From contig NZ_JAHLKM010000026.1 of NCBI RefSeq assembly GCF_024449025.1, forward strand, positions 1 to 33,764: 33,764 nt of DNA, in the 5' to 3' direction. Below are positions 1-33,764 of this stretch, one piece after another (position 1 is the first letter of the stretch; each line of letters opens with the position of its first letter). The notes beneath the pieces were generated by a model. It saw only the letters and a list, made by a program, of their open reading frames with translations, had not been told where the DNA came from and did not search any database. The position numbers were made by a program, and so were the translations under genes. Origin of the DNA: Natronomonas aquatica. Lineage in GTDB: Archaea; Halobacteriota; Halobacteria; Halobacteriales; Haloarculaceae.

Positions 1-1
1 C

Positions 2-766
2 GACGCCCTCCAGCGACTCGTCGGCCGCGTCGAGTTGGGGATGATACCACAGGTCGTCGACACCGTCGTCTACATCGAGGCCGGCGAGGTTCACACCGTC
101 TACGACGTGACGACCGAGGTCAAGGTGCCACACGGTCTCGTCGAGGAGGACCTCGCCCGCCCCGTCATCGTCATCGAGGACTTCGAGACCGGCGAGCCGG
201 CCTACGAGATCTACACGTTCAACCGACAGGTCGTCACTGTGCCGCTCGAAGGTGCGGCCGACGGGGGCGAAGAAACCGGGATCGAGCGCGTCGCCAAACA
301 GGAGATCGAACGCGAAATCCGCTCTGTCGCCCACGGTCACGTCGAGGTCGAACTCCAGGGCGCGAACACGGCGGTTGTGTGGGTCGAGGAGGACGACATC
401 TCCTACGTCATCGGGAAGGGCGGCGGCCGGATCAGCAAGATCGAGGACCGGCTCGGCATCGACATCGATGTCCGGACGTTCTCGGATCGTCCCGGCGGGA
501 CGGCCGGCGGCTCGTCGGGGGGTTCTGGCGGCTCCGTCCCGGCGGCCGGCGAACGCATCACCCCGGAGGTGACGAACCGCCACGTCGTCGTTCCTGTCGG
601 CGATCACCACGGCGACACCGTCGAGGTACGCGCCGACGGCGAGTATCTGTTCACCGCGACGGTTTCACGGGGCGGCGAGATCCAGGTCTCGCGGGGCTCG
701 GCTATCGCGGAGGAACTCGAAACCGCGATCGACCGCGGGCAAACGATCACAGTCGTCCCGCAGTGA
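2..766 (+). CDS. PIN/ATPase/KH-domain protein (COG1855 type), 3' part
   Basis: The frame is open from the window edge, so only the C-terminal ~254 residues are seen. The visible part holds the end of the P-loop ATPase domain and then a KH domain with the RNA-binding loop GKGG (IGKGGGRISKIEDRLGIDI, near codon 140 of the visible part). A Gly/Ser linker and a ~65-residue C-terminal domain follow. This matches the archaeal PilT-like proteins that combine an N-terminal PIN nuclease domain, an ATPase and a KH domain. The N-terminal PIN and Walker motifs lie outside the window, so that part is inferred. An internal TTG at 35 is not taken as the start because the frame and the homology continue upstream. 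A role in RNA metabolism is likely but its substrate is unknown. Confidence 0.8.
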   Translation, partial: DALQRLVGRVELGMIPQVVDTVVYIEAGEVHTVYDVTTEVKVPHGLVEEDLARPVIVIEDFETGEPAYEIYTFNRQVVTVPLEGAADGGEETGIERVAKQEIEREIRSVAHGHVEVELQGANTAVVWVEEDDISYVIGKGGGRISKIEDRLGIDIDVRTFSDRPGGTAGGSSGGSGGSVPAAGERITPEVTNRHVVVPVGDHHGDTVEVRADGEYLFTATVSRGGEIQVSRGSAIAEELETAIDRGQTITVVPQ

Positions 767-797
767 CCCCCGTCGTTTCGTCCGGCGTCGGCGGGAC

Positions 798-1784
798 ATG
801 CTAGCCGACGTACGCCGGCTGGCCCCCGGCGTTTTTCTCCTCTGTCTGTTCGCACTTTCGGCCCGCGGGCTGTCCAGGGTTGTCGGTATCAACGAGTTGC
901 TCCTCGCGATCGGACTCGGCGTCGCTCTGGCGAACGCCGTCGGCGTCGACGACCGCCTCCGTCCGGGGACCGCGACACACACCCTGTGGCTCGGCGCGGG
1001 CATCGTCCTGCTCGGAGCCTCGGTGACGGTCGATGCGATCCTCGAGGCCGGCGACGTCGTTCTGTTGTTGTTGCTCGGTACGGTGACGGTCGCCCTCCTG
1101 ACCGCCGAAGCGCTCGCCAGAAACGCCGCCCTCCCGGAGAAGCTCGGTTCGCTGCTCGCCGCCGGGGCGAGCATCTGCGGCGTCTCCGCGGTCGTCGCCG
1201 TCGGCGGCGCGGTACGGGCCAAGGAGGCTCAGATCGCCTACGCCGCGGGGGTCGTCCTCCTGGTCGACGCGATCACGATCGTCGCGTACCCGATCGTCGG
1301 GAGTCTCCTGGCGCTGCCCGCGGACGTCTTCGGCGTCTGGACCGGGGTCAGCATGCTCTCGACCGGCCCGGTGGTCGCGGTCGGCTTCGCCCACTCGGAA
1401 GTCGCCGGACAATGGGCGACGACGACGAAACTCGCCCGGAACACCCTGATCGGCGCCGTCGCGCTGGGCTATGCGGTCTACTACACCCGCCGCGACGGCG
1501 GCGATTCGGTCCCGCTGTCGGTGCTTTGGGCCGAGTTCCCGAAGTTCGTCGTCGGGTTCCTCGTCTTTATCGGGCTCGCGAGCGCCGGGCTCTTTTCGCC
1601 GGCACAGGAGGCCTCGATCGCCGAGGCCGTCGAGTGGCTCTTCCTTTTGGCCTTCGTCGGCCTCGGGACCGAAATCCGGATCGACGATCTCAGGAAGACC
1701 GGCGTACGGCCCGCCCTCGTCGTCTTCGTGACGATGCTACTCGTGAGCGCGCTGTCGCTCTCGGTCGCGCTCGCGGTGCTGTAG
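798..1784 (+). CDS. YeiH/UPF0324 family membrane protein (putative sulfate exporter family)
   Basis: A 328-residue, very hydrophobic protein with about ten predicted membrane spans. It carries the family's hallmark regions: GAGIVLLGASVTVDAIL around residues 55-75 and GASICGVSAVVAVGGAVRAK around residues 115-135. Length fits the family (about 330-350). YeiH proteins are annotated as putative sulfate exporters from bacterial sulfonate contexts, but the substrate is not established for haloarchaeal members, and no sulfur genes are nearby. The ATG at 798 is the first in frame and lies 31 nt after the preceding stop, so co-transcription with the upstream KH protein is possible. Confidence 0.8.
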   Translation: MLADVRRLAPGVFLLCLFALSARGLSRVVGINELLLAIGLGVALANAVGVDDRLRPGTATHTLWLGAGIVLLGASVTVDAILEAGDVVLLLLLGTVTVALLTAEALARNAALPEKLGSLLAAGASICGVSAVVAVGGAVRAKEAQIAYAAGVVLLVDAITIVAYPIVGSLLALPADVFGVWTGVSMLSTGPVVAVGFAHSEVAGQWATTTKLARNTLIGAVALGYAVYYTRRDGGDSVPLSVLWAEFPKFVVGFLVFIGLASAGLFSPAQEASIAEAVEWLFLLAFVGLGTEIRIDDLRKTGVRPALVVFVTMLLVSALSLSVALAVL

Positions 1785-1802
1785 CCCGAAGCACGGACCC
1801 GT

Positions 1803-2177
1803 TCAGAGGAACTCCCGGACCTCCGAGTACCACATGTCGTGGTGATCGACGGCGTCGATCCGGCGGGCGATCTTCGTCGCGATGACGTGCCAACAGAGCT
1901 GTGTCGGGTCCTCCGGATCGAGGTTATACCGGCTGTCCTCACAGTCACAGGTCCCGTCCTCGACGACGTACTCATCGGAGTGGCCGACGACGACGGTGAA
2001 ATCCCGGTACTGTTTGACCCGCTCCTCGCCGACGGCCTCGATCGCCCGTACGCCGCGGTCGCCGTGGGTGGCGATGATTCTGTCGGCGGCCCCGCTCGTG
2101 AGTTCGCCGGATTCATCGAGCAGCCGTTTCCACTCCTCGACCGCGGTCACGAAACCGTCTTTCGGAGCCGTCGGCAA
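1803..2177 (-). CDS. SWIM zinc-finger protein
   Basis: A 124-residue protein with a SWIM-type zinc ligand set. A CxC pair (TCDCEDSRYN, near residues 80-82) is followed by CxH (LCWHVIATKIA, near residues 95-97). SWIM fingers bind DNA or protein partners, and small single-SWIM proteins like this are widespread but uncharacterised in haloarchaea. The frame has no ATG in the N-terminal part. The best start is TTG at 2177, because an in-frame stop lies six codons upstream and the preserved sequence begins near MPTAPKDGFVTAVEEW. It is convergent with the YeiH gene (18-nt gap). Function unknown. Confidence 0.7.
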   Translation of the reverse strand: MPTAPKDGFVTAVEEWKRLLDESGELTSGAADRIIATHGDRGVRAIEAVGEERVKQYRDFTVVVGHSDEYVVEDGTCDCEDSRYNLDPEDPTQLCWHVIATKIARRIDAVDHHDMWYSEVREFL

Positions 2178-2289
2178 AACTGGTTCGGTCGGCTACCCGG
2201 AGATCCGACCGGCTGTCTCTCGTGGATCGGACGGGACGACCGGCCCTCTCCCCGCGATCGACGGTCGCCGTGTCGATGGAAAACGACGT

Positions 2290-3303
2290 TCACTCGGCGA
2301 ACTGCCGTTCGAGGAACGTCGTGACGAGGTAGGCGGCGAGCCGTGCCGTGGCGTCACCGTTCGCCAGGACGGGGGCGACTTCCACGAGATCGAACGCTTC
2401 GATCGCGTCGCTGGCGCCGAGCGTCTCGACGGCCGCGAGCGCCTGTTCGGCCGACAGTCCGCCCGGTTCCGGCGTTCCCGTGGCCGGCGCCACGGACGGG
2501 TCGATCGCGTCCACGTCGAACGTCACGTAGACCGCGTCGGTCTCCCGCTCGGCGGCGGCGATCGCCTCGGCGACGACCTCGCGGATCCCCCGCCGCTCGA
2601 CGTCCCGGATCGAAAAGACCGAGAGCCCGACTTCGTCGGCGAAATCGAAGAATCTGGGGGCTTCGTATCCCCGGATGCCGACCTGGGAGACGTACTCGAA
2701 GTCGGCGTACGCGGACTCCGCGATACGACGCGTCGACGATCCGTGGAAGTGTTCGCCGTACAGTTCGCTCTCGTCGGCCGTATCGGTATGGGCGTCGATC
2801 TGGACGAGCCCGACGCGGTCGTGGCCCGCCCCCTCGGCGAACCCGCGGAACGCGGGGAACGTACAGTAGTGATCGCCGCCGAGCAGGACGGGAAGGCGTC
2901 CCTGTTCGGCCACCGTGGCGACGTGGGCCTCGATCGACTTGGCCGTCAGTTCGCGGTCCATCGGGAAGACGGGGACATCGCCGCAGTCGACGAGATCGAG
3001 GGCGTCGAAGTCGACTTCGGCGCGAGTTCTGACGTTCGTCAATCCTCCCTTGTACCCTGCGAGGTACGCGACCCAGGCGCTCTGTCGTCTGATCTCGCGG
3101 GGTCCGTACCGGGCCCCCGGTCCGTTGCTCACCGCGCCGTCGTACGGCGCTCCGAGCACGGCGGCGTCTCCTCCCCCGATGTCGGCAACGTCGTCTACCG
3201 GCTTCCTGAGGAACGTCTCTATCCCGGTGTAGGGAAGTTCGATTCGGCCTTCGGGGTGGGCCTCTCTGAACCGCTCGGCGGGCGTCGGTTCGGGGTCGTT
3301 CAC
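2290..3303 (-). CDS. speB: Agmatinase/arginase-family ureohydrolase
   Basis: A 337-residue ureohydrolase. All binuclear metal-site motifs are visible: GGDHY (about residue 142), DAHTD (about 168), HGS shortly after, and DVDAIDPS (about 258). The family hydrolyses guanidino compounds (agmatine, arginine, formiminoglutamate, guanidine) to an amine and urea. Agmatinase is the default call. The start is a GTG at 3303 that overlaps the stop of a 49-codon ORF by four bases (GTGA), suggesting translational coupling. From general knowledge, the haloarchaeal agmatinase gene is often next to the aIF5A gene. No aIF5A is seen here, so this could be a paralogue with another guanidino substrate. Confidence 0.78.
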   Translation of the reverse strand: MNDPEPTPAERFREAHPEGRIELPYTGIETFLRKPVDDVADIGGGDAAVLGAPYDGAVSNGPGARYGPREIRRQSAWVAYLAGYKGGLTNVRTRAEVDFDALDLVDCGDVPVFPMDRELTAKSIEAHVATVAEQGRLPVLLGGDHYCTFPAFRGFAEGAGHDRVGLVQIDAHTDTADESELYGEHFHGSSTRRIAESAYADFEYVSQVGIRGYEAPRFFDFADEVGLSVFSIRDVERRGIREVVAEAIAAAERETDAVYVTFDVDAIDPSVAPATGTPEPGGLSAEQALAAVETLGASDAIEAFDLVEVAPVLANGDATARLAAYLVTTFLERQFAE

Positions 3304-3449
3304 GTTCCGATCCCGTCCCGGGCGTTTCGAGGCTCTCCGATCGCGCTCCAGTTCCCACGATCCGGACCCGACGGTGCGGGGGTCCCGTCCGGAGCGTGGT
3401 CACCCTCGGCGTCGATCCCAATCGGGACGGGTTCAGTGTGTCGAGACAT
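3300..3449 (-). CDS. Possible 49-aa leader protein coupled to the ureohydrolase gene
   Basis: An ATG at 3449 opens a 49-codon frame beginning MSRHTEPVPIGIDAEGD and ending ...RDGIGT. Its TGA overlaps the GTG start of the ureohydrolase in the arrangement GTGA. The peptide is acidic, Gly/Pro-rich and has no recognised domain. The only evidence for a real gene is the stop/start overlap, halophile-like composition and the lack of any other content in the 302-nt gap to trm1. It could be a small protein, a leader peptide, or chance. Confidence 0.35.
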   Translation of the reverse strand: MSRHTEPVPIGIDAEGDHAPDGTPAPSGPDRGNWSAIGEPRNARDGIGT

Positions 3450-3605
3450 GGCTAGGTGCGGCCGCGTACCGCAGCGAACGACTCGACCGGCGGATCAAAA
3501 AAGGTTGAGATGGTCCCCTTTCTGAACGGAACTGTCCGGGACGGCGAACCGACCGCCGCCCGCGACAAGCGTGTGGCTTTTCGCCGCCGCCCCTGAACGG
3601 GCAGT

Positions 3606-4706
3606 ATGGAGGTCCGCGAGGGAGCCGTCACGATCGAGGTGCCCGAGAAGCGACACGGCGCGAGCGAGGGCTCGGGCGAGGGGGTCTTTTACAATCCGGT
3701 CCAGGAGCTGAACCGCGATATCACCGTCGGCGTCCTCCGGGCCGTCGACTCGGAGTGTGGGTCCTACCTCGATGCGATGACGGCAAGCGGGATCAGGGCA
3801 GTCAGGGCCGCCGAGGCGGGGTATTCCGTGACCGGCTGTGACGTCGACAGCGAAGCCGTCGAACTCGCGCGGGCGAACCTCGAGCGGAACGGCCTCGACG
3901 GGGCGATCCACCGCCGGAACGTCAACGCCCACATGCACGAATCGCACCACGACGTGGTGGATCTGGACCCCTTCGGGACGCCCATCCCCTTCGTCGACGC
4001 GGCGTTTCGGAGCGCCCGGAACTACGTCTGTGTGACGGCGACCGACACCGCGCCGCTGTGTGGTGCCCACTTCGAGAGCGGCGTCCGGAGTTACGGCGCC
4101 GTCCCCCGAAACACCGAGTTTCACCCCGAGATGGGGCTTCGGGTCTTGCTCTCGGCGCTCGTCCGGACCGCCGCACGCTACGATATCGCCGCCACGCCCG
4201 TCTTGAGCCACGTCTCCAGCCACTACGTCCGGACCTACCTCCGGCTCGACGGCGGCGCGCAGGCGGCCGACCGCCGGATCGAAAAGCTCGGATACATCGA
4301 TCACTGCCAGCAGTGTCTGTGGCGGGACCACGAGCGAACGCTCGTGGCCGACCCGACCGCCGAGTGTCCCGAGTGCGGTCAATCGACGTGGACGGCCGGC
4401 CCCGTCTGGCTCGGCCCGCCCCACGACCCGGCGTTCGTCGGGGAGGCCGCCGCGGCGATCCCCGAGGACGCGGCAACTGCCGAGGAGGCCCGCGACCTGC
4501 TCGACTCGATCGCGGCTGAACTCGACACCCCGACCCACTACGATCAGCACCGCCTCTACAGCCGGTGGGGCGAGCCGAACGTCGCGATGGACGAGTTTCT
4601 GGTAACGCTCCGTGACGCCGGCTACCCGGCGTCACGAACCCACTACGGCGGAACGACGTTCAAAACCGACGCCGGCGTCGACGAGATCTACGACGCGCTC
4701 CACTGA
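3606..4706 (+). CDS. trm1: tRNA (guanine(26)-N(2))-dimethyltransferase Trm1
   Basis: A 366-residue class I SAM-dependent methyltransferase that dimethylates G26 of tRNA. An N-terminal motif containing [11 protein letters not shown] (about residues 30-40) is followed by the SAM-binding region with [15 protein letters not shown] (about 58-72). The Trm1 catalytic signature [12 protein letters not shown] comes near 118-130. A C-terminal zinc-binding set is formed by CQQC and CPEC (about residues 236-260). The length is typical of archaeal Trm1. It is transcribed divergently from the ureohydrolase unit. The ATG at 3606 is chosen because the conserved N-terminus starts right there. A T-rich box (cttttcg, about 3573) lies 30 nt upstream, consistent with a leaderless transcript. 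Confidence 0.95.
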
Positions 4707-4777
4707 CGTGTCGTCCGTCCGACGACTGCCCGCGTCCCGCCGATTATATGTACGGTTCCCCCATATTCCGGGTCGTG

Positions 4778-6028
4778 ATGGGGTACATCGACCGCACGGT
4801 GACGGTCGCCCGTGGCGTCGCCGACGGCGCGCGATCCGACCGTATCACGTTCATCGCCGCCGGGCTGGCGTACTACGCGCTCATCTCACTCGTACCCCTG
4901 CTGTTGCTCGTGCTCGTCGTCACCTCCATCGTCGGCGGGGAAGCGCTCGTAGAGGTGATCGTCGCCGAGACGTCCCGGACGCTCGGCGAGGGGATCGGCG
5001 GCACCCTCGCTCAGGCGCTCATCGGCGCCTCGGGCCGGGGCGGTGCGACGGTCTTCGGCCTCGCGGTCCTGCTTTGGTCCGGGCTGAAGCTCTTTCGCGG
5101 ACTGGACATCGCCTTCTCCGAGGTTTACGGCGATCCCGGCCCGGCCTCGATCCTCGATCAGCTCAGGAACGCGACGGTCACGCTCGGGGCCGTCGGCGTC
5201 GGCGTCGCGGTGACCGTCGCCGTCGGGACCGCCCTCGCCGGGCTGGGGATCGCCGCCGCGATCGAGGGCTACGACGCCGTCGGCCTCCTCGGGACGGCGG
5301 TCCTCGTGACCACCCTCTCGGTCGCCTTCCTCCCCCTGTATTACGTCCTGCCCGGCACGGACGTTCCGGTCAGGGAGGCGCTTCCTGGGGCGGTTTTCGC
5401 GGCCGTCGGCTGGACGGCGCTCCAGACCGGGTTCCGCCTCTATGCGTCGATCGCAGGCAGCTACGAGGCCTACGGGCTGCTCGGCGGTGTCCTGTTGCTC
5501 GTGACCTTCCTGTATTTCGGCGGGCTCGTGTTGCTCGTCGGAGCCGTGTTGAACGCCGTCCTCGCGGGACGAACCGACGGGACTACCATCGGGGGCGACG
5601 AACCGACACCCGAACCGACCGCCACTCTCGAACGAACCATGACACGTGACCGACCAGACGACGACGCATCGGCCGACGAACTCCGCGAGGAGATCGAACA
5701 GCTCTACGACGAACTCGATCGCTTCGAAGAGCGGATCGACGAACGGACGGTTCACCGCGAGGAGATAGAGAAGGACCTCAAGCGGTACGTGCGGGCCCGG
5801 CTCCGCCGTGGGAAGGCCACCGGGTGGGGGCCGTATCTGGTGTTGCTCTACGGGACGGCGATGACCCTCGGGGCCTTCTACTTCCTCCCCGGCGGCTGGG
5901 CCGTGCTGGCAATGCTCGTGGTCTGGCTGTCGACGCTGGGGCTCTATGCGCTCATGCTGGTGGTCGGGACGACGGTCACGATCGCCGGCCTTCCGGGCCG
6001 GCTGAAGGACCGACTCGAAAGCCGATGA
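4778..6028 (+). CDS. BrkB/YihY (UPF0761) family membrane protein with C-terminal coiled-coil extension
   Basis: An integral membrane protein of about 416 residues. The first ~270 residues form the six-span YihY/BrkB core (GLAYYALISLVPLLLLVLVV near the start, then GLLGGVLLLVTFLYFGGLVLL). A charged linker follows, then a predicted coiled coil (ELREEIEQLYDELDRFEERI, about residues 305-325) and two more membrane spans. Proteins of this family were once misnamed RNase BN, and the true function is unknown. An ATG at 4748 gives ten extra residues, but it overlaps a TATA-like ttatat at 4744. ATG 4778 (or GTG 4775) is therefore preferred, which puts the box about 30 nt upstream. Its stop overlaps the next start (ATGA), so it is coupled to the PAP2 gene. 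Confidence 0.8.
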   Translation: MGYIDRTVTVARGVADGARSDRITFIAAGLAYYALISLVPLLLLVLVVTSIVGGEALVEVIVAETSRTLGEGIGGTLAQALIGASGRGGATVFGLAVLLWSGLKLFRGLDIAFSEVYGDPGPASILDQLRNATVTLGAVGVGVAVTVAVGTALAGLGIAAAIEGYDAVGLLGTAVLVTTLSVAFLPLYYVLPGTDVPVREALPGAVFAAVGWTALQTGFRLYASIAGSYEAYGLLGGVLLLVTFLYFGGLVLLVGAVLNAVLAGRTDGTTIGGDEPTPEPTATLERTMTRDRPDDDASADELREEIEQLYDELDRFEERIDERTVHREEIEKDLKRYVRARLRRGKATGWGPYLVLLYGTAMTLGAFYFLPGGWAVLAMLVVWLSTLGLYALMLVVGTTVTIAGLPGRLKDRLESR

Positions 6029-6933
6029 GCCGCGGACTCGGCGAGATAACGGCCGTCGCGGGGCTCCCGGACGGCGTCGCGTTCCTCGCGGCGCTCGTGA
6101 CCGGACTCGGCGACGTCTGGTTCGTGTTCGTGTTGCTCGGTGTCCTCTACTGGGTCGGCTCGGCGCTTCCGGGTCCGGTCTCGCTTCCCCGTCGACGGGC
6201 CGCCTTCGCGATCGCGCTCGCTTTGGGCGGGCTCGCGGCCACGACGGCGCTCAAAGAGCTGTTCCGGTTGCCGCGGCCGCCCGGTGCCGCCGATCCGTCG
6301 GGTGCGTCGCTCGTCCCCGAAACGTTGCTCCCGCTGTATGCCGAGATCGGAGCGGCCGACGGCTTCGGTTTTCCGAGCGGGCACGCCGTCGCCGCGGTCG
6401 TCGTCTACGGCGGACTCGCACTGCTGGTCGGCACCCGCCGTGGGTACGTGGCCGGCGCGGCCCTCTGTGTGTTGATCCCGCTGTCCCGGGTCGTCCTCGG
6501 CGTCCACTATCTGGTCGATATCGTCGCCGGCGTCGCCGTCGGTGCGGCGTTTCTCGCGGTCGTCTATCGCGTCTGTGGCCGCGGCAAGAACCCGGGCCGG
6601 GCGATGTTTTTCGCCCTGCTTGCGGCGCTCGTCGGCGCGGCCGTCAGCTACAGCGCCGACACGATGCTCGCGCTCGGCGGTGCCCTCGGCGGTCGAATCA
6701 GCTGGGGGATCATCGGGGATGCGGTCACCCACGAGACGACGACGCGGGCCGGCGGCGCCGCTTCGGTGGCTGTCGGGGCCGCCTTCGGCGCCCTGTTCGT
6801 TTCCGTTTACGCCCTCGATCTCGCCCCCTACATCGGCTTTCTCGGGATGCTCGTCGTTCTACCCGGTGTTTTCGCCGCCCCGCTCGCCGGTGAAGCGATC
6901 GCCCGGCGGCTGTCGGCGCTCGGTTCGGTCTAG
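6025..6933 (+). CDS. PAP2-family membrane phosphatase
   Basis: A 302-residue membrane protein with the three acid-phosphatase motifs of the PAP2 superfamily: KELFRLPRP (about residue 75), PSGH (about 117) and SRVVLGVHYLVD (about 153). About eight to nine membrane spans are predicted. The family removes phosphate from lipid phosphates such as phosphatidic acid or polyprenyl diphosphates; the substrate here is unknown. The start at 6025 overlaps the preceding stop as ATGA, so the two genes form an operon and may act together in membrane lipid handling, which is an inference. A C-terminal stretch of four hydrophobic segments extends beyond the minimal PAP2 core. Confidence 0.88.
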   Translation: MSRGLGEITAVAGLPDGVAFLAALVTGLGDVWFVFVLLGVLYWVGSALPGPVSLPRRRAAFAIALALGGLAATTALKELFRLPRPPGAADPSGASLVPETLLPLYAEIGAADGFGFPSGHAVAAVVVYGGLALLVGTRRGYVAGAALCVLIPLSRVVLGVHYLVDIVAGVAVGAAFLAVVYRVCGRGKNPGRAMFFALLAALVGAAVSYSADTMLALGGALGGRISWGIIGDAVTHETTTRAGGAASVAVGAAFGALFVSVYALDLAPYIGFLGMLVVLPGVFAAPLAGEAIARRLSALGSV

Positions 6934-7002
6934 ACGGCGGCCGACTCCCGGGCGAACTGCCGGTTAGGAAGATACTTCCCGCTCGCGCGATGTATTTCAG
7001 GC

Positions 7003-7176
7003 ATGAGTGAGTTTACGGTCCGGGGACGCTTCCCCGCCCGCTACGGCGAGCAGGCGTTCGAGAAGACGATCGAGGCCGAAAACGAGGACGTGGCGATCGA
7101 ACACGTGTACGCGAACTTCGGCTCCCAGCACGGGCTCAAGCGGACCCAGATCGACATCGACGGGGTGGACGCATGA
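7003..7176 (+). CDS. rpl18a: 50S ribosomal protein L18Ae (LX, eL20 family)
   Basis: A short 57-residue protein starting MSEFTVRGRFPARYGEQAFE and ending IDIDGVDA, which is the archaeal LX/L18Ae family with its usual length near 55-75. The order rpl18a-pfdA-ftsY is a conserved archaeal cluster linking ribosome, chaperone and SRP receptor, which supports the call. An AT-rich box (agatactt, about 6970-6977) lies 26-33 nt before the ATG and is the probable promoter. The stop overlaps the ATG of pfdA (ATGA). Confidence 0.9.
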   Translation: MSEFTVRGRFPARYGEQAFEKTIEAENEDVAIEHVYANFGSQHGLKRTQIDIDGVDA

Positions 7177-7622
7177 GCCTCGGCGGCGGTGGCGGCGGCG
7201 GCGCGATGCAGCAGATCCAAGAACAGATGCAGGCCCTAGAGCAGGAAAAACAGGCCATCCAGGCGGAGATCCAGAACCTCCGGGAGGAACAAAGCGAGAT
7301 CGACGAAGCCATCGAAGCCATCGGGACGCTCGATACGGGCTCGACGGTACAGGTGCCGATCGGCGGCGACGCCTATGTCCGCGCGGAGATACAGGACATA
7401 GAGGAGGTCGTCGTGACGCTGGGCGGCGGGTACGCCGCCGAACGCGACAGCGACGGGGCGATCGACTCGCTCGAACACAAAAAGGACGCCCTCGACGATC
7501 GGATCGAGGAACTCGAAGAGGAGATCGAGGCGGTCGAAGCCGAAACCGAGGACCTCGAGGCCAGAGCCCAGCAGGCCCAACAGCAGCAGATGCAACAGAT
7601 GCAGCAGATGCAAGACGAGTAG
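7173..7622 (+). CDS. pfdA: Prefoldin subunit alpha
   Basis: A 149-residue prefoldin alpha subunit, part of the hexameric jellyfish-shaped chaperone that holds unfolded proteins for the thermosome. Residues ~10-50 and ~95-140 form the two coiled-coil tentacles (Gln/Glu/Lys heptads). Between them is the beta-hairpin segment with TGSTVQVPIGGDAYVRAEI and GGGYAAERD. The C-terminus is a run of Gln and Met (QQQQMQQMQQMQDE), and the N-terminus has an unusual Gly-rich run (SLGGGGGGGAMQQ). It overlaps rpl18a by four bases, and ftsY follows after 8 nt, so the three genes are almost certainly co-transcribed. Confidence 0.93.
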   Translation: MSLGGGGGGGAMQQIQEQMQALEQEKQAIQAEIQNLREEQSEIDEAIEAIGTLDTGSTVQVPIGGDAYVRAEIQDIEEVVVTLGGGYAAERDSDGAIDSLEHKKDALDDRIEELEEEIEAVEAETEDLEARAQQAQQQQMQQMQQMQDE

Positions 7623-7630
7623 AGCCGGAG

Positions 7631-8707
7631 ATGTTCGACGGACTGAAGGACAAACTCGGCCGCTTCAAAAGCGACGTCGAGGCCGAGGCCGAAACGGAAG
7701 CGGAGACGGACGCCGATGGGGCCGCCGACGCCGTCGAAGACGCGGGTTCGACGGACGCCGACGACGCGGGCGGAGCCGAGACAGAGACAGCGGCCGAAGA
7801 CGAGGAGGGTCCGGGGCTGGCGAAGAAGGCCGCGCTGGCGGCGACCGGCCGAACGGTCATCACCGAGGAGGAACTCGAGGCGCCCCTCGAACAGCTCGAA
7901 CTCGAGTTGCTCTCCGGCGACGTCGAGATGGGCGTCGCCCGCGAGATCACCGACCGTATCCGCGAGCGGCTGGTCGGTGACACCCGAAAACAGGTCGAGT
8001 CGGGCGAGCAGGTCGTCGAGCGCGCCATCGCCGACGCCCTTCGGGAGGTAATAAGCGTCGGGCAGTTCGACTTCGAGGCCCGGATCGCCGAGGCCGAAAA
8101 GCCCGTCGTGATCGTTTTCACCGGCGTCAACGGCGTCGGCAAGACGACCACGATCGCCAAGCTCTCGCGGTGGCTCGAGGAGCGCGGCTACTCGTCGGTG
8201 CTGGCCAACGGGGACACCTACCGGGCGGGCGCGAACGAACAGATCGAGGAACACGCCGACGCACTCGGTACGAAGATCATCACCCACGAGCAGGGCGGCG
8301 ATCCGGCGGCGGTCATCTACGACGCTGTCGAGTACGCCGAGGCAAACGGCGTCGACGTCGTGTTGGGCGATACCGCCGGCCGGCTGCACACCTCCAACGA
8401 CCTGATGGCCCAACTCGAGAAGATCGACCGCGTCGTCGATCCCGACATGACGCTTTTCGTCGACGAGGCCGTCGCCGGCCAGGACGCGACGAACCGCGCC
8501 GAGGAGTTCAACGAGGCCGCCGAGATCGACGGCGCCGTGTTGACGAAGGCCGACGCCGATTCGCAGGGCGGGGCGGCGATCTCGATCGCCCACGTCACCG
8601 GCAAACCGATACTGTTTCTCGGCACCGGGCAGGGCTACGAGGACCTCGAACGGTTCGATCCCGACGAGATCGTCGGCCGGCTCCTCCGCGACGAAGACGC
8701 GGCGTGA
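7631..8707 (+). CDS. ftsY: Signal recognition particle receptor FtsY
   Basis: A 358-residue SRP-receptor GTPase that docks SRP-ribosome complexes at the membrane. An acidic A domain rich in Glu, Asp and Ala (about residues 15-65) is followed by the N domain (about 70-150). The G domain carries GVNGVGKTTTIAKL (G1, about 163), DTYRAGA, DTAGRL (G3, about 247) and TKAD (G4, about 303), with a closing GLGTGQ-like motif seen as FLGTGQGYEDL. The start is ATG 7631, where MFDGLKDKLGRFKSD matches the usual FtsY N-terminus. The open frame upstream is chance. It is the third gene of the rpl18a-pfdA-ftsY operon. Confidence 0.96.
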   Translation: MFDGLKDKLGRFKSDVEAEAETEAETDADGAADAVEDAGSTDADDAGGAETETAAEDEEGPGLAKKAALAATGRTVITEEELEAPLEQLELELLSGDVEMGVAREITDRIRERLVGDTRKQVESGEQVVERAIADALREVISVGQFDFEARIAEAEKPVVIVFTGVNGVGKTTTIAKLSRWLEERGYSSVLANGDTYRAGANEQIEEHADALGTKIITHEQGGDPAAVIYDAVEYAEANGVDVVLGDTAGRLHTSNDLMAQLEKIDRVVDPDMTLFVDEAVAGQDATNRAEEFNEAAEIDGAVLTKADADSQGGAAISIAHVTGKPILFLGTGQGYEDLERFDPDEIVGRLLRDEDAA

Positions 8708-8786
8708 ACGCGCGATCGCCGCCGCGTCCCCTTCGTTTCGGTGACATGGCGCGATTAGGACAGTCCGATCGCCGCGCTCCTGCCAC

Positions 8787-9608
8787 TCACTGCAGGTGGG
8801 CGCCGGTCAAACTGATCTCACACCGTTCGGCGTCGTAGCCCGCCTCGGAGAGGCCGGTCCCGATCGTAAAGACCGTCTCACCGAGCATCGCCATCGCCGC
8901 CTCCCCGCCGGCCGCCGAGACGTCCTCGATGACGTCACGCACTTTCGGCGTCAGCAGGTCCGCCTCTCGCGCGAAGCGCCGGGAGGTCTCCATGAACGTC
9001 CCGACGGTCGGGGACTCGACGAGGGCGGCGAGCCCCCGCCGGCCGGCCGCGGTCAGTTCCTGCGTGTCGCCGGTGATGACCTCCTCGGTGTCGACCGCTC
9101 CGTAGCTGACGTACTCGATGGTCCCGCCCGTCGGAACGCCGTCCATCGCGCCGTGGGCCGGCGCGCCGGGCTCGAGCCTGATCGGGAGGCCGCCGCGAGC
9201 CTGGGCGACGACGTCGCCGAGGCCGGTCCCGGCCTGCACCTCCGCGCCGTGGGCGATCGTCACGAGTTCGTTCTCCGAGAGCTCCCGATCGAAGAGCGCG
9301 TTGGCGGTCAGCGCCGTCCCCAGCGCCGCCGCCCCGGAGACGCCGAAGCCGGCCCCCAACGGCAACTCGGTCTCGATGACGACGCGGGCCGTCACGCGAA
9401 GGGCACCGAGGACGCGGTCGACCGCCTCTATCGTCGCCGTCTCGCCGTTGAGTTCGAGCCCCTCGCCGGCCTCCAGGCGGACGGTTACGCCGTCGGAGAC
9501 GGCCACGCCGGCCCCCCGCGAGCCGGCCTTCGTCGGATCGTCGTCCGGGTGGGCGCTGAAGAAGCCGGTCACGTGACCGGGGACGAACGCCGACGGCGAC
9601 TGTGCCAT
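8787..9608 (-). CDS. Pantoate kinase (archaeal GHMP-family, COG1829 type)
   Basis: A 273-residue GHMP-superfamily kinase. In archaea this family phosphorylates pantoate on the archaeal route to coenzyme A, replacing bacterial-type pantothenate kinase. Visible motifs are the N-terminal SAFVPGHVTGFFSAHPDDDP (about residues 5-24), the ATP-binding loop PLGAGFGVSGAAALGTALTA (about 90-110), and a C-terminal domain with GGEAAMAMLGETVFTIG. The start is ATG 9608 (MAQSPSAF). The longer open frame to 9908 has no family similarity. Its upstream region holds two similar AT-rich repeats (see the regulatory entry). It is divergent from the Mrp operon. Confidence 0.88.
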   Translation of the reverse strand: MAQSPSAFVPGHVTGFFSAHPDDDPTKAGSRGAGVAVSDGVTVRLEAGEGLELNGETATIEAVDRVLGALRVTARVVIETELPLGAGFGVSGAAALGTALTANALFDRELSENELVTIAHGAEVQAGTGLGDVVAQARGGLPIRLEPGAPAHGAMDGVPTGGTIEYVSYGAVDTEEVITGDTQELTAAGRRGLAALVESPTVGTFMETSRRFAREADLLTPKVRDVIEDVSAAGGEAAMAMLGETVFTIGTGLSEAGYDAERCEISLTGAHLQ

Positions 9609-9633
9609 GCGAACGGGTGAGAGAGCCAGCGAG

Positions 9634-9682
9634 TTAAGTCTTGTAAAATCGATGGCCCCTCGGATTAACTGTTGTAAACTCG
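9634..9682 (-). promoter_or_regulatory. Tandem AT-rich repeats in the pantoate kinase promoter
   Basis: Two 18-nt direct repeats, TTAAGTCTTGTAAAATCG (9634-9651) and TTAACTGTTGTAAACTCG (9665-9682), match at 15 of 18 positions and are spaced 31 bp apart, about three helical turns. Read on the minus strand, each contains TTTAC-type TATA-like sequence upstream of the kinase ATG at 9608. They may be tandem promoters or paired regulator sites. No other gene lies in the 220-nt divergent gap to mnhE, whose own promoter may be the agataaacgg box near 9778. Confidence 0.5.
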
Positions 9683-9828
9683 TGCGTCCGCCGCGATCGA
9701 GTGCGGATATCTTGCGGCCGGCGCCCGGTGTTGCCCCGGGGACGCGCGATCGGTTCCCGGCGTGAGCCTTGACCGAGAAGATAAACGGTTTTGGCAGAGC
9801 TACGAGAAGACTCCCCCAGTGACTCCCC

Positions 9829-10890
9829 ATGGTTGAACAGACGTCCGGGCGATCCGCCGACTCCGCGTTGCTCGTCCCCGTCGGCGAATCGGTGACGCTC
9901 CGGAACACGGTCGCCTACGCGGTCGAGGTCGCCCTCGAGGCGGATCTCGTGGGCGTTCATTTCGTCGCCCCCGTCCCGTGGCACGACATCGACGATGTCG
10001 ACCCGTCGGTCCGGGAGGCGACCCAGGAACTGCTGGATCGGGTCGCCACGTGGGCCGGCGAGGACGACCCCGACGACGCCCTCGCCGTCGAGACGGCGAT
10101 CATCGGCGACGACGAGTACCTCTTTAGCCCCGACGACTACGCCGTCACCCTGGCCGAATACGCCGACGGGTACGGTATCGATCGGATCGTCATCGACCCT
10201 GAGTACAGTCCCGGGGGGAACGCCCCGATCCTGCGGTCGATGGAGGTCGAACTCGACCGGCGTGGCTACACCGTCGAGGAGGCTCCGGTCGGACGGCGGG
10301 TCAGACGCGGCCGACTCCTCCAGCGCAGCGGCCGCCTCCAGTTTCTGACGCTTTTCGGCGTCTCGTTTCTCTTCTATCAGCTGCTCGGCGGCTTCGCCCT
10401 GACACGGTTCGATCTCACGACGGGCGCGGCCAGCGCGGCCGTCGTCTCCGTGATGCTCTATCGCATCTCGCTGGGCGATCAGATCCGGATTCCCGTTCTC
10501 GCCCGCCGGGCCGTCCGCCTCGCGCTGTTCGTCCCCTACCTCCTCTATGAGATCATCGTCTCGAATCTGCTGGTCTCGTACGTCATCCTGCATCCGAAGA
10601 TGCCGATCGAACCCCGGATGACCGAGGTCCGGACGGCCGTCTGGGGCGGGATCCCGGTCACGACGCTGGCCAACAGTATCACGCTCACGCCGGGGACGCT
10701 CACTGTCCGGGTCGATGGGCGGGATTTCATGGTACACACGCTGATCCCCGCCGCCCGCGAGGGGCTGTTCGACGGCGCCTTGGAGCGTGGCGTCCGGTTC
10801 GTCTTCTACGGCCGGAGCGCGGCGCGCTCGGCGACGCCGAGAGAGCGCGGCGACTGCCGTATCATAGGCGAGGAGGATGAGGCGGAATGA
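9829..10890 (+). CDS. mnhE: Mrp antiporter subunit E with N-terminal UspA-like domain
   Basis: A 353-residue protein. The C-terminal part (about 165-325) is the MnhE/MrpE subunit of the multisubunit Na+/H+ antiporter, with membrane spans (LFGVSFLFYQLLGGF) and the conserved tail (GGIPVTTLANSITLTPGTLTV). Bacterial MrpE is only about 160 residues. The extra ~155 N-terminal residues (LLVPVGESVTLRNTVAYAVE, ending near EYADGYGIDRIVIDPEY) resemble a universal-stress-protein alpha/beta fold, which may sense nucleotide or ionic state (inference). It is the first gene of the nine-gene operon and overlaps mnhF by four bases (ATGA). Confidence 0.9.
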   Translation: MVEQTSGRSADSALLVPVGESVTLRNTVAYAVEVALEADLVGVHFVAPVPWHDIDDVDPSVREATQELLDRVATWAGEDDPDDALAVETAIIGDDEYLFSPDDYAVTLAEYADGYGIDRIVIDPEYSPGGNAPILRSMEVELDRRGYTVEEAPVGRRVRRGRLLQRSGRLQFLTLFGVSFLFYQLLGGFALTRFDLTTGAASAAVVSVMLYRISLGDQIRIPVLARRAVRLALFVPYLLYEIIVSNLLVSYVILHPKMPIEPRMTEVRTAVWGGIPVTTLANSITLTPGTLTVRVDGRDFMVHTLIPAAREGLFDGALERGVRFVFYGRSAARSATPRERGDCRIIGEEDEAE

Positions 10891-11162
10891 TCCCGATAGA
10901 CGATCTGCTGTTGGGGGCGGCGGCGGTCTTTGTCGTCCTCGCGATCGTCGTGCTCTATCGGGCTATCCGCGGGCCGACGATGCAGGATCGGGTCATCGCG
11001 GTCAACGTCCTCGGGACCAACACCGTCGTCATCCTCGCGTTGCTCGCGGCGGCGCTCGACGTTCCGTCGTTTCTGGATATCGCGCTCGTGTACGCGCTGT
11101 TGAACTTCCTCGTGGCGGTCGCGATCTCGAAGTTCACCGTCGATCGTGGGGGGGTGATGTAG
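10887..11162 (+). CDS. mnhF: Mrp antiporter subunit F
   Basis: A 91-residue, three-span membrane protein of the MnhF/MrpF family. The conserved segment RAIRGPTMQDRVIAVNVLG (about residues 28-46) is present and the length is typical. It is one of the small subunits of the Mrp cation/proton antiporter complex. The ATG overlaps the mnhE stop, and the TAG is directly followed by the mnhG GTG with no gap. Confidence 0.93.
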   Translation: MIPIDDLLLGAAAVFVVLAIVVLYRAIRGPTMQDRVIAVNVLGTNTVVILALLAAALDVPSFLDIALVYALLNFLVAVAISKFTVDRGGVM

Positions 11163-11465
11163 GTGCTGGTCGAGATCGCTATCGTCGCGTTCCTCGCCGG
11201 CGGGGTCTTCTTTACCTTCGTTTCGGCCGTCGGCGTCGTTCGGCTCCCGGACATTTACGCCCGTGCCCACACCGCGAGCCAGACGGACACGCTCGGGGCC
11301 GGGTTCACGCTCGTCGCCGTCGCCCTGGCGATCGGCCTCGAGACGACGACGATCAAAACCTTCTTGCTTTTGATCTTCATCTTCATCACCAACCCGACCG
11401 CGGCCCACGCTATCGCCCGCGCCGCCCACGAGGAGGGAATCGAACCGTGGAGGGAGGACCGATGA
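11163..11465 (+). CDS. mnhG: Mrp antiporter subunit G
   Basis: A 100-residue, three-span membrane protein of the MnhG/MrpG family, with the motif VGVVRLPDIYARAHTASQTDTLG (split here: VGVVRLPDIYARAHTA then SQTDTLG, about residues 23-45) that marks this subunit. The GTG start at 11163 abuts the mnhF stop. It ends 43 nt before the probable start of the next gene, the only noticeable gap inside the operon. Confidence 0.93.
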   Translation: MLVEIAIVAFLAGGVFFTFVSAVGVVRLPDIYARAHTASQTDTLGAGFTLVAVALAIGLETTTIKTFLLLIFIFITNPTAAHAIARAAHEEGIEPWREDR

Positions 11466-11508
11466 GGACGGAAAGTCCCGGGCCGCGGGGACGGAGGTGG
11501 TTCAGGTG

Positions 11509-12045
11509 ATGGAATACGTCGCCTACACGCTCGCGGTGTTCGTCGTCGTGACAGCCGTCGCGACCGCGTTGCTCCGGGACGTCCTCGCGGCGATCGTCAT
11601 CTTCGGCGCCTACAGCCTCGGAATGGCGCTTCTGTACACGCTGTTGCTCGCGCCGGACGTCGGACTCACCGAGGCTGTCATCGGCGCCGGGGTGACGACG
11701 CTTCTGTTACTCTTGACGATCGCAAAGACGGTCCGCCCCTCGGGCGATCGGACGATAGAGCGGATCGATCCCCGGGCGCTTTTCGCCTGCGGCGCGCTGG
11801 CGGTCGTGTTCGGGCTGACGCTGCCGGGATTGCCGGCCGTCGGCGATCCGAACGCCCCAATCGTCTCCTACGACGCCGTCACCGGCCACTACCTGACTCA
11901 GTCGTACGCCGAGACAGGCGTCGAAAACACCGTCACCGCCGTGCTCGCAGCCTACCGCGGTTTCGATACCTTCGGTGAGGCGACTGTCGTCTTCGCCGCC
12001 GGGGTAGCCGCGCTCGTCGTCCTCCGACGGGAGGTGTTGACGTGA
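11509..12045 (+). CDS. DUF4040 / MrpA C-terminal-domain subunit
   Basis: About 178 residues, with five or so membrane spans. The first ~80 residues (TALLRDVLAAIVIFGAYSLG and DVGLTEAVIGAGVTTLLLL) match the DUF4040 domain, which in bacterial MrpA is fused after the NuoL-like part and in membrane-bound hydrogenases is a separate subunit. The C-terminal part has the YAETGVENTVTAVLAAYRGFDTFGE segment (about 125-150) typical of the MbhE/MrpA-C tail. A GGAGGT at 11493-11498 lies 7 nt before GTG 11506 and 10 nt before ATG 11509. A GTG at 11497 is also possible, so the start is uncertain by up to four codons. The gene overlaps mnhB. Confidence 0.85.
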   Translation: MEYVAYTLAVFVVVTAVATALLRDVLAAIVIFGAYSLGMALLYTLLLAPDVGLTEAVIGAGVTTLLLLLTIAKTVRPSGDRTIERIDPRALFACGALAVVFGLTLPGLPAVGDPNAPIVSYDAVTGHYLTQSYAETGVENTVTAVLAAYRGFDTFGEATVVFAAGVAALVVLRREVLT

Positions 12046-12578
12046 GCGACGCACCCTCCGGATCGGGTTCGGGTTCGAGTTCAGGTTCCGATCCCGGCTC
12101 CGGTTCCGGTTCCGGTTCCGGCTCCGGTTTCGGCCCGGACGAGCCCCGGACCTACATCGAAAGCGAGGTCATCATGAGCGCCGTCCGGGTCGTCGCGCCG
12201 TTCGTCCTCACGTTCGGGCTGTTCGTCACCTTCCACGGTGCCGACTCGCCGGGCGGCGGCTTCCAGGGTGGCGCCCTCGTCGGCGTCGTCGTGTTGATGC
12301 TCGCCTTCGCGTTCGGGATCGATCCCACACGGCGGTGGCTCGGTTCCTGGATCGTCACCGTCGTCGCCGCCCTCGGCCTCGTCGTCTTCGCCGCAATCGG
12401 GTTCGGAAGCGTCGCTCTCGGCGGCGGCTTCCTCCAGTACGTCCGCTATCCGCTGGATCACCCGACCAAACTGGGCATCGAGGCCGTCGAGATCGGCGGC
12501 ATCGCGCTCATCGTCGCGGGCGTCATCGTCGGGCTGTTCTTTTTGACTGCGGCCGGTCCAGGGGGCGAAGAGTCGTGA
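12042..12578 (+). CDS. mnhB: Mrp antiporter subunit B with Ser/Gly-rich N-terminal tail
   Basis: A 178-residue subunit. Residues ~45-170 are the MnhB domain (SAVRVVAPFVLTFGLFVTFH, then DSPGGGFQGGALVG, a hallmark). The first ~30 residues are almost only Ser, Gly and Pro (GSGSGSGSGSGFG), encoded by tandem ggttcc/ggctcc hexamers at about 12060-12130. Such a flexible tail is not part of the family core and could vary in length by replication slippage. The start is GTG 12042, overlapping the previous stop by four bases (GTGA), and the gene overlaps mnhC in the same way. Confidence 0.92.
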   Translation: MSDAPSGSGSGSSSGSDPGSGSGSGSGSGFGPDEPRTYIESEVIMSAVRVVAPFVLTFGLFVTFHGADSPGGGFQGGALVGVVVLMLAFAFGIDPTRRWLGSWIVTVVAALGLVVFAAIGFGSVALGGGFLQYVRYPLDHPTKLGIEAVEIGGIALIVAGVIVGLFFLTAAGPGGEES

Positions 12579-12937
12579 TCGAACTGCTGGCAACGCGGTG
12601 GGCTTACGCGACGTTCGTCTTCGTCATGGTCACAGGACTCTATATGATGATCGCAAGCCCCAACCTCGTCAAGAAGGTCATCGGACTGAACCTCTTTCAG
12701 AGCGCAGTCTTCCTGTTTTTCGTCGCGTCGGCGTACGTCGCGGGCGGGTCGCCGGCCATCGTCCCCTCGGAAGGTGGCGGCGGCCCCTACGTCAGCCCGC
12801 TTCCGCACGTCATCGTGCTGACGGCCATCGTCGTCGGGGTCAGTCTCACCGCGGTCGCGCTGGCTCTCATCGTCCGGATCTATCGGGAGTACGGGACGCT
12901 CGACGAGTCGGTGCTCCGGGAGGTCACCGATGACTGA
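12575..12937 (+). CDS. mnhC: Mrp antiporter subunit C (NuoK-like)
   Basis: A 120-residue, three-span protein of the MnhC/NuoK family. Visible are GLYMMIASPNLVKKVIGLNL (about residues 16-35) and the C-terminal SPLPHVIVLTAIVVGVSLTA, the usual family signature with its PL-H-LVLTAIVV core. The start is the GTG at 12575, overlapping the mnhB stop (GTGA). A longer open frame reaching back into mnhB is spurious. It overlaps mnhD by eight bases. Confidence 0.93.
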   Translation: MIELLATRWAYATFVFVMVTGLYMMIASPNLVKKVIGLNLFQSAVFLFFVASAYVAGGSPAIVPSEGGGGPYVSPLPHVIVLTAIVVGVSLTAVALALIVRIYREYGTLDESVLREVTDD

Positions 12938-14486
12938 CGTCGCCCTCCCGTTGCTCATCGCCGTGCCGATCCTCGCGGCGGTGGCGCCGCTTTTTTCCAG
13001 TGTCCTCGGGTTCAGGGCCGGCTGGTATGCCGCCGCCGTTACGACCGCGATCGAGGTCGGGCTGGCGGCGGTCGTCCTCGCCGCCGTCTACGGCGGCGAC
13101 CGGCTCGTCCATCCGGTTGGCGGCTACCCCGCCCCCTACGGGATCGAACTCGTCGGGGACGGCCTCTCGGCGCCGATCGTCGCGCTGATCGCCGCCGTCT
13201 CTCTCGGCGTCGTCGCCTTCGCCTACACCGGGGGCCCCCGGCGCAACAGCTTCTATAGCGCCTACCTGTTGCTCGTCGGCGGCCTGATGGGTGTCTCGAT
13301 CACCGGCGATTTGTTCAACATGTTCGTCTTCCTCGAGATCACCGGGCTGGCGACCTACGCCTTGGTCGCCGCCGACCGCTCCGATCGGTCGGCCGTCGCG
13401 GCGCTGAAGTACCTCATCCTCGGGACGATGGGCGCGTCGTTTTTCATCATCGGGGTCGGCTACGCGTTCATTTCGACGGGAACGCTCAACATGGTCGATC
13501 TCTCCGCCCGGCTCGCCGGGAGCTACACGGCCCGGCCCGTGCTCGCTTCCTTCGGGTTCATGATCGTCGGCCTCGGGCTGAAGGCGGCCGTCTTCCCGTT
13601 ACACACCTGGCAGCCCGACGCCTACACCTACGCCTCGGACACGGTGACGACGTACATCTCGGCACTCGTCTCGACCGTCGCCGCCTACGCCATCGCGCGT
13701 GTGATCCTCACGGTGTTTACCCTCGCCTTCTTCGAGGCGGCGCCGCTGGCCCGGTGGGCCGTGTTGACCTTCGCGACGGTGAGCGTTCTCGCGGGCGGGG
13801 TGCTCGCGGTCGTCCAGACCGAAATCAAGCGGATGTTAGCGTACTCGTCGGTCTCGCAGTTCGGCCTCGTGGTCGCCGCGTTCGCGCTCGCGACACCCGA
13901 TGCGGTGCTCGGTGGCGTCGTCCATCTCGTCGGTCACGGACTGATGAAAGGCGGGCTCTTCGCGGCGGCGGCGATCCTCGCGGCAACCCACGGCGCCCGG
14001 ACCGTCGACGATTACGCCCGGCTCGGCTACCGTTCTCCCGTCGTCGCAGGGACGCTTGCGGTCCTCGGGCTCGCGCTCGTCGGCATCCCGCCCTCGATCG
14101 GCTTCCTCGGCAAGTACTACATCGCCGTCGGGGCGGTCCGGGCGGGCGTCTGGCCGGTCGCGATCGTCGTTTTCTTCAGCACGCTGTTGACGCTCGCGTA
14201 CGTCGCCCGCCTGCTCGAGCGGCTCTATTTCGCGGATCCGGACGCCGCCGCCCCGGTCCCGGAGCCGTCGCCTGACGCCCCCGTCGCCGACGGCGGCGAG
14301 ACCGAGGACACCGACCACGCGGGGCCCGCCTCCGGTGACGGCGGCGATACGCGGACGGTTCGGGCGGTATCGTCCGGTATGGTCCTCGTGACCGTCCTCG
14401 CGGCCGTCGTTGTCGTCGCGCTCGGCTTTGCGGCCCCCGTCTTCGAGACGCTCGTCGAAGCCTTCCTCGGAGGTGTCTTCTCGTGA
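12930..14486 (+). CDS. mnhD: Mrp antiporter subunit D (NuoM/N-like)
   Basis: A 518-residue proton-channel-type subunit homologous to complex I NuoL/M/N, with about 14 membrane spans. Recognisable elements are LFNMFVFLEITGLATYALVA (about residues 130-150) with its conserved membrane Glu, the Lys-bearing LKYLILGTMGASFF, HTWQPDAYTYA (about 226), and EIKRMLAYSSVSQFGLV (about 298). A hydrophilic acidic loop near 445-480 precedes the last span. This is one of three antiporter-like subunits in the operon. It overlaps the next gene by four bases (GTGA). Confidence 0.93.
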   Translation: MTDVALPLLIAVPILAAVAPLFSSVLGFRAGWYAAAVTTAIEVGLAAVVLAAVYGGDRLVHPVGGYPAPYGIELVGDGLSAPIVALIAAVSLGVVAFAYTGGPRRNSFYSAYLLLVGGLMGVSITGDLFNMFVFLEITGLATYALVAADRSDRSAVAALKYLILGTMGASFFIIGVGYAFISTGTLNMVDLSARLAGSYTARPVLASFGFMIVGLGLKAAVFPLHTWQPDAYTYASDTVTTYISALVSTVAAYAIARVILTVFTLAFFEAAPLARWAVLTFATVSVLAGGVLAVVQTEIKRMLAYSSVSQFGLVVAAFALATPDAVLGGVVHLVGHGLMKGGLFAAAAILAATHGARTVDDYARLGYRSPVVAGTLAVLGLALVGIPPSIGFLGKYYIAVGAVRAGVWPVAIVVFFSTLLTLAYVARLLERLYFADPDAAAPVPEPSPDAPVADGGETEDTDHAGPASGDGGDTRTVRAVSSGMVLVTVLAAVVVVALGFAAPVFETLVEAFLGGVFS

Positions 14487-16432
14487 CCGAAATCGAAAGC
14501 CTACGGCCCATCGCGGCCGTCCTGATCTCCGTCGCCGGAACGCTCGCAATCCTCGCGTCCCACCGCCGCCCGAACCTCCGGGAGGCGGTGACGCTCGTCG
14601 TCGCGGCCGGCAAGTTCGGGATCGTCACCAGCATGATCCCCGGCGTGTTGGCCGGCGACGTCTACGTCTGGTCGCTCGGTCCGTTCGTCGCCGACATCGC
14701 CTTCGAACTCAGGGCTGACTCGCTGGGGCTTCTGTTCGCGACGCTCGCGAGCATGCTCTGGATCATCACGTCGCTGTACAGCATCGGCTACATGCGCGGC
14801 CTCGAGGAACACGGCCAGACGCGGTATTTCGCCTCCTTCGCGATGAGCCTCAGCGCCGCGGTCGGGATCGCCTTCTCGCCGAACCTGATCGTCCTGTACG
14901 TCTTCTATGAGGTGTTGACCGTCGCGACCTACCCGCTGGTCGCCCACGACGAAACCGACGAGGCCCGCGCCGCCGGCCGCAAGTATCTCGCCTACACGTT
15001 CGGCGGCGGCGTCGCGGTCCTGGCCGGGGCCGTCCTCGTCTACTGGCTGACCGGTACGGTCTCGTTCAGTTCGGGCGGCATCGCGGAACTGGCCGCGAGC
15101 GATCCGGCCTTCGCCCGCGCCGCCTTCGCGCTTCTGGCCGCCGGGTTCGGCGTCAAGGCCGGCCTGATGCCGCTGCACTCGTGGCTGCCCGACGCCATGG
15201 TCGCGCCGACGCCCGTTTCGGGGCTGCTTCATGCCGTCGCCGTCGTCAAAAGCGGCGTCTTCGGGATCTCCCGGGTCGTCCTCGACGTCTTCGGGCCCGA
15301 GACCGTCGCGGAACTGGGCGTCGGGCTCCCGCTGGCCGCCGTGGCGACGGTGACGCTCATCGCGGCCAGTATCATCGCCCTCCGGAAGGACCACCTCAAA
15401 CGCCGGCTGGCCTACTCGACGGTGAGCCAGCTGTCGTACATCGTTTTGGGGCTCTCCATCCTCAGCCCCGACGCCATCACCGGCGGCTTGCTGCACATCC
15501 CCGCCCACGCGTTCATGAAGCTCACCCTCTTTTTCTGTGCCGGCATCATCCACGTCGAGACCCACACCGACTACATCAGCGAGATGGCCGGGATCGGCAA
15601 GCGAATGCCGGTGACGATGGCGGCCTTTACGATCGCCGCCGCCGGGATGGCCGGCATCCCGCTTATCGCCGGCTTCGTCAGCAAGTTCTACATCCTCGTT
15701 GGGACCGTCTCGACCGGCGACTACGTCTTCGCCGTCGCCTTGCTAGTCTCCGGCGTGCTCAACATCGCGTACTTCTGGCCGGTCGTCTATCAGGCGTTCT
15801 TCGAGACCGAGGACGCCCACGACGCGAAACCGCTCGTCGAGGCGCCCCTCGGCGGCGAGTCACGCTCGATCCTCGCCCGCCCCGACGGTGGTCGTCCGGG
15901 CGACGACGAAGCGGAGACGGACGCCGAGACCGAGACCGAGACCGAGGCCGAAGCCGAGCCGGGGACGGCGACCGGTGAGGACGGGATCGATATCGAGGAC
16001 GCCGAAACCGACGCCGATCCCGGGGAACTCGGCCGCCCCGACTTCGGCGGCGAGACGACCGACCGCGACTACAGCGATCCCGCCCCGCTGGTCGACGGGG
16101 AGTACGCCGTCGACCGGAACCCGAGCGACGCCGTGATCGGGGGTGCGGACGAAGCGGACGAGCGTCCCGCCGCCGGGCACGAGGAGGACACACACGCCGA
16201 CACCGACGAGCACGGCCACGACCACGACCACGACCATCACGGCGGGCCGCCGCCGGGCGGCTGGGAGCGTCGTGGCTGGCTCGGCGGCGAGAGCACGTGG
16301 TTCATGCTCGGACCGATACTGGCCGCCATGGCCGGCTCGATCGTCCTCGGACTCGTGCCGCATGCGGCCGTCTTCCTCCGGCTCGTCGATGATATCGTCG
16401 CGTCGGCGCTCACGCTGGGGGTGCTCTTCTGA
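14483..16432 (+). CDS. Mrp antiporter D-type subunit with large acidic/His-rich insert
   Basis: A 649-residue NuoL/M/N-like antiporter subunit. The core shows HSWLPDAMVAPTPVSGLLHA (about residue 232), KSGVFGISRV, HLKRRLAYSTVSQLSYIVLG (about 302) and HAFMKLTLFF. Between the last two spans (about residues 455-595) there is a ~140-residue hydrophilic insert. It has Glu/Thr/Asp runs followed by a His/Asp cluster (DEHGHDHDHDHHGG, about 575-588) that could bind metal ions. Family members are usually near 500 residues, so the insert accounts for the extra length. The GTG start overlaps mnhD, and the TGA shares one base with the next ATG. Confidence 0.88.
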   Translation: MTEIESLRPIAAVLISVAGTLAILASHRRPNLREAVTLVVAAGKFGIVTSMIPGVLAGDVYVWSLGPFVADIAFELRADSLGLLFATLASMLWIITSLYSIGYMRGLEEHGQTRYFASFAMSLSAAVGIAFSPNLIVLYVFYEVLTVATYPLVAHDETDEARAAGRKYLAYTFGGGVAVLAGAVLVYWLTGTVSFSSGGIAELAASDPAFARAAFALLAAGFGVKAGLMPLHSWLPDAMVAPTPVSGLLHAVAVVKSGVFGISRVVLDVFGPETVAELGVGLPLAAVATVTLIAASIIALRKDHLKRRLAYSTVSQLSYIVLGLSILSPDAITGGLLHIPAHAFMKLTLFFCAGIIHVETHTDYISEMAGIGKRMPVTMAAFTIAAAGMAGIPLIAGFVSKFYILVGTVSTGDYVFAVALLVSGVLNIAYFWPVVYQAFFETEDAHDAKPLVEAPLGGESRSILARPDGGRPGDDEAETDAETETETEAEAEPGTATGEDGIDIEDAETDADPGELGRPDFGGETTDRDYSDPAPLVDGEYAVDRNPSDAVIGGADEADERPAAGHEEDTHADTDEHGHDHDHDHHGGPPPGGWERRGWLGGESTWFMLGPILAAMAGSIVLGLVPHAAVFLRLVDDIVASALTLGVLF

Positions 16433-18234
16433 TGGTTACCGAAACGATCCCGCCGTTCGTCCCCGTCCTGTTCGCGGCGATCGTCGCCGCGGTCGCCCCC
16501 CGGAAGGTCGGCCACGGGATCGGTTTCCTCGCGACCGCCGCCGTCGCCGTTGGCTCGCTTCTCGTCCCTGCGGGGACCTACCTCACGCCGCGGCTGTTCG
16601 GCTTCGAGACGGTGCTGTATCAGGTCGACGACTTCTCGCGGATGATGGGGATCATCTTCGGGCTCATCGGCGCCGCGGCGGTGCTGTACGCCTACTCCAG
16701 CGAGGCCGACGGTACGCAGACGGCGGCGGCGCTGGGGTACGTCGGTACCAGCCTCGGAGCCGTCTTCGCGGGCGACTGGCTGACGCTCGTGTTCTTCTGG
16801 GAGCTGATGGCGGTCACCAGCACCCTGCTCGTCTGGCACTACGGCGGCCGGGCGGTCCGGACCGGCTTCCGGTACGCGCTGGCCCACGGGATCGGCGGCA
16901 GTCTCGTCCTCGCGGCGGTGATCTGGCAGTACGCGGCGACCGGCTCGTTCCTCTTTTCGGCGGCTGCCGGCGTCGTCGGCCCGATCGCGCCCGCGCTGAT
17001 GGCGATCGGGATCGGCGTCAACGTCGGCTTTATCGGCCTGCACACGTGGCTGCCCGACACGTATCCGAGCCCCCACATCGCCGCCAGCGTCTTCCTCTGT
17101 GTGTACACCACGAAGACCGGCGTCTACGCGATGTTCCGGGCGTTCCCCGACGGGCACCTCTGGATCGCCTATATGGGCGGGGCGATGGCGGTCTTCGGCG
17201 CCTCGATGGCGCTGTTGCAGGAGGACATGCGGCGGCTGCTGTCGTATCACATCATCTCGCAGGTCGGATACATGGTCGCCGGCGTCGGCATCGGGACGAC
17301 GCTCGCGACCGCCGGGGCCTTCGGCCACGTCTTCAACCACATCCTGTACAAGGCGCTTCTGTTCATGTCCGTCGGCGTCGTCATCTACCGGACCGGGATC
17401 GAGGACATCACCGAACTCGGCGGGCTCTGGCGGGTGATGCCGCTTACGTTCGTCTCGTATCTGTTCGGTGCCGCGGCGATCTCGGGCGTGCCGGGCTTCA
17501 ACGGCTTCGTCAGCAAGGGCATCATCATCGCCGAGGCCCACAAGAGCGTCAAAAACGTCGTCATCGGGCCGGAGTCCGTCCCGCTCGGCGGCGAGGATCT
17601 GCTGTGGTGGCTGCTCATCGTCGGCGGCGTCGGGACCTTCATGTCGTTTATCAAACTCGGCTACTACGTCTTCTTCCACGGCTCGGCGAGTATCGACCCC
17701 GAAGACGCACGGATCGGCCAGTCGGTGCCGATGCTCTCGGTCGGCGCGCTCTGTCTGGTCTTCGGTCTGCTGCCCGGCGTGCTCTTCGAGGTGCTGCCGA
17801 ACACCGCGGAGATCGCAGAGAAGTACACCACCTACACCGTGCCGCACGTCATCGAGGGCGTCGCGCTGGGTACCGCCGGTTTCATCGGCTTTTTCGCCCT
17901 GAAAGGCCCGCTCTCGCGGGCGACGTGGATCCCGGACGTGGATCGGGTCATCAACCCTACCGTCTTCTACGGCGGGCGGGTCCTCGTCCGTGCGGTCACC
18001 GAATCGTGGGCCGCGGTCGACCGGGCGGTCGTCGCCGTCGCGTCGTCGTCGCTGCGCGTCGGCGCGAACCCGCAGCGATACGCCTTCGAGGGTGCGAGAC
18101 GGCTCCCCGGCGTCGCGGTCGAGCGTGCCGACGGCGACGGCGACGGGGAAATCGATCTCCGGACGTCGACCGGGACCGGCGTCCTCCTCGTCGTCCTCTC
18201 GCTTGCGACCGTACTCGCCGTCCTGTTGCTGTGA
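16432..18234 (+). CDS. Third NuoL/M-like Mrp antiporter subunit
   Basis: A 600-residue antiporter-like membrane protein. Motifs include WLTLVFFWELMAVTSTLLVW (about residues 114-133), HTWLPDTYPSPHIAASVFLC (about 204) with KTGVYAMFRAF following, MRRLLSYHIISQVGYMVAG (about 266) and KALLFMSVGVVIY. The C-terminal ~100 residues form a more hydrophilic extension (WIPDVDRVINPTVFYGGRVL) like that of MrpA/NuoL-type D subunits, ending in one membrane span. It is the last gene of the operon. With the two preceding D-type subunits, the complex has three potential ion-translocating modules. Confidence 0.9.
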   Translation: MVTETIPPFVPVLFAAIVAAVAPRKVGHGIGFLATAAVAVGSLLVPAGTYLTPRLFGFETVLYQVDDFSRMMGIIFGLIGAAAVLYAYSSEADGTQTAAALGYVGTSLGAVFAGDWLTLVFFWELMAVTSTLLVWHYGGRAVRTGFRYALAHGIGGSLVLAAVIWQYAATGSFLFSAAAGVVGPIAPALMAIGIGVNVGFIGLHTWLPDTYPSPHIAASVFLCVYTTKTGVYAMFRAFPDGHLWIAYMGGAMAVFGASMALLQEDMRRLLSYHIISQVGYMVAGVGIGTTLATAGAFGHVFNHILYKALLFMSVGVVIYRTGIEDITELGGLWRVMPLTFVSYLFGAAAISGVPGFNGFVSKGIIIAEAHKSVKNVVIGPESVPLGGEDLLWWLLIVGGVGTFMSFIKLGYYVFFHGSASIDPEDARIGQSVPMLSVGALCLVFGLLPGVLFEVLPNTAEIAEKYTTYTVPHVIEGVALGTAGFIGFFALKGPLSRATWIPDVDRVINPTVFYGGRVLVRAVTESWAAVDRAVVAVASSSLRVGANPQRYAFEGARRLPGVAVERADGDGDGEIDLRTSTGTGVLLVVLSLATVLAVLLL

Positions 18235-18315
18235 TCGGGCCGCGGTATCGTTCCCGGTTTCCACCCGTCGGGTTCGGGCGTCCGGCTTCAAGTCCCCCGC
18301 GCCCGTTCGTCCGGT

Positions 18316-18810
18316 ATGGCTATCGAGGAAACCGTCGGCGACTCGCTCCGCGAACGCGGCGAGTTCGTCGCGGCGGCCGAGTCCTGTACCGGCGGCCTGA
18401 TCGGATCGCTCCTGACCGACGTGCCGGGATCGAGCGACTACTTCGATCGGTCGATCGTCACCTACAGCTACGACGCCAAGATGGAACACCTCGGCGTTCC
18501 CCGGGAGGTCCTCGACGACGTCGGTGCCGTCAGCGAACCCGTCGCCGAGGGGATGGCCCGGGGTGTCCGGGACCGGGCGGGCGTCGCCTGGGGCGTCGCG
18601 ACCACCGGCATCGCGGGGCCGACCGGCGGCACCGAAGAAAAGCCCGTCGGCACCGTCTACATCGGGGTGGCCCACGCCGCGCCGTGGGGAACCGGCGACT
18701 CTTGGTGTCGCGTCGAACGGTACGTCTTCGAGGGATCTCGCCGCGAGATCAAACGGAAAATCGCCGAACGGGCGCTGAAAGACCTACGGAACGCGGTCGA
18801 GTCTGTCTGA
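18316..18810 (+). CDS. CinA C-terminal-domain protein (nicotinamide-nucleotide amidase type)
   Basis: A 164-residue stand-alone CinA-C domain. The family deamidates nicotinamide mononucleotide for pyridine-nucleotide recycling. Motifs are AAAESCTGGLIGSLLTDVPG (AESCTGG, about residue 24), VTYSYDAKMEHLGV (about 50-63) and TGIAGPTGGTEEKPVGTVYI (about 97-116). The length matches single-domain PncC proteins; the N-terminal MoCF domain of full CinA is absent. A weak TATA-like cttcaag lies about 25 nt before the ATG, consistent with its own leaderless promoter after the Mrp operon. Confidence 0.88.
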   Translation: MAIEETVGDSLRERGEFVAAAESCTGGLIGSLLTDVPGSSDYFDRSIVTYSYDAKMEHLGVPREVLDDVGAVSEPVAEGMARGVRDRAGVAWGVATTGIAGPTGGTEEKPVGTVYIGVAHAAPWGTGDSWCRVERYVFEGSRREIKRKIAERALKDLRNAVESV

Positions 18811-18840
18811 GAAACGGGCGCACGAAACGTGAGCGAACAG

Positions 18841-18847
18841 CCTTTTA
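18841..18847 (+). promoter_or_regulatory. TATA-like box of the YdjM-like gene
   Basis: The heptamer cctttta lies 23-29 nt upstream of the ATG at 18870, the spacing expected for a leaderless haloarchaeal transcript. Confidence 0.5.
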
Positions 18848-18869
18848 GGGGGGCGGTCCTCGCCCCCGT

Positions 18870-19358
18870 ATGAACAAGGAGGGCCACGTCCTCAACGCGG
18901 CGCTTTTGGGTATCGGGCTCGGTTTCGTACTCGAGCCGTCGGGGACGGCCGCGACGCTCCGGACGGTCGTCGCCGTGACGATCCCCGTCACCCTCGGGGC
19001 GCTGTTTCCCGACGTCGACACCGCGTTCGGCAAACACCGCAAGACACTGCATAACCTCCCGGTTTTGGGCGTTTTCGTCGCGTTCCCGCTCGTTTTCGGG
19101 AACCTCAGCTACGTCTGGATCGGCGTGTTCACCCACTACGTGCTCGATTACCTCGGAAGCCGGCGGGGAATCGCGCTGTTTTACCCGCTCTCGGGCCGGG
19201 AGTACGGTTTCCCTTCGGGGGTGACGACATCCAGCCGGTTCGCGAACGTCGTCACGGTCCTCGTCACCGCCGTCGAACTCGCCGCCGCCGTCGCTATCGT
19301 CCACGTCCTCCCGGAGTACGTCGATACCTCGGCGTGGACCGCGATACTCCCCGTTTAA
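18870..19358 (+). CDS. YdjM/DUF457-like membrane-bound metal-dependent hydrolase
   Basis: A 162-residue membrane protein with about four spans. The N-terminal MNKEGHVLNAALLGIGLGFV, the FPDVDTAFGKHRKTLHNLPVL motif (Asp, Asp and two His, about residues 46-66) and HYVLDYLGSRRG (about 89-100) match the DUF457/YdjM family. That family is described as membrane-bound metal-dependent hydrolases on the basis of these polar residues. The substrate is unknown. Its TAA overlaps the stop of the convergent PHP-family gene by four bases. Confidence 0.78.
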   Translation: MNKEGHVLNAALLGIGLGFVLEPSGTAATLRTVVAVTIPVTLGALFPDVDTAFGKHRKTLHNLPVLGVFVAFPLVFGNLSYVWIGVFTHYVLDYLGSRRGIALFYPLSGREYGFPSGVTTSSRFANVVTVLVTAVELAAAVAIVHVLPEYVDTSAWTAILPV

Positions 19359-20110
19359 TACACTTTTACGCCGTCGAACCGACCCTCGTAGGCGATGTGG
19401 TCCGGATGGGTCGGTTCGGTACCCGAGAGGAACAGCCGATCGATCTTCCCCCAGCTATTCTCGTAGAACAGGTGGGCGAACTCCGCCGCACACCGGAGCC
19501 GGTGGTCGGGGCCGCTCCGGCGGTACACGCCGCGAGGTACTCCCTCCCGCAGTGCCTCGACGATCCCCTCGGCCGTCCCGAAGTCCCGACCGAACGCCGT
19601 CCAGATCTCCCCGACGCTTCCGGGAAGATGTGCATACGAGGACCCGAACGGGGGGAGATCGAACTCCCGGGCTAACTCGCGTGACCGCTCGCCGTGCGGC
19701 TCGAGGTACTTCGTGTTGCACACCTCGATCCCGTGGATCCGGTCGCCGTGGGCGCGGAGGTCGTGTGCCTCGAGGCTGACGGTCGCAAACTCCGGATGCG
19801 GCGCGAGGACGACCGCGTTCTGGCGATCGAACTCCGCTATCGCCCCCTCGAGCGTGATGAAGTCCGGCACCGGCTCGGAGAGCCCGACCGCGAGGACATG
19901 CTTTCGGTTCCGCCAGTCGCCGGTGAACACCTCACGCCCGGGGACGACGAGGAGTTCCGGGTCGCTGAACCGTTCCGCCCGCGATCGGATCTCCGGGAGC
20001 CGGCGGAAATGCGGCGCGTAGACGACGGCGTCGATCTCCCGTTCTTTCGCCCGTTCGACGACCCGGTCGTTGAGGACCTTCACGTGTGCGTCGAGACGGA
20101 ACCGGTCCAT
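19355..20110 (-). CDS. PHP-family phosphoesterase-like protein, divergent metal site
   Basis: A 251-residue protein with a PHP-fold layout: an N-terminal DAHVKV in place of the usual DxHxH, YAPHF (about residue 32), PGREVFTGDW (about 57), LAPHPEF (about 103) and GSSYAHLPGS (about 163) in place of GSDAH. Several metal ligands are kept (His, Glu, His), but the second His of the first motif is Lys. The activity may therefore be altered or use fewer metals. The family has phosphoesterase members (for example histidinol phosphatase and polymerase exonuclease domains); no substrate can be given here. The start is ATG 20110. The gene is divergent from the zinc-finger gene. Confidence 0.7.
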   Translation of the reverse strand: MDRFRLDAHVKVLNDRVVERAKEREIDAVVYAPHFRRLPEIRSRAERFSDPELLVVPGREVFTGDWRNRKHVLAVGLSEPVPDFITLEGAIAEFDRQNAVVLAPHPEFATVSLEAHDLRAHGDRIHGIEVCNTKYLEPHGERSRELAREFDLPPFGSSYAHLPGSVGEIWTAFGRDFGTAEGIVEALREGVPRGVYRRSGPDHRLRCAAEFAHLFYENSWGKIDRLFLSGTEPTHPDHIAYEGRFDGVKVY

Positions 20111-20163
20111 ACGCCCGATACCGGCCGCCGGGTGGTTATCCGTTCCGATTCGGCGGGAAGGAT

Positions 20164-20171
20164 TTTATATA
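20164..20171 (+). promoter_or_regulatory. TATA box of the small zinc-finger gene
   Basis: The sequence tttatata is preceded by a purine-rich aagga (BRE-like) and lies 21-28 nt before the ATG at 20192. It is the clearest archaeal promoter in the housekeeping part of the window and implies a leaderless transcript. Confidence 0.7.
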
Positions 20172-20191
20172 CGGATCCCCATCGAGGGGAT

Positions 20192-20509
20192 ATGTGGGAA
20201 TGCGCCATCGGTGACTGCGGATACGCGACCGAGGACGCCGAGGAGCTGTTGGTCCATCAGGTCACGGGGCACGAACGACACCGGTGTGCGGTCTGTGGGA
20301 CGACCGTCCCCGACGGCTACTTCGCGATCAGACACGCCTTCTCCGAGCACTCCCGCGCCGAGTACCTGCGGAACTACGAGGCCGACACCGACGACATCAG
20401 ACACCGCGAGACGGTCCGGCGGGAACTGGAGGCCGAGGCCGACGTCGAGGCGGTCGTCCGACAGCTCGGCGGCGACAGCCGGGAAACCGAAGCGACGACG
20501 CGGGCCTGA
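20192..20509 (+). CDS. Small protein with two C2H2-like zinc fingers
   Basis: A 105-residue protein. Finger 1 is CAIGDCGY...HQVTGH (Cys4, Cys9, His22, His27 roughly) and finger 2 is CAVCGTTVPDGYFAIRHAFSEH (about residues 32-53). An acidic, helical C-terminus follows with no domain. Small C2H2-type proteins are numerous in haloarchaea and are thought to bind nucleic acid or partner proteins. No target is known for this one. The ATG 20192 start is fixed by the TATA box 21-28 nt upstream and by the first finger beginning at codon 4. Confidence 0.75.
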   Translation: MWECAIGDCGYATEDAEELLVHQVTGHERHRCAVCGTTVPDGYFAIRHAFSEHSRAEYLRNYEADTDDIRHRETVRRELEAEADVEAVVRQLGGDSRETEATTRA

Positions 20510-20629
20510 CGCTTTCCGGCGTCGAGGACGCGGATCCCTGTGGCTCCCACCCTCTGTTGTCCCTTCCTCTCTTCTCCGCCGTACCGGTGAGACGGTCGGA
20601 TCCCTTCGGGATGCGGTCTAGTGAACTAC

Positions 20630-20635
20630 AAAAAA
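20630..20635 (-). terminator. T6 tract after spt5
   Basis: On the minus strand, 39 nt after the spt5 stop, the GC-rich cgtcgtccgcg runs into TTTTTT. U-rich tracts are the usual archaeal termination signal. A small hairpin (atccc ttc gggat) sits just beyond it. Confidence 0.45.
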
Positions 20636-20673
20636 CGCGGACGACGCGTTCGTTCCCCTCGCGGTCGTCGGGC

Positions 20674-21114
20674 CTATCGCTCCTCGGAGTCGAGGACGCG
20701 GATCTGATCCCCGCGGACGGTGACCGGGATCGGGACGGTCGCCTCGTATAGCTCGACTGTGACCTGGTCTTTCCCCTCGTCGATGCGCTGGACCTGTGCC
20801 TTCTCGCCCTTGAACGGCCCCGCGATCAACTCGACGATGTCGCCCTCCGCGATGCCCTCGACGTCCGGTTTCGGGCTGAGGAAGTGTTCGATCTCGCTGA
20901 ACGGCGAGGGGCGATCGGAGACGAGACTCCGCGCGTGAGGGATGTCCTCCAGCGCCCGGTCGATCGCCGCGGTCCCGTCGGCCTCGACCATGACGTAGCT
21001 CGTGAGCGAGTCCGGCGCGAGGGCGGCGTGTATCTCCGGCTCCTCGCGGGTGATGAGCATGTCGGCGACGGTCCGCTCTTGGCTCGCGGTCGTCTTGACG
21101 GCGTAGATCGACAT
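20674..21114 (-). CDS. spt5: Transcription elongation factor Spt5 (NusG homologue)
   Basis: A 146-residue archaeal Spt5. An N-terminal NGN domain (MSIYAVKTTASQERTVADML, to about residue 85) binds RNA polymerase, with Spt4 as partner. The KOW domain follows (AEGDIVELIAGPFKGEKAQV, about 95-115). It raises processivity and couples transcription to translation. The start is ATG 21114, whose A is also the last base of the secE stop (TGATG), so the two genes are translationally coupled. The open frame reaching to 21225 is read-through into secE and is not used. Confidence 0.95.
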   Translation of the reverse strand: MSIYAVKTTASQERTVADMLITREEPEIHAALAPDSLTSYVMVEADGTAAIDRALEDIPHARSLVSDRPSPFSEIEHFLSPKPDVEGIAEGDIVELIAGPFKGEKAQVQRIDEGKDQVTVELYEATVPIPVTVRGDQIRVLDSEER

Positions 21115-21287
21115 CAGGGACCTCCCGGGATGAACGTCATGATCGCGAAGATGACGAACCCGATGAAGCCGACGAGCAGGATACCGAGCCCCGCGATCGC
21201 CGCGACTTTCGAGAACTCGTCCCACGTCGGCGTACTCGCGAGCTTCAGCACGCGGATGTACGACGTGAGATCGGTCGGCGTATTCAT
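21114..21287 (-). CDS. secE: Protein translocase subunit SecE (Sec61 gamma)
   Basis: A 57-residue single-span protein beginning MNTPTDLTSYVRVLKLASTP and containing the amphipathic segment with the conserved TPTWDEFSKVA. The membrane helix is AGLGILLVGFIGFVIFAIMT, and the end is FIPGGP. Length and architecture are those of archaeal SecE, the clamp subunit of the SecYEG channel. It is translated from ATG 21287. A minus-strand AT-rich ggtaaaaaacc (about 21309-21319) lies about 25 nt upstream as a likely promoter, and the stop overlaps the spt5 start. The pairing secE-spt5 is conserved in archaea. Confidence 0.95.
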   Translation of the reverse strand: MNTPTDLTSYIRVLKLASTPTWDEFSKVAAIAGLGILLVGFIGFVIFAIMTFIPGGP

Positions 21288-21352
21288 ACGCTACCGTTCC
21301 GCCTCAGGGGTTTTTTACCTGTTGATCCGGCCGGCAGCCGTCCGGACTCCCG

Positions 21353-22504
21353 TTACTCGACGTAATCGATGTCGTCGCCCGTGATCGACCGCTCCTGTTC
21401 GGCCTCGTTTTTGCCGTATATCTGCGGGCTCTCGACGCCGGTGACGACGATCATCGTCTCCATCTTGCCGTCGAACTCGGGGTCGACCGAGGCGCCCCAG
21501 ATGATGCGTGCGTCGGGGTCGATCCGGTCGTAGATCTCCTCGACGACGCCCTCGGCTTCCTCCATCGACATGTCCGGGCCGCCGATGACGTTGACCAGCG
21601 CGCTCTGTGCGCCGTCGAACTCGACGTCGAGAAGCGGCGAGCGCAGCGCCGACCGGATCGAATCCTGGGCTTTGTTCTCGGAGTCGGATTCGCCCAGCCC
21701 GATCATGGCGACGCCGCCGTTCTCCATGATCGTCTTGACGTCCGCGAAGTCGACGTTGACCAGCCCGGGCTTGGTGATCAGTTCGGTCATCCCCTTGACC
21801 GACCGCATGAGGATCCGGTCGCAGATCTTGAACGCGTCCTGCATCGGCATGTTCGGCGCGTAATCCAAGAGTCGGTCGTTCGGGATCACGATAACGGTGT
21901 CTGCGACCGCCCGGAGCCGCTCGAGGCCGGCGTCGGCGTTGGCACGGCGCAGCTTCCCCTCGGAGGTAAAGGGGATCGTGACGATCGCGATCGTGAGCGC
22001 CCCCTGATCCTGGGCGGCCTGGGCGACGACGGGGGCCGAGCCGGTTCCGGTCCCACCGCCGAGCCCGGCGGTGACGAACACCATATCGGAGTCGTCGATC
22101 GACGTGTTGATCGCCTCGAGGTTCTCCTGGGCGGCCTCCTCGCCGATCTTCGGGACGGAGCCGGCGCCGCGGCCGCCGGTCCGCTGTCGACCGATGAGGA
22201 TCTTCTCGTCCGCTTCGACCTCCTCGTCGAGGTGCTGGGCGTCGGTGTTGGCCGCGACCAGCTTCGCGCCGTGGATTCCGGTCCGTGACATCCGGGTGAC
22301 GGTGTTACCACCGGCCCCGCCACAGCCGACGACCGTGATCTTCGTCTCGAGGTCCTCGACGACGCTGGACAGCTCCTCGTCGGTCATCAATCCCGATCCC
22401 TTCACCTCGGTGTCGGACGTGTCGGCGCTCTTGACGGACGCCGACTCCTCGGCCGGTGTCTCCTCTTCGGCCTCGTCGATAGCGTCCTCGATAATCGAGT
22501 CCAT
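21353..22504 (-). CDS. ftsZ: Cell-division GTPase FtsZ (FtsZ1 type)
   Basis: A 383-residue tubulin-family GTPase. A ~45-residue acidic N-terminal tail precedes the nucleotide-binding [13 protein letters not shown] (about residues 52-64). The tubulin signature [13 protein letters not shown] (about 142-154) and the T7 loop [14 protein letters not shown] (about 245) follow, so it should be an active polymer-forming GTPase. The short acidic C-terminus ([10 protein letters not shown]) and the position next to secE-spt5 fit the haloarchaeal FtsZ1 paralogue, which organises the division ring. The start is ATG 22504 ([11 protein letters not shown]). A TTTATC box on the minus strand (about 22528-22533) lies 24-29 nt upstream, which excludes the longer frame. 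Confidence 0.95.
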
Positions 22505-22527
22505 TAGTGGCTGTTGTCGCGCACGCT

Positions 22528-22533
22528 GATAAA
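22528..22533 (-). promoter_or_regulatory. TATA-like box of ftsZ
   Basis: The minus strand reads gatactttatcagcg upstream of ftsZ. The tttatc core ends 24 nt before ATG 22504, so a leaderless or near-leaderless transcript is likely. Confidence 0.5.
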
Positions 22534-22629
22534 GTATCTTTCCCCAGCGTCTGACGGGTGTCGCACTCACGCCCCGCTGACAGGGCGATCCAGCCCGAAT
22601 AAACCGAATAGAACGATATCAAATACGTC

Positions 22630-23955
22630 TCAGACCGGGAACCGTCGCTCGCGCGCGCTCCGGACCTCGTCCGGTTCGATCCGCTCGCCGTCGACCTCGA
22701 TCGGTTCGCCGGAGGCGAGCCGGCCGAAATCGGGGCCCGATTCGACGCCGGCCGCCTCGGCCAGTTCCGGGTCGAACGCCTCGCGCCGGGCGATGACCGC
22801 ATCCGTCTGCCGTTCGACGGTGTCGTATTTCGATTCCAGCACCGACGCCAGCCCCTCGACGATCGACCGATACGCCGCCGATCCCTCGAGTGCGACCTCT
22901 CTTGCGACCCGCGATCCGTTGTCGGTCGTCCCGTAGGCGACCGCTGTCGCCGAGACGGTAGCGAGGACGGCTTCCCGGTCGATTCCGTTCGCCTCCTCGA
23001 GCAACGCCTCCGGGAGCGTTTCGACGGCGACGTTCCCGTCGTATCCCTCGGCCGCGGTGCCGAACCGGAGCCCCTCCCCGATCGGACACAGCGCCCGCTC
23101 TGTGCGTTCGACCAACTCGAGGGGGACGCCGGTCGTCTCCCGGAGGAACGTCTCGGAGACCGTCTCGAAACCGAGTTCGTCGATGACCGACGCCACGCCC
23201 GGATACGCGCCCTCGAGCAGCGCGAACTCCGTCCCGCTGGCCTGGAAGGCCTTCGCGATGAGAGCCTTCGAATCCCGCGGGTCGCCCATCGCCTCGAGCC
23301 CCCAGTCGGCGGCGATGTGGCCGACCCCCCAGTCCGTTTCGGCGAGTACGCGGTCGAACTTCGGGGCGTAGTGGCCGCCCCCGAACCCCACGACTGTCCG
23401 CTGGGTGTGGGCGGCGACGCCCCGGAGTTCGAGGATAGCCCGTGCGACGGCTTCGGCTCCGTCGTCGTCTCGCCACTGCGGTTCGCCGCTGCCCAGTTCG
23501 ACGAAAAGCGACGGACACCCGACCGTCGAGGGGCCGTGGTGGGTACACTCGATGCCGGTCTCGTATCCCGACGGTGCGTGCGTTTCCAGCGCTCCCCTGA
23601 GGACCGACAGCGCGTTCGGCGCGGCGCGGGCGAGCGAGCCCGCTCTGCCGCCGTGTTCGGCCGGCCCGAAGTTCCCGGTCGCGTGGGCAGTGAGCAACGG
23701 CCCCGTCTCCCCGGCGTGTCTGGAGGCGAAAACGAGCAGGTCGGGCTCCTCGAACGCCGCCGCCGCGCCGTCGAGATGCAGATGGAGGTCCTCGAACGTC
23801 CGGAGTTCGATCCCCTCGGTCCGGTAGTAGGTTCCGCCGCCCTCGGCGTCGGCCCGGCGTTCGTCCTCGTGTTCGGTCCATTCGGCTGTCCCGAGGAGGT
23901 GGTTCCCGATCCGTTCCGATGCCTCGTCCGCACGAGAGACGACGACTGCGAGCAT
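22630..23955 (-). CDS. dtdA: D-aminoacyl-tRNA deacylase, archaeal type
   Basis: A 441-residue protein of the archaeal DtdA (DTD2/GEK1) family, which hydrolyses D-aminoacyl-tRNA and so keeps D-amino acids out of proteins. Family motifs are seen in order: MLAVVVSRADEASERIGNHL at the start, DLLVFASRHAGETGPLLTAH (about residues 68-87), TGIECTHHGPSTVGCPSLFVE (about 132-152, written here in two parts: TGIECTHHGP, STVGCPSLFVE) and VVGFGGGHYAPKFDRV (about 185-200). Archaeal DtdA is usually about 280 residues. Here a ~170-residue C-terminal extension ends with GERIEPDEVRSARERRFPV, as in other haloarchaeal versions. The start is ATG 23955; the longer frame has no homology. Confidence 0.92.
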   Translation of the reverse strand: MLAVVVSRADEASERIGNHLLGTAEWTEHEDERRADAEGGGTYYRTEGIELRTFEDLHLHLDGAAAAFEEPDLLVFASRHAGETGPLLTAHATGNFGPAEHGGRAGSLARAAPNALSVLRGALETHAPSGYETGIECTHHGPSTVGCPSLFVELGSGEPQWRDDDGAEAVARAILELRGVAAHTQRTVVGFGGGHYAPKFDRVLAETDWGVGHIAADWGLEAMGDPRDSKALIAKAFQASGTEFALLEGAYPGVASVIDELGFETVSETFLRETTGVPLELVERTERALCPIGEGLRFGTAAEGYDGNVAVETLPEALLEEANGIDREAVLATVSATAVAYGTTDNGSRVAREVALEGSAAYRSIVEGLASVLESKYDTVERQTDAVIARREAFDPELAEAAGVESGPDFGRLASGEPIEVDGERIEPDEVRSARERRFPV

Positions 23956-24092
23956 ACCCTCTCTGGGGGACGGGCGAACAAAGGCGATGCGCAATCGGGC
24001 CGATCTCGCTGCCGGTACGCCGGGGACTGCGCCCTACGGCGGCGTTGCGCCGCGTATCGGCCTCCTCGGTTTTTCACACCCGAACGTCCCGG

Positions 24093-26540
24093 TCAGTCGT
24101 CGGCGACTCCGGATGCGACCGGCTTTTCGGGAGACGCCTCCGAACCGGTCGCCGTCCGATCCGGAACCGGCGTCCAGCTCGGATCGCCGTCGTAGTGGAA
24201 CGCACGGTGTTTCTGTTGTGGGTCGACGACGGTCAAAGAGAGCCAGCCGTTGTCCAGGAGCTCGATCAATTCACCGTGTTCCGACAGGACCCCGGTCACG
24301 GTATCGATCGGTGCCTCGATAACCGTCGAGAGGCGGAGCGGCTGGTGATACGGCTCGCCGTCGGCACCCATCACCGATTGTATCGGGAGTCCCGTCATCA
24401 GGTCCCCCCCGTTCCCCTGGTAGACGCCGACGTTCCCGACTGGGTTGTGTGTCACTTTCGAGCCGCTCCCGTAGGCCGCGTTGTCGACCGTCGCGAAGTA
24501 GTACTGGGCGTTGATCCACTGGGTGACGACCATCGGCCCGGTCAGGATCGCCTCGAGCGCGTCGCCGTCCGGATCCGTCGTCCAGTCGTAGGAGTGCAGG
24601 AACGCCCGTCCGTCCAGATCGAGTCCCTCGGTCAGCGCACGGCGGCCGACGACGAACCCGGCGTTCCCGGCCAGTCCCCACTCCGGACGCGTCTCCGCCC
24701 AGTCGGCGGCGCGGCGGCGGGTCTCACGGACACCCGAGGCGGTGTCGGCGCCCATATCGCCGGCACGCTCGGCGGCCGCGCCTTCGCGTGCGGTTTCGAG
24801 ATCGGCACGGAGCCTTTCGATGTCGGGCTCGTGTGTCTCGGGGATGGCTCCGGCGTACAGCTCCACCTCGTCGGTCGTCGTGTTGTGTTCGGCGGCGACG
24901 AAGACGGTGTCGTCCGGAACGTCGATCCCGCGATTTCGGAGTTCCGTCCTGACCGCGTCGTCGTTACAGATGGCCGCCAGGACGCGGGCGCTCGGCCCGC
25001 CGGGGTTGCCGGCGCAGGCGCCACAGTCGAGGCTGGAACCGAAGGGGTTGTTCGCTGTCCGGCTGGCGTGTCCGGTGAAGACGACGATGCGGGCGAACGT
25101 CTCCCACCCCATCACCTCGAAAGCCGTCGCGGCGTACTCGACTTTCTCCTCGTGGGTGAGACCCTCATCGAGTTTGTGGGCCGCGTCGGCGTCCGGGTCG
25201 TGGTCGAGCGACGGCTCACAGAACTCGTGCTCGTCGGGAACGCGTTCGCCGACGGTGTCGAGGAGGCCCGAGACCCGTGCCGGGAACAGCGTCCGGGCGA
25301 TCAACGCCGCCCCGTACCCCACGCCGGTACTCTCGACGAAGCTGAACGCGGTCGCAGCGTTCGATTTGAGGCTCTTGAGGGCCGTCTTCCCGGCTTCGAG
25401 CCCGCTGTGCCAGCGGTCGTATTCGTCCCGGCGATCGCCCCCCGCCGTCGGACGGTCCGTGATACGGTGCCGTGCGTCGAGGATCGGCGGGCAGGCGTCC
25501 ACCGTCACGTCCGAGTCGTACCCGGCGTAGCGCATCGGGACGCCGAAGAAGCCGGCGTAGCCGTGGGTCTCGTAGTTACCTGCCGCCTCGATGTGGCGGC
25601 GAACGATCTCCGAGCGCGTGTCGATACAGAAGACCAGCTGGGCGTCCGGGCGGTCCCCGCTGTGGGTTTTTCCTCTCGCCGCACCCGCCCCGGTAAGCGA
25701 TTCGACCAGCCCCGTCCGGTACGTCGCTTCCCAGGCGGCCAGCCAGACCTCGGCGAGCGGGAGGCGTTGTCCGTCCGTCCCGGCGTCGCGTTCCTCGATT
25801 TCGGGCGCTTCGGCCGGAACGAGGGGGGCGTCGAACAGGTCTGTCACCGCCAGGCGGACCGCCAGATACCCCGACAGCGTGATCGGGTACGCCGACTGCC
25901 AGGCGTCGCCGTCGGCGGCGCGCTGTTTGAGCAACCCCGTCCACCCGGGGAGCGCCGTCAGATGGAACTCGAAGATGTCCGACCACCGGCCGACCGGATA
26001 CCCCTCGAGACGGTTTCGGATCGCCTCGATGGGATCGTCCGGAAGGGCCGCGAGCGTCTCGCCGTTCGGGAGGTCGTCGTCGTGGGGAGCGACGGTACGG
26101 AAGGCCCCGTAGAACCCCTGCTCGCGGTTCGGCATGGGCCACTCCGCCTTCCCCTGATCGAGGAAGGCCGCCAGCCACTTCGTCAGGACCGCATCGACCC
26201 GGTCGGTTCCGGCCGTCGTCTCCCGCTCGGCGGTCGCTCCCGTGGCAGCCATACGGTCGAGGGACGCCTCCGGGTCGGCATCGTAACCGTTCTCGGCCAG
26301 CCGACTCCGTAGCATCTCGGGGTCGATCCGGCCCGATTCCCACGCCCGACGGAACAGGTCGGCGCTTGGATAGCCGTCGCCACCGACCACGCGTCCGGCG
26401 TCCGTGACGGCCTCGTGGAACGGCCGGTCCTCGAAGCCGGCCAGCGGGTTCGCCGTCACGAACGAGTGCAGCGGCCAGACGGCCCCGACCGCCTCGGCTG
26501 CTGCTTCGATACCCGCCTCGATCGTCGATTCAGTACTCAT
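24093..26540 (-). CDS. dabA: Inorganic carbon transporter subunit DabA (DUF2309/UPF0753)
   Basis: An 815-residue soluble, zinc-dependent subunit of the DAB inorganic-carbon accumulation complex. It is thought to act as a vectorial carbonic anhydrase, converting CO2 to bicarbonate using energy coupled through DabB. The proposed beta-carbonic-anhydrase-like zinc set is intact: VFCIDTRSE supplies Cys305 and Asp307, and GHASRTANNPFGSSLDCGAC supplies His491 and Cys506. The Cys-x-Asp and His-15-Cys spacings match those reported for the bacterial enzyme. The N-terminal WPLHSFVTANPLAGFEDRPF is also a family hallmark. The start overlaps the dabB end by 11 nt, so the genes are co-translated. Confidence 0.93.
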   Translation of the reverse strand: MSTESTIEAGIEAAAEAVGAVWPLHSFVTANPLAGFEDRPFHEAVTDAGRVVGGDGYPSADLFRRAWESGRIDPEMLRSRLAENGYDADPEASLDRMAATGATAERETTAGTDRVDAVLTKWLAAFLDQGKAEWPMPNREQGFYGAFRTVAPHDDDLPNGETLAALPDDPIEAIRNRLEGYPVGRWSDIFEFHLTALPGWTGLLKQRAADGDAWQSAYPITLSGYLAVRLAVTDLFDAPLVPAEAPEIEERDAGTDGQRLPLAEVWLAAWEATYRTGLVESLTGAGAARGKTHSGDRPDAQLVFCIDTRSEIVRRHIEAAGNYETHGYAGFFGVPMRYAGYDSDVTVDACPPILDARHRITDRPTAGGDRRDEYDRWHSGLEAGKTALKSLKSNAATAFSFVESTGVGYGAALIARTLFPARVSGLLDTVGERVPDEHEFCEPSLDHDPDADAAHKLDEGLTHEEKVEYAATAFEVMGWETFARIVVFTGHASRTANNPFGSSLDCGACAGNPGGPSARVLAAICNDDAVRTELRNRGIDVPDDTVFVAAEHNTTTDEVELYAGAIPETHEPDIERLRADLETAREGAAAERAGDMGADTASGVRETRRRAADWAETRPEWGLAGNAGFVVGRRALTEGLDLDGRAFLHSYDWTTDPDGDALEAILTGPMVVTQWINAQYYFATVDNAAYGSGSKVTHNPVGNVGVYQGNGGDLMTGLPIQSVMGADGEPYHQPLRLSTVIEAPIDTVTGVLSEHGELIELLDNGWLSLTVVDPQQKHRAFHYDGDPSWTPVPDRTATGSEASPEKPVASGVADD

Positions 26541-28017
26541 CGTATTCCTCCGTCGAGGTCAAAAGCGTCTCCGTGGGGGGCCGTGTCGCGTTCAGTAACG
26601 CCACGTACAGACGGTGACTACGCTCGTAGACGCCACGCTCGATCGCGAGATACGCCACGAGGAACGCGACGGCGACGAGACCGTGAGCCGGCGTCAGCGC
26701 TGCCGACTGGCCGACCGCGGGCAGTCCGGCCAACAGCCCGTCGATCACACGGTAGACGGCGGCGTAGACGGCCAGAGCCGGCAGGGCGACGAGCGGGACG
26801 GCTCCGTACCGAACCGCGGCCGGCAAGGCGGCGCGCGTGACGATCTCGCGGGCAGCGTGTAGGACCGTCAGTACGACCAAAAGCGCGAGCAGGAGGCCGC
26901 TATCCAGCCCCGTCCCCTTGCCGGTAAGCGCGGCGAAAAGCCCCCCAGCCGCGAGCGCGGTGACGGCGATGACGGCGACGCCTGCGGCCCCAATCGAGCC
27001 GGTCGGTTTCGCGTTCGCGGGGCTCTTGTGGGCGACCCGGCTGCCCGACGCGAGGAACTGGTAGGCCTTGTAGAAACCGTGCAGGACGAGGTGGGTGATA
27101 GCGGCCCCGAAGAACCCCAGACCGGCCTGCATGATCATGAACCCCATCTGTCCGACCGTCGAGCACCCGAGCGTGCCCTTGACGTCCGTCTGGACCGTCT
27201 TCAGGAGCTTTCCTCCCAGCGCGCTCGCCGCCCCGACGAGCACGATCAGGAGCATGAACCCGCTATCGACGGTGACGACCGGCGCAAAGCGCGCCAGTAA
27301 CACCCCGCCAGCGTTGACGAAGCCGGCGTGCATCAGCGCCGAGGCCGGCGTGGGGGCCGTCATCGACGAGAGCAACCACGTATGAAACGGGAGCAGTGCC
27401 GACTGGACCATCGCCGCCAACAGGAGCGCGCCGGCGGCGAAAAGCACTACTGTCGAGGACGGCGTTTCGACGGCCGAGGCGACGCCGGAGACCGTCGTCG
27501 CTCCGGTGTGCCACCAGAGTGTCGCGAGCGCGACCGCGAGCGACGCGCTGCTCGCAAGGAAGTACCGCCGCGCGATCGAGGCGGCCGCCTGCGCCTGCGT
27601 CCAGCCCTCGACGTGACCGATGAGATCGGCCATCACGAGCCCCATCGCGAGCCAGGCGGCCCCGAACAGCAGGAAACTGTCGGCCGCGACCAGTACCATC
27701 ACGACCAGCGTGAACGCGAACACGCCGCCGAAGAACCGGTCGATCGTCGGACGGCCGGCCATGTAGCGCCGCGAATAGCTGTGGACGATACCGCTGAAGA
27801 ACGCGACCGTTACCCACATTACGACTGTCAGTCCGTCCACGTTCGCGAGCCCGGCGATCTCCCAGCCGTCGCCGGTCCGAAGCCGGACTGCGAGCGCGCC
27901 GCAACTCAGGGCCCACAGGAGCCACACGACCTTGGTCAGCACCGTCGGTACGCGCGACGTCCCGCTCTCCGGCGTCGGAAGCTGTCCAACCGTCGTGGTC
28001 CGTGTTCGGTTTTCCAT
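26530..28017 (-). CDS. dabB: Inorganic carbon transporter membrane subunit DabB (NuoL-like)
   Basis: A 495-residue membrane protein of the NuoL/M/N antiporter superfamily, with about 13 spans. The characteristic HTWLLSSMTAPTPASALMHA (about residues 217-236), DVKGTLGCSTVGQMGFMIMQ (about 278-297) and HLVLHGFYKAYQFLASGS (about 306-323) are visible. DabB is the cation- or proton-driven partner that powers DabA. It is the first gene of the pair, and its end overlaps dabA. A possible regulatory inverted repeat lies about 90 nt upstream. Pairing with dabA distinguishes it from the Mrp subunits in this window. Confidence 0.92.
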   Translation of the reverse strand: MENRTRTTTVGQLPTPESGTSRVPTVLTKVVWLLWALSCGALAVRLRTGDGWEIAGLANVDGLTVVMWVTVAFFSGIVHSYSRRYMAGRPTIDRFFGGVFAFTLVVMVLVAADSFLLFGAAWLAMGLVMADLIGHVEGWTQAQAAASIARRYFLASSASLAVALATLWWHTGATTVSGVASAVETPSSTVVLFAAGALLLAAMVQSALLPFHTWLLSSMTAPTPASALMHAGFVNAGGVLLARFAPVVTVDSGFMLLIVLVGAASALGGKLLKTVQTDVKGTLGCSTVGQMGFMIMQAGLGFFGAAITHLVLHGFYKAYQFLASGSRVAHKSPANAKPTGSIGAAGVAVIAVTALAAGGLFAALTGKGTGLDSGLLLALLVVLTVLHAAREIVTRAALPAAVRYGAVPLVALPALAVYAAVYRVIDGLLAGLPAVGQSAALTPAHGLVAVAFLVAYLAIERGVYERSHRLYVALLNATRPPTETLLTSTEEYDEY

Positions 28018-28425
28018 CGTTTGCTCCGTTTACGACCGATCACCGATATGGGCTACACCCCAACAATCACGGTATCGGTCGTTGCTAAGGTATATACGAA
28101 CAGATTAACTATTAAATCTGTCTATATTACCGTACTGTTCGATAAATGATGATTATAGAACATTATGGTTTCGGAGATGCTCGGCCGATCCGGGATCTCG
28201 TCGGCCGGTTTGCTGTTGCGGCGCGCTACCCGCTCGGGAACCGTTCTACTCGGCGACGAGACGGGGGCACGGGACCGGTGTCTGCCTCCCCCGTGTGGGC
28301 GTGGATGCCGAACGCGCCGCGTTTCAGCCATAGTAGTCGGTAGAAGTCAGTGCAGATCCACTCGCGAGTGTCCGGCCAGCGTGGCTGTCGCTGGCCATCC
28401 GGCTGTGAGTGGTGTGTAAACAGTT
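28018..28425. other. 408-nt spacer between the Lrp-type gene and dabB
   Basis: No convincing gene. The part next to dabB is AT-rich and holds the promoter/operator. The middle (about 28165-28328) is GC-rich, with short frames on both strands that have no recognisable features. The part next to the regulator is the 112-nt inverted-repeat element. Confidence 0.6.
28091..28121 (-). promoter_or_regulatory. dabB promoter with inverted-repeat operator
   Basis: An inverted repeat with perfect 7-bp arms, ACAGATT (28100-28106) and AATCTGT (28115-28121), flanks an 8-nt AT-rich centre. A TATA-like tatata (28091-28096) adjoins it on the gene side. The core ACTATTAAATCT (28108-28119) is repeated with one mismatch upstream of the Lrp-type regulator gene, as ACTCTTAAATCT at 29007-29018. 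A site for that regulator is the simplest reading. Confidence 0.6.
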
Positions 28426-28440
28426 CTACCGACTACTATG
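28329..28440. repeat. 112-nt nested inverted-repeat element
   Basis: Perfect 17-bp terminal inverted repeats, CATAGTAGTCGGTAGAA (28329-28345) and TTCTACCGACTACTATG (28424-28440), enclose two further nested stems: CCACTC/GAGTGG (28358-28363 with 28407-28412) and GGCCAGCG/CGCTGGCC (28374-28381 with 28389-28396, 7-nt loop). The right arm encodes the last four codons and the stop of the Lrp-type gene. It may be a tiny non-autonomous mobile element or a structured 3' RNA. No clear target duplication is seen at the ends. Confidence 0.65.
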
Positions 28441-28926
28441 ACTGTCGCCGTTCTCCGGATCCGTCCCGGGACCGAACTGTTCGAAGGGAGTCGTCTCGTG
28501 GCTTCGAACGAGTACCTCGTCGGCCACCGTCAACCCCATCTCGAGGAGCTCCTGGGCGACCGGGGTGATGTCCTCGTCCGTCTCGCCGATAGCCGTCACG
28601 AGGAGGTTCCGGTCGCCGGTGACCAGTTCCTGTACCGAGACGACGCCGTCTATGGCCAGTATCTCCGGAATGCGGTCGCCGCGTTCGGGGATCGATGCGG
28701 TACAGAACAGCAACATCCGGAGGGGATAGCCCGATCGCTGATAATCCACCTCGGCACTGTAGCCTTTGATCACTTCGTCCGATTCGAGACGCCGGATGCG
28801 CTTTCGGACGGTGCTGTCGGAGGTCTCGGTTCGCTCCGCGATATCCCCCGACGACATGTTCCGGGCGTCCTCCTGTAACGCGTACAGAATGGCTCTGTCC
28901 ACGTCGTCTATATCCACGTCACTCAT
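28426..28926 (-). CDS. Lrp/AsnC-family transcription regulator
   Basis: A 166-residue regulator. Residues ~5-55 are the winged helix-turn-helix (DDVDRAILYALQEDARNMSS, then SDSTVRKRIRRLESDEVIKG), and residues ~65-150 are the RAM/AsnC ligand domain (LRMLLFCTASIPERGDRIPE, VTGDRNLLVTAIGETDED). ATG 28926 is preferred because a minus-strand aataaa box (28951-28956) lies 25-30 nt upstream; a GTG at 28995 would add 23 residues. The gene is co-oriented with dabBA, and its upstream palindrome shares a core with the dab promoter. The last codons (HSSR and stop) lie inside a 17-bp inverted repeat, so the native C-terminus may have been changed. Confidence 0.85.
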   Translation of the reverse strand: MSDVDIDDVDRAILYALQEDARNMSSGDIAERTETSDSTVRKRIRRLESDEVIKGYSAEVDYQRSGYPLRMLLFCTASIPERGDRIPEILAIDGVVSVQELVTGDRNLLVTAIGETDEDITPVAQELLEMGLTVADEVLVRSHETTPFEQFGPGTDPENGDSHSSR

Positions 28927-28999
28927 ATCCGTACGTCCGTCTACGAGCACTTTATTCTGTACGTCGTGCGGCTGTTCCGTCGGGTTTGTTTCCACATTT

Positions 29000-29023
29000 T
29001 TTGTAGACTCTTAAATCTACAAA
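29000..29023 (-). promoter_or_regulatory. Perfect palindrome upstream of the Lrp-type gene
   Basis: TTTGTAGA (29000-29007) and TCTACAAA (29016-29023) are perfect 8-bp arms around ctcttaaa. On the minus strand the centre reads TTTAAG, which can serve as a TATA element. The geometry (8-nt spacer) and core are like those of the dab site, which suggests autoregulation. Confidence 0.6.
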
Positions 29024-29206
29024 TGACTCTGCCCTTCTATAGAATTATCCAAGTTCTCATCAATAAAATTAAATTAGCCTGGATTCTATCAGAAAAATTA
29101 GTAAAATAAGCGACAATAAGATGCGAACTTTGGGTGAAAATTAGGTGAACTGGTCAGAGCTGTCGCTCACGAGGAATGGTGCAACCTCGGACTTCAGAAT
29201 CTCGTT

Positions 29207-29308
29207 TTATCCAATGTCTCTCAGAAAGTTCCCGAGTGCTCGTACGAAAGTTTTCGCGGTCACCACCGGTGGTGAACGAATATCTTCGTCAATTGCGATC
29301 TTGACTAG
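29207..29308 (-). pseudogene. IS4-type transposase remnant, C-terminal fragment
   Basis: The minus frame reads LVKIAIDEDIRSPPVVTAKT and then FVRALGNFLRDIG before a TAA at 29207-29209. It is the tail of the same transposase whose upstream part lies at 30935-31262. Joining the two at the CTAG present on both sides restores a continuous reading (...RLTDY-LVKIAIDED...). The part between was therefore inserted. The sequence below 29207 (to about 29100) is AT-rich and probably holds the left end of this element, though no terminal repeat can be defined. Confidence 0.75.
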
Positions 29309-30526
29309 TGCGGCTTCAATCCTGATTTGCTGGATATAGCTGGCGGAGTTTGATTCGGGCGTCGTCTGTCGTGAACTGCCAGTCGATAGCTGAATCCTCT
29401 TCGTTCCGTGTTCGTTCCCACGCAGCGACCTCCGCACGGAGGGTCGCTGCGTCGGGAATGCGCCGGTTAAGACACTCCGTCCACAAGGAGCTGAACTCAA
29501 TCTCGGCCATGTTCAGCCAACTACCGTGTTCTGGCGTGAAGTGAAACTCAAGCTTGCTGAGTAAGCGACGAGCCTCTTCTGGTGGGAGATGCTCGTTGAA
29601 GGCGTACCGTTGATGCGTGTTCAGATTGTCCATCACCACCCGGATGCAGTCCGCATCCGGGTAGTGATCATCTACCAGCGACTGCATCTGAGCGACGAAT
29701 TCCTGTTTGCGCCGTCTCTCGGTTACTTCGACGTGTCGCCAGCCAATCAGCGGTTCGCTCATCACGAAGAGGTTGCGTGTACTATTCCGTTCGTAGGTGT
29801 AGTCGTACCGAGCGACCGCTCCCGGACGGGCCGGGAGCGGGTCGCGGACTTCCTTGTGCAGTTCCTTGTTGGACTCGTCAAAACAGACGACCGGACGCGT
29901 TTCGTCGTAGGGTTCGTGGTAGAGATCGAGAACGTCCTCCATCTTACAGACGAAAGCAGCGCTGTTCTCCGGCGTAATTACCCAGGATTTGGATCGGTGT
30001 GGGTGCAGTTGTGTTTTTTTAGGATCTGTCGCACGGTTTCGTGAGAGATCGACTCAACGTCGATCTCGGAGAGGGCAACGAAGTGGTCTGCAAGAAGGTG
30101 GAGCGACCAGCGAGAGCGTCCTTCTGGTGGATCGCTGCACGCTAACGCGATGAGGTGTGCTTCTTCGCGTCCGTCGAGTTTGCGCTCGTAGATTCGGTCG
30201 GCCTTGCGGCGAGTGATCGCCGCGAGGCCGTCCTCGGTGTAGCGTTTGCGGATGCGTCCGACCGTTCCGGGATGACAGCCGACGGCTTCACTGACCTGTG
30301 GGTCAGTCAAGCCGTCATCGGCGTGCAAGAGACACCGCGCCCGCGTAAGCTCCCGCGTTTTGTACGTGCCAGCCGAAAGCATCGCGTTGAGTTCCGCTCG
30401 TTCATCGGCAGACAGATCGACAGAGTACTGTTGTGTTCGTGGCATAGGGTGCTTCAGAGAATTTCTGAATACCTTATAGACGCCCTCTAAGTAGATAAAG
30501 CTAGCAGTTCAGGGCTGAAGCCGCAC
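29308..30526 (-). mobile_element. IS630-family insertion sequence (frameshifted transposase)
   Basis: A 1219-bp element with 17-bp terminal inverted repeats, GTGCGGCTTCAATCCTG at 29308-29324 and, inverted, CAGGGCTGAAGCCGCAC at 30510-30526 (15 of 17 match). It is flanked by TA on both sides inside the sequence CTAG. TA duplication at CTAG targets is known for IS630. It is inserted exactly in one of the two CTAG copies flanking the neighbouring 401-bp element, so it arrived last. Confidence 0.85.
29316..30445 (-). CDS. IS630 transposase, two frames joined by a -1 shift
   Basis: Frame 1 (30445 to 29978) gives the helix-turn-helix half (MPRTQQYSVDLSADERAELN, GCHPGTVGRIRKRYTEDGLA). Frame 2 (to 29316) gives the DDE half with all three acidic residues in CFDESN, VMDNLNTH and HGSWLNMAEIE. 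The frames meet at an A7 run on the minus strand (30014-30020). After a -1 slip there, reading continues TQLHPHRSKSWVITPENSAA into the second half, which fits the family well. So either programmed -1 frameshifting makes the full protein, as known for some IS630 members, or one A has been lost. Zero-frame translation stops after KKHNCTHTDPNPG. Confidence 0.8.
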
Positions 30527-30586
30527 TAGCAGTACTTCCGAGGTTTAGCGGTGGCTGAGACCAGTAGTGTACCATAATTTTATCAG

Positions 30587-30601
30587 ATATTACCGTAATA
30601 T
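30587..30601 (+). promoter_or_regulatory. Palindrome just upstream of the 60-aa ORF
   Basis: ATATTAC-C-GTAATAT is a perfect odd palindrome seven bases before the ATG at 30609, overlapping an AT-rich promoter-like stretch. Its inner core recurs near the other end of the element. Autoregulation by the small protein is an inference. Confidence 0.45.
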
Positions 30602-30608
30602 AGGAGTG

Positions 30609-30791
30609 ATGCCACCAGACGGATACACCAGTCTCACCGTTTCTGACGAAGTGTTCGAGCAATTGGTCACTGTGATGGCCGAATACGACTGCGACAGCAT
30701 CGCCGACGCGGTGGAGACCGCGTCGACGATCGCACTTGAACGAGACGAAGCCCAATTGGCACAGATCCTCGCCGATCAGCTGGCAGAGTAA
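30609..30791 (+). CDS. Small 60-aa protein carried by the 401-bp element
   Basis: MPPDGYTSLTVSDEVFEQLV starts a 60-residue, strongly acidic protein. It has a short beta-strand-like segment (YTSLTVSDEVFEQL) followed by two helices (SIADAVETASTIALERDEAQ), a layout reminiscent of ribbon-helix-helix or antitoxin-type DNA-binding proteins, though no domain can be assigned. A GGAG at 30603-30606 precedes the ATG. There is no toxin partner inside the element. The palindrome directly upstream would suit an autoregulated DNA-binding protein. Confidence 0.55.
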   Translation: MPPDGYTSLTVSDEVFEQLVTVMAEYDCDSIADAVETASTIALERDEAQLAQILADQLAE

Positions 30792-30934
30792 CCCAGGTTG
30801 AGTGGGGCGGGCGAGAAATTCTTCTGTTGGATGATGGACTGACAATACAAGTTACGGTACAATTTTTATATTTTACGGTAATCTGTGGTAGCTAACCCCC
30901 GATTTTGGTGATTAAACCTCGGAAGTACTGCTAG

Positions 30935-31262
30935 ATAGTCGGTGAGTCTCCAGAGGTTATAGATTAATGCTGCTAATGCGAACTTGATGAGTCTTATGCG
31001 GTAATCCTTCGACGATGTTCTCGGCAAGAAATGCTTAATCGACTTGTATTGGCCCTCAATGTCCCATCGTCGCCGATATCGATTACAGACAGGTTTAATC
31101 TCACTTGTCTCAACACCATCTCGGTTCGTCACGAACACTGCGTATTCCCCATCAGCATCATCGCTCTCGCTCGGGACGTATACGAACTCAGCAGTATGAT
31201 GGTGCGTTCTCCGCTTCCCATTTTGAATTCTCTTACATCGATAGAGGCCAGTTCCTCCGTTG
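30935..31262 (-). pseudogene. IS4-type (YREK) transposase remnant, central part
   Basis: Minus-frame reading gives NGKRRTHHTAEFVYVPSESD, EYAVFVTNRDGVETSE and RYRRRWDIEGQYKSIKHFLP, ending RLTDY at the CTAG where the 401-bp element entered. YRRRWDIEGQYKSIK fits the IS4-superfamily signature Y-(2)-R-(3)-E-(6)-K. The N-terminal half of the enzyme is missing: the frame meets a stop near 31300, inside the receiver-domain gene. The junction lies between about 31210 and 31290 and cannot be fixed by eye. The element is therefore dead, being both truncated and split. Confidence 0.75.
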
Positions 31263-31518
31263 GTTGAACGGCGGTCACCATGATTACTTGCTGCGCATCA
31301 TCACTTTCACGAATCGACCGCAGCACCTCTTTACCGGAGAGCCCCGGCATTCGACGATCTAGGAGGATGATATCGATAGATTCCTCAGCAACGATTTCCA
31401 GTGCATCTTCTCCTGAATAGGCCACATGAACCTCAAACCGCTCCCGCAGCCAAATTCCAAACAAGTCTGCAAGATTCTCTTCGTCCTCGACAACCAGAAC
31501 GGTGCTAGAAGAGCACAT
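31129..31518 (-). pseudogene. Response-regulator receiver domain, truncated at its C-terminus
   Basis: The first ~90 codons are a CheY-like receiver: VLVVEDEENLADLFGIWLRE with the acidic pocket, IDIILLDRRMPGLSGKEVL with the phospho-acceptor Asp (about residue 54), and VIMVTAVQP with the switch Thr. The lysine motif (usually KP) and any output domain such as HalX are missing. From about codon 85-105 the frame runs into the IS4-type remnant read out of frame (ending MMLMGNTQCS). It starts 6 nt after the HalOD1 gene, so the two formed an operon. It was probably a HalX-type regulator before truncation. Confidence 0.75.
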
Positions 31519-31524
31519 CTGCCC

Positions 31525-31848
31525 TCAAGTATCTTGTTCGACGATGACGCGAACTGTTGCTCCGTACATTACCGTCACAAGTGCGTCCTGAAAAAGAAAC
31601 TCCACAGAGGGTATGTGGCTGGTGTCGTCGACTGCACGAGTTTTGAACAAGCCATCCAAGTTGTCTGCATCCACGAATTCGGCAACCGGCGGAAACTTAC
31701 TCAATTCCGACCAATCTTCGATAGCTTTTGTAAGTGTCTCAATAACCGCATCCGACACACGAACAGGTCTGTCGAATTCGCGTACGATTTGAGAGTCTGT
31801 ACTCCACCCTTTAGATGCAGTCTCTTGATGCGGGGAGCCTTTCGCCAT
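31525..31848 (-). CDS. HalOD1 output-domain protein
   Basis: A 107-residue protein whose segments SDAVIETLTKAIEDWSELSKFPPVAEFVDADNLDGLF (shown in parts: SDAVIETLTKAIEDW, LSKFPPVAEFVD, ADNLDGLF) and FLFQDALVTVMYGATVRVIV match the HalOD1 output domain (about residues 30-105). This halobacterial module is often linked to signalling proteins. Its role is unknown, but here it directly precedes a receiver-domain gene, which supports a two-component signalling context. The ATG at 31848 has a minus-strand tataac box about 32-37 nt upstream (31880-31885). The DNA is less GC-rich than the core genes. Confidence 0.75.
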   Translation of the reverse strand: MAKGSPHQETASKGWSTDSQIVREFDRPVRVSDAVIETLTKAIEDWSELSKFPPVAEFVDADNLDGLFKTRAVDDTSHIPSVEFLFQDALVTVMYGATVRVIVEQDT

Positions 31849-32083
31849 ACAATCAGCACATATTCTGCGATATTACTTGTTATACCATCCTATATTGGTG
31901 CGGCAAATAAATACCTATATCAAAAGGTGTGATATCCGGAAACTGTTTTCAGGGTCCATACGGGCGGAACAGTCCAAGTATCCCAAACTATGATACCGAG
32001 ACAGTTCACGGTTCCGTTGTATCCTGATACGCTCATCTGTAGCAGTGAATACTTTGTAAGTGGAGTTCGTAACTGGCTCCAAG
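31849..32083. other. AT-rich spacer between HalOD1 and IS1595 transposase genes
   Basis: It contains AT boxes for the minus-strand HalOD1 gene (tataac at about 31880, a tttatttg stretch at about 31904) and then, from roughly 31925, probably the left end of the IS1595-type element. No terminal repeat can be confirmed because the other end is outside the window. No coding region is seen. Confidence 0.4.
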
Positions 32084-32419
32084 ATGGTCAGCAGAGAGAG
32101 CGTGGACGAGGTTTTTCTGCCTGACAAGGAGGATTGCCTGGAGTATCTCCGTGAGCAGCGATGGCCAGAGGAGGTGACGTGTCCGCACTGCGAGAGTGCG
32201 GACACGATCAAGAAGGGGACGACGAGAAAGGACGCTCAACGCTATCGCTGTCACAACTGTGACAGCATTTTCAGTGATCTTACCGAGACCATATTTTCCG
32301 AGCATAAGCTTTCACTCCCGGAAATGTTCCATATCATTCGAGGGATGGAAGAGGACAAGACAGCAGAGATAACTCGGGAACTAGACCGAACATACAAGAC
32401 GGTCTTGGACTTCGTCTAA
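32084..32419 (+). pseudogene. IS1595-family transposase, N-terminal fragment
   Basis: MVSRESVDEVFLPDKEDCLE leads into the family's N-terminal zinc ribbon: CPHC (about residue 32-35), then YRCHNCDSIFSDLTETIF and HKLSLPEMFHIIRGM. The frame stops at a TAA (32417-32419) created by the inserted IS630 element. The rest of the gene resumes at 33562. ATG 32084 is chosen; a GTG 24 nt upstream is possible. ISXO2/IS1595 enzymes are about 280-320 residues, so this is about a third of the protein. Confidence 0.85.
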
Positions 32420-33559
32420 TGATTAAGATAACATTTAAAAGTCAAGGAACTGTTCGCACCACTTCTTTGCGAAGCTGACGCGTTTCGTTATTTTCTCGAA
32501 AGTTTCCTGAACGAGGTCTTTGAATTCCGCTTCGCTCTCAACGACGATTGGTGCCATCGTCCATTTGAGATACTTCCAAACTTGCTCGATTGGGTTCAGG
32601 TGCGGTGAGCTTGATGGAATGAAAATCAGGTCAATCCCGAGTTGATGCGCACGCTTGCGCGTGTATTCACATCTATGTGAACCGTGCTTGTCCAAGACGA
32701 GCAGAATCCGCTTGCCGGGATTCTGCTCGCGGATCTTCTCTAATACCCCGCAAATCTGCTCTTTCTCTTCGTTTTCAGTGAACGTTACCAGACTCTCACC
32801 GTTGAGGGCGTAGAATCCGACCGCAGAATCGTGTGTCTTGACTAACTCCCGTTCGATGTGGGGGTCGTCAACGTACCAAACACGCCGCGAATTATCGTAC
32901 GGCTGTGGCTTCGATGCATCAAAAAACCCGAGGACGGTACCGCCATCAGTGCAAATATTATCCTCAACAATCCACCCTTCTTCCTCTTCTCCCTCACGTT
33001 TGTTGTGTGGCTGGTCGTCCTCGTCGAGCGCGTCGTCGACGCGCTCTTCGAGGATTTCATCAGGGTTCTCTGGCCGATGTGGACGCTTTGGTCGTGGTTT
33101 CGCGTACGAGAGACCGAGTTCCCGAAGGAAGGTACCGAGGTAGTTTGGGCTGTAGGAAACGCCAAATTCCTCCTGAAGAAGATGCTGAATCTCCTGTGAT
33201 TTCCACGGTTGGCCGTCACGAAGCATTTCCACCAGCTCGTCTTGCTCATCCTCGTCGAGTTTCGGGGGCCGGCCGCCCCCGAAACTCGGCATCAGCCCTT
33301 CTAAGCCGTCCTCGTTCCAAGCATCCGCCCAGCGACCACCGGTGGCGGCCGACCGACCTTCGCGGTCGGCGGCCTCCGGAATTGAGTCGCCCTTGTAGAG
33401 ATTCTTCAAAAACCCAAGACGGCGGACGTGGTGATCGTCTTCGGCCTCACGTAGCAGTTCATCGATTTCTTCCTCAGTCAAGTGATGCTCAATCTCCTTT
33501 CGACGTGAGCGCTCCATTACTCATTATCAAGCTTAACTAACAAAAGTTTTCGTACTCAT
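32419..33559 (-). mobile_element. Second IS630-family element, intact
   Basis: A 1141-bp element bounded by TA at 32417-32418 and 33560-33561. The imperfect terminal repeats ATGATTAAGATAACATTT (left) and ATGAGTACGAAAACTTTT (inverted right end) match at 14 of 18. It splits the IS1595 transposase gene. Its ends differ from those of the first IS630 element, so it belongs to another subgroup. Confidence 0.75.
32435..33517 (-). CDS. IS630-family transposase, full length
   Basis: A 360-residue DDE transposase. The N-terminal helix-turn-helix half includes GFLKNLYKGDSIPEAADREG and SFGGGRPPKLDEDEQDELVE (to about residue 110). The catalytic domain has LGFFDASKPQ (first Asp, about 200), ILLVLDKHGSHRC (second Asp, about 277) and SSPHLNPIEQVWKYLKW (Glu, about 310). 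An acidic insert (KREGEEEEGWIVEDN, about 175-190) is typical of halophilic adaptation. The frame is uninterrupted and the catalytic triad complete, so the enzyme may be active. It is the only clearly intact transposase in the window. Confidence 0.9.
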   Translation of the reverse strand: MERSRRKEIEHHLTEEEIDELLREAEDDHHVRRLGFLKNLYKGDSIPEAADREGRSAATGGRWADAWNEDGLEGLMPSFGGGRPPKLDEDEQDELVEMLRDGQPWKSQEIQHLLQEEFGVSYSPNYLGTFLRELGLSYAKPRPKRPHRPENPDEILEERVDDALDEDDQPHNKREGEEEEGWIVEDNICTDGGTVLGFFDASKPQPYDNSRRVWYVDDPHIERELVKTHDSAVGFYALNGESLVTFTENEEKEQICGVLEKIREQNPGKRILLVLDKHGSHRCEYTRKRAHQLGIDLIFIPSSSPHLNPIEQVWKYLKWTMAPIVVESEAEFKDLVQETFEKITKRVSFAKKWCEQFLDF

Positions 33560-33561
33560 TA

Positions 33562-33764
33562 CATGAAGTCCAAGACGCTCTCGACGACGATCCAGAGTTT
33601 GATCTCACCGGTGTTTGCGAAGCTGACGAGGTCTACGTCGTGGCTGGTGAGAAAGGTCTCGACCAAGATGACCCACGTGATCGTGGGCTCAAAAAAAGGG
33701 ACGCGGAACCTTCGAGTCAGACAAACCGCCAGTCGTGACACTCGTCCGTCGCTCCGACGGACGA
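33562..33764 (+). pseudogene. IS1595-family transposase, central fragment (runs off window)
   Basis: After the inserted IS630, the reading HEVQDALDDDPEFDLTGVCE, ADEVYVVAGEKGLDQDDPRD resumes the IS1595 catalytic domain, with the expected D-E-V-Y motif. At an A7 run (33690-33696) the frame shifts: zero frame gives LKKRDAEPSSQ, whereas the -1 frame gives KGRGTFESDKPPVVTLVRRS to the window edge. One extra A would restore continuity. Removing the IS630 and one TA does not bring the first fragment into frame with this one, so at least one further base change occurred at the junction. Confidence 0.75.

Follow-up and report, generated by a model that had tools for sequence, protein, structure and literature searches.

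The window, the whole 33,764-nt stretch of contig NZ_JAHLKM010000026.1 analysed here, comes from the 3.21-Mb genome of Natronomonas aquatica and carries three co-oriented genes on the minus strand: an Lrp/AsnC-type regulator gene (lrp, ATG at 28926), dabB (ATG at 28017) and dabA, which dabB precedes and overlaps (Table 1). The gene map confirms the first-pass annotation, made from the sequence of this stretch, in placing lrp next to dabBA and in the same orientation. The locus encodes a DabA (PF10070) and a NuoL-like DabB in a single operon, as is characteristic of a DAB pump, and inorganic-carbon transport is the predicted activity of the pair.

Mobile elements are also present. Positions 28331–28439 hold a MITE-like element, about 110 bp long, whose terminal inverted repeats are perfect over 17 bp; the genome holds 16 copies, 92–100% identical, and the copy at the 3′ end of lrp provides the last four lrp codons and the stop codon. 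IS630-type transposase genes lie at 29316–30445 and 32435–33517, the first of them directly upstream of lrp and consisting of two adjacent open reading frames (an HTH part and a DDE_3 part).

Table 1 Genes and sequence features of the lrp–dabBA locus, in window coordinates
Feature	Position	Strand	Evidence or remark
lrp, Lrp/AsnC-type regulator, 166 aa, ATG start	28426..28926	-	AsnC-type HTH PF13404, 8e-12
dabB, NuoL-like membrane subunit of inorganic-carbon pump	26530..28017	-	PF00361, 1.8e-35
dabA, probable inorganic carbon transporter subunit	24093..26540	-	PF10070, 9e-263, entire length
Candidate operator box 1, GAAACCATAATGTTCTA	28156..28172	-	Site score 16.4; aligned in 48 promoters
Candidate operator box 2, TCGAACAGTACGGTAAT, just upstream of TATA box	28126..28142	-	Scores 11.9 / 13.3 on the two strands
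dabBA TATA box, TTTAATA, heart of the dab 12-mer	28110..28116	-	Conserved in alignment; fixed position relative to boxes
Candidate operator box 3, ATAGTTAATCTGTTCGT, between TATA box and predicted start site	28096..28112	-	Score 12.1
Predicted hairpin in dabBA mRNA 5′ leader	28032..28082	-	81% pairing in the outer helix, 43 sequences
lrp-proximal promoter element (putative function), AGAATAAAGTGCTCG	28946..28960	-	Aligns with relatives' conserved element, ~28 nt before ATG
Inverted repeat upstream of lrp, 8-bp arms	29000..29023	.	Real, in this genome only; operator score -4.8

The regulator belongs to the Lrp/AsnC family by its N-terminal AsnC-type winged HTH, which matches PF13404 over residues 6–48 with 45.2 bits against a cut-off of 27. 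For the C-terminal part, Pfam gives no match to a RAM family (beta-alpha-beta-beta-alpha-beta). The regulator profile aligns with solved Lrp proteins across the HTH and the greater part of the C-terminal domain, up to about residue 136, and a predicted structure of low confidence (pLDDT 62.9) contains the strand and helix order of the RAM domain. A Foldseek search with this low-confidence model returned Lrp/AsnC proteins as top matches, at a TM of only about 0.3. The protein falls below the NCBIfam equivalog cut-offs for haloarchaeal LrpA1 (47.6 bits versus 250) and Lrp (38.6 versus 190), scores which indicate that it forms an orthologue group separate from these known regulators.

Haloarchaea nearly always keep this regulator adjoining the inorganic-carbon pump genes. 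Among 391 haloarchaeal genomes of at least 90% completeness, with the lrp orthologue counted at E < 1e-60, 234 have both lrp and dabA, one has lrp only, four have dabA only and 152 have neither; of the four dabA-only cases, two lie at contig edges and two concern DabA fragments. Every one of the 28 informative named genomes has the lrp orthologue adjoining dabBA, as do nearly all other relatives compared.

The dab promoter contains three 13-bp sites of the form [GA]A[AC]C-N5-GTTC, starting at 28096, 28126 and 28156 with a spacing of exactly 30 bp. All three boxes are imperfect inverted repeats, and the TATA box lies between boxes 2 and 3. Across haloarchaea, the conserved promoter footprint reads AACCATAATGTTCTATAAT ... 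CGAACGATTTG.TAATATAGA.AGATTTAATA..CA.TCTGTTCGTA, with the GAAC of box 2, invariant or nearly so in the promoter alignment, placed 39 bp from the GTTC of box 3 in 58 promoters and 21 or 22 bp from the GTTC of box 1. Sites were scored with a matrix whose symmetry comes in part from the way it was made, with GTTC as the anchor for boxes 1 and 3 and GAAC for box 2; the left halves of boxes 1 and 3 are weak. A profile of the dab promoter finds one strong site in the N. aquatica genome (E 8e-18). The next match (E 0.04) is a partial one in AT-rich DNA, and with no second convincing site a wider regulon in this genome was rejected. Applied to 145 genomes, the same profile gives a single strong site in each of 90, all of which are dabA-positive, and two in G019, a genome with two dab loci. 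These three evenly spaced sites are probably where the regulator binds.

Related sites also occur away from the dab promoter. A divergent amidohydrolase gene (PF01979), missing in the window, adjoins lrp in 29 loci (for example L014, 6468–7484, and L009, 2993–4009), in many relatives sitting between lrp and dabB, and its promoters score a median of 13.6 with a matrix built from dab promoters only, compared with 3.0 for shuffled sequences. In genome G003, where lrp and dab are 54 kb apart, the dab promoter retains the three-box ladder and the amidohydrolase promoter adjoining lrp retains a recognisable site, which fits a pairing of lrp with the dab promoter but does not prove it. Genome G044 has lrp and gives no DabA hit; its ladder (L072, at about 2483, 2513 and 2543, with 60 bp from box 1 to box 3) precedes an MFS gene, two genes ahead of lrp, and is the best profile match genome-wide but a weak one (E 0.0036). 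The amidohydrolase, G003 and G044 sites are three independent hints that the boxes may be tied to the regulator, and not to dab alone. The G044 cluster itself (L072, 2480–8061) comprises lrp and genes for a NarK-like MFS transporter, a universal stress protein and an anaerobic CO dehydrogenase.

Alternatively, some other transcription factor could read the ladder, with the adjacent Lrp having another role and the linkage reflecting the shared ancestry of a mobile cluster. Such a factor would suit the persistence of the ladder in G003 with lrp unlinked and its presence in G045 on a contig, at the contig edge, on which lrp was not found, and our own assignment of the sites to Lrp is read from sequence. 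However, no other gene known here tracks the ladder, the ladder lies near lrp both at the amidohydrolase gene beside it and at the dab-less G044 locus, and a spacing of three helical turns is typical of archaeal Lrp proteins. We regard this alternative as distinctly unlikely.

The reading that we favour, and consider likely, is that a dedicated local Lrp/AsnC-type factor acts on the adjacent dabBA genes through a three-site operator, repressing them when the operator is filled, and that it also controls the divergent amidohydrolase gene where one is present. Regulator dimers would bind the three imperfect inverted repeats, and the 30-bp spacing, about three helical turns, would place the boxes on one face of the DNA, with box 1 upstream, box 2 next to the BRE/TATA region and box 3 downstream of the TATA box, ahead of the start site. 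Dimers on all three boxes would wrap about 75–100 bp, hide the TATA box and repress dabBA, and partial filling or a change of effector would allow transcription. We infer binding, wrapping and repression at the dab promoter from these sequence features. Since box 3 separates the TATA box from the start site, a fully occupied ladder should block the promoter, and repression is thus the direction expected from box geometry alone; a partly occupied ladder might instead activate, as has been reported for Ss-LrpB (PMC6497280). We can also envisage a broader version, in which the signal is inorganic carbon status and the protein is a class-wide archaeal regulator, the first Lrp/AsnC member tied to CO2/bicarbonate supply, with a three-dimer wrap on dabBA and the amidohydrolase gene and the mRNA leader as a possible second layer. 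We think this version unlikely.

The leader in question belongs to an mRNA predicted to start near 28086 and is predicted to form a hairpin. Over 43 sequences, 66% of cells pair in the whole structure compared with 21–46% in slid controls, and the outer helix has compensatory changes from A-U to G-C (7) and from G-C to A-U (5). The mean MFE z is -2.0 in 54 dab leaders. Evidence for the hairpin is moderate, because its loop aligns poorly and some leaders, such as that of L025, are without it. Most haloarchaeal transcripts are leaderless, which makes a structured dab leader unusual. The conserved block, which includes the TATA box and then the leader hairpin, could be explained as a strong core promoter and a structured leader with no dedicated regulator site, but the conserved stretch runs about 50 bp beyond the TATA box, as far upstream as box 1, the boxes keep a fixed phasing of 30 bp, and the divergent promoter carries such sites again, making this explanation very improbable.

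The first-pass annotation had located the operator differently. It proposed that Lrp binds a shared core, ACT[AC]TTAAATCT, within inverted repeats at the lrp and dabBA promoters, giving both autoregulation and control of uptake. These elements exist: the plus strand has ACTATTAAATCT at 28108–28119, about 91 nt from the dabB ATG, and ACTCTTAAATCT at 29007–29018, about 81 nt from the lrp ATG, identical at 11 of 12 positions, and the repeats ACAGATT-8-AATCTGT (28100–28121) and TTTGTAGA-8-TCTACAAA (29000–29023) are present as described. Since the 12-mer was chosen by comparing the two upstream regions, the fair null is to shuffle both of them; matches of at least 11/12 then arise in 114 of 500 dinucleotide shuffles (23%), and in 56 of 500 when the promoter-proximal parts are taken alone. 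Perfect 7-bp-arm repeats with short spacers appear in 12–16% of shuffles, and the 8-bp arms seen at lrp, which do favour the proposal, are less frequent (3%). At such frequencies the pair of 12-mers carries little weight by itself. In the genome, ACTMTTAAATCT occurs exactly at these two places only, a further point for the shared core, but with up to one mismatch it has 8 copies against 10 for a reversed control and is therefore not enriched as a motif.

Relatives also weigh against the shared core. The 12-mer and its arms are absent upstream of lrp in 61 of 61 other genomes with the regulator, including those that keep the lrp–dabBA order, a loss that, for the lrp side, the first-pass annotation had itself named as refuting; the best match there is 9/12, equal to that in shuffled sequence, and none reaches 10/12. 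In relatives' dab promoters many good matches are found, since the 12-mer at dab is the TATA box itself, AGATTTAATA. The inverted repeats with 8-nt spacers were rejected as a conserved unit, the dab repeat being perfect in just 3 of 58 promoters and the lrp 8-8 repeat occurring at that place in no relative; one Halorubrum carries an unrelated 8-8 repeat. The element at lrp also has a negative operator score (Table 1). It may have been acquired locally, since it lies in an AT-rich stretch adjoining the IS630-type transposase gene. We conclude that the 12-mer match is a chance one involving an ordinary promoter TATA box, and reject it as a shared operator, a reading to which we now give hardly any credence. 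The putative operator that relatives do conserve at dab has another sequence, one that the first-pass annotation did not mention.

Autoregulation of lrp through a dab-type site was also rejected: with the dab-box matrix, lrp promoters score as shuffled DNA does (median 2.5 versus 2.7). No operator site common to the lrp promoters of the 61 relatives was found. What relatives have in its place, and the window too, is an element around TAAAGT about 28 nt from the lrp ATG: of 62 sequences, 25 have TAAAGT no more than 45 nt from the start, and 40 have RAAGW. In Halorubrum (L010, L017 and L018) another palindrome, GTGGC-TAT-GCCAC or a close variant, covers the proximal part of the lrp promoter, possibly an autoregulatory site or one for another regulator. 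The broader claim that Lrp controls inorganic-carbon uptake gains strong support from genomic context and the promoter footprint, but its original basis, the shared core, and the proposed autoregulation gain none.

Our literature search found no paper naming a regulator for archaeal DAB pumps. The near one-to-one pairing of regulator and pump in 234 haloarchaeal genomes, together with a defined 75-bp candidate operator, makes carbon-uptake control in heterotrophic archaea testable in Haloferax volcanii, where HVO_2410/HVO_2411 are the predicted dabAB (PMC8305020). The locus also illustrates that a comparison of two sequences can select a TATA box yet overlook the probable operator around it.

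The gene pair is that of the DAB pump (dabAB), a DabA of PF10070 with a NuoL-like partner. Whereas bacteria often have LysR or PII genes linked to the pair (PMC5700660), here an Lrp/AsnC gene is linked to it. Archaeal Lrp dimers bind inverted repeats of 13–17 bp that are two or three helical turns apart (PMC2995911), and the candidate dab sites, 13-bp inverted repeats at 30-bp phasing, are predicted to be bound in this manner. The closest likeness is to Ss-LrpB of Sulfolobus solfataricus, which has an autoregulatory three-site operator, with the neighbouring porDAB and permease genes as targets, and wraps about 100 bp around three dimers (PMC4046817). Both systems have an Lrp/AsnC-type protein, a single control region with three dimer sites at regular intervals (predicted sites in our case) and neighbouring transport and metabolic genes as targets, again predicted here (PMC4046817, PMC2995911). 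They differ in that the three candidate sites here lie on the transporter promoter and not on the regulator's own, with no sign of autoregulation, and in that the half-site is GTTC/GAAC, compared with TTGCAAAATTTGCAA in Ss-LrpB. The feast/famine regulator FL11 (PH1519), whose dimers bind individual inverted-repeat sites (PMC2995911), belongs to the same family and is related by profile and fold search; FL11, which has lysine and arginine as effectors, represents a different orthologue group.
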